NCBI RefSeq assembly: GCF_012863495.1
Contig: NZ_JAAVJL010000001.1
Coordinates: 620,001 to 684,000 of the forward strand
Direction: 5' to 3'
Length of the DNA stretch: 64,000 nt
From: Pseudanabaena yagii GIHE-NHR1
GTDB taxonomy: Bacteria > Cyanobacteriota > Cyanobacteriia > Pseudanabaenales > Pseudanabaenaceae
Shown here: positions 1-64,000 of the stretch, piece by piece
Position numbering within the stretch: position 1 is the first letter of the stretch
Layout: each line of letters opens with the position of its first letter
Notes under the pieces: generated by a model
What the model saw: the letters and a program-made list of their open reading frames with translations, nothing else
Database searches by the model: none
Told to the model about the DNA's origin: nothing
Translations under genes and position numbers: made by a program

Positions 1-389
1 CGTTTTAATCCGTAGTGGTAGAACTCACGGCTGCCATCTTGCTCCCATTGTGCGACATTCTCTGCACCAATATTTTGGGTAATGCGTTCACCAAAGCCAA
101 AAGCTGGGGCAAGTAGTACCAATTTCTGTACTAAGGGATTTCGCGCAGCGAGTTGTACTGCCAAAAATCCACCGAGACTCGATCCAATTACAGCGATCGG
201 TTCATGGTTTTGGAGATAGGTGCGATCGAGGTAAGCTAGCTGCTCAGAAAGGGTAACTTTGGAGAAATCAGTAAGATTCAGATCTGGCACATGCAAGGTT
301 AGTCCTAATTCCGCAAACCTTTGCTGCATATAGTTAGCTTTATAGGAATTGGGACTAGAAGCAAAGCCATGTAAATAAAGATAGTTCAT
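1..389 (-). CDS. YqiA/YcfP-type alpha/beta hydrolase (esterase), partial
   Basis: The reading frame starts at an ATG read leftwards from 389 and runs off the left edge, so only about 129 N-terminal residues are present. The protein begins MNYLYLHGFASSPNSYKA and contains GSSLGGFLA near residue 72, which is the nucleophile elbow (GxSxGG) of the small UPF0227/YqiA esterase branch of the alpha/beta hydrolases. The N-terminal LHGF with a following serine pair is also typical of that branch. The Asp and His of the catalytic triad lie in the missing part. The substrate is unknown; YqiA-type enzymes hydrolyse short acyl esters in the cytoplasm. It is the last minus-strand gene at this edge and is separated from the phosphoribosyltransferase behind it by two repeat hairpins. 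Confidence 0.8.
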   Translation of the reverse strand, partial: MNYLYLHGFASSPNSYKANYMQQRFAELGLTLHVPDLNLTDFSKVTLSEQLAYLDRTYLQNHEPIAVIGSSLGGFLAVQLAARNPLVQKLVLLAPAFGFGERITQNIGAENVAQWEQDGSREFYHYGLK

Positions 390-453
390 TTAAAAATTTA
401 GAGAACAGCGTTGAATTAGCTAAAGCGATGGGTATTTCAAAAAAATAGTAATT

Positions 454-566
454 AGGGACTTGGTGAGAAAAAAGTACCACCGAGTTTGTATGGCTTCGAC
501 TTCGCTCAGCCAAGGTTGGCTGAGCGAAGTCGAAGCCGTAGGTACTTTAATTAATCGCAAGTCCCT
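454..566. repeat. MITE-like hairpin element, copy 1 (AGGGACTTG ends)
   Basis: The outer ends AGGGACTTG (454-462) and CAAGTCCCT (558-566) are perfect inverted repeats. Inside lies a 22-bp perfect stem built on GGCTTCGACTTCGCTCAGCC (492-513 pairing with 516-537). A second element with the same ends, the same inner stem and the same right-hand sequence GGTACTTTAATTAAT lies at 51577-51734, and the inner stem alone recurs at 36989-37039. No coding potential is visible. It is best read as a non-autonomous mobile or REP-like element. Confidence 0.75.
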
Positions 567-582
567 TAGGTCTCTGCAATTT

Positions 583-643
583 AATAAGGAACCAATTTTT
601 GATGGTTAGGCTTCGCTACACCATCAAAAATTGGTTCCTTATT
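583..643. terminator. Long hairpin after the phosphoribosyltransferase gene
   Basis: A 23-bp perfect inverted repeat (583-605 with 621-643, starting AATAAGGAACC) encloses a loop with GGCTTCGC. It ends 3 bp from the stop of the phosphoribosyltransferase gene and could terminate it. The flank TCTGCAATTTAATAAG recurs at the hairpin at 11453-11505, so this is also a member of a dispersed hairpin family. Confidence 0.65.
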
Positions 644-646
644 TTG

Positions 647-1141
647 TTATAAATCGCTAGGATTAATTTTTTCATATTTCTCAAAGGGCTGATGAATCCA
701 AGGATTGTCGGATAAAAAGTCAATGTAATAATCGGGCTTAGCTATAGAACAAGCCTTAAACCAAAGAACTGCCGATCGCACTTCTGTAATTGCAAATTCT
801 GGATGTTGCTTGAGCCATTCAAGAATTTGTGCCAATGTGACACCTGAATCCACCAAATCATCCACTAACAAGATCCGCTTACCGAGGGTATCCGTAGTCA
901 TGGTGATGCTATGGGCAATTTTTAAATCACCACGTTCTTGAAAGTTTTTACCTCCATAGGAAGAGGTCGAGAGAATCGCTAAAGGTTTGTCAAAAATCCG
1001 CGACAGAATATCCCCAATGCGTAAACCACCCCTAGCAAGGCAAAGAATTTGGTCAAATTCCCATTGCGATCGATAAATTTGGGCTGCCAGTCCTTCGATT
1101 TTGGCGTGATATTCGTCCCAAGAAACATATAGATCAGACAT
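647..1141 (-). CDS. Phosphoribosyltransferase, Gpt/xanthine-guanine type
   Basis: The 164-residue protein contains the PRPP-binding loop ILLVDDLVDSGVTL (about residues 90-103), the signature of type I phosphoribosyltransferases, and a CLARGGLRIGD pyrophosphate-loop region near residue 33. Its C-terminus (NPWIHQPFEKYE) resembles small archaeal/cyanobacterial xanthine or guanine phosphoribosyltransferases, so purine salvage from PRPP and a free base in the cytoplasm is the likely reaction. The base specificity cannot be read from the sequence. The start ATG is at 1141. It is transcribed divergently from the flavodiiron gene, the two sharing a 143-bp promoter region. Confidence 0.8.
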   Translation of the reverse strand: MSDLYVSWDEYHAKIEGLAAQIYRSQWEFDQILCLARGGLRIGDILSRIFDKPLAILSTSSYGGKNFQERGDLKIAHSITMTTDTLGKRILLVDDLVDSGVTLAQILEWLKQHPEFAITEVRSAVLWFKACSIAKPDYYIDFLSDNPWIHQPFEKYEKINPSDL

Positions 1142-1284
1142 AGTGGCAGCTTTGATAAATAAATCTCAAGCAAATATCCAAATTTTGCTGTGTGCTTATA
1201 GTATCAATTAGTACATTCAATTGGACTTGTCCAAAAGTAGGGATTAGACTAGAGGAAGAAAAAATGAGATAGGGAGACAAAAGC

Positions 1285-3033
1285 GTGGTAGCTGTTACTG
1301 AGATTCCATCTATTGGCAAAATTTTAGAGAAGCCTATTGAACGCCGTCTGACCGTGCAGGTTTCGGAAATTGCGGCTGACACTACTACCATTCGATCGCT
1401 AGATTGGGATCGCGATCGCTTTGATATTGAGTTTGGCTTGCAAAATGGGACAACTTATAACTCCTATATCATTCGTGGCGAAAAATTAGCCCTAGTCGAT
1501 ACATCCCATGCGAAGTTTCGCGAACTATACCTTAAAACCCTCAAGGAACAAATCGATCCCTCTCAGATTGATTACCTAGTCATCAGTCATACAGAGCCAG
1601 ATCATAGCGGATTAGTAAAGGAAATTTTAGAACTCGCCCCCAATGTCACTGTAGTAGCGACAAAGGTAGCATTGCAATTTCTGGGTGAGTTGATCAACCG
1701 ACCTTTTAAACAGCAAGTTGTCAAAAATGGCGATCAAGTAGATCTCGGTAAGGGTCACATTTTGCAATTTGTGAATGCGCCAAACTTGCACTGGCCCGAC
1801 ACGATGATGACCTTTGACCATGCCACCTCGATTTTGTATACCTGCGATATTTTTGGAATGCACTATTGCAGTGAGGCAACCTACGATGAGGACTTGCAAA
1901 AGATTACGCCCGACTATCGCTTTTACTATGAATGCTTGATGGCTCCCAATGCGCGATCAGTCATCTCAGCGATGAAGCGAATGGATGAGTTACCTCAAGC
2001 GGAAATCGTCGCTAATGGACATGGTCCCCTGCTGCGCTACAACGTTAAGGAATTGACCGAAAACTATCGCCAATGGAGTCAAGCCCAAACCAAAGGTGAA
2101 ACTAACGTTGTGGTTTGCTATGTGTCGGACTATGGCTATTGCGATCGCCTCTCGCAAGCGATCGCTCGTGGGATCGCCAAAACAGGTGTCGCCGTGGAAA
2201 TGGCGGATCTCAAGGCGATTGATTTGCAGGAATTGCGGGAACTAGTGGGTCATGCTTCGGGATTGATTGTATGTACACCACCTGCATCCAATAGTCGTGC
2301 AGAAACTGCGATTGGGGCGATTCTTGCCGCCGCAACTGAAAAGCAAGTAATTGGCTTGTATGAGCCGCACGGGAATGAAGATTCTTCCATTGATTTACTG
2401 AATAATCGCTTTAAGGATCTTGGCGTAGTGACCGCCTTTCCACCAATTCGGGTTCGCGAAAATCCCAACGAGGCGACCTATCAGACCTGTGATGAAGCGG
2501 GAACTGACTTAGGACAGTTGCTCACTCGTAAGCAAAATATCAAACAACTCAAGGCGATCGACGCTGATCTCGATAAAGCTTTGGGACGCTTAGCAGGTGG
2601 TTTATATATTATTTCCGCCGCGAAGGGTGGCGCTCGGAGTGCGATGTTAGCCTCTTGGGTCGCACAGGCAAGCTTCAAACCCCTTGGATTTACAGTTGCG
2701 GTGGCAAAGGATCGGGCGATCGAGTCATTTATGCAAGTAGGCGATCGCTTTGTCTTGAATGTGCTAGAAGATGGCAACTATTCCAAACTGATGCAACATT
2801 TCCTCAAGCGATTTGCACCTGGGGCAGATCGTTTCGAGGGTGTGAAAACGCAAATATCTAGCTCTGGCGCACCAATTCTCACGGAGGCACTTGCCTTTAT
2901 GGAATGTGAAGTAATGAGTCGGATGGAATGTGCCGATCACTGGATTATCTATGCGATCGCTGAAGAAGGTCGTGTTTCTAAACCCGATGCGCTTACCGCC
3001 GCCCACCATCGCAAAATTGGCAACCATTATTAA
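1285..3033 (+). CDS. flv3: Diflavin flavodiiron protein, Flv3-like
   Basis: This 582-residue protein has the three-domain cyanobacterial flavodiiron layout: a metallo-beta-lactamase-like diiron domain (residues about 35-260), a flavodoxin-like FMN domain (about 275-415) and a C-terminal NAD(P)H:flavin reductase-like domain (about 430-582). The diiron ligands are canonical: HTEPDH, then the His of NLHWPD, the Asp of TCDIFG and the His of NGHGPLL. Complete ligands and the N-terminal RSLDWDRDRFDIE favour an Flv3 (or Flv4) type over Flv1/Flv2, which have substituted ligands. Such proteins reduce O2 to water downstream of photosystem I. The start is GTG with AGGGAG (1271-1276) eight bases upstream. 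No partner flavodiiron gene is adjacent, so the Flv1 partner would have to be encoded elsewhere. Confidence 0.88.
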   Translation: MVAVTEIPSIGKILEKPIERRLTVQVSEIAADTTTIRSLDWDRDRFDIEFGLQNGTTYNSYIIRGEKLALVDTSHAKFRELYLKTLKEQIDPSQIDYLVISHTEPDHSGLVKEILELAPNVTVVATKVALQFLGELINRPFKQQVVKNGDQVDLGKGHILQFVNAPNLHWPDTMMTFDHATSILYTCDIFGMHYCSEATYDEDLQKITPDYRFYYECLMAPNARSVISAMKRMDELPQAEIVANGHGPLLRYNVKELTENYRQWSQAQTKGETNVVVCYVSDYGYCDRLSQAIARGIAKTGVAVEMADLKAIDLQELRELVGHASGLIVCTPPASNSRAETAIGAILAAATEKQVIGLYEPHGNEDSSIDLLNNRFKDLGVVTAFPPIRVRENPNEATYQTCDEAGTDLGQLLTRKQNIKQLKAIDADLDKALGRLAGGLYIISAAKGGARSAMLASWVAQASFKPLGFTVAVAKDRAIESFMQVGDRFVLNVLEDGNYSKLMQHFLKRFAPGADRFEGVKTQISSSGAPILTEALAFMECEVMSRMECADHWIIYAIAEEGRVSKPDALTAAHHRKIGNHY

Positions 3034-3067
3034 AAAGACAGGGCGCTTTGCGCCCTGTCTTTTTAAT
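3029..3067 (+). terminator. Intrinsic terminator of the flavodiiron gene
   Basis: The stop codon sits in the left arm of a 17-bp stem (AAAAAGACAGGGCG paired with CGCCCTGTCTTTTT) with the loop CTTTG, followed by T-rich sequence. Confidence 0.85.
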
Positions 3068-3130
3068 AATGGCAATAAAGGGTAAAATATCTGTAAAAAT
3101 AGCTACAATTTCACAACCAAACTCTCGTTT

Positions 3131-3172
3131 TTGGGAGTAAAATGTCAAGAACCTATGACATTTTACTCCCAA
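3131..3172. promoter_or_regulatory. 17-bp hairpin just upstream of the HPP gene
   Basis: TTGGGAGTAAAATGTCA (3131-3147) pairs perfectly with 3156-3172 around an 8-nt loop. It ends 19 bp before the ATG of the HPP gene. It may be a second terminator for the flavodiiron transcript or a leader structure that sets HPP expression; the sequence does not decide. Confidence 0.5.
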
Positions 3173-3191
3173 TTTTTATTTGTTTTTGTTC

Positions 3192-3749
3192 ATGTTGAAT
3201 TTTCAAAAAGCGCGATCAAAGTGGCAAAGTTATTGGTTCAAACTCTTCGGTAGATGGCAATCCTGTCCCCTCACCTGTCCGATTGATCGACCGCATCATA
3301 AACATGTTGTTTGGAGTTGGTTAGGAAGTTGTATTGCGATCGCCATGACTGCCTATCTCTCAACAGTCACGAACTCGCCGTTGATCATGGCTCCCTTTGG
3401 CGCAACGAGCGTCCTAATTTTTGGTGTTCCTGAAAGTCCCTTAGCCCAACCGCGGAATGTTATTGGAGGCAATCTCTTATCAGCACTGATTGCCTTAACA
3501 ATTTTGCACCTGTTTGGCTCTTCTCCTTGGACAATGGGTTTAGCCGTAGCGACAGCGATCGCTGCCATGCAAATTACCCATACTGTACATCCGCCATCGG
3601 GAGCCGTTGCTCTTGTGGTGATGATGACTAAACCCGATTGGCAATTTTTGGTGACACCAACCTTTGAAGGCTCAGTAATTTTGGTGCTATGTGCTGTTAT
3701 TTTTAATAATCTCGCAGAAGAGCGTACTTATCCCAAACACTGGCTATAA
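3192..3749 (+). CDS. HPP-family integral membrane protein
   Basis: The 185-residue protein has a basic N-terminus and about four to five hydrophobic segments, with the family hallmark HTVHPPSGAVAL near residue 140 that names the HPP family. A preceding motif MAPFGATSVLIFG is also typical. Some cyanobacterial and plastid HPP proteins have been shown to transport nitrite; whether this one does is inference. An upstream TTG at 3180 would add four residues, but ATG at 3192 gives the better start. The gene ends just before a bidirectional terminator shared with uppS. Confidence 0.82.
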   Translation: MLNFQKARSKWQSYWFKLFGRWQSCPLTCPIDRPHHKHVVWSWLGSCIAIAMTAYLSTVTNSPLIMAPFGATSVLIFGVPESPLAQPRNVIGGNLLSALIALTILHLFGSSPWTMGLAVATAIAAMQITHTVHPPSGAVALVVMMTKPDWQFLVTPTFEGSVILVLCAVIFNNLAEERTYPKHWL

Positions 3750-3781
3750 AGAAAAGCGCTATGTGCTTTTCCTAGCGATCA

Positions 3782-3827
3782 CAAAGTATAAAAAAGGAGG
3801 CGCAAAGCGCCTCCTTTTTTATACTTT
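3782..3827. terminator. Bidirectional terminator between the HPP gene and uppS
   Basis: A 22-bp near-perfect stem (core AAAAAAGGAGGCGC paired with GCGCCTCCTTTTTT, loop AAA) has A- and T-tracts on both sides and serves both converging genes. The stop codon and last codons of uppS lie within its right arm. Confidence 0.88.
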
Positions 3828-4562
3828 GCCAAAACGGCGATCGCGCTCTTGATAATCCATCAATGCTCGGTGAAATTCACGGCGATCAAAGTCTGGCCAA
3901 AGCGTATTAGTGAAATACATCTCTGTATATGCCATTTGCCAGAGCAAGAAATTACTTAATCGCATCTCGCCACTAGTGCGAATAAGCAGATCAGGATTAT
4001 GGGTTCCCGCAGTATAGAGATGCTGCTCAAACAGATTTTCATCAATATCTTCAGGCTTGATTTCCCCTGATTGGGTAGCTTCCGCAATTTGGCGACAGAC
4101 TTTCACGATCTCACGGCGACTACCATAATTAATCGCTACCGTAAAATGAATCGCTTGATTATTTGCTGTAGCAATTTGCGATCGCTCGATTTCCGCACGC
4201 AAGGAATTGGAAAGAGAATCCAGATCACCAACAAAGGAAATCCGCACCCCTTCACTGCACATTTCGTCTAATTCACGGCGCAACATCCGCTCAAACAAAA
4301 CCATCAAGAAATCAACTTCCTGTGCAGGTCTACTCCAATTTTCCGTAGAAAAAGCGTAGACTGTCAGCGCTTCAATTCCCCAGTCTTTGCAACAGCGTAA
4401 CAAGTCCTTGAGCGCATCAACCCCCTGTCTATGCCCCGCAATTCTGGGCATTCCTTTTTGCTTCGCCCAACGACCATTCCCGTCCATAATTACGGCAACA
4501 TGTTTAGGCAATCGCTGACGATCTAGATCTGGTGGCAAAGTTTGCAATAGCTTAGCAGTCAT
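3819..4562 (-). CDS. uppS: Isoprenyl (undecaprenyl) diphosphate synthase
   Basis: This is a cis-prenyltransferase of 247 residues that extends farnesyl diphosphate with isopentenyl diphosphate to make the carrier lipid for peptidoglycan and polysaccharide. Family motifs are all present: [13 protein letters not shown] (catalytic Asp), the GHRQG stretch, [19 protein letters not shown], and [19 protein letters not shown]. The frame is open up to 4622, but the ATG at 4562 is preferred because it overlaps the stop of cdaA as ATGA (4559-4562), the classic arrangement for translational coupling, and because the family starts near there. It is the last gene of a lysA-cdaA-uppS operon. Confidence 0.95.
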
Positions 4563-5449
4563 TTCTTTTCTGACGATTTTCGACTTACCATATTTTTGAT
4601 ATTCACGCTTGACCAGAGCCAATTAAACTTGGGCACTGTTCTTCCTAAAGGAGTCGGACGATAATTACCTAGTTTAGTTTCTAATATTTCTCGGAGCCGA
4701 CTACTAGCGAGAGGACGATCTAATATGCCATTTTCTGCGATCGCAATCGAACCTGTTTCTTCGGAAACTACTACACAAAAACAATTTCTAACGCGATCGG
4801 TAATGCCCATAGCAGCTCGGTGTCTTGTGCCAATTTCCCGTGAAGCGGCCCGATCAGAAATAGGCAAAATCACGCCTGCCGCTACAATCCGATCTTCGCG
4901 AATCAGGATTGCCCCGTCATGTAAAAGTGTTGATGTTTGAAAAATGGTATGCAGTAGCTCTTTGGATAACAAGGCATTGAGTCTGACACCAGGTACAGAA
5001 AAATCGCGATCATCAATCGGTTCACCAGTCTCAATAATCATTAATGCACCTGTACGATTTTGAGATAGCTCAATGACCGCCTCAATAATTTCCTCAATTA
5101 CTGAATCAGCTTCTACAGGCGAACGCCGACTGCTGGCTGGTTGAAATAGGGAGAGTAAATCCCCGCGTCCAAGACGTTCGAGAAACCGCCGCAGTTCTGG
5201 CTGCAAAATCACTGCCATCGCTACAGCGGAACCAATTAATAATTTATCAAGAACAAAATTCAGCAATCGTAAACCAAGGCGATCGCTAACAACACTAGCA
5301 ATCAGTAAAAAGATAATGCCCCGCACCATCAACAAAGTGCGGCGATCGTTGCTGAGGGACAGCATGAGGTAGATCAATCCAAACAATGCAAGGATATCGA
5401 TCGCCCTCATGATGAATGCAATTGAGTTGATATTGGCAAACCACTGCAT
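4559..5449 (-). CDS. cdaA: Diadenylate cyclase, CdaA type
   Basis: The 296-residue protein has three N-terminal hydrophobic segments (about residues 10-80) followed by a DisA_N/DAC domain. Both catalytic motifs are intact: LLHDGAILI (DGA) near residue 180 and GTRHRAAMG (RHR) near residue 210. It therefore should condense two ATP to c-di-AMP at the membrane, a second messenger linked to osmolyte and cell-wall homeostasis. The C-terminal tail of about 45 residues beyond the domain is polar. It lies 57 bp downstream of lysA and overlaps uppS by 4 nt. I see neither cdaR nor glmM, the usual partners in Firmicutes, next to it. Confidence 0.93.
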
Positions 5450-5506
5450 TCATAACCCTCTCATTCACAACTAATTTCGCAACTCACTTGGCAACGCATT
5501 TCGTGA

Positions 5507-6925
5507 CTACTTGCGTAGTCTCTCTGGCAAACAGTCTTGACGTAATAGATCCTCACGAGTTTCACGTTTAATGATCAAACTAGAGTCACCACCTTGGACA
5601 ACTACTGCCGCAGGTTTAGGCAAACGGTTGTAATTAGAAGCCATACTGTAATTGTATGCGCCTGTTCCAAATACAACTAGAGTATCGCCTGCCTTGGTTT
5701 CAGGCAATTTAATATCTTTAATTAAAATATCACCTGATTCGCAATGCTTACCTGCGATCGTCACAGTTTGCGATAGGGGCGCGCTCATCTGATTGGCTAC
5801 CACAGCGCGATACTTGGACTGATAGGTAATCGGACGAGGATTGTCAGACATACCACCATCAATGGTCACGTAGGTACGAATATCAGGCACAGTCTTGCTA
5901 CCACCGATGGTGTAAGCAGTCGCGCAGGTCGCACCAACTAGCGATCGCCCTGGTTCACAGAGTAATTTAGGCAAAGCTAAACCTGCGGTAACAAAAGCTT
6001 CAGTCACACCTGCACTAACAGCTTTGATCCATTCTTCAATGCTAGGGGGATCATCGGACTCGACATAGCGAATTCCTAAGCCACCACCGATATTTAGCTC
6101 TGAGAATTGCAAGCCATATTTTTCGCCAGCGAGTTTAAACCACTGCACCATCACACCGCCAATATCTTGGTGAGGCTGCAATTCAAAAATCTGGGAACCA
6201 ATATGGGCATGAATACCAATGCAGTTCAGGCTAGATCCTGCCACAAAAGCAAATACAGCCTCAATTTCATTGGGATCAAAGCCAAACTTGCTATCAATAT
6301 GCCCTGTCTGAATATATTCGTGGGTATGACATTCAATACCAGGGGTCAAGCGCAACATGATCCTTGGGGCTGTAAAGGCGACCGAGAGCGCTTGCTCTTT
6401 GGCAAGACTGGCTAGAGTCTTTAGCTCATGCCAATTGTCCACTACGATTGTGCAGCCAACCTCTAGGGCATAGCTCAGTTCATCGAGGGATTTATTGTTG
6501 CCATGAAAATAAATCAAACTAGGTGAAACACCTGCACGCACTGCCGTCAGGATTTCCCCTGCGGAAACCACATCAATACCTAAGCCTTCCGAGCCAACGA
6601 TCGCACAAACGGCAAGGCAACTCCAAGCTTTAGAAGCATATAAAACTTGAGAGGCTCCTTGATAATGCTTGACCAAAGCATCGCGATATTGCTGACAAGC
6701 AGTTCGCAAACTTACTTCATCCAAAATATACAGTGGTGAACCATATTGCTGGACTAATTCCACCACATCGCAACCACCAATTTCTAAGTGATCATTGGCA
6801 TTAACTACAGCCGTTAGTGGTAACAGTTGTTGATTGGGCGACAAGCTATTTAAACTCGTAGCATTATCCTGTGGTGAATTCGTCGTAACAGCCTCTTGTC
6901 TGAGACTATTTAAAACAGTAGTCAT
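5507..6925 (-). CDS. lysA: Diaminopimelate decarboxylase
   Basis: This 472-residue PLP enzyme of fold type III converts meso-diaminopimelate to lysine. Visible motifs are YASKAWSC near residue 99 (the Schiff-base lysine), HAHIGSQIF, the phosphate-binding GGGLGIRY and the substrate-binding CEPGRSLV, and GAYNYSMASNYN near the C-terminus. The N-terminal extension of about 50 residues, low in complexity and rich in Asn/Ser/Thr, is usual for cyanobacterial LysA. As first gene of lysA-cdaA-uppS it supplies the promoter; the operon ties lysine and cell-wall supply to c-di-AMP synthesis. Confidence 0.95.
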   Translation of the reverse strand: MTTVLNSLRQEAVTTNSPQDNATSLNSLSPNQQLLPLTAVVNANDHLEIGGCDVVELVQQYGSPLYILDEVSLRTACQQYRDALVKHYQGASQVLYASKAWSCLAVCAIVGSEGLGIDVVSAGEILTAVRAGVSPSLIYFHGNNKSLDELSYALEVGCTIVVDNWHELKTLASLAKEQALSVAFTAPRIMLRLTPGIECHTHEYIQTGHIDSKFGFDPNEIEAVFAFVAGSSLNCIGIHAHIGSQIFELQPHQDIGGVMVQWFKLAGEKYGLQFSELNIGGGLGIRYVESDDPPSIEEWIKAVSAGVTEAFVTAGLALPKLLCEPGRSLVGATCATAYTIGGSKTVPDIRTYVTIDGGMSDNPRPITYQSKYRAVVANQMSAPLSQTVTIAGKHCESGDILIKDIKLPETKAGDTLVVFGTGAYNYSMASNYNRLPKPAAVVVQGGDSSLIIKRETREDLLRQDCLPERLRK

Positions 6926-7032
6926 GAAGTACCAATAATTTGTTGTAAACCTTTATCTAATACCTATTATAAAAAATAGCGGCATTTTTATTTTATAAAA
7001 TACCGTCGAGCGCTTTGTGGCTCATGAATATT

Positions 7033-7554
7033 TTAATTTTCAATTTTTTCAAGATTTAGCGATCGCTGTAATTCTGCAATTTCATCTTTATGGGCGCGCA
7101 CTTTCAGTCTGGCTTCAGGCAAAAGTTGCAAGCTAACTTTATGCTCACGGGGAACTCCACGCCAATAAAACACACCTGCGATCGGTGATGCAATTGTCAA
7201 CCACCACCAGAGATTTTCTAAATCGGGAATTAAAATACCTAGTACTAGACCTAGACAAATCAAACCAATAGCCGCCAAGATTGTCAAAAATATTGCTAAG
7301 AAAACACTTGGTCTGACTTGACCCAGCAAAATGGCAATATCCCGTTCTGGATCAATCTCCACAACCTTATAAGCCCTTTGCTGGAAATGATCGCGGACTT
7401 GCATTAATAAGCGATCGTCCGTAAGTTTATCAACATTAAAAAGCGCATCAGTAGTGCGATCGCGAATCGAACCACGTAAAAAAGAAATCAGTCCCAAAAA
7501 CAGCAGAATTGTTAAGAGGAGTGTGGAATATATTGTAGGGATAGTTGCAGGCAT
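7033..7554 (-). CDS. Putative cofactor assembly of complex C protein (CCB2/CCB4-like)
   Basis: The 173-residue protein has an N-terminal membrane segment (residues about 8-27), a soluble stretch (30-80) and two closely spaced transmembrane segments (about 82-130), then a basic, charged C-terminus. This layout and the short motifs RGSIRDRT and YWRGVPREHK recall the cyanobacterial/plastid CCB2/CCB4 family, which helps attach heme c(i) to cytochrome b6. The assignment rests on recalled family style rather than a diagnostic motif; an unassigned membrane protein is the alternative. It stands alone, 108 bp downstream of lysA's start. Confidence 0.5.
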   Translation of the reverse strand: MPATIPTIYSTLLLTILLFLGLISFLRGSIRDRTTDALFNVDKLTDDRLLMQVRDHFQQRAYKVVEIDPERDIAILLGQVRPSVFLAIFLTILAAIGLICLGLVLGILIPDLENLWWWLTIASPIAGVFYWRGVPREHKVSLQLLPEARLKVRAHKDEIAELQRSLNLEKIEN

Positions 7555-7601
7555 TCGGACTGAAATTTTATAGGTTTGGGTACAATCTGTTAGTTGATTT
7601 T

Positions 7602-7713
7602 GTTATAGCGTTTTGCAAATGCATATATACTCATTTGCAAAATCAAAACATGAATCACAGCAGAGGTTTTGGAAGTTTCATTTTGCCTACGGCAAAATGA
7701 AAGCCGCTATAAC
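7602..7713. repeat. Composite hairpin element with GTTATAGCG ends
   Basis: The ends GTTATAGCG (7602-7610) and CGCTATAAC (7705-7713) are perfect inverted repeats. Inside are two hairpins, TTTTGCAAATG/CATTTGCAAAA (7611-7642) and TTTCATTTTGCC/GGCAAAATGAAA (7676-7702). It occupies most of the 402-bp gap between 7555 and 7956; the remainder (7714-7956) shows no gene and presumably holds the promoter of the polysaccharide copolymerase gene. Confidence 0.6.
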
Positions 7714-7956
7714 TGCCTATTATAAATACCAAATCTAGGGCAAATCTAGAAATTCACTAGCATTCATATCTTTAATTTGATATCCAATGCTTTGGTCTGC
7801 TCACAAATATAGTTGAGAGCTTTCACCCCAAAAGTTACCTCTCATAATTCTTAAACATCTACAAACCATTCTTGATTGCTATATTTCCTTGGTTTTGATA
7901 TAAACATTAGCTGTTCAGCCTGTGATGATTAGAGCTACTTAGGTAAAAATAAAACG

Positions 7957-10170
7957 ATGACTGAATATCCTAAAGCGACCTATGCAGGCAAGTATGTCGA
8001 TGATTCGTTTAAACTTGCCAAATTCTTCCGAGTACTACGCAAACGTTGGATTGTCATCGTAGCTGTTTCTGCCACTGTATTTGTTGGTAATGCTTACTAT
8101 ACATTTACCAGAACTCCCCAATATCGATCCAGTGCCTCTCTTCTAATTAACAACTCCACGATCGCGGTATCTGATATTCAAGTTCCCGGTTTACCAGGTA
8201 GCTCATTAATTAATCTTGGTACAGAAATTGGCATTCTCCGCAGCCGACCTCTAATCGAAGTCGCAGTTGCCAAGATAAAACAATCTTCCGCCAGCAGCAC
8301 TGTCAAAGATATCGATGCTGGGACGATTATGAGTGGCTTAGAGATTCGTGCTGAAAAAGACGCTTTGATTCTGCGCCTTAACTATACCGACAGCGATCCC
8401 AAGCGCGCAAGGGAAGTTCTCAATGCCTTAGCCCAAACCTATGTCGAATATAGCTTAAAAGATCGACGGACTAAATCCAGTACTGCAATTAAATTTATTC
8501 AGGATAAATTACCGCAAGTCAAACAGCAACTTGACAAGTCCGCCCTTGCTGTTACCCAGTTTCGCAAAACCTATAATATTGTTGATCCTGAAACCTATGC
8601 TGCCGCAGTTTTTAAAATGCGTGAGGCTTTAGAGGTTCAAGCTCAAGAATTGCAAGTTAAGATCGCGCAAACCCAACAGCAATATAAATCTCTTAGCCGC
8701 CAAGTTGGTAAGTCACCAGATGCTGCAATTAGTGGCGCAATTTTACAACAAGATATTCCCTATCAGTCCCTAGTTAAACAATTTCAGGAAGTTGAAACTA
8801 ACTATTTTCTGGAGCGGACAAGATTTCGTGAAGATCATCCTACGGTCAAAGCTCTCAAAGATCGTCGCGATGAACTCTATAAATTATTGGAAACCCGTGC
8901 TCAGGCGGTGGTTGGCACTAAGGGTACTAACATTACCAACGAGCCAAATAGTCCCATTCAACAAACTTTAGCCACTCAGTTATTTGAAGCCCAGACATCT
9001 CTTGCGGTGAATCAGGCTCAGTTAGAAAGTATCAGAGGTGCTCAGGCTGAAGTTGCCAAGGCTTTTTCACAAATTCCCCAAATTCAACAAAAATATATAG
9101 AAATCCAAAGGAAATTAGCTTTGGATAGTTCTACCTATGAAAAGTTAACTGAAAAATTAGAGGAATTGAGAATTTCCGAAGCTCAAGAGATTTCCTCATG
9201 GCGAATTTTAGAACCACCCTTGATTCCTACCCGACCATCATCACCAGATATTGAGAAAAGCTTAATTGCTGGAACCTTTATTGGGTTAACCCTAGGTGTC
9301 TTATGTGCATTGCTATTTAATCGCCTTGATCAACGTATTCGTGAAGTTGAGGAAGTTAAGGAAATCATTGATATTCCCTTGTTGGCTTCAGTTCCTCTGA
9401 CTGAAGTAGCTTCTTTAAGTGCCATGGTAAGTCAAGGAATTTTGCCGACTAGTAGCTACTATGCTTTTAAGGAAGCATTGAGTTCGCTAGCTTTAAACCT
9501 CCGCTATTTAGGTACAGACAATACGATGAAAGTAATTGCCTTTACTTCATCAGTACCGTCTGAGGGTAAGAGTACATTGACCTATAATCTGGCGACAATT
9601 TTAGCTGCGCTAGGATATAAGGTTCTCTTGGTGGATGCGGATATGCGGAAGCCAACGGTTCATAAATTATCTAAGTTAAGTAATAAGTTTGGTTTATCCA
9701 CTGCCCTCGCAACACCAAGCCCTTGGCAAGATCTAGTACAGATTGCAGATGAGAAGGGTAATTTGCATGTTTTAGCATCAGGCTCGTTACCTCCAAATCC
9801 AATGTTGTTGTTGGAATCAACAAAGATGACTGCACTCTTACAGGAATGGAGACAAGCTTATGACTATGTGTTAGTGGATACTCCGCCTGTGATTGGCATA
9901 ACTGATGCTCAATGTTTAACTTCTAAGGTGGATACATTTATTCTGGTTGCTGCTATTAATCGTTCTACTAGAGGTGGTATTGCTCGTGCTTTAGAAGTCT
10001 TAGCGATCGCTAGAGCAAATGTGTCTGGTTTATTGATTAATATGATTGGCTCTTCGGATAGTGAGTACCACTACGGATATTACGATCAGTATTACCTCAA
10101 TCCTAAAGGACAGGAAGAAGAAATCGAACCAGATCCAGAAGTAACCGCAATTGAAATTGCTAAACCCTAA
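7957..10170 (+). CDS. Polysaccharide copolymerase with BY-kinase domain (Wzc-like)
   Basis: The 737-residue protein combines a Wzz chain-length domain (two membrane segments at about 35-55 and 430-450), an intervening coiled-coil/GNVR region, and a cytoplasmic bacterial tyrosine kinase domain. Kinase motifs are Walker A SSVPSEGKST (about residue 530), Walker A' VLLVDADMRKP and Walker B YVLVDTPPVIG. A tyrosine cluster near the C-terminus (six Tyr within eleven residues, YHYGYYDQYY) is the expected autophosphorylation tail. It should set chain length and control export of an exopolysaccharide through the Wzx/Wzy route. No glycosyltransferase, Wza or phosphatase gene is adjacent, so it is an orphan of its usual cluster. 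Confidence 0.93.
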   Translation: MTEYPKATYAGKYVDDSFKLAKFFRVLRKRWIVIVAVSATVFVGNAYYTFTRTPQYRSSASLLINNSTIAVSDIQVPGLPGSSLINLGTEIGILRSRPLIEVAVAKIKQSSASSTVKDIDAGTIMSGLEIRAEKDALILRLNYTDSDPKRAREVLNALAQTYVEYSLKDRRTKSSTAIKFIQDKLPQVKQQLDKSALAVTQFRKTYNIVDPETYAAAVFKMREALEVQAQELQVKIAQTQQQYKSLSRQVGKSPDAAISGAILQQDIPYQSLVKQFQEVETNYFLERTRFREDHPTVKALKDRRDELYKLLETRAQAVVGTKGTNITNEPNSPIQQTLATQLFEAQTSLAVNQAQLESIRGAQAEVAKAFSQIPQIQQKYIEIQRKLALDSSTYEKLTEKLEELRISEAQEISSWRILEPPLIPTRPSSPDIEKSLIAGTFIGLTLGVLCALLFNRLDQRIREVEEVKEIIDIPLLASVPLTEVASLSAMVSQGILPTSSYYAFKEALSSLALNLRYLGTDNTMKVIAFTSSVPSEGKSTLTYNLATILAALGYKVLLVDADMRKPTVHKLSKLSNKFGLSTALATPSPWQDLVQIADEKGNLHVLASGSLPPNPMLLLESTKMTALLQEWRQAYDYVLVDTPPVIGITDAQCLTSKVDTFILVAAINRSTRGGIARALEVLAIARANVSGLLINMIGSSDSEYHYGYYDQYYLNPKGQEEEIEPDPEVTAIEIAKP

Positions 10171-10205
10171 ACAAAAAAAGACTCACTCTGTGAGTCTTTT
10201 TTGTT
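10170..10205. terminator. Bidirectional terminator
   Basis: AACAAAAAAAGACTCAC pairs with GTGAGTCTTTTTTGTT around TCT. It lies between the converging copolymerase gene and the adenosyltransferase gene and has A- and T-runs on both flanks. Confidence 0.88.
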
Positions 10206-11337
10206 AAAAGTCTACGCCACGTTTGAGATCTACACCTTTCTCGGCGTAATGTTTGTGGCAGACCATTTCTGAGTGGACTGACGCGAGATCGAAGTAGGCG
10301 GGGTTGTTGAGGCAGCGTCCTGTAATGATTACTTCCGTATCGCGAGATTTTTTAAGTAACGCTTGGCAGATTGGCTCTACGGGTAATAAATCGAGATCAA
10401 CAGTAGGATTGAGTTCATCAAGAATGATCGTTTTATACAGTCCTGAAGCGATCGCTGCTTGAGCAATTTCCCAACCACGTTGCGCTTCGATGCAGTCAAT
10501 TTCCTGCTGTTGACCACGCCAAACGATCGCATCACGTCCACAGCGTTGATGATCGATCACATGGGGATAGCCACGTTTGAGCGCTGCGATCGCCGCATCT
10601 TCGGTATAGCCAGCACCGCCCTTGAGCCATTGCATAATCAGAACTCGGTGGGATAAATCGCGACTAATACCAGTACCGATCGCTTTTAGAGATCTTCCTA
10701 AAGCTGAGGTGCTTTTCCCTTTACCTGCACCTGTATAAATCTCAATACCTGTCACATCATATTTTTCAGCATGGGCATCATCGTGCGATCGCATTTCCGA
10801 GTGCAGGTCGGCGATATCAATTAATGCTTGGGGTGCGCCGCGTCCTGTACAAATTACTTCAAGGTGGGGTGGTTTATTTTTTAAATCTTTAACAACGCGA
10901 TCGGCAGGAATTAGACCTAAATCGAGCACGGGATTAATTTCATCTAAAACTACTACAGAATATAGTCCTGATGCCATTGCGCCTTTAGCGATCGCCCAAC
11001 CCCGTTCGGCTTCTTGGCGATCGAAGGGGGTAACATGTTCGGCATCAAAAAATTCGGCACGACCAGTGCGAACATGATCGATCAGATGGGGAAATCCCTG
11101 TTGTAATGCAGAAATTGCGGCATCTTCGGAATATTCACGCTCGGAACCTTTGAGAAAGCGCAATAGTAAAATCCTTGTGCCAAATGGTGAGTTATCAGAC
11201 ATGCCTAAGCCCAGCGATCGCAGGACTACGCCGAGAGCTGCCTGTGATTTACCTTTGCCAGTTCCGTCATAAACATGGATTTGTCCGATCTCACGTTCGG
11301 GACGCACCTGTGCGGTCATGATGCCAATCGCTGCCAT
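10204..11337 (-). CDS. Tandem-duplicated cob(I)yrinic acid a,c-diamide adenosyltransferase
   Basis: The 377-residue protein is two CobO/BtuR domains in a row. Each half has its own P-loop (GTGKGKSQAALG near residue 27 and GAGKGKSTSALG near residue 205), an EDAAI(S/A)AL helix, a (V/I)(V/I)LDE(I/L)NP Walker B and an ending TGR motif with H-SEM. CobO transfers the adenosyl group of ATP to Co(I) corrinoids in adenosylcobalamin synthesis and is normally a single domain of about 200 residues that dimerises. The fusion could encode an obligate intramolecular dimer. Both halves keep the P-loop, so neither looks dead. No other cob gene is adjacent. Confidence 0.88.
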   Translation of the reverse strand: MAAIGIMTAQVRPEREIGQIHVYDGTGKGKSQAALGVVLRSLGLGMSDNSPFGTRILLLRFLKGSEREYSEDAAISALQQGFPHLIDHVRTGRAEFFDAEHVTPFDRQEAERGWAIAKGAMASGLYSVVVLDEINPVLDLGLIPADRVVKDLKNKPPHLEVICTGRGAPQALIDIADLHSEMRSHDDAHAEKYDVTGIEIYTGAGKGKSTSALGRSLKAIGTGISRDLSHRVLIMQWLKGGAGYTEDAAIAALKRGYPHVIDHQRCGRDAIVWRGQQQEIDCIEAQRGWEIAQAAIASGLYKTIILDELNPTVDLDLLPVEPICQALLKKSRDTEVIITGRCLNNPAYFDLASVHSEMVCHKHYAEKGVDLKRGVDF

Positions 11338-11452
11338 GTTTTTATCTAAGCTCTTTCATTTCTCATTCTTTGTGATTATATCCAATCTCAGAAACCTAGA
11401 AAGTGCCATCACGTATCTTCTTGTGTGATAGAGATTAGAGTCCTGCAATTTA

Positions 11453-11505
11453 ATAAGAAGATTTTTTGTAGTATGGCTTCGCCATACTACAAAAAATCTT
11501 CTTAT
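11453..11505. repeat. 25-bp perfect hairpin, dispersed family member and likely terminator
   Basis: ATAAGAAGATTTTTTG... (11453-11477) pairs perfectly with 11481-11505 around TTC. It ends 8 bp from the stop of the ferredoxin-MBL gene and probably terminates it. Its left flank TCCTGCAATTTAATAAG matches the flank of the hairpin at 583-643. Confidence 0.65.
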
Positions 11506-11512
11506 ATGTTCC

Positions 11513-12388
11513 TTAGGCATGATTATCGATATATTCGAGGCATTTACGCATTTGTTGCTGCATAGTTGCGAGATCGCTATGAAATCTTCTGCCATGTCCC
11601 GGAAGCACCCATTCAAAATTGTAAGTTGCTAACCTTGCCATCGACTTACCAAGTTCCGTCCACGAATACCAACAAGCATTCCGAAAAGCATAAAGCTGTT
11701 GTAAGCGATCTGACCATGCCAAATGATCGCCACTAAATAGAAACTGATCCCGATAGAGTAAAACCGTATGTCCCTTAGTATGCCCCGCAACAGGAATAAT
11801 CAGTAAATCGGTATCTAATTGATAATTTTCTACACCTTGCAATTGAATCTCTACAGATTTGGTTCCTGTAGAAATATCATCAGTATGCAGAATGCGATCG
11901 CACTGAAAATGTTGATGATATTTCTCATGATCGGCAACATCATCACGATGGGTGAGATACATATAGCGCACTCCACCCATATTCTCAATTTGCTTCACAA
12001 GCGGTGGTGCAAAGCGAGGAGAATCCACCAAAATATTTCCTTCGGGACGTTGAATCAAGTAACTCGCCGCACCGTAGGAACTCTCAGCGTGATAACCACA
12101 GTGATAGACATTTTCGGCGACTAACAGAGGGAATTGTTGTTGAATCGACTTGATATCTGTCGGTTTCTCCACAGTCCCAATCGATGCCGTGGGACAAGCC
12201 AAAAGAGCTTGCATGGCTTTGATCCTTTGCAAATCATTCTGTGGTTGTTGGTAAACTGCCGATTGATCATCTTGCCAGTTAAATGTTTCTGGAGCCATCC
12301 ATCGACAGGTATCGCAATCGATACAACTACTATCTACATAAAAGTCACCAGAAATATTTTGCGATCGCCGATGTTTGAGGTTAGCCAT
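11513..12388 (-). CDS. 4Fe-4S ferredoxin-metallo-beta-lactamase fusion
   Basis: Of 291 residues, the first 80 form a single-cluster ferredoxin-like domain (CIDCDTCRW... and ACPTASIG), and the rest is a metallo-beta-lactamase fold. The MBL metal motif THRDDVADH matches HxHxDH in a variant form (HRDDVADH), and later ligands are the His of AGHTKGH, the Asp of FSGDHLAW and the His of PGHGRR. Such fusions are frequent in cyanobacteria and may be redox-linked hydrolases; the substrate is unknown. It precedes the HerA-like gene in transcription order by 62 bp but with no sign of coupling. Confidence 0.82.
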   Translation of the reverse strand: MANLKHRRSQNISGDFYVDSSCIDCDTCRWMAPETFNWQDDQSAVYQQPQNDLQRIKAMQALLACPTASIGTVEKPTDIKSIQQQFPLLVAENVYHCGYHAESSYGAASYLIQRPEGNILVDSPRFAPPLVKQIENMGGVRYMYLTHRDDVADHEKYHQHFQCDRILHTDDISTGTKSVEIQLQGVENYQLDTDLLIIPVAGHTKGHTVLLYRDQFLFSGDHLAWSDRLQQLYAFRNACWYSWTELGKSMARLATYNFEWVLPGHGRRFHSDLATMQQQMRKCLEYIDNHA

Positions 12389-12450
12389 AGGGGGATTTTT
12401 TGGGTGACGGTGTGCAGAGCCTAGCGAGGCATATCATCATTATTCAGAAC

Positions 12451-14187
12451 TTATAGGCGCTTAACTTTTTTGTCCATAACTTTTTTCTCAACTTCATTGA
12501 TTTGGACTTCTCGTAAGCGCGTTGCATAGGCTGGGAATGGGAATCCAACTAATAGAGGTGATGGAACTTCAGGCTGATGGATGAACATACTGCCAGATTT
12601 TAAAAGAAGCGATCGCTTCCGACAGGCTCCTGTTAAGAAGTTATACTCAGGACGTTCTACTTCGGCGGAATCAAGGCGACCGACTACACGTACGGCTGCT
12701 TGCCCGACGACGCGACGCTCGACCTCAGAGGCAGTTTGTTGTGCGCCAATTAAGATGATGCCTAGCGATCGCCCGCGTTCGGCAATTTCCACTAACAAAT
12801 CTTTGATTGGGCTACGACCTTCCTTGGGCGCATATTTATTCAATTCATCAAGAACGATAAAGACAACGGGATATTGTCCGCGCTTTTCCTTTTCCATGAA
12901 AAGCTTTTGTAACAATACGCCCACCACAAACTTTTGTGCTTTACTGCCGAGTTTATTGATATCCGCGATCGTTAATTGATATTCCGCCGCCAGAGGATCG
13001 AGCTTATACTTTTGCAACTCCTCCGCAGGTAGATCGCCGCGCACCAGATGCCCCATTTCATCAGCAATACCCCACATTCGACGAGTGAGTGCTTCGGCAG
13101 TCGCTGGAGCATTGCGTCCTAGCCATTTTTGATCGGGATTCTCTACCAACTTATCTTCGAGAAATTCAATCAAATCTCGAAAGGTTTCCACCTTATCCTT
13201 GCCATCTTCACCATAGCTATCATCTAAATCCAGACTAGTTCTCGGTAAAAATCCTAACTTCTTATCATATTTGTCATTATCCGCAGCTAGTCTGGCTAAG
13301 CGCTCCTCGACAATACTCGCTAAAAAGCCAATATTTCCCCGCTCTAGATCATCACCTGCAAACAGGAACCGAAATAGGCGATCGCGACAAAACTCACGCA
13401 TTCCCCACACATAGGCGGAAATATTATCGGAACGTTGATCGAGATGGGGTTCGATTTCCTGTGTGTTTTTCTTAGGTGCAACGCAAAACCTAACATCACG
13501 AAATGGCTCTACGGGCAGATCGAGAATGTGATAGCTTGCCCGATCCTCTGCCCGCATTTTGTTATTGGGTTTATCTAAGAAGAATAAATCTTCCCCCTTA
13601 ACGTTAAAAATTAGTGCCTTCGTATTCGCTCTCTTAGAACCTAATGCTGCTGAATTAAAAATGGAATGGAGAATAAACAGGGCAAAGGAAGTCTTTGTCG
13701 CCACCCCTGAGATGCCTGAAATATTGACATGAGCGCCCTTTGTGCCATCAATAAATTCGTAATTCAAATAGGCGGGACTACCATTTCGCATAATTCCTGC
13801 GGAGATACGTTGCTCCATACCATCGAAGTTCAGCGCAAAGCGAAGGTTCTCATCTTCAGCTAAATAGACAGCATCGCTGGGTTGTGGTGGTAAATATTCT
13901 TCAGGCTCAATGCGGGTAACTTGGATATGCGCGGCATAGGAGACATTTACGGGCATACTGCCAGTGGTAACGAGAAATGTATCCGTATCAAATTGGGTTC
14001 CTTCGTGGATAGTTCGCACATGATCGACGACACCATAGAAGTTGACGACACCTTTTTTATCGGGGCGATCGGTTTTCACCTGCACGACATCATCCAGACG
14101 TAGGACTTTGCCATCACTTACCGCCACCCAAAACTCAAGGGGGGTCGCATCTTTGGTTCCCAAGATATATCCAATAGGCTCGATCAT
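12451..14187 (-). CDS. HerA-like DUF87 ATPase with atypical P-loop
   Basis: The 578-residue protein has an N-terminal HAS-barrel-like region (about 1-110) and a HerA/FtsK-type ATPase core. Walker B is FIVLDELNKYAP (about residue 455) and a sensor/arginine-finger region GRSLGIILIGAQQ follows. At the expected Walker A position the sequence is GISGVATKTSFAL, where the GKT/S is replaced by TKTS: the lysine and hydroxyl residue survive but the glycine before the lysine is Thr. ATG at 14187 is chosen; the frame also opens at a TTG at 14214. HerA hexamers translocate DNA together with NurA nuclease, but no nurA is adjacent. DNA end processing or defence is inference. Confidence 0.78.
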   Translation of the reverse strand: MIEPIGYILGTKDATPLEFWVAVSDGKVLRLDDVVQVKTDRPDKKGVVNFYGVVDHVRTIHEGTQFDTDTFLVTTGSMPVNVSYAAHIQVTRIEPEEYLPPQPSDAVYLAEDENLRFALNFDGMEQRISAGIMRNGSPAYLNYEFIDGTKGAHVNISGISGVATKTSFALFILHSIFNSAALGSKRANTKALIFNVKGEDLFFLDKPNNKMRAEDRASYHILDLPVEPFRDVRFCVAPKKNTQEIEPHLDQRSDNISAYVWGMREFCRDRLFRFLFAGDDLERGNIGFLASIVEERLARLAADNDKYDKKLGFLPRTSLDLDDSYGEDGKDKVETFRDLIEFLEDKLVENPDQKWLGRNAPATAEALTRRMWGIADEMGHLVRGDLPAEELQKYKLDPLAAEYQLTIADINKLGSKAQKFVVGVLLQKLFMEKEKRGQYPVVFIVLDELNKYAPKEGRSPIKDLLVEIAERGRSLGIILIGAQQTASEVERRVVGQAAVRVVGRLDSAEVERPEYNFLTGACRKRSLLLKSGSMFIHQPEVPSPLLVGFPFPAYATRLREVQINEVEKKVMDKKVKRL

Positions 14188-14242
14188 GTCACTATGTTCT
14201 ACATTATTTCCCAAGTATATAGCGCTTTCCCAGTAAGTGAGG

Positions 14243-14289
14243 TATAGAGGCTTGTTTCCTCACTTTTGAAGGGGAAAACAAGCCTCTAT
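14243..14289. terminator. Hairpin between the HerA-like gene and the next gene
   Basis: TATAGAGGCTTGTTT (14243-14257) pairs with AAACAAGCCTCTAT (14276-14289). It lies directly downstream of the 14303-14734 gene (minus strand) and upstream of the HerA-like start, so it probably ends the former's transcript. Confidence 0.7.
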
Positions 14290-14302
14290 GGGAGAAGACA
14301 AA

Positions 14303-14734
14303 CTAAAACGGACGCAAATGGGGAAGAGTTTGCAATGATTCAAGGCATTGTTCTAGGGTGACATCTTGCATAAATTCCCAAAACTTTTCTGTGTGGCGCA
14401 TGTAAGCAACATTAAATCGATCGCTTCCCACATACTCAAATCGAGAGAACTTGTGTTCAGATGAAGATTCTTCACCTGTCAAGGGATTTTTATATTTATA
14501 GGTTCCACAAATGTAAAAGTAATTGCGATACCACTTGCCAAAAATATCTACCAAGTACATGATCTTGCCTTCTGGGGATGGCGGATGAATGCAATTAGGT
14601 TTGAGATCGTTGTCAATAATTTCTTGGAAACGCTCTTGCACTAATTTTTTCAGAGCTTCGGGTATTTTAGGACTTGGCTCTTTTTTGGGAGAATATACCC
14701 ATTCATACTTTGATCTTGATTTCGATCTTGCCAT
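14303..14734 (-). CDS. Conserved-looking hypothetical protein
   Basis: I do not recognise this 143-residue protein. It begins with a basic stretch (MARSKSRSKYEW), has a proline-rich segment (SPKKEPSPKIPEAL) and a central aromatic-rich part (WYRNYFYICGTYKYKNP) without membrane segments, and closes with an acidic helix. The frame has normal codon use and an ATG start. It is soluble and could bind nucleic acid given the basic N-terminus, but no function is claimed. A hairpin separates it from the HerA-like gene on the same strand. Confidence 0.65.
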   Translation of the reverse strand: MARSKSRSKYEWVYSPKKEPSPKIPEALKKLVQERFQEIIDNDLKPNCIHPPSPEGKIMYLVDIFGKWYRNYFYICGTYKYKNPLTGEESSSEHKFSRFEYVGSDRFNVAYMRHTEKFWEFMQDVTLEQCLESLQTLPHLRPF

Positions 14735-14860
14735 TTCTCGAAGTCCTCTCTAAATCTTTGTTTTAAACGCGATGATGATCGTTTTTAAATTTAATTATTT
14801 TAGCCGACTACCCGTTCAGAGACTAAATTTAAAATACTTGGATCAACATCATTTTTGATA

Positions 14861-15637
14861 ATGAAATTAACTTCTTCGGTCTTAGTAGCGATCGCGATCG
14901 CTACCACATTTTCCCCAAGAGCTTCTGAAGCTCTACCGAGGCTCAGCCTACAGAAAACGCAAAGTAATCTGACTCTAAACGCATCCTTAACTAAGCAGTC
15001 TCAAACAAGCCCAGTCTATTCCGTTCCACAGAATGCGCTTCTACTGGAAGCGGTTAAGAATGAGGATCTGGATTTAGCGAAACTGGCTTTATCTCGAAAC
15101 GCTGACCCTAACACTCTTGATAAAAATGAGGAAGAAGCCTTAAACGGTAGAGCTATTTTACAAATTGCGGCTGAGAACAATAGTCTGGAAATTGCCAAAC
15201 TATTAATTGCCTATGGGGCAAATGTGAATGGTAATCCCAAATATACCTATGTTGGCGGTACTCCCTTATCTACATCCGCAGCTATGGGGCATCTAGAAAT
15301 CGTGAAACTGTTAGTTAATAAAGGAGCCAAACTGGAGCTGGCGGCTGATGGCGGATATACGGCTCTTGATGAAGCGATCGCTGAAAATCGGGCTGAGGTG
15401 GTGCAATTTTTATTAGAACGTGGCATGAACCCTAACTATTACGTGGAGGGATATACGCCGCTTTATGACGCTGCTAGTCGTGGATATACCAACATCGTCC
15501 GTTTGCTGATCAAACATGGTGCGGATGTCAATTTTGGTAATAGCTTTGCGAAACCCTTAGCGATCGCTATCAAAAAAAGCCATCTCGAAATTATTGACAT
15601 CCTCAAAAAAGCAGGGGCAAGATCCGCAACTCAGTGA
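14861..15637 (+). CDS. Exported ankyrin-repeat protein
   Basis: The 258-residue protein starts with a signal peptide (MKLTSSVLVAIAIATTFSPRASEA) with likely cleavage near residue 24, so it acts in the periplasm or thylakoid lumen. From residue about 55 it holds five to six ankyrin repeats (for example TPLSTSAAMGHLEIVKLLV, TPLYDAASRGYTNIVRLLI). These repeats mediate protein binding; the partner is unknown. The ATG at 14861 follows a frame-open TTG at 14855, and the ATG is preferred as it starts the signal peptide. The next gene, ahcY, follows after about 50 bp on the same strand. Confidence 0.85.
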   Translation: MKLTSSVLVAIAIATTFSPRASEALPRLSLQKTQSNLTLNASLTKQSQTSPVYSVPQNALLLEAVKNEDLDLAKLALSRNADPNTLDKNEEEALNGRAILQIAAENNSLEIAKLLIAYGANVNGNPKYTYVGGTPLSTSAAMGHLEIVKLLVNKGAKLELAADGGYTALDEAIAENRAEVVQFLLERGMNPNYYVEGYTPLYDAASRGYTNIVRLLIKHGADVNFGNSFAKPLAIAIKKSHLEIIDILKKAGARSATQ

Positions 15638-15647
15638 TGGGGATTAG

Positions 15648-16979
<1,332 letters not shown>

Positions 16980-16993
16980 TCAAAAAGTCAACG

Positions 16994-17020
16994 AAAAGGG
17001 AGCGCTAAGCGCTCCCTTTT
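16994..17020 (+). terminator. Intrinsic terminator of ahcY
   Basis: AAAAGGGAGCGC pairs with GCGCTCCCTTTT around TAA, 14 bp after the ahcY stop. Confidence 0.88.
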
Positions 17021-17077
17021 CTGTCACTGCAATACTTCGCTACTTCCTTATATATATATAGTTGTTGCACATCGCGT

Positions 17078-17467
17078 TTAGAAAACATAATGCTCACCGC
17101 TAATGGCGTTAGTTCTGTTTTCTAACACTTTCGGCTGTGAGTTTTTTTGCCTTTTCTTAGTTGCACATCGCGTTGCATCAAGGTTAAGACCTAACTCAAG
17201 TTCTAAGACTTCTCGATACAAGAATAAAATCGCACTCAAAGTCTGATTTTGTGTTGATGCAGCCACATTTTCATTAACTGCCAAATGGGTCAAAAAGTCA
17301 TTGACTTCATCGCCACCCATTTCATGAGGATGTCGCTTGTTATGAAACAAAATAAACCGTCTAATCCACTGCACATAGGTTTCTTCGGTGCGGTAAGAAT
17401 AGTGCTTCACCCGTACGCGATCTCTAACGCGATCTAACAATTTTCGAGGCGGCGGCTCAGCTTGCAT
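17078..17467 (-). pseudogene. Truncated integron-type tyrosine recombinase (IntI N-terminal domain only)
   Basis: Only 129 residues remain where a full enzyme has about 320. Residues 1-100 match the SAM-like core-binding domain of integron integrases: DRVRDRVRVKHYSYRTEE, YVQWIRRFILFHNKRHP, EVNDFLTHLAV and the helix with SAILFLYREVLELEL. The sequence then changes character after NLDATR, and the catalytic domain with the R-H-R-Y residues is absent. The break falls at a direct repeat GTTGCACATCGCGTT (17064-17078 and 17160-17174) bracketing an insertion of about 81 bp that carries the inverted repeat TTAGAAAACA/TGTTTTCTAA. The gene points away from the cargo to its right, as intI does from its cassettes. 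A phage-type recombinase fragment is the alternative. Confidence 0.78.
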
Positions 17468-17530
17468 AATGAAGTTATCCAGAAACTAATCTAAATAATA
17501 TACTATGCTGTCAGGCTAACACGCCATTTG

Positions 17531-17690
17531 GGTGATTAGGCAGAATTTTTCCGTCTAATATCCTGTATAGGTTAAATAGCCAGAATTTTTCTGCATAACA
17601 CCCCCTATAGGGTGATTAGACAGAATCTTGACTTTCAGCCTATATTGCTTATAGTGACATTAGACAGAAACTTTCCATCTAATACATAGT
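17531..17690. repeat. Four degenerate 40-bp tandem repeats
   Basis: The motif CAGAA recurs at 17541, 17581, 17621 and 17665. Units are 40, 40 and 44 bp apart and read roughly GGTGATTAGACAGAATTTTT then CCGTCTAATATCCTATAG. Each unit is itself nearly palindromic (ATTAGACAGAA against TTTCCGTCTAAT). The array lies between the truncated integrase and its presumed cargo, where attI would be. A similar unit lies at 48604-48672. Confidence 0.75.
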
Positions 17691-18023
17691 TAGGCTAAAA
17701 TTTCCTAAGCAGTCTGCTCGCTGATCGCGTAGGGCGAGTTAATGCAATGTAAAAGTGTGTTTGAGAAGTTTAGCTTTGCAATAAATTGTAGGCTAAGAGC
17801 TTAAACTCTTACTTGGCGATTAGAACGGAACGAAAACCTTTGCGGTGAAAGATTACTAGTGGCGATCTCATTTCTAATTGACTCAGCACGTTCCCGTGAT
17901 TTAGTCATCGCATTTGCTCCACCATAGGGTTCACGCAAAATCAAATAATTTTGAATAATTAAGGCTTCATTATCTCTAGAACCTTGAGCAATCTGAGCAG
18001 CCGTTAAGCCCGATCGCGCGATC
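17689..18023. repeat. Direct repeat copy 1 (335 bp) of 21375-21709
   Basis: Every base from GTTAGGC at 17689 to GCGCGATC at 18023 aligns without gaps to 21375-21709 with a constant offset of 3686; only scattered substitutions differ. The repeat starts at the GTT core triplet of the attC-like site in the right-hand copy. It contains the last 74 codons of the LysM gene and 112 bp of its 3' flank. Confidence 0.9.
17801..18023 (-). pseudogene. 3' fragment of the LysM/lysozyme-like gene
   Basis: This is the C-terminal 74-codon fragment of the gene at 21487-22641, sharing its stop codon position and lacking any start, LysM domain or catalytic region. The match stops abruptly at 18023, after which a GTGCGTTA/TAACGCAC mini-repeat follows (18030-18053). 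Confidence 0.88.
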
Positions 18024-18029
18024 TTGTAA

Positions 18030-18053
18030 GTGCGTTAATACAATGTAACGCAC
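18030..18053. repeat. Mini inverted repeat GTGCGTTA-N8-TAACGCAC
   Basis: The arms GTGCGTTA and TAACGCAC are perfect. The same motif occurs at 49662-49685, and related forms at 32388-32408 and 32446-32467. It marks the right boundary of the LysM fragment. Confidence 0.7.
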
Positions 18054-18072
18054 CTCCTTTTTCCTTAGTAAA

Positions 18073-18486
18073 CTATTTTTGGCTAATCTCAAATGCTGAT
18101 TCGGATCTGTAAAAACACACATCGAATGCAAGAAAGAAGTTCATATGTCCCAATATTAGCGGCGCATATTTATCTTGAGTCCAAGCAAAAGCCAAATCTA
18201 CAGCAGGAAATTGTTCAACAGTGGCTTTGACAACCAATGCACGAGCTTCAAATCTAGCTAAATTCCCTCCTAATGGTAAAGACAGCCTTTGATTTTCCCA
18301 GACTGCACCCAATGCTAAACCCATTTCATACGGCAAGACATTAACACTAGAGCCAGTATCCAACAGACCCGAAACACTCAAAGATTGACTTTGATAAGTT
18401 AATGTCAGTGGTAAATATGGAAGAGTGCTTAATGCTCCAAGACTAGGATCTACCTCAGTGAAAGCAAATCTTACTTTACTAGCCAT
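18073..18486 (-). CDS. Retropepsin-like aspartic protease
   Basis: The 137-residue protein carries the single aspartyl-protease motif LLDTGSSVNVLPY (about residues 41-53) and a later hydrophobic LILGHMNFF, corresponding to the retropepsin psi-loop (I/L-L-G). Such one-motif proteases must dimerise to form the active site. There is no signal peptide. Its ATG lies inside the last codons of the upstream small gene (8-nt overlap), and the pair is a compact two-gene unit of a kind common in cyanobacterial accessory DNA. Substrate and role are unknown; a toxin-antitoxin-like or maturation role is only a thought. Confidence 0.75.
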   Translation of the reverse strand: MASKVRFAFTEVDPSLGALSTLPYLPLTLTYQSQSLSVSGLLDTGSSVNVLPYEMGLALGAVWENQRLSLPLGGNLARFEARALVVKATVEQFPAVDLAFAWTQDKYAPLILGHMNFFLAFDVCFYRSESAFEISQK

Positions 18487-18700
18487 GAGTCAATTCTTGT
18501 TTCTCTTTCAATGCTTGAGCTAAAATTGCAGCAGCTTCAAAAGAGTCATGTAAACCTTGTCTAGGAAGATCGTCTTGAATAGACATCGGTACAATACCAG
18601 ACTCTTTCAGCAACTCGGCTACAAGAAAGTTAAGTAATAAGAGCTTATCGGAGTGAGACAATTGCCTAATCATGGGAACAAATTGAGTAGTTGTCAGCAT
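18479..18700 (-). CDS. Small hypothetical protein paired with the retropepsin
   Basis: This 73-residue protein is not recognised. It is predominantly helical, with QLSHSDKLLLLNFLVAELLKE reminiscent of small antitoxin-like or addiction-module N-termini. It sits upstream of and overlaps the retropepsin gene by 8 nt, implying coupled translation. The start ATG is at 18700. Confidence 0.6.
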   Translation of the reverse strand: MLTTTQFVPMIRQLSHSDKLLLLNFLVAELLKESGIVPMSIQDDLPRQGLHDSFEAAAILAQALKEKQELTHG

Positions 18701-18787
18701 AGATTTTAAGAAAGCTATAGACCTTGATTTCTTGCACTCAATTCCAGTATAACATCACCTTCTCGCTAACCCGCATCCCCGAAAGCA

Positions 18788-18812
18788 GTCTAACACTGCG
18801 TTGGAGCCGACC
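18788..18812 (+). other. attC-like half site
   Basis: GTCTAACACTGCGTTGGAGC followed by CGACC fits the left half (R'' RYYYAAC then L'') of 60-bp-type attC sites. No complementary right half follows, so if it is a relic it is truncated. It lies in the 367-bp gap before the DGPF operon (18701-19067), which otherwise shows no gene and must contain that operon's promoter. Confidence 0.45.
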
Positions 18813-19067
18813 TAACCAAAATCGATCTGTAAAAGTCAAAACTTAACTGTGGCAGATCAACTAGACTGTTAGCCTGCTCAAGTAATCGATCATGGTCGGA
18901 TGGGTGATGTTTGGTTGGATTCGATTGCCACTCCACCAGCGCCTTGTTTAAATTTTTCTCAAAATAAATACAAACCCCTGTCGAAATGCCAGACTCTTGT
19001 TCGTCATAGCAGTAGAGAGCAGAGAAAACTTCTGTAATCTAATCAAACCCCTAACGGACAAGTTCTT

Positions 19068-19409
19068 ATGAAATACGCGATTCTGGTTTACGAGACTGAG
19101 CAAGATGTTGCTAACCGAGAAATGCAGATGCCTGCATACAACGCTTACTCACAGGCCCTCATTGATGCGGGAGTCATGGTAGGTGGCGCAGCACTTCATC
19201 CTAGTCATACAGGCACAACCATCCGTCTGCAAAACGGACAACGAAACGTTCAAGACGGCCCCTATGCTGACACAAAAGAACAACTGGGTGGCTTTTTTCT
19301 CATTGATGTTCCAGATCTAGACGTGGCTCTAGATTGGGCAGCTCGTTGTCCTGCTGCAAGTAATTGCGCTGTTGAAGTGCGTCCTTTGCTACCCACAACC
19401 CAAGAATAG
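19068..19409 (+). CDS. DGPF/YCII-related protein
   Basis: The 113-residue protein is a YCII-related (PF03795) domain. Its motif QDGPYADTKEQLGGFFLID is the DGPF signature of the class that is genomically linked to ECF42 sigma factors. Its biochemical role is unknown; the fold is ferredoxin-like and may be enzymatic or ligand-binding. The ATG start is preceded by a weak purine stretch. It opens a three-gene operon, 11 bp before the GST gene and two genes before the sigma factor, and is a likely member of the sigma factor's own target set. Confidence 0.88.
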   Translation: MKYAILVYETEQDVANREMQMPAYNAYSQALIDAGVMVGGAALHPSHTGTTIRLQNGQRNVQDGPYADTKEQLGGFFLIDVPDLDVALDWAARCPAASNCAVEVRPLLPTTQE

Positions 19410-19420
19410 GAGATTACTTG

Positions 19421-20038
19421 ATGAAACTCTATTATTTTCCACCCTCTCCAAACACCCGCAAAGTTCATGCTGTTGCCATTCATCTGGAACTACCGCTCGA
19501 ACTGCGATTGGTGGATTTGCAGAAAGGTGAACAACGTACCCCAGAGTTTGTGCAGTTAAATCCAACGGGGCGCACTCCAGTCTTGCAAGATGGCGAGTTT
19601 ATCCTGTGGGAATCCACTGCGATTATGCAATATTTGGCAAGTCAGGGGTCGAATTCTCTTTGGCCAGAAGTTCCGCAGATTCGGGCGGACATCATGCGCT
19701 GGCAAAGTTGGCAACTCGCCCACTGGTATCAGGTCTGTCAACCCTTGCAGTACGAGAACTTCGTCAAGCCTCTCTTGCAATTGGGAGAGCCTGATCTGCA
19801 AGTCGTGCAATCGGCAACTGCACGCTTTCATACAGAAGCGATCATCCTGAATCAGCACCTGGCAGAGCGTGAATTCTTAGTCAATGCCACCTTGACATTG
19901 GCTGACTTCTCCGTTGCCAGTGATTTAACCTATGCGGTGCCTGGGCGATTCCCCCTAGAAGATTATCCTCATATTCGCACTTGGTATAGTCGAATTGAGC
20001 AGTTACCCGCTTGGCAACAGACAGCACCGAGAGGTTAA
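19421..20038 (+). CDS. Glutathione S-transferase family protein
   Basis: The 205-residue protein has an N-terminal thioredoxin-like domain (MKLYYFPPSPNTRKVHAVA, with SPNTRK as the glutathione-site region, and NPTGRTPVLQDG with the cis-Pro, then ESTAIMQYLA) and an all-helical C-terminal domain (about 85-205). ATG at 19421 follows GGAG at 19409-19412; a TTG three bases upstream is in frame but less likely. It is embedded between the DGPF gene and the ECF42 gene, which suggests that detoxification of an electrophile or peroxide belongs to the same regulon. Substrate unknown. Confidence 0.87.
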   Translation: MKLYYFPPSPNTRKVHAVAIHLELPLELRLVDLQKGEQRTPEFVQLNPTGRTPVLQDGEFILWESTAIMQYLASQGSNSLWPEVPQIRADIMRWQSWQLAHWYQVCQPLQYENFVKPLLQLGEPDLQVVQSATARFHTEAIILNQHLAEREFLVNATLTLADFSVASDLTYAVPGRFPLEDYPHIRTWYSRIEQLPAWQQTAPRG

Positions 20039-20044
20039 ACACAG

Positions 20045-21274
20045 ATGGATGCACGTCGAGCGGCAGAATTGGCAGCCCGCAATTCCTATGGCAGGTTGGT
20101 GGCGTATCTAGCAGCCCAAACACGAGATGTGGCGGCTGCCGAAGATGCCCTCGGCGAGGCTTTCCTGACGGCCTTAAAAACTTGGACGGAGACCGGAGTT
20201 CCCAAAAATCCTGAAGCATGGCTGCTGGTCACAGCGAGACACCGATTGATTGACACCGCACGGCGATCGCAAGTTCAGGATAAAATCCTCAATACCTTCA
20301 AGTTGAGTGCATTGGAATCGCCAACTGAATTCTCTTTTGATGAGACGAACATTCCCGATGAGCGCCTGAAATTACTGTTCATTTGTGCTCACCCAGCGAT
20401 TGATCCCACCATTCATACTCCGTTGATGTTACAGACGGTGCTTGGTCTGAACGCAGCACAAATTGCTTCTGCGTTTCTGGTTGCACCTGCCACCATGAGC
20501 CAACGCCTAGTCAGGGCAAAGGCAAAGATTCGGAATGCCGGAATCGCGTTTGAAGTGCCAGAAGCGGAAGAATTGCCGACCCGACTGGCGGCTGTGTTAG
20601 AAGCGATTTACGCCGCGTATACCAATGCATGGGAAATGATAGACGGCGGTGATCCTCGGCATCAAGGGTTGGCGGAAGAAGCGATTTGGTTAGTCCGTTT
20701 GTGTATTCAGTTAATGCCTCAAGAACCGGAAGCACGAGGATTGCTGGCTCTCATGCTGTATTGCGAAGCTCGACGCGATGCTCGTCGCGTCTACGGTGCT
20801 TACATCCCCCTATTGCAGCAAGATACGCAGCTTTGGTCAAAGCCAATGATCGATGAAGCAGAACGCGAACTCTTTCAGGCAGCTACTTGTAACCAACTGG
20901 GACGATTTCAGCTTGAAGCTGCGATTCAATCGCTCCACGCCCAACGCACCGTCACCCAAGAGGTTAATTGGGAAACACTGGCATTGTTATACGAAGGATT
21001 GATTCAGCTTTCACCTACGCTCGGTGCATTCGTAAGTCATGCTGCGGCGATCGCTCAAGCCAAAGGATTAAACCAGGGTTTAGCACGGCTCGATGCATTG
21101 CCGACCGAAGCTGTAAAGAACTACCAACCCTATTGGGCACTGAAAGCTGATTTACTGAAGCAACTAGGGTACAAATCTGAAGCTCAGCAAGCTTACTCAC
21201 GGGCGATCGGCTTAACCGAGGGTCTTGCTATTCGTGAGTTTCTTCTCGATCAGTCTTCTCGATTAGTTGAATAG
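20045..21274 (+). CDS. ECF42-type RNA polymerase sigma factor
   Basis: The 409-residue protein has a short sigma-70 region 2 (about 10-75, with AAEDALGEAFLTALKTW and PEAWLLVTARHRLID), region 4 (about 110-165, VLGLNAAQIASAF ... ATMSQRLVRAKAKI) and a long TPR-like C-terminal extension (about 170-409). This layout together with the linked DGPF protein identifies the ECF42 group, whose C-terminal extension is needed for activity and which has no anti-sigma factor. None is visible here. It starts 6 bp after the GST stop. An attC-like site begins 19 bp after its stop, so it would be the last gene of a cassette. Confidence 0.9.
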   Translation: MDARRAAELAARNSYGRLVAYLAAQTRDVAAAEDALGEAFLTALKTWTETGVPKNPEAWLLVTARHRLIDTARRSQVQDKILNTFKLSALESPTEFSFDETNIPDERLKLLFICAHPAIDPTIHTPLMLQTVLGLNAAQIASAFLVAPATMSQRLVRAKAKIRNAGIAFEVPEAEELPTRLAAVLEAIYAAYTNAWEMIDGGDPRHQGLAEEAIWLVRLCIQLMPQEPEARGLLALMLYCEARRDARRVYGAYIPLLQQDTQLWSKPMIDEAERELFQAATCNQLGRFQLEAAIQSLHAQRTVTQEVNWETLALLYEGLIQLSPTLGAFVSHAAAIAQAKGLNQGLARLDALPTEAVKNYQPYWALKADLLKQLGYKSEAQQAYSRAIGLTEGLAIREFLLDQSSRLVE

Positions 21275-21293
21275 AATATATAAAGTTCCCGCA

Positions 21294-21381
21294 GGCTAAC
21301 AAGCCCAATGCACACCGACCGCACAGAAGTTATCGGTTGATGTTCTGGGTTACCTGCGGCGGGTGATTGGGGGCGTTAGAC
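21294..21381 (+). other. attC-like integron recombination site
   Basis: The 88-bp site runs from GGCTAAC to GTTAGAC, the latter fitting the R' consensus GTTRRRY. The arms pair in blocks CCCAAT/ATTGGG, CAC/GTG, CCG/CGG and CCGCA/TGCGG, with exactly one unpaired base between blocks (G 21310, A 21314, A 21318), all on the left arm. Extrahelical bases on that arm, an unpaired spacer (AAG opposite GGC) and an inner CAGAA/TTCTG hairpin are structural hallmarks of attC. Orientation relative to the integrase remnant is canonical. Confidence 0.8.
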
Positions 21382-21709
21382 TAAAATTTCCTAAGCAGTC
21401 TGATCGCCGATCGCGTAAGGCGAGTTAATGCAATGTAAAAGTGTGTTTGAGAAGTTTAGCTTTGCAATAAATTGTAGGCTAAGAGCTTAAACTCTTACTT
21501 GGCGATTAGAACGGAACGAAAACCTTTGCGGTGAAAGATTACCAGTGGCGATCGCATTTCTAATTGATTCCGCACGTTCTCTCGATTTGGTCATTGCATT
21601 TGCCCCACCATAGGTTTCGCGCAAAATCAAATAATTTTGAATAATTAAAGCCTCATTATCGCCAGAACCTTGAGCAATCTGAGCAGCCGTTAACCCCGAT
21701 CGCGCGATC
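21375..21709. repeat. Direct repeat copy 2 (335 bp) of 17689-18023
   Basis: This copy begins at the GTTAGAC core of the attC-like site and extends through the 3' flank and last 74 codons of the intact LysM gene. It is colinear without gaps with 17689-18023. Confidence 0.9.
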
Positions 21710-22641
21710 GCATCAGCAACACAACCAATCACATGACTGGGGCGATTGACATGGTGATCGAGTAACAGAGCAACGGCAAACTCGGAGGTGAGTAACTGCG
21801 AAAGCGCAAAGCCCTGCAAAGTCTGGGAGGGTCGAAAATAGAACTGATCGAGTCGGGAAACTGCATGGAGAACTTGGACGGACTGCACTAGCGCATCCAT
21901 ACCTGCGATCGCAAAGCGTAACGCCCAAATCGGTTGACGCATAATGTTTTTATCAGCAGCATTAACAAGTTGCTTGCCATTGAGGGAAAGCCAACCCGTC
22001 ACGCCATCCATCGATATGGTATCTACCCCAAACTGTCCAAAATAATATTGAAATTCCGTAGGATACCGTCTTTTTAAATTACTCAACAAAGCAGGTAACT
22101 CACCTGCTTGCCCTGCGGAGCCTAATGTCCATTGAAAGATACCAAAACTCAAATATTGATTGTCCCAAGTATTAATGGCATCGAGACTTCCTTCATTAGC
22201 AGACGTTACCAACATCACATTGATTTCTGAGGGACTCATTTGCAACTGTTGCAGCAACCCAGAGCCATAGATAATGAAATCACGCAGCTTAAAAATGCCG
22301 AACCGATATAGTCCCAGATCCTTAGTTTTAGCAAATCGCTCCTGCTGACCAGTATTGAGCAAATTTGCAATCAGATCACTGCCCACCGTCGTGAAGGAAA
22401 TCGCAATCTTATTGGGTGGATGAACTCCCTGCAAGGTATTTCGCACCATCGCCACTTCAGGATTTTGGGCGATCGGTGGTGTAGCAGGGTTAGGAATCAG
22501 TAAGCGCTGACCAATTTGCAAACTTACAGGATTCGTAATGTTATTAATCCTTGCAATCTCGCGCCAATCTCCATTTGCTCCCAAAAATCGCCTAGCTATA
22601 TTAGAAAGTGTGTCTCCAGCTTGAACAATATATTCCTGCAT
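21487..22641 (-). CDS. LysM protein with lysozyme-like domain
   Basis: The 384-residue protein starts with a LysM peptidoglycan-binding module (MQEYIVQAGDTLSNIARRFL through GQRLLIPN, residues 1-50), followed by a proline-rich linker and a domain of about 300 residues. In it, SANEGSLDAINTWD and LSFGIFQWT around residues 155-180 resemble a lysozyme/chitosanase-type active site with a candidate catalytic Glu. There is no signal peptide, so it may be a phage- or cargo-derived lysin, or be exported otherwise. Its 3' end is duplicated at 17801-18023. Glycan-cleaving activity is inference. Confidence 0.75.
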   Translation of the reverse strand: MQEYIVQAGDTLSNIARRFLGANGDWREIARINNITNPVSLQIGQRLLIPNPATPPIAQNPEVAMVRNTLQGVHPPNKIAISFTTVGSDLIANLLNTGQQERFAKTKDLGLYRFGIFKLRDFIIYGSGLLQQLQMSPSEINVMLVTSANEGSLDAINTWDNQYLSFGIFQWTLGSAGQAGELPALLSNLKRRYPTEFQYYFGQFGVDTISMDGVTGWLSLNGKQLVNAADKNIMRQPIWALRFAIAGMDALVQSVQVLHAVSRLDQFYFRPSQTLQGFALSQLLTSEFAVALLLDHHVNRPSHVIGCVADAIARSGLTAAQIAQGSGDNEALIIQNYLILRETYGGANAMTKSRERAESIRNAIATGNLSPQRFSFRSNRQVRV

Positions 22642-22704
22642 GGCTGCCTCACTGTATTTTTAACAAAGCGAGCAAGCTCACTCACTCACTCTATTACTAT
22701 TAGC

Positions 22705-23382
22705 TTAAAAATTGAACGTCTCAAACTCTACTGGCTTAAAGAGCATATTGCGATCGATCGCTGAAAAAACTTTATGATTCGTTTTCTCTGAATTTACACA
22801 TTTACAGACCAGCTTAGCAACATCCGCACGGTGAATAATCCCCGATATCGTAGGATCTTCCGTAAGCACAGCATTACCCGTCGCTGGCTCCGATTTTAGC
22901 CCTCCTGGACGAATAATCGTGTAGGTCAAGCCACTTGCCACGAGATGCTGCTCCGCCTTTTCCTTTTCCTTGAGAATTGCCCCCAAGGTCGCTAAAACCT
23001 GTGGAGCCAGCGCCACTACACTATTGCCGCTACCAATCGAAGAAACGAGAATAAATTTCTGAACTCCCGCCTTCACAGCCAGATCGATCAGATTTTTATT
23101 GCCTTCACAATCTGCTCTTTCGCCGCGATCGCTAGGCAGACCACCCATCGTCGTAATCACGATATCGATATCCCCTACTTTCGCGATCGCCGCTTCTAGT
23201 TCCGCAGCATTGAGCGCATCACCAAAGACAACCTTTGCCCCTAGAGCTTCTAGCTCCACCGCATAGGTAGGATTGCGTAAAAGGACAGTTAAATTTACCG
23301 ATGGTGGTTCATTTTCCAGCAAAAGCTTGGCAACTTCTCGCCCAACACCGCGACTCGAACCTGCTAAAAAAATATTCTGCAT
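22705..23382 (-). CDS. NAD(P)-binding atypical SDR protein
   Basis: The 225-residue protein has a Rossmann nucleotide motif at the N-terminus (IFLAGSSRGVGREVAKLLL), a VVFGDALNAAELEAAI segment, VITTMGG and a C-terminal YTIIRPGGL typical of atypical short-chain dehydrogenases (NAD(P)H-binding, DUF2867/Ycf39-like side). The Ser-Tyr-Lys catalytic set is not evident: SSIGSGNS is present but no YxxxK follows. ATG at 23382 is preferred over an in-frame TTG at 23406. It lies 54 bp downstream of map on the same strand. The substrate is unknown; it may be a chaperone-like or quinone-related reductase. Confidence 0.8.
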   Translation of the reverse strand: MQNIFLAGSSRGVGREVAKLLLENEPPSVNLTVLLRNPTYAVELEALGAKVVFGDALNAAELEAAIAKVGDIDIVITTMGGLPSDRGERADCEGNKNLIDLAVKAGVQKFILVSSIGSGNSVVALAPQVLATLGAILKEKEKAEQHLVASGLTYTIIRPGGLKSEPATGNAVLTEDPTISGIIHRADVAKLVCKCVNSEKTNHKVFSAIDRNMLFKPVEFETFNF

Positions 23383-23436
23383 AATCTTGAGTTTTACTAA
23401 TCCCAAAACGCTGCGTTGCAGCGCCTTGGAAATTGT

Positions 23437-24282
23437 TTAGATTTTGTTGCGATCGGTAAAAATTTCATAGCCAGTCTCAGTCACCAAAACCGTATGTTCA
23501 AACTGAGCCGAAAGCTGATTGTCCACTGTTACAGCCGTCCACTTATCAGCCAAAATTCTGACTCGCTTAGTTCCCGCATTCAAGATTGGCTCGATCGCTA
23601 AGGTCATCCCCGGACGAAAACGCACATTAGGCAATTGATGGGTACGGAAATTAAATACCGATGGCTCTTCATGGAGATTTCGACCAACACCATGTCCTGT
23701 AAAGTCTTCAACGATTGCAAAACCATTAGCCTTGACATGATCCTCGATCGCCCCAGCTAAATCGAGCATACAGTTACCGGGTTTGACCTGCTCAATACCC
23801 TTATATAGTGCTTCCTCAGCTACACGCATCAACTTAGCAGCCTTTTCGCTAATTGTGCCTACACCCACCGTGATGCAAGAATCGCCATGAAACCCATTTT
23901 TAAAAGCACCAGTATCGATCTTGACCAGATCACCTAGCTTAATGACCTTTTTAGCGTTAGGAATACCATGGACGACTTCGTGATTGATACTAGAGCAAAT
24001 GCTGGCAGGAAAACCACAATATCCTTTAAAACTAGGAACAGCACCCATTTCCCGAATGCGTTTCTCGGCATAAGCATCGAGATCCATCGTCGTCATCCCA
24101 GGAGCAATGATTTCGGAAATCTCCTTAAGTACCGTAGCGACAATGCGAGATGATTCACGCATATAGTCCAACTCACGTTGCGACTTGATTTCAATACCTT
24201 TAGTTTGCTTAGGGGCAGCTTGCTTAGAAGCTTTTTTGCTTTCTGCGCTCGGTTTTGATCGCAGAGCACTAAGAATATTCAT
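23437..24282 (-). CDS. map: Type I methionine aminopeptidase
   Basis: The 281-residue enzyme removes the initiator methionine from nascent proteins. The five metal ligands are visible: Asp of VKIDTGAF, Asp of FHGDSCI, His of FTGHGVGR, Glu of LAIEPIL and Glu of AQFEHTV. An N-terminal extension of about 30 residues rich in Lys/Ser/Ala ([20 protein letters not shown]) precedes the catalytic domain and may contact the ribosome; it lacks the cysteines of the zinc-finger extension found in some MetAP1c. It is transcribed divergently from the PilT-type gene. Confidence 0.94.
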
Positions 24283-24439
24283 TAATTATTTGAGGATAGT
24301 ATTTACAACAGCTAATATATTTTTAGCCTATGAGGTAACAGGATTGGTTATTTTTAGGTCAAATCGCACAATTTGACTAGCAAAACTCTCATCACTAAGC
24401 CTGCTGCCTAACCAAAATGTTTAAGAACGAGGTTCAACT

Positions 24440-25936
24440 ATGACGCAATCTGGGATGCCTCCCGTACCGCCACCTTCCTCTGGGGGTGGTGTACCACAAC
24501 AGCCACGTAATCCCGCCGCACCACCACCCGCCCAGCAGCGTGTCGCTCCTCCCAACAATCCTCAAATACCTCCTAATCCCGCAGCTCAGCAGCGTGTTGC
24601 TCCCACTGCTCAAGGAGCTGCTGGTCAAGTGCGTGCGGTTCCAAATCCTGCTCAACAGCAGGCTGCACAGCAAGCTCAACTACAACAGGCTCAACTACAA
24701 GCAAAACAGGCTCAGGCGGCAGCAGCAGCACGCCAAGCCCAAATGGCAATCCCCACAGATACCCAGATTACAAGCGTTCCCCCACCTCCTAACCCCCGCC
24801 CTCCAATTCGTCCAGGTCCACCTCCAAACTTACCAGGGTTAGGTGTGCCAGCGATTTTACAGCGTAGTTCAGGGCAACCCACCCTTGCTCAAATTGTCAA
24901 GGATGCCCATGAGCAAGGATGTTCTGACATTCATGCTGGCGTAAATGAACCAGTGCGTTTTCGGAGTCGTGGCTTGATGGTGACACAGGAGCAATATCCC
25001 GTTCCCGACAAGCAAACTTTTGATACATGGCTGACCGAAATTATGGATGATAAACAAATCCAGCAATTTCGCGACACCTTAGAATTTGATGGTGCAACCC
25101 AGTACGAATTTGCCCGTTGTCGGATTAATATCTTTGATTCGTTACGGGGCCCTGCGATGGTTTTGCGACTGATCCCCCTCAAGATTCTGTCCATCGATCA
25201 ACTTGGTTTACCTGAAGTATTCCGAGAGCTTTGTTACACCCACAAAGGTTTGATCCTTGTCACAGGTCCTACTGGTTCAGGGAAGTCTACGACCCTAGCG
25301 GCAATGGTGGACTTTATCAATACGGAAATGCAGAAGCACTTAATTTCCATCGAAGACCCCATTGAATTTGTCCACCAAAGTAAAAAAGCGCTGATCAAAC
25401 AACGGGAAGTAGGTATTCATACTCTCAAGTTCGATAATGCACTCAAGGCAGCTTTGCGTGAAGATCCCGATATCATTCTGATTGGGGAAATGCGCGACAA
25501 AGAAACTGTGAACACAGCGCTGAAAGCCGCCCAAACTGGTCACTTAGTATTCGGAACACTCCACACGAATAGTGCAGTTAAAACCATTGAGCGGATTCTG
25601 AATCTCTATGAACCTGAACAACAGGGACCAATGCGAATTCAGGTGGCGGAATCCTTGGTGGGTGTTATTGCTCAGTCTCTGGTGCGGACTACCGATGGCA
25701 AACGTGCAGCAGTTCATGAAATCATGATCAATACTGATGCGGTGCGTGACTATATCAAACGTGGTGAAGTAGACGAGATTGAGGCAATCATTCCTAAATG
25801 CACCTATGAGGGAATGGTCAATATGAACCAGTCTCTCTATAAGCTCTATGAGGATGGACGCATTACGGAAGAAACAGCCGTAGAGAACTCGCCGAAGCCC
25901 AACGAAATGGCGCAAATGTTGCGTGGTCGTATGTAG
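24440..25936 (+). CDS. PilT-type type IV pilus retraction ATPase with Pro/Gln-rich N-terminus
   Basis: The 498-residue protein has an unusual N-terminal region (1-145) composed almost entirely of Pro, Gln, Ala and Gly, followed by a standard PilT core. The core shows ILVTGPTGSGKST (Walker A, about residue 278), the Asp box ISIEDPIEF, Walker B DPDIILIGEMRD and the His box TGHLVFGTLHTNS, all intact. It should power pilus retraction for twitching or phototaxis. The low-complexity N-terminus resembles PilT2-type cyanobacterial paralogues rather than the minimal PilT1; that subtype call is inference. Two tandem hairpins follow. Confidence 0.9.
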   Translation: MTQSGMPPVPPPSSGGGVPQQPRNPAAPPPAQQRVAPPNNPQIPPNPAAQQRVAPTAQGAAGQVRAVPNPAQQQAAQQAQLQQAQLQAKQAQAAAAARQAQMAIPTDTQITSVPPPPNPRPPIRPGPPPNLPGLGVPAILQRSSGQPTLAQIVKDAHEQGCSDIHAGVNEPVRFRSRGLMVTQEQYPVPDKQTFDTWLTEIMDDKQIQQFRDTLEFDGATQYEFARCRINIFDSLRGPAMVLRLIPLKILSIDQLGLPEVFRELCYTHKGLILVTGPTGSGKSTTLAAMVDFINTEMQKHLISIEDPIEFVHQSKKALIKQREVGIHTLKFDNALKAALREDPDIILIGEMRDKETVNTALKAAQTGHLVFGTLHTNSAVKTIERILNLYEPEQQGPMRIQVAESLVGVIAQSLVRTTDGKRAAVHEIMINTDAVRDYIKRGEVDEIEAIIPKCTYEGMVNMNQSLYKLYEDGRITEETAVENSPKPNEMAQMLRGRM

Positions 25937-25954
25937 CTTTGAAGCAGATAGATC

Positions 25955-26019
25955 TTGTGCTACCCACGTAACGGATAGCACAAGCAGATGAAGCACTGTG
26001 CAAAGCACGGTGCTTCATC
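25955..26019 (+). terminator. Two tandem hairpins after the PilT-type gene
   Basis: TTGTGCTA/TAGCACAA (25955-25983) is followed by GATGAAGCACTGTG paired with CACGGTGCTTCATC (25987-26019, one G-U). They lack a long T-run but separate this gene from mnmG. Confidence 0.6.
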
Positions 26020-26075
26020 GTATGTTTAAGGGTTTTAGGCTAGAATAATGTTTTGTTGGTCAGGTCTGTCAGGCA

Positions 26076-28007
26076 ATGAGCGAGATAAAGAATTCGATTA
26101 ATTCAGCTAATCAAGTCCAGTTTCTAGACGAATTTGAAGTCGTCGTCGTTGGTGCAGGTCATGCAGGTTGTGAAGCTGCCCTTGCTTCAGCGAGAATGGG
26201 ATGCAAAACTTTACTCCTCACCCTCAACCTCGATCGCATTGCATGGCAACCCTGTAATCCCGCCGTTGGGGGGCCTGCCAAATCACAACTCGTCCATGAA
26301 GTCGATGCCCTCGGTGGTGAAATTGGCAAAATCACCGATCGCACCTATTTACAAAAAAGAATTCTCAATAGTTCGCGGGGACCCGCAGTATGGGCTTTGC
26401 GAGCGCAGACCGATAAGCGCGAATATGCCGCCGAAATGAAGCAGGTGGTAGAAAATGAACCAAATCTCTCGGTGCGTGAGGGAACAGTCATTAATGTTTT
26501 ATTAGATGCGAATCAAGGGATTTATGGCGTTGAAACTCAATTTGGAGTGGGCTATGGCTGTAAAGCGGTCATCTTAACGACAGGTACATTTCTCAATGGC
26601 AAGATCTGGGTGGGAAATCGCTCGATGTCAGCAGGTCGGGCAGGAGAATTTGCGGTCACAGGACTTACGGAAACCCTGAATGCCTTGGGCTTTGTCACCG
26701 ATCGCTTAAAAACGGGAACACCCGCACGAGTCGATCGCCGCAGTGTAGACTATAGCAAAATGGAAGCTCAGCCATCGGATGAAGAACAGAACTGGTTTAG
26801 TTTTGATCCTTCGGCATGGGTGGAAAGAGAGCAGATGAACTGCTACTTGACTCGCACCACTGCAGAAACCCATCGCATCATTCGCGAAAATCTACATCTT
26901 ACGCCTGTATATGGAGGTTTCATCGATGCTAAGGGTCCCCGCTACTGTCCCAGCATCGAGGATAAGATTGTCCGTTTTGCGGATAAAGAGAGCCATCAGA
27001 TTTTTATCGAACCCGAAGGGAGGACTATTCCTGAGCTGTATATTCAAGGATTCTCCACGGGAATGCCTGAAAATATTCAATTGCAAATGTTGCGGACTCT
27101 CCCCGGATTAGAGAATTGCCAGATGCTCCGTGCTGCCTATGCAGTAGAATATGACTATATTCCTGCGACACAATGTTATCCCACTTTGATGACCAAATTG
27201 ATTGAAGGGCTATTTTGTGCGGGTCAGATTAATGGAACCACGGGTTACGAAGAAGCTGCCGCGCAAGGACTAATTGCAGGGATGAATGCTGCTCTCTATG
27301 CGAAAGGGAAAGAGATGGTGGTATTGCCTCGCGCCAGTAGCTATATCGGTACGCTGATCGATGATCTATGTACAAAGGAATTGCGCGAACCCTATCGGAT
27401 GTTGACGAGCCGTTCTGAATATCGCTTGATTTTGCGATCGGACAATGCCGATCGCCGACTGACACCCATCGGTCGTGAAATCGGACTAGTCGATGATCGC
27501 CGTTGGCAAATGTTCTGTGACAAGCAAGAGCGTGTCCATGCGGAAGTGCAACGCCTCAATGAAACTCGCGTCAAGGAAAAGGATGAACTCGGTCAAAGGA
27601 TTACTGCTGAGACTGGCGAAGTAATTCGTGGGGCAATTACCCTTTCTGACCTCTTGCGTCGTCCTAAGTTTAACTATGCGGAATTAATTCACTATGGCTT
27701 AGCCGATGACAATTTGAATCGCTTTGAACGTCTCGCCGCCGAAATTGAAGTAAAGTATGTCGGCTATATCCAACGTCAAGAACATCAGATTGAGGAAGTT
27801 GCCAAACATAGCGATCGCAAGTTACCACCAGATATTGATTACAATGCGATCGAGACTCTTTCTAAAGAATCAAGGGAAAAGCTCAGTAAAATTCGCCCCA
27901 TGACGATTGGACAAGCAAGTCGTATTGGTGGTGTAAACCCTGCGGATGTCAATGCTTTACTTGTTTATCTAGAGATTCAACATCGCCTTGCCAGCAAAAC
28001 AAAATAG
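26076..28007 (+). CDS. mnmG: tRNA U34 carboxymethylaminomethyl modification enzyme MnmG
   Basis: The 643-residue FAD enzyme works with MnmE to build the cmnm5 group at wobble uridine 34 of several tRNAs. It begins with an FAD-binding [17 protein letters not shown] (about residue 26). Other family motifs are [53 protein letters not shown] and the C-terminal helical part that binds MnmE (LRRPKFNY, ending with [16 protein letters not shown]). The ATG at 26076 is chosen by the family length. A terminator follows. Confidence 0.96.
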
Positions 28008-28011
28008 AAGC

Positions 28012-28048
28012 AAATAGAAAAGACGTGCATAGCGCGTCTTTTCTATTT
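28012..28048 (+). terminator. Terminator of mnmG
   Basis: AAATAGAAAAGACG pairs with CGTCTTTTCTATTT. It precludes an earlier in-frame GTG start (28025) for the next gene and supports ATG at 28064. Confidence 0.8.
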
Positions 28049-28063
28049 GAGAAACAATTAAAA

Positions 28064-29524
28064 ATGAGCGGACTGATCGCTCTATTGACTAAATCATCAC
28101 CAACGATGCGTAAATATATTTCCTTGAGATTTTGTATCAATTTCGGTGCATGTCTGCTACTTGTACTGGGATTAACGGTGATGTTTGGTTGGTATACAGG
28201 CTCACATCAATTAATTCAGATTAATACCCGATTTGTACCCATGCAGTTTAATACATCGTTAGGTTTTATTGGTGCTAGTCTTGCGCTCATAGGACTGAAT
28301 AATCAATACAGGAAAATATCCCTGTATATCGGGATATTGTTGGTATTGCTGGGTGGTTTAACCCTAACCCAACAAATTTTAGGGGTGAATTTCTATATTG
28401 ATGAATTGTTTATGAAACATTACATCGTCACTGACACTTCACAACCCGGACGTATGGCTCCTAATACTGCTCTGGCATTCCTGCTCAGTGGAATTTCGCT
28501 CTTAGTCATGTCAGTCAAAAATATTAACCTCAACCAATATTTGGTTGGGAGTGTATTGGGAGCCTTAACAATGGGCTTAGGTAGTGTTGCTTTTCTGGGA
28601 TATTTGTCCCATGTGGAAACAGCCTATGGGTGGGGAAAACTAACAAAGATGGCGCTCCATACTTCCGTTGGCTTTATGGCGACTGGGCTGATGCTGATGC
28701 TCGAAGCTCGCTATTTAAGTTTGCAGATTAAGCAAAAATTGCCAATTCTATTTTTACCCCTGAGTCTCATTGTTTTAGGTTTTACGATTACGATTTGTCT
28801 GTGGCAAGCGCTTTATTCTTCGCAGTTGTATGTGATGACCCGATATGGGATTACCACTTCCAATTTTGTTGCTGAAGGTATTTTGATTTTTGGAGGGATT
28901 TTCTCAATTGTAATTGCGATCGCTGTGTGGTTAGCCGCGAGATCCTATGAGCAGTTACAAGCGCTGCGACTTGCCCAAGCAGAAATTTTGGAACTGAATC
29001 AACAATTAGAAACACTATCCTATATCGACAGCTTAACCGAAATCCCTAATCGTCGAGCCTTCAATATTGCGATCGACAGGGAATTAGGACGTGCCTATCG
29101 CCATAAGCATTCCCTTGCTTTGATTATGTTTGATGTCGATTATTTCAAAAGCTATAACGATCATTATGGGCATCTGGCGGGTGACCATTGTCTTCAAATG
29201 GTTGCCCATACGATTAACAACATAGCTAAGCGCAAAACTGATATGGCAGCAAGGTATGGGGGCGAAGAATTTGTACTGTTACTACCCGAAGCCAATTTGA
29301 CTGATGCCGAAAAACTTGTGGGAATTACTCTCAAGGCGATCGCTGATTTAAAGATTCCTCACGCCTACTCACAGGCTAGTCCCTATGTGACAGTCAGCGC
29401 AGGCATTTGTGCTTGTATTCCTCAATATGAAACCACTGTCAATGATCTCATTAAAATAGCCGATCAAGGACTATATGCAGCCAAATCTAGGGGCAGAGCT
29501 TGTTTTGTGGCGATCGCCAATTAA
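28064..29524 (+). CDS. Membrane-anchored diguanylate cyclase (GGEEF)
   Basis: The 486-residue protein has about eight hydrophobic segments in its first 300 residues, a short coiled-coil linker (EQLQALRLAQAEILELNQQL) and a C-terminal GGDEF domain (about 320-486). Catalytic signature ARYGGEEFVLLLPEA is intact with DVDYFKSYNDHYGHLAGD for Mg and substrate binding, so it should make c-di-GMP. An RKTD sequence lies five residues before GGEEF, matching the RxxD inhibitory I-site, so product inhibition is expected. The membrane domain contains an apparent periplasmic loop (residues about 115-145) that may sense a ligand. It overlaps the convergent AEC gene by 4 nt. Confidence 0.9.
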   Translation: MSGLIALLTKSSPTMRKYISLRFCINFGACLLLVLGLTVMFGWYTGSHQLIQINTRFVPMQFNTSLGFIGASLALIGLNNQYRKISLYIGILLVLLGGLTLTQQILGVNFYIDELFMKHYIVTDTSQPGRMAPNTALAFLLSGISLLVMSVKNINLNQYLVGSVLGALTMGLGSVAFLGYLSHVETAYGWGKLTKMALHTSVGFMATGLMLMLEARYLSLQIKQKLPILFLPLSLIVLGFTITICLWQALYSSQLYVMTRYGITTSNFVAEGILIFGGIFSIVIAIAVWLAARSYEQLQALRLAQAEILELNQQLETLSYIDSLTEIPNRRAFNIAIDRELGRAYRHKHSLALIMFDVDYFKSYNDHYGHLAGDHCLQMVAHTINNIAKRKTDMAARYGGEEFVLLLPEANLTDAEKLVGITLKAIADLKIPHAYSQASPYVTVSAGICACIPQYETTVNDLIKIADQGLYAAKSRGRACFVAIAN

Positions 29525-30477
29525 CCAAAAAAGATGATCCAAATCGGAAGCATCAAAAATAAACCAATGAAGGAGAAGGCGATCGTGCTAATTAGCAAAT
29601 CACGATCAAGGTTATAGACTTCCGCCAGAATTAATACCGATAGCCCTGTGGGAGTTCCAGACATCAGGGTCAAAATTAAACGCGGATCATGTCTTAAGCC
29701 GAAAGCAGTCGAACCTAACCCGATCGCTAAAGGCACGATCGCCACTCGCAAAAAAGCGGCGATCGCCGCAGGTTTGAGGCTCTCCCATTTCTCGATTTTG
29801 CCAAGGCGTAAACCGACGAGAGACAAGGCAAAGGCGATCGTCACCCATACACCCATATCTAATCCCGACTCGATCGCTGCGGGTAAACCAATGGGGCGCG
29901 TATACCAACCGATCGCAAAAGCCCATAAACTCGGTACTGTGGCTACATCGAGCAACAATTTCCACCAAGGTGGTTTGACCTCGCTCTTCCCAAAGTAGCT
30001 GGCAATAAATACGGCAATCCCATAATTTCCCGCTACATTACTGGCAATGCTATATAAAACTGCCCAATCGGCATAGCTAGAACTCGCAAGGGAATTGGTC
30101 AGAGTCAAGCCCACAAAACCCGTATTACCAAGCATCGTCGCCAAAATAAAACTGCCCAAACTAGAGCGATCGCTATGTTCCTGCTTGGCAAATTGCCAAC
30201 CGATGAGGGCGAGTAGCCAACTAAGCACTAAAGCGGCGATCGCCACATAGGGAATGTAGGGTGTATCCGAAAACTGCGTATGTCTAGCAAGGACAAATAG
30301 TTGTAATGGGACTCCTATCCAATAAAGACCAACTCCAAGAAATTTGGAAGTATTGATGGGAGCAAATCGGGAAATTAATAAACCAACCCCTGTCCAGAGA
30401 ATTAGAGGAATATAGGCATTGATCAGATCACCAAAATGGAAGATAGACCAGAAGTCATCAGAATTAGTTAGCAGCAT
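29521..30477 (-). CDS. AEC-family (auxin efflux carrier-like) transporter
   Basis: The 318-residue protein is predicted to have about ten membrane segments in the two-half layout of the AEC family (PF03547). The conserved MLGNTGFVGLTLTNSL segment near residue 115 and LMSGTPTGLSVLILAE near 270 fit that family. Bacterial AEC proteins export or import small carboxylates or amino-acid derivatives; the substrate cannot be predicted. It overlaps the amidase gene by 14 nt at its start, so the two are likely one transcript. Confidence 0.88.
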   Translation of the reverse strand: MLLTNSDDFWSIFHFGDLINAYIPLILWTGVGLLISRFAPINTSKFLGVGLYWIGVPLQLFVLARHTQFSDTPYIPYVAIAALVLSWLLALIGWQFAKQEHSDRSSLGSFILATMLGNTGFVGLTLTNSLASSSYADWAVLYSIASNVAGNYGIAVFIASYFGKSEVKPPWWKLLLDVATVPSLWAFAIGWYTRPIGLPAAIESGLDMGVWVTIAFALSLVGLRLGKIEKWESLKPAAIAAFLRVAIVPLAIGLGSTAFGLRHDPRLILTLMSGTPTGLSVLILAEVYNLDRDLLISTIAFSFIGLFLMLPIWIIFFG

Positions 30478-32293
30478 TCAGCATCCATTCGGTAATACCA
30501 TCAGCAAGGGTTTTGGCAAGTAACTTTTGCTGTTGCGGATCGATAATCCATTCAAACTCATCGGGATTGATCATAAAACCTAATTCTAGAAGTACTGCTG
30601 GTGTCACCGTAGAACGAACTAATGCTAAGTTATTCCAGTAAACGCCATATTCACGACGCTGCAACTTTTGGGAAACATAGTTATGGATAAACTTAGCGAA
30701 GTCCTGAGACTGTGGATTGTACCAAAAAGCCCCAATTCCTGATGTATTAATCGCATCACCATTATCGGGCAAGGCATTGTAATGCAGGCTGATGGAGACC
30801 GTGGGTTCCTCCTGTTCGATTTTGGCAACTCTGGGGGCTAAATCTAGATCAATATCATCGGTACGAGTCATTACTACCTTCGCCCCACGATTTTGTAATT
30901 CCTCTTGTAGGAGTTTGGAAACAATCAGGGTGACATCTTTTTCAGGATATCCCGTTGGACCTCGCGAGCCTAAGTCTTCATTACCACCATGTCCTGCATC
31001 TAAGAGAATTTTAACACCATTGAGAAGTTGAGGTTCTTTATTTGCAGTAGATAGAACTGGTGGATGTTTGAGAGAAACAATCAGATTTGTGCCTTGATAA
31101 CGAACCTTATAACCCCATTGTTGTTTGGGCTTGAGGCTAATTGTATAGATGACTTTATCAGGATCAGACTGCAACCATTCCAATTTATTGATGATGGATT
31201 CGGGGGCAATGGAAATAGTATCAGTTTGAGACGTGACGTTATACAGAGTCAATGTAAAGGTGCGATCGCCTTGACTAACAGAAATTGGGACGTTGCATTC
31301 AAGGGGAATGACGATCTCTGTCCAAATATTCTGCGGATCGTCTTTAGCGATCGCAGCCCTTGTACTAATTCCGCGCACTAGCGATCGCGGCTGTGTATCA
31401 GTATCAGATACTTTCACAAAGCGTTCTCTCACCCAAGCACCATAATCAAGCCGCAGCCATTCTCCCTGTTTACCTGTGACTAGAGCTTTAACGCCTTGGG
31501 GTAAGGGAGTAAGGCGCGAGAAGTCAGTACTTGCACCAGTTCTGGCATCAGCAGTTGCCGTAATTTCGGCAATCTGGAGTTTTTTCGGCGAGAGAATTTC
31601 GACGGAGCCTTGCGCTTTTTGTTTAACAATGCGATCGCCTAGGCGCATTTCATATTCAGGCTGACCAAGTTGGCTAGGCGTTTCAAAGGTAGCGCAGCCA
31701 CGGAAATAACCTGAAGGAGATTCGGCACTAGCTGCGTTATTCCCTGTTAGTACCGATGAATTCGGGGGTAGTTGAATATTACGGCGGCGAGGTAAGAGAG
31801 GAATTTCGCGATCGCCAATTCTAGCGATAACTTGGGCATTAGGTGTGGCGATCGCATCAAAGCAAATTCTTTCATTGGGCTGTCGCGCAATATTGACAGT
31901 GGGGAATAGAGAATTTCCGATAAAGCCGATGTCCTTGGGTGGTAAGGTAATTCTTGATTCCCGCACAACCTTCACCGTGATTTCCTTGTTACTATTGCGA
32001 TCGCCCGTAGGATTGCTGTACTTGAGCTGAAAAATATTTTCACCAATCCGAAGCGGCAAACTTGGGGCGAAATGCCCTGCGTTACTCCGTGATATCACCT
32101 TGCCGTTAATACTGACCTGACCATCCTTGGGCGCAGTACCAATAAAAAATAGGCGATCGTCGGTGGTGGTATGTTGTAACGGCGGATAGGTGAGATGTAG
32201 TTGTGTGGGTGGGATAAAGTTTTGGGCGCTTGTTGCGGTAGCAATAAAAAAGCTCAACATCCCAATTAGAAAAATTCCTATCTGTCGCCGCAT
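30464..32293 (-). CDS. N-acetylmuramoyl-L-alanine amidase (AmiC-like, SH3-containing)
   Basis: The 609-residue protein begins with a signal peptide or anchor (MRRQIGIFLIGMLSFFIATATSA written here as about 24 residues, cleavage near ATSA). An AMIN/SH3-type region lies in the middle (SH3-like fold about 260-305, LVTGKQGEWLRLDYGAW) and the Amidase_3 catalytic domain at the C-terminus (about 425-605). Zinc ligands are the His of LDAGHGG, the Glu of GGNEDLG, the His of SLHYNAL, with catalytic Glu in VLLELGFM. It should cleave the peptide stem from peptidoglycan during cell separation or septal-junction formation. The gene follows the AEC gene upstream in coupled fashion. Confidence 0.92.
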   Translation of the reverse strand: MRRQIGIFLIGMLSFFIATATSAQNFIPPTQLHLTYPPLQHTTTDDRLFFIGTAPKDGQVSINGKVISRSNAGHFAPSLPLRIGENIFQLKYSNPTGDRNSNKEITVKVVRESRITLPPKDIGFIGNSLFPTVNIARQPNERICFDAIATPNAQVIARIGDREIPLLPRRRNIQLPPNSSVLTGNNAASAESPSGYFRGCATFETPSQLGQPEYEMRLGDRIVKQKAQGSVEILSPKKLQIAEITATADARTGASTDFSRLTPLPQGVKALVTGKQGEWLRLDYGAWVRERFVKVSDTDTQPRSLVRGISTRAAIAKDDPQNIWTEIVIPLECNVPISVSQGDRTFTLTLYNVTSQTDTISIAPESIINKLEWLQSDPDKVIYTISLKPKQQWGYKVRYQGTNLIVSLKHPPVLSTANKEPQLLNGVKILLDAGHGGNEDLGSRGPTGYPEKDVTLIVSKLLQEELQNRGAKVVMTRTDDIDLDLAPRVAKIEQEEPTVSISLHYNALPDNGDAINTSGIGAFWYNPQSQDFAKFIHNYVSQKLQRREYGVYWNNLALVRSTVTPAVLLELGFMINPDEFEWIIDPQQQKLLAKTLADGITEWMLNAAN

Positions 32294-32351
32294 AATTCCT
32301 AGTGCTTATCTAAAAATAGAGATCTAACGCATCGCTATTTAATACTATCCC

Positions 32352-32469
32352 CATAAGTAAGGAGCTAGGCTTAATTATTTGTAGGATGCGTTAGTGCAAC
32401 GTAACGCATTCATAAGTAAAGAGCTAGGCTTAATTATTTGGAGGATGTATTAGTAAAACGTAACGCATC
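32352..32469. repeat. Two 59-bp direct tandem repeats
   Basis: Units 32352-32410 and 32411-32469 abut exactly and differ at only a few positions; both start CATAAGTAA and end in the GCGTTA...TAACGCAT mini-repeat. They lie in the 402-bp gap 32294-32695, which has no gene and holds the divergent promoters of the amidase and epimerase genes. Confidence 0.85.
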
Positions 32470-32695
32470 AATGGCTTAGAGATGATGGTCTACGAGATCG
32501 CTAGCCCATCCTACATTTAATTCCAACAACCTACTAGGCAGTCACAATTAAATAGCCCCAGCTAATTTGCCCGCGAAGTGGACGAATCCGCTTCTTAGAG
32601 TTCATTAAGCAGATGTACTTAGCAGAATCTACAGCGCAAAACGCTATATTCTGAATTTAGTAAATTTCAAGAAAACTAATTAAACTAATTCAAAA

Positions 32696-33637
32696 ATGAA
32701 AATTTTAGTAATGGGTGGCACAAGATTTATTGGTGTGTCACTGGTCAAATTGTTGGTTGATCAAGGACATCAAGTAACCCTCTTTAACCGTGGTAAAAAG
32801 CCTTCACCCGTTGCAGGACTCCGCACAATTATTGGCGATCGCACAGATCCTCAACAACTACGAGACAAACTTAGTGGCGAATCCTTCGAGGCAATTTTTG
32901 ATAACAATGGGCGTGAACTTAGCGATACCAAGCCCCTCGTCGAAATTTTTCGCGATCGCCTCCAGCATTTTGTCTATATGAGTTCGGCGGGTGTCTATCT
33001 CGATGGCGACATCCTGCCCTACCACGAAACCGATGCCGTTGATCCCAAGAGTCGTCACAAAGGCAAGCTCGATACAGAAGCATATTTGCAACAAGTCCTT
33101 GCTGAATCTGGCTTTCCCTATACTTCCATTCGCCCCACTTACATTTACGGGCCCCGAAACTATAACGATGTAGAAGCTTGGTTCTTTGATCGCATTGTGC
33201 GCGATCGCCCAATCCCGATCCCCGGAAATGGCAAATTTATTACCCAACTTGGTCATGTTGCAGATCTTGCTAGCGCAATGGCAGCAGTTCTAGGCAATCA
33301 AAAAGCGATCGGCGAAATTTACAATATTTCCGATACGCGCTATGTCACCTTTATCGGACTTGCCAAACAATGTGCGATCGCCGCAGGCAAAGATCCTAGC
33401 TCATTGAATTTTGTCTATTACAATCCTAAGGATTTTGACTTTGGCAAAAAGAAAGCATTTCCTTTCCGTCTCCAGCATTTTTTCGCCTCCGTCACCAAGG
33501 CAACCCAAGATCTCAACTGGCAGCCCAAATACGATCTCTTATCTGGTTTAAAAACTTCCTTCGAGCAGGATTACCTCCCATCCAATCGCCATCAAGCTGA
33601 TATCGATTTCTCTACAGATGAACAAATCTTGAAATAG
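32696..33637 (+). CDS. NAD-dependent epimerase/dehydratase, CSP41-like
   Basis: The 313-residue protein is an extended SDR with N-terminal nucleotide motif MGGTRFIGVSL. The region FDNNGRELSDTKPLVE and RHKGKLDTEAYL resemble the CSP41 family of chloroplast/cyanobacterial RNA-associated SDR proteins. At the catalytic site SSAGVYLDGD lies where YxxxK would follow, and the canonical Tyr-Lys pair is replaced, again as in CSP41. So RNA binding or stabilisation rather than sugar epimerisation is likely, but this is inference from family. The ATG follows a 27-bp AT-rich leader. A hairpin follows the gene. Confidence 0.82.
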   Translation: MKILVMGGTRFIGVSLVKLLVDQGHQVTLFNRGKKPSPVAGLRTIIGDRTDPQQLRDKLSGESFEAIFDNNGRELSDTKPLVEIFRDRLQHFVYMSSAGVYLDGDILPYHETDAVDPKSRHKGKLDTEAYLQQVLAESGFPYTSIRPTYIYGPRNYNDVEAWFFDRIVRDRPIPIPGNGKFITQLGHVADLASAMAAVLGNQKAIGEIYNISDTRYVTFIGLAKQCAIAAGKDPSSLNFVYYNPKDFDFGKKKAFPFRLQHFFASVTKATQDLNWQPKYDLLSGLKTSFEQDYLPSNRHQADIDFSTDEQILK

Positions 33638-33682
33638 ATAAATCGATCATCACTCAATTAATCGGTAGTCCTAGGATATTGG

Positions 33683-33719
33683 GTCAGGATGGGCAGAGCA
33701 AAGCGCTGTCCATCCTGAC
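33683..33719 (+). terminator. Hairpin after the epimerase gene
   Basis: GTCAGGATGG (33683-33692) pairs with CCATCCTGAC (33710-33719), with further partial pairing in the loop (CAGAGC/GCGCTG). Confidence 0.65.
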
Positions 33720-33749
33720 TCATTTAGCACTAACAATTAATCAACCTTT

Positions 33750-33812
33750 ATAAAGCAAGTAAGTTTTTAAAAGCATCACAAAATGACAGTTGTAAAAACT
33801 TACTTGCTTTAT
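33750..33812. repeat. 20-bp perfect inverted repeat, 23-nt loop
   Basis: ATAAAGCAAGTAAGTTTTTA (33750-33769) pairs perfectly with 33793-33812. It lies in the gap before the 33931 gene; role unknown, possibly a MITE remnant or a second terminator. The rest of the gap is AT-rich with no gene. Confidence 0.65.
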
Positions 33813-33930
33813 GTTATTGAAAAGCAATGTCAGTGTTTATGCTTAGATCAAGAAATAAATATATTTTATGTTTTAAAATCTTATAGACTTTAATTCTAAG
33901 CATATATTTTTTGCTTTGTTAATTAAAATC

Positions 33931-34368
33931 ATGAAGATTAAAACCATAGCTTATGATGCAATCGTTTATCTGATAGTTTTGTTGATAGGATGTTTATCGG
34001 GTGGGATTCTTCTTGCAGCTTATAATGCTAATCAGTTTATTTGGTTAGGTAATTCTATAGTCACGCTAAGGTTAGCTCAAACAGGAAGTGCTTCGATTAG
34101 CTTAGCGATCGCATGGCTATCAATGTGGTTTTGGGCTAGTGTATTCATATGGGCAAAACCATATAAACTAGTGGCAAACGATGGACCAACCGTCGCCCTA
34201 TGGCTACTTCTATCTTGGACGATTGCCATTAGTGTTGTTTTCCTATTAGGATTCGCGAATCTGCGTATGTATAAATTAGGACTCAATAAAAGGCAATCTA
34301 CCTATGGATTAATAATTATTGTCTGGGGGGCAATGATTCTTGGATGGTGCATATATCAATGGCTTTAA
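33931..34368 (+). CDS. Small integral membrane protein, unknown
   Basis: The 145-residue protein has four hydrophobic segments (about residues 8-35, 55-75, 90-110 and 122-143) with short polar loops. No family is recognised. ATG 33931 is chosen; the frame also opens at a TTG at 33916. It is followed after 24 bp by another membrane-protein gene on the same strand, so the two probably form an operon of unknown function. Codon use is AT-rich compared with the housekeeping genes. Confidence 0.6.
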   Translation: MKIKTIAYDAIVYLIVLLIGCLSGGILLAAYNANQFIWLGNSIVTLRLAQTGSASISLAIAWLSMWFWASVFIWAKPYKLVANDGPTVALWLLLSWTIAISVVFLLGFANLRMYKLGLNKRQSTYGLIIIVWGAMILGWCIYQWL

Positions 34369-34392
34369 TCCTATTCACTCCAAACTATTTAT

Positions 34393-34809
34393 ATGACTAA
34401 AATCAAGAGGAATTATAACGACAGAGATGCTAACTACTATATGCATCAAATCCCCGATCAGATTCTAGATAAACTCAATGAGCAAGAAAGAGAAGGTATT
34501 AAATCAGTAATTCAATCAGCGATTCCTCGTCCATCACCTAAAATTATTGACTTACGTTTTATTGTTGATCTGATTTTCCTTCGCTACTTTGTGGTGTTGC
34601 TAATCGGGCGGGATATGCGGAAACAACAAAGGCAATATCAAGTTAATGGAATTACCAAAGTTGCCAATATTGTTATGGCAGTTGTATTGATTATTGCGAT
34701 GAGTCTGTTAATTAGTTCAGTAACAATTTTAATTATCTATCTGATCAAGTCTTCATTGGGGATCGATCTATTTCCCGGACATATTACTAATGTCTTATTT
34801 CATAAGTAG
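34393..34809 (+). CDS. Hypothetical membrane-associated protein
   Basis: The 138-residue protein has a charged N-terminal half (MTKIKRNYNDRDANYYMH, QILDKLNEQEREGIKS) and hydrophobic segments at about residues 52-70 and 88-120. No family is recognised. It is probably a partner of the membrane protein encoded 24 bp upstream. Confidence 0.6.
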   Translation: MTKIKRNYNDRDANYYMHQIPDQILDKLNEQEREGIKSVIQSAIPRPSPKIIDLRFIVDLIFLRYFVVLLIGRDMRKQQRQYQVNGITKVANIVMAVVLIIAMSLLISSVTILIIYLIKSSLGIDLFPGHITNVLFHK

Positions 34810-34835
34810 TCAGTCGCAATTAAATATAAAACCCC

Positions 34836-34874
34836 AAGACCTGTAGCGCACGCTGCGCGTGTGCTACAGGTCTT
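34836..34874 (+). terminator. Hairpin after the membrane-protein pair
   Basis: AAGACCTGTAGCGCACGC pairs with GCGTGTGCTACAGGTCTT (one bulge) around TGC. It probably terminates the operon. Confidence 0.7.
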
Positions 34875-34908
34875 AGCTCTGGATTTTTAATTATGCCTAG
34901 CCACTTAA

Positions 34909-34974
34909 AATAAAGAAGCAAAAGAAACAGATTTTTTGTACTGTGGCTGTACCACAAAAATCTGCTTCTTTATT
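34909..34974. repeat. Dispersed hairpin family member (AATAAAGAAGCA ends)
   Basis: AATAAAGAAGCA (34909-34920) pairs with TGCTTCTTTATT at the other end, with an inner CAGATTTTT/AAAAATCTG. The reverse strand reads TTTAATAAAGAAG next to TGCAGATTTCC, like the flanks of the hairpins at 583-643 and 11453-11505. 34975-35161 shows no other feature apart from the next gene's promoter region. Confidence 0.55.
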
Positions 34975-35161
34975 AAATCGAGGAAATCTGCAAAGTACGG
35001 TATGCTTCTAGAATGCTAGGGTTATGTTCTAGCCTGTATCAGGAAAACAAACCTTGTACCTCACGTGAAAAGATCGCGATGAGTTTTTAAAGGTCTCTAA
35101 TTATGCCCCTTTTGCTTGCAAAAGCTGTAAAATCCATGGAATGTTGCAGAGGTTACACAAA

Positions 35162-36925
35162 ATGTATGCCTTACTAGTTATAGAAGATGATGATGATATT
35201 CGAGATAACATTTGTGACGTTCTAGAACTGTCAAAATATCATGTTATGTCGGCATCAAACGGACGGGAGGGATTAGAAATTGCTAGACAGCAAATACCAG
35301 ATTTAATTTTGTCTGATGTACAAATGCCAGAAATGGATGGCTATGGTGTCTTAGCCGCCATTCGTCAAGATCCGAAGCTGACGGTTATTCCCTTCATCTT
35401 TTTAACATCTTTAGCCGATCGCCAAGATTTACGCCAAGGGATGCTCAAAGGAGCCGATGACTATCTCACTAAGCCGCTGAATCGTGAGGAGTTACTAGAA
35501 GCGATCGCCGCACAACTTAGCAAAAAAGAAAAAGTTGATCAACATTACCAAGAAGTTGCTCAAAATATTGCCCAAGATATTGCTCAAGAGCAGTTAGAAC
35601 GTCTCTTGTACTTTGATACCTTAACGCAGCTTCCCAATCGCCTAGCATTGCGTGAGCGCTTAGATAGTGTTATTTCTGATACTTCTCCAGAAGCACCAAT
35701 TCCAATTCTTTTAATTGATATTGATCGATTTGGAATGATCAATGACTCACGGGGAGAAGAATTTGGGGATCTGCTACTCCAAGCGATCGCTAAGCGAATC
35801 ATTGATGCAGTTCAGGATGATGATACGATTTGTCGCCTCAGTGGTGACGAGTTTGCGATTATCCTATCGACAGCTAATCCCAAGGCAGAGGCTAATAATG
35901 TCGCGAAGTCATTGTTAGAGTCTTTTGCCACTCCGTTTATCGTAGGAATCACCGAAGTTTACGTTACCGCGAGCATTGGCATTTCTCTCTATCCGCAAGA
36001 TGCTAATGGCATCATGCAGCAGGCAAATCTCGCCTTACAAGAAGCAAAGCGTCGCGGGGGCAATTGTTATCAATTCTTTGATGAAATTCAAGTCAAGCTG
36101 CCTCTAAGTCTAGAGTTGCAGACCGATTTACATCATGCGCTTGATAATCAAGAATTTGAGCTTTACTATCAGCCACAGGTCAGCATTGCTACGGGTGAAA
36201 TGTTTGGTTCCGAGTCGCTCATTCGATGGAATCATTCCTCTGAGGGGCTAATTTCGCCAATGAAGTTTATCCCGATCGCTGAAAGTAATGGCTCTATTAT
36301 AGAGATTGGTGAATGGGTTCTCAAAACTGCCTGTCAGCAGGTCAAGGCGACGCAGAAGCTGATTTCCCAAAATGCACTTCACAATGCTAACGGGGATATC
36401 CAGAATTGCATCCCCCCCCTTAAAGTATCGGTAAACCTTTCTGGTAGGCAGTTTCAGCAACAGGATCTCAATAAACGGATCTTAGATATTTTGGAGGAAA
36501 CTCAGTTTGATCCTCAATATTTAGAATTAGAGATTACGGAAACTACGGTTGTCCATAACATTGATGCCAGCTTAGCAAAGTTGATGGATCTCAAAGCGAT
36601 CGGGGTCAAGCTCTCAATTGATGACTTTGGTACGGGCTTCTCATCATTGGGCTATATCAAAAAGTTTCCCTTGGATACTCTCAAAATTGATCGCTGCTTT
36701 GTGCAACATATTGATACTGATGCTCAAAATCGGGCGATCGCCAAAGCCATCATCACGATGGCAAAGAGTCTCGATTTCAAAACCGTTGCCGAGGGTGTGG
36801 AAACCCAAGGCGAACTCAAGGTTCTCCAAGATTTGGGATGCGATAGTATTCAAGGCTATTACTATAGCCGCCCACTTCCCTTTGACAAGTTCTGCGCCTT
36901 TGTAACCGAAGACAAGCGTTTATAG
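35162..36925 (+). CDS. Response regulator with REC, degenerate GGDEF and EAL domains
   Basis: The 587-residue protein has a receiver domain (1-125; LILSDVQMPEMDG with phospho-acceptor Asp, and the KPL lysine), a linker coiled coil, a GGDEF domain whose signature reads RLSGDEFAIIL (SGDEF, probably impaired for cyclase activity) and a C-terminal EAL domain (about 320-587). In the EAL domain ESLIRW replaces EALLRW, but the metal and catalytic residues VNLSGRQF, LEITET, IDDFGTG, LKID, EGVET and the Q of IQGYYYSRP are all present, so c-di-GMP hydrolysis is likely. The ATG at 35162, preceded by AGAGG, is preferred over 35141. No histidine kinase gene is adjacent. Confidence 0.9.
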   Translation: MYALLVIEDDDDIRDNICDVLELSKYHVMSASNGREGLEIARQQIPDLILSDVQMPEMDGYGVLAAIRQDPKLTVIPFIFLTSLADRQDLRQGMLKGADDYLTKPLNREELLEAIAAQLSKKEKVDQHYQEVAQNIAQDIAQEQLERLLYFDTLTQLPNRLALRERLDSVISDTSPEAPIPILLIDIDRFGMINDSRGEEFGDLLLQAIAKRIIDAVQDDDTICRLSGDEFAIILSTANPKAEANNVAKSLLESFATPFIVGITEVYVTASIGISLYPQDANGIMQQANLALQEAKRRGGNCYQFFDEIQVKLPLSLELQTDLHHALDNQEFELYYQPQVSIATGEMFGSESLIRWNHSSEGLISPMKFIPIAESNGSIIEIGEWVLKTACQQVKATQKLISQNALHNANGDIQNCIPPLKVSVNLSGRQFQQQDLNKRILDILEETQFDPQYLELEITETTVVHNIDASLAKLMDLKAIGVKLSIDDFGTGFSSLGYIKKFPLDTLKIDRCFVQHIDTDAQNRAIAKAIITMAKSLDFKTVAEGVETQGELKVLQDLGCDSIQGYYYSRPLPFDKFCAFVTEDKRL

Positions 36926-36960
36926 ATCAAAAAGCCGCCAAAGGCGGCTTTTTGATCTAT
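36922..36960. terminator. Strong terminator after the REC-GGDEF-EAL gene
   Basis: An 18-bp perfect stem (ATAGATCAAAAAGCCGCC with its complement) around AAA; the stop codon lies within the left arm. It also faces the convergent lpxB. Confidence 0.9.
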
Positions 36961-36988
36961 ATAGTTGTTTTAAATAATTCGCAGAGGG

Positions 36989-37039
36989 GCTTCGACTCCG
37001 CTCAGCCATCGGTGTAAGCTAGCTGAGCGAAGTCGAAGC
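36989..37039. repeat. Hairpin of the GCTTCGACTTCGCTCAGC family
   Basis: The 18-bp arms (36989-37006 and 37022-37039) match the inner stem of the elements at 454-566 and 51577-51734, with one G-T pair. The outer AGGGACTTG ends are not present; instead ATAATTC/GAATTAT flank it. It lies between the terminator and the lpxB stop. Confidence 0.75.
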
Positions 37040-37060
37040 TGTAGTTCTTATTTGAATTAT

Positions 37061-38218
37061 CTATAAATAATCAAGAATGGCATCGGCAACGCGATTAATT
37101 GCCCCTTTTTCTCCCAAACTTTTTCTGACTCTGGTATATCCATCAAGCATAGTTTGCCTTGCTTGGGGATTGATCAATAAATCCAAGGCACTGTCAGCGA
37201 TCGCTTCGGGAATCGCCTCATTCTGCACAAACTCAGGCACAACTGCTTCCATATTCACTAAATTGACTGGTGAAATAAAGGGCAATTGCAGGCGCACGAT
37301 ATAACGGGCGATCCAAGCGGTAATTGCACTGACGCGATACAAGATTACCTGTGGCACATTGAGCAAAGCTGTTTCTAAATTTACGGTTCCTGATTTACTG
37401 AGCACTAAGTCGGCGGCACTGATCGCAATCTGTGATTGTCCTGAGATAATTGTGGCGTTGATCTCATATTCTGCTAGTAACTTCTCCACCGCAGGACGGT
37501 AGCGCTCTAGGGAGAGCGGCAACCAGAATTTTACATGGGGTAGTTTGGATTGAATAATCTTTGCTGCCTTGAGAATGATCGGCATGACATCCCGTAGTTC
37601 TTGGGTACGCGACGCTGGCAATAGGGTGACGACAAGATCATCAACGGCAATCCCCAATTTTTGACGCGCCACCATGCGATCGGGCACTTTTGACATGAGA
37701 TCGACAAAGGGATGCCCCACCCATAGCACATTGGTTCCTTGCTTCTCGTAGTAAACGGCTTCCTGTGGAAAGATGGCTAATAATTTGTCGGTAAAGGCAG
37801 CGATCGCCTTGGTATTTTTGTCATTAAATGACCACACCCATTCCTGCGGGGCAATGTAATAAATTACAGGTACATTTAGCACACGCTTTGCAAAGTAACC
37901 CATACCCTGATTGGGCATCATGTAATCAATCAGGACAGCAACATCGGGCGGCGAATTTTTTAAGGATTTCTTGGCATTTTCCTGTAGCCGAATCGTTGGC
38001 AAAATGTAGGGTATAGCCTCAACAGCACCAATTGAACCAATACCAACGGTATTACCAAGTAGCTTTGCGCCCACCGCTTCCATGCGATCGCCACCTAGTC
38101 CCAGAATTTCTAGCTCAATCCCCTTGAGGGCAGCCCGTTCTTGCAAAGCTTCGATTAAAATCGCCCCATGCCAGTCACCTGACACTTCGCCTGTACTGAT
38201 AAATATGCGGCGTTTCAT
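37061..38218 (-). CDS. lpxB: Lipid-A-disaccharide synthase
   Basis: The 385-residue GT19-family enzyme joins UDP-diacylglucosamine and lipid X in lipid A synthesis. Family hallmarks are IFISTGEVSGDWHG at the N-terminus, GLGGDRM, DYMMPN, YYIAPQEWVW, GHPFVD, LLPASR and SKSGTVNLE. ATG 38218 starts the family's conserved N-terminus; an upstream ATG at 38254 would add 12 residues (SSEINSEIK). Many cyanobacteria have lost the Kdo steps but keep lpxABCD. Terminated by the hairpin group at 36922-37039 on the left. Confidence 0.94.
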   Translation of the reverse strand: MKRRIFISTGEVSGDWHGAILIEALQERAALKGIELEILGLGGDRMEAVGAKLLGNTVGIGSIGAVEAIPYILPTIRLQENAKKSLKNSPPDVAVLIDYMMPNQGMGYFAKRVLNVPVIYYIAPQEWVWSFNDKNTKAIAAFTDKLLAIFPQEAVYYEKQGTNVLWVGHPFVDLMSKVPDRMVARQKLGIAVDDLVVTLLPASRTQELRDVMPIILKAAKIIQSKLPHVKFWLPLSLERYRPAVEKLLAEYEINATIISGQSQIAISAADLVLSKSGTVNLETALLNVPQVILYRVSAITAWIARYIVRLQLPFISPVNLVNMEAVVPEFVQNEAIPEAIADSALDLLINPQARQTMLDGYTRVRKSLGEKGAINRVADAILDYL

Positions 38219-38331
38219 TTTAATTTCTGAGTTGATTTCTGAGCTAGATTCCATACAAATAGATCGGTTGGTGGCAAAGATCGCCCTATGACTTACACAT
38301 TCAAGATATCGCTAATTTTGCTTTCTATCTC

Positions 38332-38368
38332 AAGATGATTGGCGGCGCTTCGCGCCGCCAATCATCTT
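38332..38368. terminator. GC-rich hairpin between lpxB and rpmI
   Basis: AAGATGATTGGCGGCGC pairs perfectly with GCGCCGCCAATCATCTT around TTC. It lies upstream of both diverging genes, so it is more likely a dispersed repeat (compare 39237-39269 and 51513-51559) than a terminator. Confidence 0.6.
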
Positions 38369-38475
38369 TTGTTTTTTGAGTGATAGTTTGTGTCATATTA
38401 TTTCACTCCAAAATTCAACATATCGCATTTCATTATGGTACACTCGTAAAGGTCAAAAATTTGGACTAGAAAGAA

Positions 38476-38673
38476 GTGCCTAAGCTCAAAACTCGTAAAT
38501 CTGCCGCCAAGCGATTCAAGGTGACGGGTAGCGGCAAGTTTGCTCGCCGCCACGCTGGTCGCAACCACCTACTAGAGCATAAACCTACTGCCCGCAAGAG
38601 CAGATTAGGTCAAATGGCTATAGTTGATGAAACTGATAATGACAGAGTAAGTGCAATGATGCCTTACGCCTAA
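38476..38673 (+). CDS. rpmI: 50S ribosomal protein bL35
   Basis: The 65-residue basic protein [20 protein letters not shown] matches bL35 over its full length. The start is GTG with AGAAAG just upstream (38468-38473). It is followed by rplT after a hairpin of the type described in the gap; infC, the usual third gene, is not adjacent. Confidence 0.96.
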
Positions 38674-38681
38674 GTAAGAGC

Positions 38682-38712
38682 TTTTTACAGGGTGTAAACC
38701 ACCCTGTAAAAA
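38682..38712 (+). promoter_or_regulatory. Intercistronic hairpin between rpmI and rplT
   Basis: TTTTTACAGGGTG pairs with CACCCTGTAAAAA around TAAAC. bL20 autoregulates its operon by binding mRNA structures in other bacteria, so this could be a regulatory element or an attenuator; the sequence alone does not decide. Confidence 0.5.
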
Positions 38713-38747
38713 ATTAAATAAAAACAAATCACGATAATAACGAAGCC

Positions 38748-39101
38748 ATGACGAGAGTAAAACGCGGTAACGTAGCTAGAAAGCGCCGCAATAAGGTATT
38801 GAAATTAGCCAAAGGCTTTCGCGGATCGCACTCTAAGCTGTTCCGCACTGCTAACCAGCAGGTAATGAAAGCTCTTCGTAACGCCTACCGCGATCGCCGC
38901 AAGAAGAAGCGCGATTTCCGTAGTCTTTGGATTACCCGCATTAATGCTGCGGCTCGCCAACAAGGTCTGAGCTATAGCAAGTTTGCTGGTTTACTTAAGA
39001 AAGCAAACATCGATATTAACCGTAAGATGCTTTCGCAAATTGCGATCCTTGATCCTGACGCATTTACTGCGATCGTGGAAAAGGCAAAATCCATCGCTTA
39101 A
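38748..39101 (+). CDS. rplT: 50S ribosomal protein bL20
   Basis: The 117-residue basic protein starts [19 protein letters not shown] and contains the [14 protein letters not shown] segment of bL20, an early assembly protein of the large subunit that also represses its own operon in other bacteria. It is at its expected full length and follows rpmI by 74 bp. A terminator hairpin follows. Confidence 0.97.
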
Positions 39102-39111
39102 ATTAAATTCC

Positions 39112-39154
39112 AAAACAAAAAAGTCCACTCTAAGAGTGGGCTTTTTTTGTTTAA
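39112..39154 (+). terminator. Terminator of rpmI-rplT
   Basis: AAACAAAAAAGTCCACTC pairs with GAGTGGGCTTTTTTTGTTT around TAA. Confidence 0.88.
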
Positions 39155-39160
39155 TCAAAA

Positions 39161-39207
39161 CCCAAGAAGAGAAAGGTGGCGTTTCACGCCACCTTTCTCT
39201 TCTTGGG
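39161..39207. repeat. 21-bp perfect hairpin
   Basis: CCCAAGAAGAGAAAGGTGGC plus G pairs perfectly with 39187-39207 around TTTCA, directly behind the rplT terminator. Confidence 0.7.
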
Positions 39208-39236
39208 TAGCTACAGCAAAAAAAGAGTTAGCTATT

Positions 39237-39269
39237 GATGAGTTGCGGCGCTTTGCGCCGCAACTCATC
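39237..39269. repeat. GATGAGTTGCGGCGC hairpin, copy 1
   Basis: A 15-bp perfect stem around TTT. The same stem with the same left flank (AGCAAAAAAAGAGTT) occurs at 51513-51559, so this is a dispersed element. The rest of 39270-39464 is promoter space for smc. Confidence 0.75.
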
Positions 39270-39464
39270 TTCTGGTTTTATGCCCTAAGCAAAACTTGCT
39301 TTGCTATACAAAAAATCTTGAGGATACTACGCCATTTTTGCCAAGTTATGATAACGTATTGGCACTTTCGTGCTGTCAAAAACTGACATCCTAGAGAAAA
39401 CAAAAGCATAGCATCGCTACTTTTTGTTTGAGCTGCCCCCCGATCGCTACTGCGTATATTGCAT

Positions 39465-42400
39465 ATGTACATTAAAAATGTAGAACTCACCAGATTTAAG
39501 TCCTTTGGCTCGACCACATCGATCCCCCTATTGCAGGGATTTACAGTGGTTTCGGGACCTAATGGTTCGGGCAAATCAAATATTTTAGATGCTTTGCTAT
39601 TTGCGCTCGGTCTAGCAGGTTCAAAGGGGATGCGTGCCGATCGCTTGCCAGATTTAGTTAACCAAGCCCATAGTAAAAAGGGGCGGATGGTAGAGGCGAG
39701 CGTGACTGTAACCTTTGCTCTAGAGGAAGCAGAAGTCACAGCAATGCAGTCAGAAGGGATCGAAATCCCCACAGCCGAAGGTCAGAATGTGGGGGAATGG
39801 ACAGTCATGCGGAAGTTACGTGTGACTACACAGGGAACCTATACTTCCACTTATTACATTAATGGAACTCCTTGCAATTTGAGCGAACTTCATGAACAGT
39901 TAGCGAAGTTCCGTATTTATCCCGAAGGCTATAACGTTGTACTACAGGGGGACGTTACGGGGATTATTTCCATGAATTCGCGGGAACGTCGGGAAATCAT
40001 TGATGAATTGGCAGGTGTGGGTGAGTTCGATCGCAAAATTGCTACGGCAAAGGATAAACTCGATGATGTGAAGACTCAAGAAGAGCGATTTCGGATTGTT
40101 GAACAGGAATTAATTGCCAACAAAGAAAAACTGAAGGGCGATCGCGTTAAGGCAGAAAAATATAAAGCCCTGCGCCTAGAATATGAACGCATGGAAGCAT
40201 CGGAGGCAGTTCTGCAAAAGCGCGAGATTACTTATCAACAGTCGCTGCGTAATGTCGAGCTAGTCAATAATCGCGAACAATGCGGCAATATTGAGAATGC
40301 CTTGCTTGAACTGTCTCAGGTAATTGAGATGGGGACAGTTCAGCTTAATGAATTGAGCGATCGCGTCCATACCCTCGGCGAAGAAGAATATCTCTCAGTT
40401 TCCAGTAATCTATCAGCACAACAGGCGGAATTGCGAGGTCTGCAACGGCAGCAGCAATCTCTGACTAGTTCCTATCAAAATAATCAAAATCACATTGTCA
40501 GTACCCAAGAGGAAATCGATCAGCTCCTCCGTGAATCTGAACACTTAGAATCGCAAAAGCAACTTAAAGAAGAAGCAGTAGCTACAGCAGAGAAAGCACG
40601 CGATCAACAGGCTTCGATAGTTTCCCAATATCGTAAAGAAGTGCAAGCGATCGCTTCAGCTTCATCGGAATGGGTACGTCAGCAAACACAGTTGCGTCAA
40701 GATGTCGATAATACCCAAGCAGAGCTAGATCCCCAAAAGCAAGAACAAACCAGAATTAGAGAAGTCCTCAATCAGCGATCGCTCCAACTGGAATCACAGG
40801 AAAAGGAACTCCAAGAAATCATGGCTGGGGAAGGGCGCTATGCTGTGGATATGCTCTCCAATCAGTCTTTAGAAGATGCACTACGTTTACAAGAAGCAGA
40901 GGTAAATGGCGCAGAGGCTTTAGTGCAAACCCTTGCCAAAAATCTATCGGAAGCCCAATTAGAAGTACAACTGCAAAATGAAACTATTGATCGCCTCAAT
41001 CAAGAGCAGCGAGTCAAAACCCGTCAACTGGATAAGCTAGAAGCACAGGTACAGGCAAGCCGTGAGATGCAAGGGACTAAAGCATCGCAGGTCATCATCG
41101 AATCTGAGCTATCGGGAGTCTACGGACTGGTTGCCCAGTTGGGACTGGTGGAACCTCGCTATCAGCTAGCTCTCGAAATCTGTGCAGGTGGTCGCCTAGG
41201 AAATCTGGTGGTTGAGAGTGATCAGGTTGCGGCGGAAGCGATCGCCTTGCTCAAGCGTGAGCGTGCGGGACGCGCCACATTCTTGCCACTAAACAAGCTG
41301 CAATCTGCCAAGTTACCTTCACGGGTAGAAGCCCAAAAATTAGGGGCAATTGATTACGCCTTCAATCTCGTTACCTACGAAGAGCCATATCGTGATGTCT
41401 TCTATTTTGTCTTTGGCAATACGCTGGTATTTGAGCATCTCGACCAAGCACGTTTCCATATTGGTAAATATCGGATGGTGACGCTAGAGGGTGAAATTTT
41501 AGAAACTTCTGGAGCAATGACGGGCGGTAGTGCTCCCTTACATACCAGCCTTCACTTCGGTAATACTAAGCCTGCGGAGTCTTCAGAAACTAAGCAACTG
41601 CGCGATCGCCTTTTGGAAATTGACCAAATGTTAGCGCGATTAAATCAACGCTTGCGCGGCGCTTTGACGGGTATTGCTAAATATGAAGAGCAATTGCAAG
41701 CCGCCAGAACCACCCATCGTGAAGCACAACTCAAACGCGATCGCATTTACGAACAAATCGAACGCAACAGTCGCGATCGCTCTCGCCTACAGGATCAAAT
41801 TCAACAAACCCGTGCTGCCATCGAAATTGGTCAAGCACAGTTAAATACCCTTGATGGCAATATTGCCGAACTAGAAGCCAAGCTACTGGTCAAACGTGCC
41901 GAACTTGCGGAATTAGAGAAATCGGGAACTCATACCCGTTGGCTACAGGCTCAAGATGCCTTGCAGGGGCAGGAAGCTTTACTCAACAGTGCGGAAATTG
42001 AATTGCGGACTGCTAAACAACAATTGGGTGAGTTAGAAAATCAGCATAAACTTGCATTAGAAAAAATGGCACAACGCCAAACTCGCCTGCAAGAACTGCG
42101 TAGTACACAAACGGAACTGATTAACAACACTGCCCAAATTCAAAATCAAATCAAACAGACTGAAAATGCGATCGCCTCTTACCAATCACGTCTTGATGCT
42201 CTAGAGCAAATTATCGGTGCGGCTAAGCAGGAGCGTGATGCCTGTGAGCGATCGCTACGTGCTCAACAGCAACAGCAACAACAACAGGAATGGCAGTTAC
42301 AAAAAAATCGCGAACGTCAGGTAGAACTAGAGCAACAGATTGCCCAGTTTACAGAACAACTTGAGCAAATTGAACTACCAGATATTGTTCCTGAAGTTCC

Positions 42401-43061
42401 TGAAGGCATGACTCTTGAGCAATTGCAATTAGAGCAACGTCGCTTACTCAAACGAATTCAGTCGATGGAACCCGTCAATATGATGGCGATCTCTGAATAC
42501 GAAGCAACTTCTGAACGGCTAGAAGAACTCAGTAGTCGTCTGGAAACGCTCAATCAAGAACGGACTGAACTCTTAATTAGAATTGAGAACTTTACGACGC
42601 TGCGTCAACGAGCCTTTATGCAAGCCTTTGATGCCGTAAACGGACATTTCAAAGAAATCTTTGCGGAACTCTCCGATGGTGATGGCTATCTCCAATTAGA
42701 AAATCCCAATGCGCCACTCAGTGGTGGATTGACGCTTGTTGCTCACCCCAAAGGCAAGCAAGTACAACATCTCTCATCCATGTCTGGAGGCGAAAAATCC
42801 CTCACGGCGCTTAGTTTCATCTTCGCTCTCCAGCGCTATCGTCCATCCCCCTTCTATGCCTTTGACGAAGTGGATATGTTCCTCGATGGCGCAAACGTAG
42901 AACGTCTCTCAAAAATGGTACGCAAGCAAGCCAATCTCGCTCAATTCATCGTAGTCAGCCTTCGCCGCCCCATGATCGAAGCTTCAGAACGCACGATCGG
43001 GGTAACTCAAGCACGAGGCGAGCATACTCAAGTATTGGGCTTAGAACTGCGATCGAGTTGA
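39465..43061 (+). CDS. smc: Chromosome segregation protein SMC
   Basis: The 1198-residue protein has an ABC-type head split between the ends: Walker A GPNGSGKSNILDALL (about residue 31) and, at the C-terminus, the signature SSMSGGEKSLTALSF and Walker B YAFDEVDMFLDG. Long coiled-coil arms (about 170-510 and 670-1010) flank a hinge (about 515-640, GVYGLVAQLGLVEPRYQLA). It condenses and segregates the chromosome with ScpA/ScpB. ATG 39465 follows an in-frame TTG at 39459; the ATG fits the family start MYIKNVELTRFKSFG. Confidence 0.96.
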   Translation: MYIKNVELTRFKSFGSTTSIPLLQGFTVVSGPNGSGKSNILDALLFALGLAGSKGMRADRLPDLVNQAHSKKGRMVEASVTVTFALEEAEVTAMQSEGIEIPTAEGQNVGEWTVMRKLRVTTQGTYTSTYYINGTPCNLSELHEQLAKFRIYPEGYNVVLQGDVTGIISMNSRERREIIDELAGVGEFDRKIATAKDKLDDVKTQEERFRIVEQELIANKEKLKGDRVKAEKYKALRLEYERMEASEAVLQKREITYQQSLRNVELVNNREQCGNIENALLELSQVIEMGTVQLNELSDRVHTLGEEEYLSVSSNLSAQQAELRGLQRQQQSLTSSYQNNQNHIVSTQEEIDQLLRESEHLESQKQLKEEAVATAEKARDQQASIVSQYRKEVQAIASASSEWVRQQTQLRQDVDNTQAELDPQKQEQTRIREVLNQRSLQLESQEKELQEIMAGEGRYAVDMLSNQSLEDALRLQEAEVNGAEALVQTLAKNLSEAQLEVQLQNETIDRLNQEQRVKTRQLDKLEAQVQASREMQGTKASQVIIESELSGVYGLVAQLGLVEPRYQLALEICAGGRLGNLVVESDQVAAEAIALLKRERAGRATFLPLNKLQSAKLPSRVEAQKLGAIDYAFNLVTYEEPYRDVFYFVFGNTLVFEHLDQARFHIGKYRMVTLEGEILETSGAMTGGSAPLHTSLHFGNTKPAESSETKQLRDRLLEIDQMLARLNQRLRGALTGIAKYEEQLQAARTTHREAQLKRDRIYEQIERNSRDRSRLQDQIQQTRAAIEIGQAQLNTLDGNIAELEAKLLVKRAELAELEKSGTHTRWLQAQDALQGQEALLNSAEIELRTAKQQLGELENQHKLALEKMAQRQTRLQELRSTQTELINNTAQIQNQIKQTENAIASYQSRLDALEQIIGAAKQERDACERSLRAQQQQQQQQEWQLQKNRERQVELEQQIAQFTEQLEQIELPDIVPEVPEGMTLEQLQLEQRRLLKRIQSMEPVNMMAISEYEATSERLEELSSRLETLNQERTELLIRIENFTTLRQRAFMQAFDAVNGHFKEIFAELSDGDGYLQLENPNAPLSGGLTLVAHPKGKQVQHLSSMSGGEKSLTALSFIFALQRYRPSPFYAFDEVDMFLDGANVERLSKMVRKQANLAQFIVVSLRRPMIEASERTIGVTQARGEHTQVLGLELRSS

Positions 43062-43091
43062 TAAAAAACTTTAAAAATATAGAGAATTGCT

Positions 43092-43304
43092 ATGCCTAAA
43101 AAGGTAAGAGAGCTAAAGCAAATTTTAAGGAAAGAGGGCTTTGTAGAGCTTGATGGCAAAGGCAGCCATACTAACTGGATTCATCCTTTGTATAGTGGTA
43201 AACTAACGGTATCAGGTAAAGATGGAGATGATGCAAAACGTTATTTAGAAAAGGCTGTAGAAGAAGCTTTAATGGAAATAAGAAGGAATAAGAGAAATGA
43301 ATAG
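43092..43304 (+). CDS. hicA: HicA-type mRNA interferase toxin
   Basis: The 70-residue protein has the dsRBD-like HicA fold pattern: VRELKQILRKEGFVEL, then GKGSHTNWIHP with the catalytic His, and a lysine-rich C-terminus. HicA toxins cleave mRNA and are neutralised by HicB, whose gene overlaps the 3' end by 8 nt. Starts at ATG 43092, 30 bp after smc. Confidence 0.87.
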   Translation: MPKKVRELKQILRKEGFVELDGKGSHTNWIHPLYSGKLTVSGKDGDDAKRYLEKAVEEALMEIRRNKRNE

Positions 43305-43518
43305 CCTTAAATACCAAATGATTATCCAGTGGTCAAATGAAGATGACTGTTTTTTAGTTGGCTTTCCTGATTTCCCCAACCAAAAATGGCGATCGCATGG
43401 CGATACCTATGAAGAAGCTTTTCATAATGGGCTTGAAGCTCTAGAGGCTTTGATTATAGCTTACAAAACCTCAGGTGAAAGATTACCAGAGCCAAGAACA
43501 ATTAGTCAGGTTGCATAA
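43297..43518 (+). CDS. hicB: HicB-type antitoxin
   Basis: The 73-residue protein shows the HicB partial RNase H fold: YQMIIQWSNEDDCFLVGFPDFP, GDTYEEAFHNGLEALEALI and a short C-terminal GERLPEP stretch. No separate DNA-binding domain is present, so autoregulation would need another factor or is absent. Its last 13 nt overlap the converging radA 3' end. Confidence 0.87.
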   Translation: MNSLKYQMIIQWSNEDDCFLVGFPDFPNQKWRSHGDTYEEAFHNGLEALEALIIAYKTSGERLPEPRTISQVA

Positions 43519-44951
43519 GATTCATCACTTGACGTGGCAACTTCAAACTTGGTGCGCGGTAAAGCTGCCACGATCGCATCTAATACCTTAGTTACAGGCA
43601 CTATTTCCATGCCGTAATTTTGCATCACCTGCATACTAGGAATAATCGCCCGTTTAAAGCCTAACTTCGCCGCTTCCTTTAATCGCATATCTAATTGCGA
43701 TACGGGGCGCACCTGTCCGCCCAAACCCACTTCACCAATCATCACTGTGCGCGGATCGACTGTGCGATCGCGAAAACTTGCCGCCACTGCGATCGCTACT
43801 CCCAAATCCACCGCAGGTTCCGCCACATTCAAACCACCCGCCGCCGCTACATAGGCATCGAGTTTTGATAAGGGAATCCCAATTCTTTTTTCCAAAACGG
43901 CAAGAATTTGTAGAAAGCGATTAGTCTCGATACCCGTTGTCGTGCGGCGAGGCGAGGAATAACTGGTAGGACTGACGAGGGCTTGTAACTCCACCACAAT
44001 CGGGCGCGTTCCCTCACAGGCTACAATCGTGGCAGTTCCGGGCACAGATTCATCGCGATTGCCGAGAAATAATTCCGAAGGATTAGAAACTTCACGCAAG
44101 CCACGATCGATCATTTCAAATACGCCGATTTCCTGCGTTGCGCCAAAGCGATTTTTGACCGATCGCAATAACCTGTGAGTTGCAAAGCGATCGCCTTCAA
44201 AATAAAGAACCGTATCGACCATATGTTCTAAAACCTTTGGTCCCGCGATCGAGCCTTCCTTCGTGACATGACCAACGATAAATAGTGAGATATTCTCGCG
44301 CTTAGCCACACGCATCAACGCCGCCGTACATTCCCGTACTTGGGAAACAGAACCGGGGGCAGCATTTAAGTTGGAGAAGTAGAGTGCTTGAATACTATCA
44401 ATTACAGCAACCTTGGGGCGAAGAGATTGCAATTCTCTCAAGACTGTTTCTAAATCCGTTTCCGCTAACAAATAGAGAGCATCAGAATTCTCTTCTAAGA
44501 TTCCCAATCGTTGCGATCGCAGTTTTACCTGTTGCGCTGACTCCTCGGCACAGACATAGAGCGTGGGATAGCGGCTCATCAATTTTTGCGCCATGCCCAG
44601 CAATAGCGTACTTTTGCCAATCCCCGGTTCACCACCAATCAGCACAAGGGAACCTGCGACAATGCCTCCACCCAATACGCGATCGAGTTCTTCATAACCA
44701 GAAGGCGATCTCGCTTGGTCGTTGTCGGTAATTTGCGAGAGGGTTAAGGATTCTCTAGGTTTTGCCTTACCTGTAGATTTGGCTGTACTGAGATGCGAGA
44801 ATGTAGCGATCGCATTGGTATTTGTGGAGATGACAGGAATTAGTTCTTCTTGCAATGTTCCCCAACTGGAGCAAGCGGGACATTTCCCATACATCTGCGG
44901 GAAGTCTTCACCGCAGTTATTACATACATATCGACTTTTTGCTTTTGCCAT
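43506..44951 (-). CDS. radA: DNA repair protein RadA (Sms)
   Basis: The 481-residue protein acts in recombination-intermediate processing. It has an N-terminal C4 zinc finger (CNNCGEDFPQMYGKCPAC), a RecA-like core with Walker A GGEPGIGKSTLL (about residue 105), the RadA-specific KNRFG motif (SVKNRFGATQE) and a C-terminal Lon-protease-like domain (about 355-470, LSKLDAYVAAAGGLN). All key motifs are present. It converges with hicB with a 13-nt overlap. Confidence 0.96.
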   Translation of the reverse strand: MAKAKSRYVCNNCGEDFPQMYGKCPACSSWGTLQEELIPVISTNTNAIATFSHLSTAKSTGKAKPRESLTLSQITDNDQARSPSGYEELDRVLGGGIVAGSLVLIGGEPGIGKSTLLLGMAQKLMSRYPTLYVCAEESAQQVKLRSQRLGILEENSDALYLLAETDLETVLRELQSLRPKVAVIDSIQALYFSNLNAAPGSVSQVRECTAALMRVAKRENISLFIVGHVTKEGSIAGPKVLEHMVDTVLYFEGDRFATHRLLRSVKNRFGATQEIGVFEMIDRGLREVSNPSELFLGNRDESVPGTATIVACEGTRPIVVELQALVSPTSYSSPRRTTTGIETNRFLQILAVLEKRIGIPLSKLDAYVAAAGGLNVAEPAVDLGVAIAVAASFRDRTVDPRTVMIGEVGLGGQVRPVSQLDMRLKEAAKLGFKRAIIPSMQVMQNYGMEIVPVTKVLDAIVAALPRTKFEVATSSDESYAT

Positions 44952-45070
44952 TGTTTAAATATATAACAGGCTTAATGATAAGAGTAGGATTGGCAGCTCA
45001 GAGCGCCGTCAATCCTAGTGAAAAAAGCGAAATTTGCTATACTAGAGATCAAATTCACTGCTAAATTTTA

Positions 45071-45244
45071 GTGTCTGCAAGAGATATTTACCATAACACC
45101 GTAAGGCTTGCTTTGGAAAAGGATGGGTGGACAATCACTCATGATCCATTTCCACTTCAAATCTTTAAGAAGCGTTTGTCGGCAGATTTGGGAGCAGAAC
45201 GCTTAATCAGCGCTGAAAGAGAATTAATGATGAAAGGGAGGTAA
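45071..45244 (+). pseudogene. xisH: Truncated xisH (fdxN element excision controlling factor)
   Basis: The GTG-started frame encodes 57 residues, SARDIYHNTVRLALEKDGWT then ITHDPFPLQ... to LGAERLISAERELMMKGR, which is the N-terminal part of XisH. Full XisH proteins have about 138 residues; here the conserved continuation (AVEIKSF and the central nuclease-like region) is missing and only 7 bp separate the stop from xisI. This is best read as an internal deletion of about 80 codons. XisH in Anabaena takes part in excision of the fdxN element. Confidence 0.85.
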
Positions 45245-45251
45245 TTGTAAA

Positions 45252-45590
45252 ATGGATAACCGATTAAAATATCAAAGCATCATTAAGAGTGTTCTCCAAA
45301 GTCATGCTGACTATCGTGCTACTTTGCCTGATGGTTATTCCTCTCAAGTTGTGTTTGATGATGAACGAGGACAGTACCTAGTTTTAGATGTTGGCTGGAG
45401 TGGCAATAAGTATCTCCATGCAACACCAATTCACCTTTGTTTGATTGTGGATAAAGTCTGGGTTCAATGTGATGATACTGAGGAAGGTATAGCTACTGAT
45501 TTAGTGGAAGCAGGTATTCCCAAAGAAGATATAGTACTCGGCTTTCGTTATCCTAAGATACGCGAGTATACTGGGTTTGCTATAGCTTAA
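45252..45590 (+). CDS. xisI: XisI-like protein
   Basis: The 112-residue protein matches XisI over its length: MDNRLKYQSIIKSVLQSHAD, QVVFDDERGQYLVLDVGWSG, HATPIHLCLIVDKVWVQ, the acidic DDTEEGIATDLVEAGIPKED and FRYPKIREYTGFA. XisH and XisI are always paired and widely multiplied in cyanobacterial genomes; XisH here is deleted, so XisI is probably a relic or acts with another XisH. ATG 45252 is the clear start, with AAAGGGAGG 12 bp upstream of it. Confidence 0.92.
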   Translation: MDNRLKYQSIIKSVLQSHADYRATLPDGYSSQVVFDDERGQYLVLDVGWSGNKYLHATPIHLCLIVDKVWVQCDDTEEGIATDLVEAGIPKEDIVLGFRYPKIREYTGFAIA

Positions 45591-45664
45591 TGCGATCGCC
45601 AAATCATAAAATCACAGATATAAACTAACCTCTATTTAAAGAAAATATTTTCAGAAAAACAATT

Positions 45665-46888
45665 ATGCGAATTCATCGATTAGCTCTAAAAAACTTTAAA
45701 TGCTTTAAAGAAGTAGATGTTTCCTTCTCAAAAATAACTTTGCTTACAGGTGAAAACAGCAGTGGTAAAAGCTCTCTGATATACGGAATATTGGCTCCTC
45801 TTCAAAGTGTAAAAATGTTTGGCAACTCTTTCCCTTTATATCTATCTCTTAATGGAGATTTTGTAAATATGGGTGGGGGAGAAGATGTATCGTTTAATCA
45901 TAATATAAATACTAAAATAGGAATAAATATAAATCTGACAACTGACTTTGAAACATTTATATTTGATACTTACTGGGGGTTTGATACAAAAAGCAAATAT
46001 CCAGTTATAAACAGTTTGAAAATGTCATCTAGATTAGAACAAATAGAAATAGCTAAGGAATCTAACGGTGATTATGTTGCGAACTTAAATCTAAAAAGAG
46101 GTGCTGTAGTAAATTCAGTAAACTTACGAACTAAAAATGTAGACGATATAACAGAGAGAGTTTATGATACATACCCAATAAATGACGCATTCTGCGATAG
46201 CTTTTACAATAGTTTAGATGAGCAATTTAGTTTTATAAGCTCTTTTAGATTATATCCAGATCGCACATACTATCAGTCAAAGTCAAGTGGTAAAGTTGAC
46301 AAATTTGGTGTTGGTTATATTGATCAAATTTTAGATTGGAATGATAACCAATCAGAAGAATTATACAGTTTAGTTCTTCTGCTGAAAACTTTAAAAATAT
46401 TGCATGATATTAAGACTCATAAATTGTCAGGCGGTAGATTTGAGATAAAAGTAAAGGTAAAAAGTAAGAGTAAGTGGGAGTCACTAGCTGATGTTGGCTT
46501 TGGAATTAGCCAGTTTTTACCGATTATTGTTGCTGATTTGCAGTTGTCAGATGATTCAACATTGATAATGTCTCAGCCAGAAATTCATTTGCATCCATCT
46601 GTACAAGCAAACTTAGGCAACTATTTAGTTAAGCAAGTTAAAGAGAGAAATAAAAACTATATTGTTGAAACTCATAGTGAATACTTACTTAATAGAATGA
46701 GATTGCTAATTGTCAAAGGAGAAATTAAACCTGAAGATGTAGCAGTGTATTATTTTGAAAACTCGATTAAAGATGGCAGTATTGCTCATCGAATTGAATT
46801 CACCAAAGATGGACAAATCTTAAATGCTCCGAGAGGATTTTTTGAGACATATATGATTGACACAATGGATATTGCTCTTAATGCTTGA
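45665..46888 (+). CDS. AAA family ATPase (OLD/DUF3696-like)
   Basis: The 407-residue protein begins MRIHRLALKNFKCF with Walker A LLTGENSSGKSSLIYG (about residue 28), typical of SMC/OLD-like AAA_15/21 ATPases. Near the C-terminus are Walker B TLIMSQPEIHLHPSVQ, the VETHSEYLLNRMRLLI switch and GFFETYMID, which recalls the DUF3696 C-terminus. The central part is variable and AT-rich. The PIN-like gene follows 25 bp behind, so an ATPase-nuclease pair, of the type used in phage defence, is likely; this is inference. Codon use is distinctly AT-richer than in neighbouring core genes. Confidence 0.85.
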   Translation: MRIHRLALKNFKCFKEVDVSFSKITLLTGENSSGKSSLIYGILAPLQSVKMFGNSFPLYLSLNGDFVNMGGGEDVSFNHNINTKIGININLTTDFETFIFDTYWGFDTKSKYPVINSLKMSSRLEQIEIAKESNGDYVANLNLKRGAVVNSVNLRTKNVDDITERVYDTYPINDAFCDSFYNSLDEQFSFISSFRLYPDRTYYQSKSSGKVDKFGVGYIDQILDWNDNQSEELYSLVLLLKTLKILHDIKTHKLSGGRFEIKVKVKSKSKWESLADVGFGISQFLPIIVADLQLSDDSTLIMSQPEIHLHPSVQANLGNYLVKQVKERNKNYIVETHSEYLLNRMRLLIVKGEIKPEDVAVYYFENSIKDGSIAHRIEFTKDGQILNAPRGFFETYMIDTMDIALNA

Positions 46889-47273
46889 TAGGTTTAAATT
46901 TTAAAAATTTCTAATGACTAGAAAAGATATATTTATCGATAACAATATAGCCAAAAACTTCTCGAATCCTCTCGATCCTGAGTACAAGCAACTTATTAAA
47001 TGGCTAATAGAATTTAACTCTAATCCCAAAAAATATGATGATAACGCTCACTTAGTTGTTTCTCAAAAACTCATAGCCGAATATTACCGAACGATGGGTC
47101 ATGCCGCATCAGGAAATAACATTGCTGTAATTATTAACCTATTAACCCAGCAAGGTCGATTAAATCGAATTAGTAACGAGCAAATCAAGGAATTTAAGCA
47201 GAAATATTTTACAAACAAAGTAAAAAGAAAATTAATGTCTAACTCTGAAGATAGAGAACATATCCCAGTTGTT

Positions 47274-48338
47274 GGCACTGGTCAGTAAAGGAGTGAGGGG
47301 TAAAATAAAGAGGTAGAGTCGGAAGAAAGAATGGAATGTCCGCACTGCCAAAGCGAAAAGGTGGTCAAGAATGGCAAAGATTACCACCAAGACGGCAAAG
47401 CAATCCAAAATTATTTATGCAAAGGATGTGGCAAGCGATTCAACGAACGGACAGGAACAGCGATGTCAAGGCTAAGAACACCCGCAAGTATCGTGTCCTA
47501 TGCCCTGAAGATGAGGACAGAGGGGATGGGAATCAGAGCAAGTGGGAGAGTGCTAGAGAAATCGCACACCAGCATCATGAGATGGGAGCAAAAACTGGCA
47601 AATCAAGCACAGCAATGGAGTCCAGAAGCCCCAGTAGGAGGAGATGTCACCATCGAAGGAGATGAAATTTATACTCGCGTAGGCGAGAACCTTCCCCCCA
47701 GTGAATCAAAAGGGTGGACAGTAGTATTTATCGAACGCAACAGTCGCTATTGGATTGAAGCAAGAGTAGGAATTAAAACCACTGAACTATTTGCAAAAGC
47801 AACAAAAACAGCATGGCAATGGTCAAAGGCAAGTCAATACATCCGATGGTTTAGCGATGGCGAAAGGAGATATGCCCAACAACTGTGGCAAATGGCAAGT
47901 GTCTACCTCAAAGCTACCGAAGTAAGTCGTGAGTATGGACATCGCAAGGTATGGCGACATGGATTAGAAGTGGCAATCAAAATCAAAGGTTCACAAGGTA
48001 ATCGTCGTGTCGAATGGGTAAAGCTAGAACATCCCTATACAGCGATTAGCGACAAGAGTGACGTTCATGCTAATCACAATGAAGCAAACAACAGTGCATT
48101 GAGAAGGAGATGTAGCGCTTATCGCCGTAGACAAAACCTGTATGCGAAAAATACTGAAGGATTACAACGGGCTGTCACTGTGCAAAGATTGGTACACAAC
48201 TGGGTAAGACCACATGGGGGCTTAGGCAAGAACAAGACTCCAGTTATGGCGATCGGGCTATATCATCGACCGATTTCGATGTTGGAGTTGCTGACATTAC
48301 GAGGCTTTACTTCTCTCACGCCTTAACTGACCAGTGCC
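47274..48338 (+). mobile_element. Complete IS1-family insertion sequence (1065 bp)
   Basis: The ends are imperfect inverted repeats of about 26 bp starting GGCACTGGTCAGT at the left and its complement ACTGACCAGTGCC at the right. The flanks are an 8-bp target duplication CAGTTGTT (47266-47273 and 48339-48346). It carries a single transposase frame without the frameshift of classical IS1, as in the ISMhu11-type subgroup. The intact ends, TSD and frame suggest recent arrival. Confidence 0.95.
47331..48326 (+). CDS. IS1-family transposase, single-frame type
   Basis: The 331-residue protein has an N-terminal zinc ribbon (MECPHCQSEKVVKNG and CKGCGKRF), a helix-turn-helix region (GMGIRASGRVLEKSHTSIM) and a DDE-type catalytic domain (EGDEIYTRVGE, WFSDGERRYAQQLW, HNEANNSALRRR and the C-terminal HNWVRPHGGLGKNKTP). 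All acidic residues expected appear present. No frameshift motif is needed. It starts at an ATG 57 bp inside the left end. Confidence 0.9.
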   Translation: MECPHCQSEKVVKNGKDYHQDGKAIQNYLCKGCGKRFNERTGTAMSRLRTPASIVSYALKMRTEGMGIRASGRVLEKSHTSIMRWEQKLANQAQQWSPEAPVGGDVTIEGDEIYTRVGENLPPSESKGWTVVFIERNSRYWIEARVGIKTTELFAKATKTAWQWSKASQYIRWFSDGERRYAQQLWQMASVYLKATEVSREYGHRKVWRHGLEVAIKIKGSQGNRRVEWVKLEHPYTAISDKSDVHANHNEANNSALRRRCSAYRRRQNLYAKNTEGLQRAVTVQRLVHNWVRPHGGLGKNKTPVMAIGLYHRPISMLELLTLRGFTSLTP

Positions 48339-48603
48339 CAGTTGTTTTATTGTCCGATCGCAAATATGCTCTGACTTTTGATGAAAAACTGACTGCTGAC
48401 TTGCAAAAAATTCCGAGTTTTACCGCCACAGTTGGCAAAAAGCCATCCGATATTCCCTACGATAAATAGATTTACAAGTTAGAGAGATAAGCATCACACT
48501 CGCTCTCGCCTAAGCTGCACTAACCCATGCTAAGACTGAGAGATCGCGTATTTGTTAACCACAAAGTAGAATCTTAAGCAAGATGGAGTATGCGTCTCGA
48601 AAC

Positions 48604-48672
48604 TTGACTTTCAGCCTATACACTTTATAGTTAGACTAGACTGAATTTTTTGGTCTAATCCATAGTTTAGCT
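48604..48672. repeat. Copy of the 40-bp repeat unit seen at 17531-17690
   Basis: TTGACTTTCAGCCTATA (48604-48620) is identical to 17628-17644, and the following TATAGT...GACTGAATTTTTTGGTCTAATC resembles the adjacent unit there. Flanks 48470-48603 and 48673-48729 show no gene. Confidence 0.65.
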
Positions 48673-48729
48673 ATCAAAATATGCTAATCATCATCAAAAA
48701 GAAATAGGATAACTGCCCAAGAGCGAGTC

Positions 48730-49626
48730 ATGGTGGAAATGAGAGATATCGCGATAGTGTCCGCTGATGCACCCCGTACTCTAGGATGGTTGCGGTTAGT
48801 GATCATTTCTGACACACATAATGTTGATATACCTATTTCTCTTTTCCCTGAAGGGGATTTGTTGATTCATGCAGGAGACCACACGAAGAATGGACTTCTT
48901 GCTGAGCTTACTGATGCAGCAACATGGCTACGTTCGCTAGCAGCTCGTTTCACCTATGGCGTTGTAGCGATCGCAGGAAATCATGACAAGCCACTAGACG
49001 TAGAGACATGGCTCCAAGTTGCCTTCCTTTCGCATCCAGAAGAGCAATGGAGCAGTGAATTGATGACTACTGCACAAAACTTGTTCAAGGACAACGAAAT
49101 TGATGGTCTCTATACTCCCATGCGTCTACTTCAGCATTCTGCGGAAGAGATAGCAGGTTTGAAATTTTTTGGTTCACCATACATAGGTTTGACACCTCGC
49201 CGACAGGCAATGACTCAAGATAATCCTCTGCGTTATGAGGGTTTTGCTCGCGACCCTCAGCGTTTAATGGAACTTTACGCAGATATCCCCTCTGGACTGG
49301 ATGTGCTAATCACCCATAGCCCACCCCTAGGAATTCTCGACTCCAGTGTGCAGTATGGTGGAGTTCTGCGGGAAAAGCCGATTGCGATTGGCAGTGTAGC
49401 TCTGCGAGAGCGTCTGCGAGGAATGCTCCCAGATGAGCGTCCCCGACTCCATATTTTTGGGCATGAGCATGACGCTAGAGGTGTATTTTGGGATGAGGAA
49501 TTGGGGATTCTCTTTGTCAACGCAGCAGCAGTAAATGGAGATCAAAGCGTCATTAAGCAGGGAGGGGATTATGTCATGAAAGAATGCTTCCGTCCTTGGG
49601 TCATCGACATTAGAGTGACTCCCTAG
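48730..49626 (+). CDS. Calcineurin-like metallophosphoesterase (MPPED-like)
   Basis: The 298-residue protein shows the ordered metallophosphoesterase motifs: ISDTHNVD, AGDHTKN, AGNHDKP, ITHSPPLGILD and HIFGHEHDARG, i.e. the D-H, G-D, G-N-H-D and G-H-x-H ligands. This pattern resembles the MPPED/UPF0046 branch, which hydrolyses phosphodiesters such as cyclic nucleotides. There is no signal peptide, so it is cytoplasmic. The ATG at 48730 is preceded by AAGAGCGAG. It stands alone after the IS1 island. Confidence 0.86.
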   Translation: MVEMRDIAIVSADAPRTLGWLRLVIISDTHNVDIPISLFPEGDLLIHAGDHTKNGLLAELTDAATWLRSLAARFTYGVVAIAGNHDKPLDVETWLQVAFLSHPEEQWSSELMTTAQNLFKDNEIDGLYTPMRLLQHSAEEIAGLKFFGSPYIGLTPRRQAMTQDNPLRYEGFARDPQRLMELYADIPSGLDVLITHSPPLGILDSSVQYGGVLREKPIAIGSVALRERLRGMLPDERPRLHIFGHEHDARGVFWDEELGILFVNAAAVNGDQSVIKQGGDYVMKECFRPWVIDIRVTP

Positions 49627-49661
49627 ACACATACTTTGAGTGCGATCGCCGTTCTTGTATC

Positions 49662-49685
49662 GTGCGTTAATGAAATGTAACGCAC
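49662..49685. repeat. Mini inverted repeat GTGCGTTA-N8-TAACGCAC
   Basis: Arms GTGCGTTA and TAACGCAC are perfect, as at 18030-18053. It sits between the metallophosphoesterase and Uma2 genes. Confidence 0.7.
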
Positions 49686-49756
49686 ATTTTTAATTTCTTT
49701 TGATGATTGTTGTTAATGCGTTACACTGCGCTAACAATTGCTACTACTGAGTCAAT

Positions 49757-50356
49757 TTAGTTTTGTGCGATCGCAAACAAACCCTCTAAAGCGATCGCCA
49801 CATCAGGAAAAGCTTGCATAGTCAAAGTATCATTGCTATTCAAAATCAATTCTTCACGATAGCTTCCATCCTCTGGCTGACGAAAAACGTAAACTTGTCG
49901 CTTTTGTAAATCGAGAATCCAATATTCTAAAACTTGATTTTTGCCATAAATACGCGCTTTTTGCTTGCGATCTTTTGAGATAGTCCAATCAGCAACTTCT
50001 ATCAACAGATAAATATCAGGGGCTTCAGGATGTCTAAAGGAATATTCATGATTCTCAAACCTGACAACAGCAATATCTGGTTCTGGCTCAGAATCATTCC
50101 CTAATGTCACGGGTAACTGTACGCGAATTTCGGCGCGATCACCTAGCAATTTAAATAGCAATCTACTACTACGTTGCACACTTGCCGCATGAAATGGTCT
50201 CTGTGGACTCATACAAACAATTTTTCCTTCCAACAGTTCTACGCGATCATCCTCATCCAAAACTCCCGCCTCGATCATTTGGTGATAGTCCGAGATCGAC
50301 CAAAGATGAATTTGAGGTTCTTGTTCTTGTTCTGTTTCAGTTACAGTTGCTTGCAT
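49757..50356 (-). CDS. Uma2 family (DUF820) endonuclease-like protein
   Basis: The 199-residue protein belongs to the PD-(D/E)xK-like Uma2 family so abundant in cyanobacteria. Motifs: DRVELLEGKIV, SEPEPDIAVVRFE (acidic residues of the core), LIEVADWTISKDRKQKARIYGKN with catalytic E/K and a C-terminal YREELILN. The function in the host is unknown. ATG 50356 is preferred; the frame also opens at a GTG at 50371 (five residues more). It is a single gene. Confidence 0.88.
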   Translation of the reverse strand: MQATVTETEQEQEPQIHLWSISDYHQMIEAGVLDEDDRVELLEGKIVCMSPQRPFHAASVQRSSRLLFKLLGDRAEIRVQLPVTLGNDSEPEPDIAVVRFENHEYSFRHPEAPDIYLLIEVADWTISKDRKQKARIYGKNQVLEYWILDLQKRQVYVFRQPEDGSYREELILNSNDTLTMQAFPDVAIALEGLFAIAQN

Positions 50357-50500
50357 GATATTTCTGCTCACAGCTTAGTTATGTTGATTTTAGCAAACAA
50401 TAATCAAGCCGTGCGATCGCCGATCTTGTTGTAGCATTTCATAGATTAAGCGTGAGATCGCCTATATAGCCCTTAACAGTTGAGTCGGCGATTTCTCATG

Positions 50501-51001
50501 CTACCAAGATAGAAATGCTGCCTCGATGCCCTGCTCACGCTTGACCTTCGCATCACGTTCTACCCAAGCAATTACTTGCTCTGCGGTCAAATCTTCGAGA
50601 TGAATACTGTAATCTTTCGCGATCGCTACTAGTGCTTGCATCGCCGAAATCACCATACGGGTTAAAAACTTCTCATGACTGGAAAGATTGGCAGGCGTTA
50701 CTTCATCCTGTCTGGTATCTTCAAAATCTAAATCAGGATGAGGCGAAGTCCATTTCAGAAAGGCAGCATCTTCACCTTGCTCTTTACGAATCTGGGAATC
50801 ATGCTCTATCCATTGCACAATTTGCTGCGCCGAAAGTGATTCTGCATGAATGCTAAGCTCTTGAGCAATTTTGGTAATGATCCGCATCGAAGAGATGGTG
50901 ATACGGGTCATAAATTTTTCCATCGTCGATAGCTTAGCTCCATCGATCGCATGGGCTTCCGCTAAGGTTAAAAACTGAATTGGATCTTGAGATGTTGACA
51001 T
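50501..51001 (-). CDS. Protein of unknown function with internal duplication
   Basis: The 166-residue protein consists of two similar halves of about 65 residues. LSTMEKFMTRITISSMRIIT is echoed by LSSHEKFLTRMVISAMQALV, and AQQIVQWIEHDSQIRKEQGE by AEQVIAWVERDAKVKREQGI, and both end AAFL(K/S)W. The linker is acidic (DLDFEDTRQDEV). The halves are helical and soluble. No known domain is recognised; a scaffold or small sensor is conceivable. It is not overlapped by any other convincing frame. Confidence 0.72.
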   Translation of the reverse strand: MSTSQDPIQFLTLAEAHAIDGAKLSTMEKFMTRITISSMRIITKIAQELSIHAESLSAQQIVQWIEHDSQIRKEQGEDAAFLKWTSPHPDLDFEDTRQDEVTPANLSSHEKFLTRMVISAMQALVAIAKDYSIHLEDLTAEQVIAWVERDAKVKREQGIEAAFLSW

Positions 51002-51011
51002 AAAACTAGAT

Positions 51012-51087
51012 TACAGCGCTTTGTGCTGACTTGAAAAACCAGAGAAATTTTGAAAGCATCGCGAAGCGATGCTTTCAAAATTTCTCT
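51012..51087. repeat. TACAGCGCTTTGTGCTGAC element, copy 1
   Basis: TACAGCGCTTTGTGCTGACT then TGAAA precedes a 22-bp perfect stem (51041-51062 with 51066-51087, loop GAA). It ends 8 bp from the stop of the hli gene and could terminate both flanking genes. Copies occur at 53714-53796 and, inverted, 55026-55110. Confidence 0.75.
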
Positions 51088-51095
51088 GTATGAGG

Positions 51096-51326
51096 TTAGA
51101 AACCGAGAATTTGTAAGAATCCTTTACCAGTTACAAATTCAAAGATGAAAATAGCAGTGATACCCACCATCGCCAAACGACCGTTAAGCAGTTCAGCATA
51201 TTCTGTCATCCCAAAGCGGTTATCACTTTGCTCATCAACATACATCTTGGGTTCGATCGCCCAGTTATTTAAAATCCCACGCTCATCTTTAGTAAAAGCA
51301 GTACGAGTTTGAGTTTGCTCAGCCAT
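51096..51326 (-). CDS. hli: High-light-inducible one-helix protein (HLIP/SCP)
   Basis: The 76-residue protein has one transmembrane helix near the C-terminus with the chlorophyll-binding motif ELLNGRLAMVG (ExxNxRxAM), the hallmark of high-light-inducible or small Cab-like proteins. These proteins bind pigment under light stress and help photosystem II assembly and energy dissipation. The N-terminal half is charged and soluble. It has its own start, with an AT-rich upstream region that shows no visible regulator. Confidence 0.93.
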   Translation of the reverse strand: MAEQTQTRTAFTKDERGILNNWAIEPKMYVDEQSDNRFGMTEYAELLNGRLAMVGITAIFIFEFVTGKGFLQILGF

Positions 51327-51512
51327 TAAATTTTACCTTGTTATACTTTTTTATATTTTTTTGTTATATCAACAGCAATGCGGCAATGAGTGAAAGCACT
51401 TTACAGGGCTATGCAAACATAAACTGCTTAGCAATGCTACATGAATCTTAATTTTCCTTAATCTTATCCCCTAATGCCAAAATTCTTCAACATATAGCAA
51501 AAAAAGAGTTCG

Positions 51513-51559
51513 CTAAGAAGATGAGTTGCGGCGCTTCGCGCCGCAACTCATCTTCTTAG
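51513..51559. repeat. GATGAGTTGCGGCGC hairpin, copy 2
   Basis: A 22-bp perfect stem (51513-51534 with 51538-51559, loop TTC) carries the same core and the same left flank AGCAAAAAAAGAGTT as 39237-39269. Confidence 0.75.
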
Positions 51560-51576
51560 GTTTTATGACTGCTATA

Positions 51577-51734
51577 GATTTAAAAGAAATGCGACCTTAA
51601 GGGACTTGCGGATAAAAAATGTCCCACCAAAGTTATCTAGCTTCGACTTCGCTCAGCTAACGTTGGCTGAGCGAAGTCGAAGCCACAGGTACTTTAATTA
51701 ATAGCAAGTCCTTAAGGTACATTTCTTTTAAATC
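51577..51734. repeat. MITE-like hairpin element, copy 2, long inverted ends
   Basis: GATTTAAAAGAAATG then ACCTTAAGGGACTTGC at the left matches, inverted, GCAAGTCCTTAAGGT then ACATTTCTTTTAAATC at the right (about 33 bp with a small bulge). Inside is the GCTTCGACTTCGCTCAGC stem (51640-51657 with 51666-51683). Same family as 454-566. It lies in the 458-bp gap 51327-51784, which also holds the 51513 hairpin and no gene. Confidence 0.8.
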
Positions 51735-51784
51735 CGTCAGATCGCTAGTAAAGTAAAGATCGCGCTGTGCGCCATTTTTATTTG

Positions 51785-52477
51785 ATGTTCCCTATGCCCC
51801 ACTTTTCCCATTTAATTGAACAATGGCAATCTACCCTCAACTGGTTGCCAAACCCAGATCAACTCGCACAATTTGAAAAGCTCTACGAATTGGTTTTAGA
51901 GGGGAATAGTAAGCAAAACCTGACAAGAATTACAGCCCCTGACGATTTTTGGGAAAAGCATTTGTGGGACTCATTAAGAGGAGTTTTCGCTTTTTGGGAT
52001 CGTGAAAATATTAAATTGATTGATATTGGTACAGGCGCGGGCTTTCCCGGACTACCGATCGCGATCGCCAAGCCATCATGGCAAGTCACCTTAGTCGATA
52101 GCAAGCAAAAAAAGGTTGCCTTTGTGCAACAAACGATCCAAGATTTGCAATTACCGAATGCGATCGCACAGGCAGGTCGCGTCGAAGAGCTTAACCAAAC
52201 CTCTGGTTATAAGAAAAAATATGATTTAGCGGTTGTCCGAGCCGTAGGCAAGCCAGATATTTGCGCTAGCTACTGCCTGCCATTTCTCAAAAGAAGTGGC
52301 ACAGCCATTCTCTACCGTGGTCAATGGCTACCCGAAGAAAGTGAGCAAATTGACTTGTTTTGTGAGCAGCAAGGACTGCAAGTGGTTAAGCAAGATCGTT
52401 TTCAAACCCCTCTGACTGAAGGTATCCGCCATAGCGTTTACCTTTCACCCCGTTCGACCTCCATCTCAAATTCATAG
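51785..52477 (+). CDS. rsmG: 16S rRNA (guanine(527)-N7)-methyltransferase
   Basis: The 230-residue SAM-dependent enzyme (GidB) methylates G527 of 16S rRNA. Motifs are KLIDIGTGAGFPGLPIAI (SAM-binding), VTLVDSKQKKVAFV, AGRVEELN and AVVRAVGKP. The ATG at 51785 is chosen; ATG 51794 and an upstream GTG at 51767 are alternatives. Its last 40 nt overlap a minus-strand small gene. Confidence 0.94.
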   Translation: MFPMPHFSHLIEQWQSTLNWLPNPDQLAQFEKLYELVLEGNSKQNLTRITAPDDFWEKHLWDSLRGVFAFWDRENIKLIDIGTGAGFPGLPIAIAKPSWQVTLVDSKQKKVAFVQQTIQDLQLPNAIAQAGRVEELNQTSGYKKKYDLAVVRAVGKPDICASYCLPFLKRSGTAILYRGQWLPEESEQIDLFCEQQGLQVVKQDRFQTPLTEGIRHSVYLSPRSTSISNS

Positions 52478-52698
52478 GGAGATTCAAAGTTAGAAGTATC
52501 ATACAGAAATCTGATTACCTCTTCTTCGAGACGATGTATATTATGAACTTCTATCGCATTAGTAACGCGCAGAGCCGATAAGTAACCGTCTAAAAAGAGT
52601 CTCATTTCGTCCGTCGAACGATAGCCTCGTTCTGACATTTCTACGAGTGAGTCTGTAATCTTTTGATAATGACGAATGGCGATCGCGTCTTGAAGCAT
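52438..52698 (-). CDS. Small conserved cyanobacterial protein (DUF6761-like)
   Basis: The 86-residue protein begins MLQDAIAIRHYQKITDSLVE and contains EMRLFLDGYLSALRVTNAIE and HRLEEEVIRFLYDTSNF, which reads like a short cyanobacteria-specific family that I recall as DUF6761. It is helical and acidic, with no membrane segment. Function unknown. It overlaps the 3' end of rsmG by 40 nt in the opposite direction, which is unusual for a shadow frame of this composition. Confidence 0.7.
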   Translation of the reverse strand: MLQDAIAIRHYQKITDSLVEMSERGYRSTDEMRLFLDGYLSALRVTNAIEVHNIHRLEEEVIRFLYDTSNFESPYEFEMEVERGER

Positions 52699-52873
52699 AG
52701 GTCAAGCTGGAATAACTACCGTCCTAGATGTATTTGCCTAGGTAATAAAAGGATTCCCTGCAATTCTAACGAGCGATCGCTAGCTGAGCAAATTCAACCT
52801 TGTATATACTTTCAGCATCGCAATTCTAACACTTTGAAATACCAAAACGTAAGTGTGCTAACCGCCTAAAAAA

Positions 52874-52902
52874 ACAGAAGGTGCGCTAAGCGCACCTTCT
52901 GT
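52874..52902. terminator. Terminator of tsaB
   Basis: ACAGAAGGTGCGC pairs with GCGCACCTTCTGT around TAA, reaching the tsaB stop at 52902; an A-run on the left gives a T-run in the minus-strand transcript. Confidence 0.82.
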
Positions 52903-53357
52903 CAGGATTCATAGAGTGGCAATACATCTTGCCAAGTTGGATAAATGCTAGCTTGCCATTGCTCATAGGCGATCGCCAGTAAGCTTTCGCTCAAGGGCAT
53001 GGGTGGACTAGATTGCTGCGATTTGGTGATAATCGTCTCGCAGTCAATTCCATATACAGGGATATTAAGCTGTTCGCCTAATGTCCTTGCTACCACCACG
53101 CCAATTCTTGTGCCAGTGAAACTGCCAATCCCTGTAGCGATCGCCAAAAAAGCAAAGTCAGTCCATGGAAGATCACCTACAAACATACTTAAGCAGTCAT
53201 GCAACTGCACAGATAGCTCTCTGCCTAGTTCCCATGACTGCTGTTTATAGATGTTATAAATTTGAGAATTGCGATCTGAATTTTGGTTAATTTCAGCGAT
53301 CACAAGCTCTAATTTTGTGGTGGTTGTATGTAACGCAAGGGCAAAACTTATGGTCAT
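52902..53357 (-). CDS. tsaB: tRNA threonylcarbamoyladenosine biosynthesis protein TsaB, short
   Basis: The 151-residue protein starts with FALALHTTTTKLELVIAE and holds the TsaB motif AIATGIGSFTGTRIGVVVARTLGE, with the region of partner contact for TsaD. It helps form t6A37 in tRNAs. It is shorter than many TsaB proteins (about 200-230), lacking most of the second ASKHA-like lobe and ending SIYPTWQDVLPLYES, a feature of cyanobacterial forms as I recall. The next upstream gene on the same strand is 39 bp away and probably cotranscribed. Confidence 0.85.
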   Translation of the reverse strand: MTISFALALHTTTTKLELVIAEINQNSDRNSQIYNIYKQQSWELGRELSVQLHDCLSMFVGDLPWTDFAFLAIATGIGSFTGTRIGVVVARTLGEQLNIPVYGIDCETIITKSQQSSPPMPLSESLLAIAYEQWQASIYPTWQDVLPLYES

Positions 53358-53396
53358 GATCTGTAGAATACTGGGAATTGCTCACCAGAATTCAAG

Positions 53397-53612
53397 TTAG
53401 AACTTGCCAATTGCAGCGCCAGTATCAGCAGCGCCAGTATCGGCTGCACCTGTATCCGCAGCTCCATTGGATTCAGAATCTTCAGGATCGTTGTAGTTGC
53501 CCATTGGTCTTCTGCGTCCAAAGCGACCCAGAGGGGTGCGCTTGCGAAACTTACGCGCATACGCTTGGTTGCGAAGAGCTTTTTCTTTTTTCTGGTTGCG
53601 GCGCTTAGCCAT
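53397..53612 (-). CDS. Small basic protein with GAADT repeats
   Basis: The 71-residue protein has a strongly basic N-terminal half (MAKRRNQKKEKALRNQAYA, RKFRKRTPLGRFGRRRPMG) and an acidic/alanine-rich tail consisting of three GAADT repeats (NGAADTGAADTGAADTGAAI). The N-terminus looks like a small ribosome-associated or nucleic-acid-binding protein common beside tsaB in cyanobacteria; the tail repeats are slippage-prone. Start ATG at 53612. It is upstream of tsaB on the same strand. Confidence 0.72.
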   Translation of the reverse strand: MAKRRNQKKEKALRNQAYARKFRKRTPLGRFGRRRPMGNYNDPEDSESNGAADTGAADTGAADTGAAIGKF

Positions 53613-53713
53613 TTTAAACTGTTGTACCCCTTAGAGATTGCGTCTATTTAAGCTAGCACAAAACGAGAAATAGACAAACACAAATTATTTTTTATATGTC
53701 TTGCAAAGCACAA

Positions 53714-53796
53714 TACAGCGCTTTGCGCTGACTTAAAAACCCAGAGAAAATTTTGCAAGTGGCGCGAAGCGCCACTTGCAAAATTTTCTCTGGGTT
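53714..53796. repeat. TACAGCGCTTTGTGCTGAC element, copy 2
   Basis: TACAGCGCTTTGCGCTGACT is followed by a 28-bp perfect stem (53738-53765 with 53769-53796, loop GAA). Same architecture as 51012-51087. It ends 36 bp from the stop of the kinase gene and may terminate it. Confidence 0.78.
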
Positions 53797-53831
53797 ACTT
53801 GCCGCTAAAGGCATGGAAATAAAAAACTATT

Positions 53832-54356
53832 TTAATCAATCCACTCATTATCAGATTTTTCATCACGAAAGAGGATGCGGTCAAAGCCTTCACTCAGGCT
53901 AGGCGGACTATAGGAGAGGGTACGGTGCATTTCGATAATGATATCGTCAGGAACTTGGCGATCGCGATGATCATTACGCGACAAACAAATCCAAAGCGGC
54001 ACATTTAACCAAAGCCCCGTAATTGGTCTAAATCCACAATCTCTTGCTAGAGAAATAATATTTTTGCGATATTCGCGCTTATAGTTTGTGGCATCATATA
54101 TTACAGATTGTTGCGATTTGGCAGCATTTGCAAATTCTTGTTGTACTTGCGCCCATATTTCTGACCAAACTCCCTGTATATCGGCTGACCCATACAGCGA
54201 GGCACGAATGCGATCGGGACTGATGAGCTGCGTTTGCCCATAGGTGAGGCTGCTGCTGTTCTGGTCAGAGTTCTGATTAGAAGTACGCAACATCTGCTCA
54301 GCAAGGCTAGATTTGCCACTCGCAGGTACACCAATCAGGATAATTACACTTGCCAT
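53832..54356 (-). CDS. P-loop polynucleotide kinase-like ATPase
   Basis: The 174-residue protein has Walker A LIGVPASGKSSLAEQ (about residue 7), a YDATNYKREYR segment and DHRDRQVPDDII, resembling zeta-toxin/AAA_33 small kinases. These phosphorylate nucleic acids or small molecules; the specificity is not visible. No partner gene is adjacent. Start ATG at 54356. Confidence 0.8.
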   Translation of the reverse strand: MASVIILIGVPASGKSSLAEQMLRTSNQNSDQNSSSLTYGQTQLISPDRIRASLYGSADIQGVWSEIWAQVQQEFANAAKSQQSVIYDATNYKREYRKNIISLARDCGFRPITGLWLNVPLWICLSRNDHRDRQVPDDIIIEMHRTLSYSPPSLSEGFDRILFRDEKSDNEWID

Positions 54357-54410
54357 TCAAATCGCTGCAAAATGCTAAATAGATCTTCTCAACTATAGCA
54401 ATCCTCAATC

Positions 54411-54451
54411 GGTCTGAGCGGTTTATCCCACAGGGATAAACCGCTCAGACC
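54411..54451. repeat. 19-bp perfect hairpin GGTCTGAGCGG
   Basis: GGTCTGAGCGGTTTATCCC pairs perfectly with 54433-54451 around ACA, between the diverging kinase and gpx genes. Role unknown; perhaps a regulatory structure. Confidence 0.65.
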
Positions 54452-54484
54452 CCATCCTCAAAACCAACCTAAAAAACTCAAAAT

Positions 54485-54958
54485 ATGTCCACACTTTACG
54501 ATTTCAAAATTACTAACATCAATGGTCAACCAGTTGATCTCGCCCAATACAAAGGCAAGGTTGCTCTAGTTGTCAATGTTGCTTCTAAATGTGGCTACAC
54601 CAAGCAATACAAGGGACTCGAAGCTCTTTATCGTGAGTATAAAGATAAAGGTTTTGAGATTTTGGGCTTTCCTAGCAATGACTTTGGCGCACAGGAACCT
54701 GGCACTGAAGCCGAGATCAAGAGTTTCTGCTCTCTCACCTACGATGTCACCTTTGATATGTTTAGCAAAGTGAAGGTGAAAGGTGCTGACATGACTGATG
54801 CGTATAAATACCTTACCGAAACAACAGGTAGTCAAGTGCAATGGAACTTTAATAAGTTTCTTGTCGATAAAGAAGGTAAAGTCGTGAAGTACTATCCTTC
54901 TAGTGTTGCGCCTGAAGATGCTGGACTGCGTAAAGACATTGAAGCTCTGTTAGATTAA
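54485..54958 (+). CDS. Glutathione peroxidase (Cys type)
   Basis: The 157-residue protein belongs to the thiol peroxidase/glutathione peroxidase family: NVASKCGYTKQYKGLEAL carries the peroxidatic Cys, FPSNDFGAQEPG the Gln and QWNFNKFLVDKEGK the Trp-Asn. Many plastid and cyanobacterial members use thioredoxin or NADPH rather than glutathione. It has no signal peptide. ATG 54485 follows the hairpin at 54411 by 33 bp. Confidence 0.92.
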   Translation: MSTLYDFKITNINGQPVDLAQYKGKVALVVNVASKCGYTKQYKGLEALYREYKDKGFEILGFPSNDFGAQEPGTEAEIKSFCSLTYDVTFDMFSKVKVKGADMTDAYKYLTETTGSQVQWNFNKFLVDKEGKVVKYYPSSVAPEDAGLRKDIEALLD

Positions 54959-55025
54959 GTTTCAACAGAAAGTAAGGGTTTGCTTGGTAAATCCTTACTT
55001 TCCCTAATTTATTACAACAGCCTAT

Positions 55026-55110
55026 GGAAACTCGAAGAAAGTTTTAACAGTGTGACAAAGCCGCTCTTTCAAAACTTTCTCCAAGTTTCAAGTCAGCACA
55101 AAGTGCTGTA
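55026..55110. repeat. TACAGCGCTTTGTGCTGAC element, copy 3 (inverted)
   Basis: TTTCAAGTCAGCACAAAGTG then CTGTA (55086-55110) is the complement of the shared leader of copies 1 and 2. A less perfect stem (GAAACT...AGAAAGTTTT with AAAACTTTCT...AAGTTTC) precedes it. It lies in the 224-bp gap 54959-55182. Confidence 0.7.
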
Positions 55111-55182
55111 GGTGTCTCAACTCACACTGTAATCGTCGATATGTCGGTAATCTAGTTATTAGGAAATAAACATCTACTGGCT

Positions 55183-57405
55183 ATGACTAGAACTAAAAAA
55201 GATTTGATTAAGAAAAATGGAGAAATTGTTACAGAAACACCTGTTGATGTAGGAGTTGAGCCCTTAGCTATTCCAGAGATTGATGGGAAATCCGATAAAA
55301 GTTTATTAGAACTAGAACAACCAGTTAATAAAAAAGCAGACAAGACGATTGACCGATCGCGATATTTCTTTAATCGTGAATTAAGCTGGATTGCCTTTAA
55401 TAAAAGAGTTTTACACGAAGGGATTGATGCCCGTACCCCTTTGCTAGAGCGAGCTAAATTTTGTGCCATTTTTAGCACAAACCTTGATGAATTCTTCATG
55501 GTGAGGGTCGCAGGGGTCAAGAAGAAGTTCGCAGAACAGCTTGATATCATTACCGATGATGGACTGAAACCCGATAAGCAGTTGCTGGCAATTCGGGATG
55601 CGCTACTGCCATTAGTGACGATGCAGCATGATTTTTTTGAGAATACCTTGCGTCCAGAACTGCATAAGCAGGGGGTCAAGCTTCTTGATTATAAAAATAT
55701 TGATAAAAAGCATCAGCATTATCTTAAAACCTATTTTCGCGAAAAACTCTTTCCTGTACTTACCCCCTTGGCGGTTGATCCAGCCCATCCATTTCCTTAC
55801 ATCTCCAATCTCAGCTTGAATTTAGTTGTATTGGTGCGCGATCGCGAGACAGGTGAAGAAAATTTTGCGCGGGTCAAAGTACCCAGTGTATTGCCCCGCT
55901 TTGTGAGAATTCCTGAGACCAAAGATCATACATTTGTGCCTTTAGAACAGGTAATTGCTCACAATCTTGACGCATTATTTCCAGGCATGGAGATTCTCAG
56001 TTATTATCCATTTCGGATTACTCGCGATGCGGAGCTAGACATCGAAGAAGAAGAAGCTGATGACTTGATCTCGGCATTGCAAGAGGAATTACGCAAGCAG
56101 AAGTTTGGATCAGTCGTGAGGATGGAAATTGCTAATGATGTTCCCCATGCTATCCGCCAAGAATTGATTTCTCAATTGGGGATTACGGAAACAGATGTTT
56201 ATGATATTCCGGGGCTAATTGGGTTGGGAGACTTGATGGCTCTCGCTTTTTTGCCCTTGCCTAAACATCAGGATCAACCTTGGAAATCAGTGACCCATCC
56301 GAGGCTCAAAGAGTCCCCTAATGAAAAAAACATCTTTGACATCATTCAGGAAGGAGATTTTTTAGTTCATCATCCCTATCAATCTTTTACAACCACAGTG
56401 CAGCGATTTATCGAAGAGGCGGCTAATGATCCTAAGGTATTAGCGATTAAACAAACCCTCTATCGGACTTCGGGAGATTCGCCAATTGTTCATGCGCTGA
56501 TTCGGGCGGCGGAGAATGGCAAACAGGTTGCCGTCCTAGTGGAACTCAAGGCAAGGTTTGATGAGGCGAATAATATCCTCTGGGCAAAAAAACTGGAAAA
56601 TGCAGGTGTTCATGTCGTGTATGGACTAAAGAACCTCAAAACCCATACCAAAACGGCTCTGGTGGTAAGGCAAGAAGGCGATCGCCTCGTGCGCTATGTG
56701 CATATAGGCACTGGTAATTACAATCCTAAAACGGCTAGATTTTACAGTGATCTCGGTATATTTAGCTGCTGTGATGATTTGGGAGCAGATTTAACTGATT
56801 TGTTTAACTATCTCACTGGCTATTCCCGTCAGCGCGAATATCGCAAGCTTTTAGTTGCACCTGTGAATATGCGCGATAGGTTTCTGCAATTGATTCATCG
56901 GGAAATCGAACATCAAAAGCAGGGATATCCTTCATACATAATTGCCAAGATGAATTCACTGGTTGATCCTGAAATTATCTCGGCACTGTATGAAGCATCA
57001 CAGGTGGGCGTGAATATTGACCTAATTATTCGCGGTATGTGTTGTCTACGTCCTAAGGTGAAGGGATTAAGCGATCGCATTCGGGTGATTAGTGTAATTG
57101 GTCGCTTTCTCGAACATTCTCGCATCTTCTATTTCAGCAATGGTGGCGAGGAAGAGGTATATATCGGTAGTGCCGATTGGATGCCGCGCAATTTGGATGC
57201 CCGTGTGGAGGTAGTTACTCCCGTGGAGGAACCATCCCTAGTCCAAGAATTAAAGCAGATTCTGGAAATTGTCTTAGCGGATAACCGTCAAACATGGGAT
57301 CTTCACGCCGATGGTACATATGTGCAGAGAGTTCCCAAAGATGGTGAGCCTGAGATGAGTTCGCAAAAGCATTTCATGTCACAGGGCAGACCTGAATTTG
57401 CGTAA
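55183..57405 (+). CDS. ppk1: Polyphosphate kinase 1
   Basis: The 740-residue enzyme transfers the gamma-phosphate of ATP to polyphosphate reversibly. It begins with a charged, cyanobacterial N-terminal extension (about 45 residues), then RYFFNRELSWIAFNKRVLHE, FSTNLDEFFMVRVAGVKKK, FDEANNILWAKKLE, NLKTHTKTALVVRQ (with the autophosphorylated His region) and YVHIGTGNYNPKTARFYSD. The C-terminal motifs SADWMPRNLDARVEVVTPVEEP are intact. ATG 55183 is used. Confidence 0.95.
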   Translation: MTRTKKDLIKKNGEIVTETPVDVGVEPLAIPEIDGKSDKSLLELEQPVNKKADKTIDRSRYFFNRELSWIAFNKRVLHEGIDARTPLLERAKFCAIFSTNLDEFFMVRVAGVKKKFAEQLDIITDDGLKPDKQLLAIRDALLPLVTMQHDFFENTLRPELHKQGVKLLDYKNIDKKHQHYLKTYFREKLFPVLTPLAVDPAHPFPYISNLSLNLVVLVRDRETGEENFARVKVPSVLPRFVRIPETKDHTFVPLEQVIAHNLDALFPGMEILSYYPFRITRDAELDIEEEEADDLISALQEELRKQKFGSVVRMEIANDVPHAIRQELISQLGITETDVYDIPGLIGLGDLMALAFLPLPKHQDQPWKSVTHPRLKESPNEKNIFDIIQEGDFLVHHPYQSFTTTVQRFIEEAANDPKVLAIKQTLYRTSGDSPIVHALIRAAENGKQVAVLVELKARFDEANNILWAKKLENAGVHVVYGLKNLKTHTKTALVVRQEGDRLVRYVHIGTGNYNPKTARFYSDLGIFSCCDDLGADLTDLFNYLTGYSRQREYRKLLVAPVNMRDRFLQLIHREIEHQKQGYPSYIIAKMNSLVDPEIISALYEASQVGVNIDLIIRGMCCLRPKVKGLSDRIRVISVIGRFLEHSRIFYFSNGGEEEVYIGSADWMPRNLDARVEVVTPVEEPSLVQELKQILEIVLADNRQTWDLHADGTYVQRVPKDGEPEMSSQKHFMSQGRPEFA

Positions 57406-57429
57406 TCGTCACGTTTTCTGAAGTTCGGG

Positions 57430-57479
57430 CTAATGGACTACTGCAATCATGCCTAGGCAATGATGAGGTAGTTCATTAG
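57430..57479. terminator. Nested hairpin between ppk1 and the PLD-like gene
   Basis: CTAATGGACTAC pairs with GTAGTTCATTAG (one G-T), and inside it ATCATGCC pairs with GGCAATGAT with small bulges. It lies between the converging ppk1 and the PLD-type gene. Confidence 0.55.
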
Positions 57480-57528
57480 CAGTCCCTATCTTTATGCGAG
57501 AGTAAAAATCTAAACTATAGCGATGGTT

Positions 57529-58218
57529 TCATGCAGTAAATCTCATATTTTGCGTGGTTAGGGAAGCTGTGAGATCGATCGCTTGGTCGTAGCGAGTAAT
57601 CAGTTTTTGAATGATGTCTAGATTTCGGTGAATCGTGCCTGTTTCATCGCCTTGGAGGTCGGGATAGGCTACCTTGAGATTGGGAATGGTGGAACTGAGG
57701 ATGTTGTGACTGCCGACATAGGCGAATTGGCGATCGCAGACAAAGTATTTGCTATGTCCGCCCGTGAGTTTAAGGTGGAGGCGATCGCTGTAGCATTTTT
57801 GGAGTTGGAAGAGTTTGGACATGGCACTATAGCGATATTGGGCTTCGGTGGCGAAGGTAAGGTTGCCGTGATGGTCTTTTTTGATGACCGTGCCGAGGTC
57901 GTATTGGTAGCCCCAGCCGAGATCGATTTGTACGCCTTGGTCGAGGGCATAGTTAAGCCGTAGCATGAGGTCGTTGTCGATCGCGCGATCGCTTGCCCAA
58001 GGACATTTGATGACGACTCTTTCTTTGGCTTCTTCAAGTGCTTTGAAGAGATGGAACCTTCCGCCAGTTTTCTCAAAGACGATTTCGGTTTCGGGTTGAG
58101 ATTGCAGCAATCCCAAATCTTGGAGAGTCTTTTGCGGTGGAAGATTGTATTTGTCGATCATGATTTGGACTTGTTTGAGCAGTTGATAGGTGGCTCTGTG
58201 GTCTTTGGCGTTTTGCAT
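57529..58218 (-). CDS. Phospholipase D-like (single HKD) protein
   Basis: The 229-residue protein has one HKD motif, HSKYFVCDRQFAYVGSHN (HxKxxxxD ... GSHN), in its C-terminal third. A single-HKD protein should dimerise, as the Nuc/BfiI nuclease branch does; nuclease rather than lipase activity is therefore plausible. ATG 58218 is chosen because the longer frame would overlap the adjacent gene, whose stop lies 4 bp upstream. Paired with the DUF4258-like gene it may be a two-gene accessory unit. Confidence 0.78.
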   Translation of the reverse strand: MQNAKDHRATYQLLKQVQIMIDKYNLPPQKTLQDLGLLQSQPETEIVFEKTGGRFHLFKALEEAKERVVIKCPWASDRAIDNDLMLRLNYALDQGVQIDLGWGYQYDLGTVIKKDHHGNLTFATEAQYRYSAMSKLFQLQKCYSDRLHLKLTGGHSKYFVCDRQFAYVGSHNILSSTIPNLKVAYPDLQGDETGTIHRNLDIIQKLITRYDQAIDLTASLTTQNMRFTA

Positions 58219-58222
58219 AGGT

Positions 58223-58579
58223 TTATTTTCTGGCTTTGCGCTTGCTGTCGAAGTTCCAATAGGTGGTGAGGATTTGCAGGGTTTGCAGGTCTTGTAAACA
58301 GATGACTTGCAAGCCTCTGAGGGTGTCGGTGAATTTGGCGTAGGGACTGGTTTTGAGTTGGCGATCGCTGAGTGTGTAAACGATCGCGCCATGCCGATCG
58401 CTGCGTTGTTGTCCGTAGGCGATCGCGACGCGGATCATGTCGTTGCTGATGGCGCGTTGTTGTTGGCGGCGTTGGAGGTGGTTGCGGTCTTTGGGTTTGC
58501 GGATGGGTGTAATTGAGATCGCTTGATCGAGGAGTTCGTCGGTTGCGGCGATTTGTTGGATTTGTTTGTGGGTGTTCAT
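58223..58579 (-). CDS. DUF4258-like small protein
   Basis: The 118-residue protein has HLQRRQQQRAISNDMIRVAI followed by AYGQQRSDRHGAIVYTLSDR, typical of DUF4258 (helix followed by strand with RHG), a family often found in toxin-like contexts. The remaining part (LRGLQVICLQDLQTLQILTT) is hydrophobic. It precedes the PLD-like gene by 4 bp on the same strand. Function is unknown. Confidence 0.72.
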   Translation of the reverse strand: MNTHKQIQQIAATDELLDQAISITPIRKPKDRNHLQRRQQQRAISNDMIRVAIAYGQQRSDRHGAIVYTLSDRQLKTSPYAKFTDTLRGLQVICLQDLQTLQILTTYWNFDSKRKARK

Positions 58580-58632
58580 AACTAAGTTAAATTCGATGTG
58601 CTTAACTTAGCGTTTGTAATTGTGGAAGTGAA

Positions 58633-58669
58633 GGACATTTGAGGGAAGATAATATCTGTCTTAAATGTC
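58633..58669. promoter_or_regulatory. Nested palindrome before TA module 1
   Basis: Outer arms GGACATTT and AAATGTC flank an inner AGATAATATCT. It sits 31 bp upstream of toxin gene 1, where TA complexes bind to repress their own operon. A related palindrome lies before module 2. Confidence 0.6.
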
Positions 58670-58699
58670 GTTATCTGTCCCCCTTTATCTTTTTATTTT

Positions 58700-59041
58700 A
58701 TGGAGCCACAACCCAGAGAAATCCTGCCTTATCAAGACGCTAATGGTAATTATCCCTTTGAAGATTGGCTTGCTAGACTGCGCGATCGTGCGGCAAGAGT
58801 TAAGATTCAAACTAGATTGGGGCGATTATCGCTGGGTAATTTTGGTGATTCTAAGTTTGTGGGTGAGGGTGTGTATGAACTGAGAATCGATTATGGCGGT
58901 GGTTATCGCATATATTTTGGGCAAGTTGGGTCAAGGGTTATACTGTTGTTGTGCGGTGGCGATAAAAGCTCTCAGGAGCGTGATATTCAAACGGCTAAGT
59001 CTTATTGGAGGGACTATGCAAAGCGTAAAGGTACAGGTTAA
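58700..59041 (+). CDS. RelE/HigB-type (Gp49-like) toxin, copy 1
   Basis: The 113-residue protein belongs to the PF05973/Gp49-like RelE superfamily: FEDWLARLRDRAARVKIQTR, GEGVYELRIDYGGGYRIYF and the C-terminal LLCGGDKSSQERDIQTAK. These are ribosome-dependent mRNA interferases. The toxin-first gene order with the antitoxin overlapping 26 nt fits HigB/HigA. A diverged second copy lies at 59533. Confidence 0.88.
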   Translation: MEPQPREILPYQDANGNYPFEDWLARLRDRAARVKIQTRLGRLSLGNFGDSKFVGEGVYELRIDYGGGYRIYFGQVGSRVILLLCGGDKSSQERDIQTAKSYWRDYAKRKGTG

Positions 59042-59393
59042 AACTCACGAAGATTTTTTGATTGAGTCTCTAAAAGATCCTGAAGAGGCGGCAGCTTATG
59101 TGTCGGCTGTTTTTGAAGAGGAAAAGCCTGAGATTGAATTGTTGCCTTTATGTTTAGGTCATGTTGCGGCGGCGTTAGGTGGTGAGGGCGATCGCGAATG
59201 GGTAAAAGATTTTGGTGCAAGTGATAAAAGTCAAGCGGTGTATGAGTTGGCGGCTTGGTTGGATAGTTTGGGGCTAAAGCTGACGGTGGATGTGCAGTAT
59301 AGCGAGAAGTTTATGGCAGATTTTCAGGAGGCTCAGCAAGATATTGCCAATGGTGATGTTGTGCCTTTTGAAAGTATTCGCCGTGATATTTAA
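59016..59393 (+). CDS. HigA-like antitoxin with C-terminal extension, copy 1
   Basis: The 125-residue protein has an antidote core (LIESLKDPEEAAAYVSAVFE, LCLGHVAAALGGEG, FGASDKSQAVYELAAWLDSL) and an extra tail of about 29 residues (DVQYSEKFMADFQEAQQDIA, GDVVPFESIRRDI) that resembles the C-terminus of other small antitoxins. ATG 59016 is preceded by GGAGGG and lies inside the toxin frame, in another register. The second copy lacks this tail. Confidence 0.82.
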   Translation: MQSVKVQVKTHEDFLIESLKDPEEAAAYVSAVFEEEKPEIELLPLCLGHVAAALGGEGDREWVKDFGASDKSQAVYELAAWLDSLGLKLTVDVQYSEKFMADFQEAQQDIANGDVVPFESIRRDI

Positions 59394-59465
59394 GATACTT
59401 GGTCACTCAATCTCATGCTTAAAAGAAGTTGAGAATTTGTCAGATTAGAGATTAGTTAATATGAA

Positions 59466-59494
59466 GGACATTTGATAGAAGATAGTAGCTATCT
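59466..59494. promoter_or_regulatory. Palindrome before TA module 2
   Basis: GGACATTT is followed by AGATAGTAGCTATCT (59480-59494), an inverted repeat of the same spacing as the inner palindrome before module 1. It is 38 bp upstream of toxin gene 2. Confidence 0.58.
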
Positions 59495-59532
59495 TAAATA
59501 TTTTTATCTGTCCTTACTCAAGCTTTTATTTT

Positions 59533-59874
59533 ATGGAGTCACAGCCCAAGCAAATTCGTGAATATACTAAATCTGATGGTTCGAGTCCTTTTACTCAGTG
59601 GCTTGATGGCTTACGAGATCGGGTGGCACAGGCTAAAATAGCGGCTAGGCTTAAAAGAGTAACGCTAGGAAATTTAGGCAATTTCAGATCTGTTGGTGAG
59701 GGTGTATGCGAACTCAAGATCGATTATGGTGCGGGTTATCGGGTTTATTTTGGGCAAATTGGCTCTGTGGTGGTGCTGTTGTTGTGTGGTGGTGATAAGA
59801 GTACGCAGGATCGTGATATTAAGTTAGCTAAGGAGTATTGGAGAGATTATGCAAAGCGTGAAGGTTCCGACTAG
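59533..59874 (+). CDS. RelE/HigB-type toxin, copy 2
   Basis: The 113-residue protein is the same length as copy 1 and closely similar (VGEGVCELKIDYGAGYRVYF, LLLCGGDKSTQDRDIKLAKE, YWRDYAKR). The duplication includes the leader sequence. Differences cluster in the N-terminal half. Overlaps its antitoxin by 26 nt, exactly as in copy 1. Confidence 0.88.
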   Translation: MESQPKQIREYTKSDGSSPFTQWLDGLRDRVAQAKIAARLKRVTLGNLGNFRSVGEGVCELKIDYGAGYRVYFGQIGSVVVLLLCGGDKSTQDRDIKLAKEYWRDYAKREGSD

Positions 59875-60139
59875 TAGAGACTATCAAGAGTATTTAATTA
59901 ATTCGCTCAAAGATCCTGAAAGGGCGGCTGGATATATTACGGCGATTTTGGAGGAACCCGATCCTGAGCCTGAGTTGTTGGCTTTGGCGCTTGATGATGT
60001 GGCGATCGCATTGGGTGGTGAAGGCGATCGCCAATGGGTGAAAGATTTTGGTGCGAGTGGTAAAATTCAAGCGGTGTATGAGTTGGCGGCGTGGTTGGAT
60101 AGTTTGGGGCTAAAGCTAACGGTAACGGTTAAACCTTAG
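59849..60139 (+). CDS. HigA-like antitoxin, copy 2
   Basis: The 96-residue protein has the same core as copy 1 (YLINSLKDPERAAGYITAIL, ALDDVAIALGGEGDRQWVKD, FGASGKIQAVYELAAWLDSL) but ends soon after with LKLTVTVKP, lacking the tail. The different C-termini could insulate the two modules from each other. Stop at 60139, 104 bp before the NACHT gene. Confidence 0.86.
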   Translation: MQSVKVPTSRDYQEYLINSLKDPERAAGYITAILEEPDPEPELLALALDDVAIALGGEGDRQWVKDFGASGKIQAVYELAAWLDSLGLKLTVTVKP

Positions 60140-60243
60140 ATATTGCTTATTTGTCCTTAACTGTCGTTATTCGTCCTTCCATGTTTAAGTCACTTGTGAC
60201 AAGCTTTGATTATTGATTTAGTTTGTTAATTTCTACAGCAACT

Positions 60244-63200
60244 ATGGGACAACTACGAGATCGCAGTTTACATTTCACGCCCAAAGGTATTGCTCTCATA
60301 GAAGAAGCGATGCAAGGAAAAGATTGGGATAAAAGTCAACTTGCGGAACAAGTAGAAATTTCCTATGAATCAATATGTAGGTACTTGCGGGGTGAGCGTC
60401 CTCCTCAAAGAAAGAATATAGAGATCATCGCAAAGCGATTGGGACTTAAGCCAATTGATCTAGTCAATCCTGATGAATGGACTTCATCAACTAAAGATAG
60501 TGAGACAAAAACAAATTTAGTAGATTGGCGAAGCGTAAGTAAGGGAATGTTAGAGAATTTGAAGAGGCTGACTACTGAGGCTTTAACTGCTGGAGATGGG
60601 ATTCGCTTTGACTTTGATGATGTTTTTGTGCCTTTAGGCGTGGTGGAGCGTCAAGAAAGAACTAAACGGAAAGAAAATGATGGTGCGCCCGATCGCGGAT
60701 CTGAGTTGTATGAGGAAAAGGTAACGCCGATTACTCATGATGAGTTTTTTGAAGATGTGCTTTTACGGGGTAATACGAGATACAGCGATGGTAAACGGAT
60801 TGCGGTGATTGGGGAGGCGGGAGCAGGAAAAACTACGCAGTTACAGAAAATTGGTTCTTGGTTGCTGGAAAAAAGTGATGATATTCCAATTTGGATTTCT
60901 TTAACAGATTTGGGAGCAAAAAGTCTAAGGGAATATCTATTTGAAAACTGGGTGCGTGAGGCTTCGGGAGAGATTGAGGCTGCACCGCAAGCATGGAAAG
61001 ATTCACTAGGAGATGCGATCGCGTCTGGAAAGGTTTGGTTATTGCTGGATGGTGTTGATGAGATGACGGTTAGCAATCCGCTTTCCTATCTGTCAACTCA
61101 ATTAAAAGAAGGCTGGCTCAAGAATGTGCGAGTTGTTTTGACTTGTCGGGTAAATGTTTGGGATGGCGGGAAAAATGCGCTGACAGGTTTTGATGTTTAT
61201 CGAAATTTAGATTTTGATTATCCTGATGATGTATATAAATTCATTGGTAAGTGGTTTGCTCGCGCTCCAGAGTTGGCAGGGAGTTTAACGCAAGCTTTGG
61301 AACAGTCAGGGAAAGAGCGCATCCGCGATATGGTGAAAAATCCTTTGCGGTTGACTTTGCTTTGTTTTAGCTGGCAGAAATTACAAGGTGGACTTCCTGA
61401 AACTAAGGCAGGACTGTATGAATGGTTTGTGAATACTTTTTATGACTGGAAACGAGAAGAAGTTGAGAAAGTAACAGGAGTTGAAATTAATAGCAGCAAA
61501 ATTAAGGAACTTAATAAGGCTTTAGGGGAATTAGCTAAAGCAGCTATAGATAGTGAAAGTTCTCGCTTTCGACTGACTGAGACATTTATTAGAAATAATA
61601 TGAATCCTGCTCTATTCGATCTTGCAGATAAGCTGAACTGGTTAAATAAGGTTGGTGATGCCGCAGAAAATTCTCTAGAGTCGGTTTATGCTTTTTATCA
61701 CCCATCATTTCAAGAGTATTTTGCTGCTTTAGCGATCAATGATTGGCGATTCTTTTTACCTAGTTCTCTGAATGATTTGAAAAGTTATGACTATCCTATT
61801 TTTGATGCTAGATGGGATGAGGTTATTCTATTGTGGTTTGGGCGAGAGGATATCGAGAGAGAAGAGAAAGAGGATTTTATTAGTGCTTTAATTGATTTTG
61901 ATGATGGGTGTGGTGATTTTCCAGAGCCTATCAATAGAGGTTTCTATAGCTTTCGAGCTTATCTTTATGCAGCAATTTGTTTACAAGAATTTAGAAAATG
62001 TAGAAATTCCAAGCTAATTATCAAGCAAATTATTGAATGGGCATTAATTATTGAAAGATTAGTAGAGTGTGACGAATTAATTGAAATAATTCAAGACTCA
62101 ATTTGCGGTGATGCAAGGTTTATTTTAGAAAAAATCCAACAAGATTTAACTGAGGAGATTTTACTTGAATTTATTCAAACTTATCAATCTGAAGAGTGGT
62201 TAAGGTGGGACTTCGCAAAAAGTTTAGTACTAATTTCTAACAATATACAAACTCAGAAATTAGCAATAAAAGAAATTATTGACTTGATGAATAATTCTGA
62301 ATGTAAAGATATGCGTTTGGCATCTATAGAAAGTTTAGGATATCTAATAGATGACTTAGAAGAGCTAAAATCTATAAATATTGATAATGAAATTAAAAGA
62401 TTAATAGTCTATGCTCTTATTGAGCTAATTCAGGACTTAAAATGCGAATCCACCTGTACAGAAGCTGCAAGAGTATTAAGTGGAATAATAACTGATGATG
62501 AAAAAAACATAGTAATTTTATGCTTAATTGATTTGATGAAAAAAGCAACGTATGAGGAAACTATTAGTCAAGCAGTACAAAGCCTACAAGAAATTGCTAC
62601 TGACAGTAATAGCAAAATATTTGCAACAAAACACCTCATAAATTTAATAAACAAAACAGAAGATGAAGATATTCTCAGAAATGTTATATACAGTTTAGGG
62701 ATAATTGCGAATGATGATGAAAGTCGAAAGCTTGCATTGCCTTGTCTTATTCAACTATTAGACGAATTAGAAGACGAATGGTTGGATATTGCTATTATAG
62801 ACAGCTTAAGACAAATAGCTATTGATCATAGTAGTAAGCAATCTGCAATCATAAAACTGCTATTTCTAATAAGAGCATCTAAAGATAATGGAATAGTAAT
62901 TTTTGCGGCAAATAATTTAGCTTTAATAAGTACTGATAATGATGAAAAAATGTTTGCTTTGTCTACAATTATTAATTTGATAAAAACATCAATCGATGAA
63001 GATGTTAAAAGTTTAGGGGCTTGGAGTTTGGGTAATATTGCTTGTGATAGTGATAGCAGAGCAATATCAGTGCAAGTGCTAATTAGTCTTATAGATAAAT
63101 ATCAAGATGATTCTGATCTAAGTGATGTGGTTGAAAGTTTAATATTAATTGCTGAAGATAGTAACTTTAATCCTTTAGTACTACCAGCGATTTCTAAAAT

Positions 63201-64000
63201 AATTAAAAAAACTAATAACGATGTAACACTTGAGCTTATAGCTAATAGGATAGTACGCATTGATACTGATAAAGAAGGTAAAAAAAATATAGTATCTTCA
63301 TTGATTGAAATCATCAATAAATCCGAAGATGAATATACAAATTGGCAAGCGATTAGGAGCTTAAAAAAGATTGCAAATGATAGCGAGATGATGGAATTTG
63401 TAGGGCTAGAGCTTATTAGTCTTTTACAAAAAACTAATTGCCAATCTACGCTTAAAAATATTGCTAGATGTTTAGGTAATGTATCCATAAATATAGAATG
63501 TAAAAATTTAGTAATATCTACTCTTAATAAGTTATTTCTCGAATCTAATGGAGAAGACATAGGTGGGAGTACTTTATGGCAATTAGGAAATCTTTTAAAA
63601 GACACATCCTCAGAACTTTCACAATCTATAGTTGCTAATTTCAGCAATAAACTTACTTTTGATAACTACAAAGAAAATATTGTTAAATATAAGGATTATT
63701 ACAATACAGTTTGGTGCTGCGCTCAAAACATGAGCTATCCAGCTTTCTACAAAGCGTGGCATCTCTATCGCAATTTAGAAGGTCAACTCATGGATTGCGA
63801 AGCCATACAAAAAGAACTTGATCGCAATACTGATCATCCCGAAATACGCCGTTTAGTTGTCGATATCTGCCAACTCGAACAAGAAAGCGATCCTAATGTA
63901 ATCGCCGAAGAAATCGCTATCAAAATCTTTGACTCGTTAGGGCGTGAGATTCCAGAAATAAATCGTGTCTCTAACCTGAAGCGCGAACTAATTAACCTCA
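60244..64000 (+). CDS. HTH-NACHT-HEAT STAND protein, partial at the right edge
   Basis: An uninterrupted frame from ATG 60244 to the end of the window gives at least 1252 residues. Residues about 15-75 form an XRE-like helix-turn-helix (SQLAEQVEISYESICRYLRG). The NACHT NTPase domain follows, with P-loop GEAGAGKTTQLQ (about 190-201), Walker B VWLLLDGVDEM (about 264-274), VVLTCRVNVW and YAFYHPSFQEYFAAL. From about residue 630 to 1150 there are repeated helical units of about 40 residues (each with an ASIESLGYLI- or VIYSLGIIAND-like motif), i.e. HEAT/ARM-like repeats. The last segment (VWCCAQNMSYPAFYKAWHLY) resembles the NACHT-associated C-terminal domain of cyanobacteria. Bacterial NACHT proteins are phage-sensing defence factors; here an HTH replaces the usual toxic effector, or the effector lies beyond the edge. 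Confidence 0.86.
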   Translation, partial: MGQLRDRSLHFTPKGIALIEEAMQGKDWDKSQLAEQVEISYESICRYLRGERPPQRKNIEIIAKRLGLKPIDLVNPDEWTSSTKDSETKTNLVDWRSVSKGMLENLKRLTTEALTAGDGIRFDFDDVFVPLGVVERQERTKRKENDGAPDRGSELYEEKVTPITHDEFFEDVLLRGNTRYSDGKRIAVIGEAGAGKTTQLQKIGSWLLEKSDDIPIWISLTDLGAKSLREYLFENWVREASGEIEAAPQAWKDSLGDAIASGKVWLLLDGVDEMTVSNPLSYLSTQLKEGWLKNVRVVLTCRVNVWDGGKNALTGFDVYRNLDFDYPDDVYKFIGKWFARAPELAGSLTQALEQSGKERIRDMVKNPLRLTLLCFSWQKLQGGLPETKAGLYEWFVNTFYDWKREEVEKVTGVEINSSKIKELNKALGELAKAAIDSESSRFRLTETFIRNNMNPALFDLADKLNWLNKVGDAAENSLESVYAFYHPSFQEYFAALAINDWRFFLPSSLNDLKSYDYPIFDARWDEVILLWFGREDIEREEKEDFISALIDFDDGCGDFPEPINRGFYSFRAYLYAAICLQEFRKCRNSKLIIKQIIEWALIIERLVECDELIEIIQDSICGDARFILEKIQQDLTEEILLEFIQTYQSEEWLRWDFAKSLVLISNNIQTQKLAIKEIIDLMNNSECKDMRLASIESLGYLIDDLEELKSINIDNEIKRLIVYALIELIQDLKCESTCTEAARVLSGIITDDEKNIVILCLIDLMKKATYEETISQAVQSLQEIATDSNSKIFATKHLINLINKTEDEDILRNVIYSLGIIANDDESRKLALPCLIQLLDELEDEWLDIAIIDSLRQIAIDHSSKQSAIIKLLFLIRASKDNGIVIFAANNLALISTDNDEKMFALSTIINLIKTSIDEDVKSLGAWSLGNIACDSDSRAISVQVLISLIDKYQDDSDLSDVVESLILIAEDSNFNPLVLPAISKIIKKTNNDVTLELIANRIVRIDTDKEGKKNIVSSLIEIINKSEDEYTNWQAIRSLKKIANDSEMMEFVGLELISLLQKTNCQSTLKNIARCLGNVSINIECKNLVISTLNKLFLESNGEDIGGSTLWQLGNLLKDTSSELSQSIVANFSNKLTFDNYKENIVKYKDYYNTVWCCAQNMSYPAFYKAWHLYRNLEGQLMDCEAIQKELDRNTDHPEIRRLVVDICQLEQESDPNVIAEEIAIKIFDSLGREIPEINRVSNLKRELINL

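Follow-up and report, generated by a model that had tools for sequence, protein, structure and literature searches.

The operon of a DGPF/YCII protein, a glutathione S-transferase (GST) and an ECF42-type sigma factor described here is very likely a single integron cassette, which would be moved by the integrase IntI and would transcribe itself from its own TGTCGA/CGTC promoter. The operon lies in a 64-kb window (the whole stretch of DNA analysed) on the 3.69-Mb contig C1 of a 5.57-Mb genome, where it forms the second cassette after a conserved attI site and a broken intI gene. Its mobility as a cassette is well supported by the sequence comparisons set out below.

All three open reading frames lie on the + strand, closely packed. 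The DGPF/YCII gene (19068–19409; PF03795 (YCII), 82.2 bits) is followed after 11 bp by the GST gene (19421–20038; PF02798 (GST_N), 62.1 bits), taking ATG 19421 as its start, TTG 19418 being open too, and after 6 bp more by the gene for an ECF42-type sigma factor with a C-terminal extension (20045–21274; PF20239 (DUF6596), 99.7 bits; PF04542 (Sigma70_r2), 33.5 bits). The three-gene unit reported by the first-pass annotation is thus real, with matching Pfam families. That annotation had also singled out the position of the GST gene between its two partners; the arrangement holds here, and is neither peculiar to this genome nor essential. Among 29 operon loci fetched (the window, L035–L042 and L162–L181), two are ended by contig ends, and the same gene order, which the annotation suggested looking for elsewhere, is present in 22 of the 27 that can be read. 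The other five have no GST gene (L037, L172, L174, where a remnant is left, L176 and L181). In L042 a gap of ~740 bp separates GST from sigma, the GST of L035 and of L036 contains an internal stop, and, in the same 27-locus comparison, the DGPF gene of L163 has a frameshift. Nine additional named loci carry GST in L201 only, and the gene is absent in all five named loci from outside cyanobacteria.

The nearest solved structure to the GST is 1aw9 (GST III, 2.5e-27). Position 9 is a serine in all 22 copies listed, with residues read off tblastn output; we take it to be the serine that serves in catalysis in theta- and phi-like enzymes. The dN/dS values of 0.05–0.18 for the operon genes across the pairs compared indicate purifying selection. 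PADLOC gave no match on the three operon proteins, and the detoxification role proposed in the first-pass annotation is a guess from the GST and YCII families alone.

The sigma factor, the single match of its own sequence in a search of the genome, is a protein of 409 residues with region 2 (Sigma70_r2 at 33.5 bits against a cut-off of 24) and DUF6596. Region 4 falls short of its threshold in the window protein (Sigma70_r4_2, 19.5 bits against a cut-off of 25.7) and is detected at E ≤ 0.01 in 28 of 35 aligned relatives, all 35 of which have DUF6596. The predicted model, with a mean pLDDT of 86.5, shows helical repeats running through the C-terminal half to the end; TPR_8 scores in this protein at E 0.0016 only, under its cut-off, and a comparison of the predicted fold with the PDB gave no match at E ≤ 0.001, the best being TPR proteins at E 0.0015 and above. 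ECF42 sigma factors have a TPR-rich C-terminal extension of ~200 residues, an adjoining YCII/DGPF gene and a TGTCG...CGTC promoter type ahead of that gene; the window shows a comparable extension, the neighbouring gene (19068–19409) and the promoter motif.

The attC-like site that the first-pass annotation placed beside the operon proved to be real (attC_B), and a second site (attC_A), an attI region and the broken intI lie to the left. Rfam at gathering thresholds gave no match in window positions 14000–26000, and a covariance model for attC was therefore built from array loci: 19 sites from seven same-genus loci, one of the sites coming from contig C5 of the same genome, with the window excluded. 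The training sites were picked by eye after a script scan with a hand-made score, which also matched reversed control sequence and was used for picking sites only; a second model, R2, included the window's own sites and served for wider screening only. Over the 64 kb, the attC model returns two matches at E up to 5, and these flank the operon on the left and on the right, so the operon fills one gene cassette. Across the 5.57-Mb genome there are at least 7 matches at E ≤ 0.01 (150 of 805 first-look candidates scored).

The left-hand site, attC_A (18788–18874; 70.9 bits, E 1.1e-17), was modelled on the bottom (−) strand and contains mispairs in its stem. The right-hand site, attC_B (21294–21381, − strand; 57.9 bits, E 5.9e-14), folds as a bottom strand and has its crossover, G|TTAGAC, at 21375/21376. 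Between the attI and attC_A crossovers lies cassette A (17690–18868; 1,179 bp), which holds the copied end of a LysM gene together with an ORF in reverse orientation that matches no Pfam family. From there, the next crossover closes cassette B (18869–21375, + strand; 2,507 bp), with a leader, the promoter, the DGPF, GST and ECF42 genes, and attC_B minus its last bases. A single cassette spanning 17690–21375 was considered and is ruled out by the clear attC_A. A 300-bp direct repeat (93%) of the LysM gene end is found at 17689–17988 and 21375–21674, and both copies start at a crossover, one directly after attI and the other directly after attC_B.

The attI region (17470–17689) has four repeats spaced 40–44 bp apart (17526–17693) and a crossover, G|TTAGGC, at 17689/17690. 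When 14 regions lying upstream of intI are aligned, ten of them (the window and nine from the same genus) share their sequence as far as ACATAGTT and diverge beyond it, the pattern expected of an attI with differing first cassettes; the four more distant rows show lower likeness throughout. The four repeats are similar in the same-genus rows aligned and are possible integrase-binding sites. The adjoining intI (17078–17467, − strand; TIGR02249, 116.8 bits) is truncated to its first ~98–106 residues, without the catalytic domain: the match spans positions 1–97 of the 315 of the profile, under the full-length cut-off of 265. At the break sits a 96-bp repeated element (17079–17173), with a 97.9% copy near G000:C1:2902649, and intI homology restarts at 17174, past the element. 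There is also a 15-bp direct repeat, at 17064 and 17160. Contig C5 of the same genome encodes a complete IntI of 323 residues, whose N-terminus has 91% identity to the local fragment; because the local gene is truncated, this second IntI would be needed in trans to recombine the operon cassette. On C5, the complete intI and attI are followed by a first cassette of ~5.3 kb with two genes (L034:10245–15524), one for a CHAT-domain protein, in which an EAD10 match is under the cut-off, and one for an NB-ARC/TPR protein with the effector-associated domain EAD10; its content resembles a defence module packaged as a cassette. Three more attC matches within 7 kb at G000:C1:3407660–3414363 are perhaps another cassette cluster.

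Close copies of the cassette occur in other families. A search with the sigma protein over 388 genomes of the class, a sample from a larger group, gave as the closest proteins in other families those of G306 (93%), G254 (90%) and G352 (89%), with G167 adding a fragment at 93%; the seven same-genus copies have 79–81% protein identity, and the same-genus operons ~74–76% DNA identity to the window. The cassette DNA of these four genomes, from three other families, is 86–94% identical to the window, and their host DNA for SAHH, a housekeeping gene, is 71–72% identical to it; for SAHH the seven same-genus genomes stand at 84–89%. DNA similarity to the window runs over 18869–21381 in G254 (L163, 86%), over 18865–21379 in two pieces in G352 (L164, 92 and 89%) and over 18857–21299 in G306 (L162, 90%); G167 matches 20612–21382 at 94% and, on a second contig, 18868–20090 at 89%. 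In L162, L163, L164 and L238, the similarity breaks off at the cassette borders or close to them.

The copies also have their own recombination sites. Both sides are flanked by attC in G254 and G352. In G167, the start of the cassette shares a contig with an attC and a complete intI, and its end lies with an attC on another contig. G306 has the upstream attC, and group II intron sequence (RF02001, RF01998) at L162:8098–8790 breaks up the downstream one. More diverged copies (74–76% DNA) in G288 and G286 have attC at both ends, that downstream in G288 being cut by a contig end (22.8 bits) and the two cassette ends of G286 lying on separate contigs. A stretch of L170 that matches window positions 21296–21378 was rejected as the attC belonging to that cassette and is the upstream attC. 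In total, cassettes are found in seven genomes with four family labels, including the window. The sequence just inside the upstream border is common to all seven copies, and the 30 bases outside it differ between copies, except in G352 (L164) and G288 (L170), which are alike at the end. The G306 DGPF gene (L162:10709–11035) has a dS of 0.91 to the window, against 0.23 for GST and 0.27 for sigma, as if exchanged separately. A number of the contigs with cassettes are short fragments of drafts or MAGs; the safest basis for the cross-family claim is formed by the window contig (3.69 Mb), C1 of G306 (7.3 Mb, from a genome listed with 5% contamination) and C8 of G167 (67 kb).

These comparisons bear on whether the unit is an ordinary chromosomal ECF42 operon that is flanked by chance by leftover attC sites from a decayed integron, with no part for these sites in its movement. 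Such an origin would agree with the broken local intI and with the many operon copies that have no attC, but it leaves unaccounted for the cross-family DNA similarity that ends at or near the crossovers, the attC sites flanking copies in six other genomes and the cassette start common to the copies, and we consider it very improbable. The earlier suggestion that the operon moved as a unit is supported by a cassette bounded by two attC crossovers, by its close copies in other families and by their shared start.

Copies outside integrons are nonetheless numerous. Eight same-genus or same-family operon loci have no adjoining attC, the weak match of L042 (23 bits) being ~4 kb off, and L166–L169, L173–L177 and L179–L181 gave no attC match. 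At the place of the good attC of L170, the site in L171 is weak (24 bits), perhaps a decayed border; an attC lies ~1 kb downstream of the operon in L172, and in Nostoc sp. T09 (L190) there is a weak upstream one (22.8 bits). Since most other copies are without an adjoining attC, the operon is also found, and spreads, outside integrons. In a tree of 38 sigma proteins, the window, G306, G254 and G352 form a clade (96/93), the seven same-genus copies form a separate clade (100/100), and the G288 copy pairs with the attC-poor copy of G146 (L171; 100/99), so that the cassette copies do not form a single clade.

The unit might have been spread between families on plasmids or transposons, or by homologous exchange of longer stretches, with the attC sites as passengers. 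The same-genus copies do lie in differing flanks without attC, as compared by eye, and by our own reading of an ORF a transposase gene stands at the contig end beside the broken G167 copy. Yet in L162, L163, L164 and L238 the similarity stays inside the cassette, and neither the 72,556 plasmid records nor the 50,697 phage records contain a full cassette copy: three plasmid records match 3–5% of it, in two cases at attC_B, and the phage records give no match. Spread in larger pieces is therefore improbable, though less so than a chance position between remnants. Movement as a cassette is the reading we retain.

Upstream of the DGPF gene, 63 bp ahead of its start codon, is a predicted ECF42-type promoter, TGTCGA-N17-CGTC (18979–19005, + strand). 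Within 150 bp upstream of DGPF, TGTCGA-N17/18-CGTC or CGTT is conserved in 34 of 36 loci (28 with CGTC and 6 with CGTT; absent in L198 and L202), with 17-bp spacing in 33 of the 36, and 57 of 7200 random 150-bp pieces from the same loci carry the motif. The cassette contains no second exact TGTCGA-N15-18-CGTC. This pattern has 24 matches in the 5.57-Mb genome against 43 for a reversed control pattern, and a genome-wide regulon read through it was rejected for want of any excess. In 18700–21500, the three sigma-70-like promoters found (2.6 expected) and the one terminator found (2.5 expected) are at chance level. We infer from this arrangement that the sigma factor activates its own operon. A cautionary case is S. 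meliloti, where promoters dependent on the ECF42 factor RpoE10 have the form TGTCGG...CGTC, resembling the cassette promoter, the motif of the YCII–sigma operon overlaps the transcription start, and overexpressed RpoE10 did not raise the expression of that operon (PMC6180224). The failure of RpoE10 on its own operon counts against autoactivation. What the first-pass annotation called self-contained is supported as to layout, with one conserved ECF42-type promoter (34 of 36 loci), no second exact motif and sigma-70-like sites at chance level, and is weakened as to self-activation by the S. meliloti result.

The same result would suit a fixed, fossil cassette that is transcribed by way of the array or of standard sigma-70 promoters and whose sigma factor does not use the TGTCGA site. 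The broken local intI, the mispairs in the attC_A stem and the three sigma-70-like sites, though these are at chance level, would also fit. Such a relic is unlikely, if the most credible of the alternatives, given the 17-bp promoter spacing kept in 33 of 36 loci, the purifying selection on the genes and the complete IntI elsewhere in the genome.

For the preferred reading, a mobile and self-transcribing cassette, we propose the following sequence of events. IntI, supplied in trans from contig C5, would recombine the cassette through the folded bottom strand of attC_B, and after insertion its transcription would be independent of the array promoter. The TPR-like C-terminal extension, perhaps with the DGPF protein, would switch the sigma factor on, an activation proposed for ECF42 (PMC8999054). 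The sigma factor would then direct RNA polymerase to 18979–19005, so that DGPF, GST and its own gene are transcribed. Because sigma factor, promoter and effectors are all in the cassette, regulator, promoter and effectors would move together. The output, the weakest step, is probably a response to electrophile or oxidative stress using the GST, a guess from the gene families. More generally, we lean towards the view that integrons move whole self-activating regulons, each with its own polymerase specificity factor, a matching promoter and effectors, which would work anywhere in an array and in every host with a core polymerase able to use that sigma factor.

Integrons in cyanobacteria are already known (PMC2426708 and PMC8618304), and a TIGR02249 integrase is above the cut-off in 124 of the 388 class genomes against none of 14 control genomes. 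The cassette would be a tangible example of a whole regulatory circuit, not a single gene, being carried and spread by an integron. If integrons do move such regulons, they are a route for ECF sigma circuits among cyanobacterial families, and cassette expression need not rely on the array promoter; cassette spread would be one mechanism for the patchy distribution of ECF42 operons in cyanobacteria. With attC-flanked and attC-free copies in one phylum, both the origin of such a unit, from operon to cassette or by fixation of a cassette, and cassette regulation independent of the array promoter become testable. The literature searched, with most subscription papers outside it, gave no clear account of sigma-factor or multi-gene integron cassettes beyond the term in one reference title, which is weak evidence that a cassette of this kind is unreported.

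As in toxin–antitoxin integron cassettes, which have their own promoter and self-regulation, more than one gene shares the cassette, but no toxin or antitoxin family was matched, and a positive sigma-factor loop is proposed. With integron gene cassettes in general it shares the attC at the 3′ end, the GTT crossovers, the position in an array after attI beside intI and the occurrence of the same cassette between different neighbours. Such cassettes are mostly of one ORF, some having two or none and some their own promoters (PMC8618304); unlike a typical one, the operon cassette has three genes in ~2.5 kb, among them a sigma factor, and a likely promoter. Its nearest counterparts among regulators are the ECF42 factors Sven_0747 of S. 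venezuelae, ECF-10 of P. putida and RpoE10 of S. meliloti, which have the same long TPR-like C-terminal extension, an adjoining YCII gene and the TGTCG...CGTC promoter type (PMC8999054 and PMC6180224). Unlike those systems, the operon in the window has a GST gene between YCII and sigma and is packaged as a cassette.
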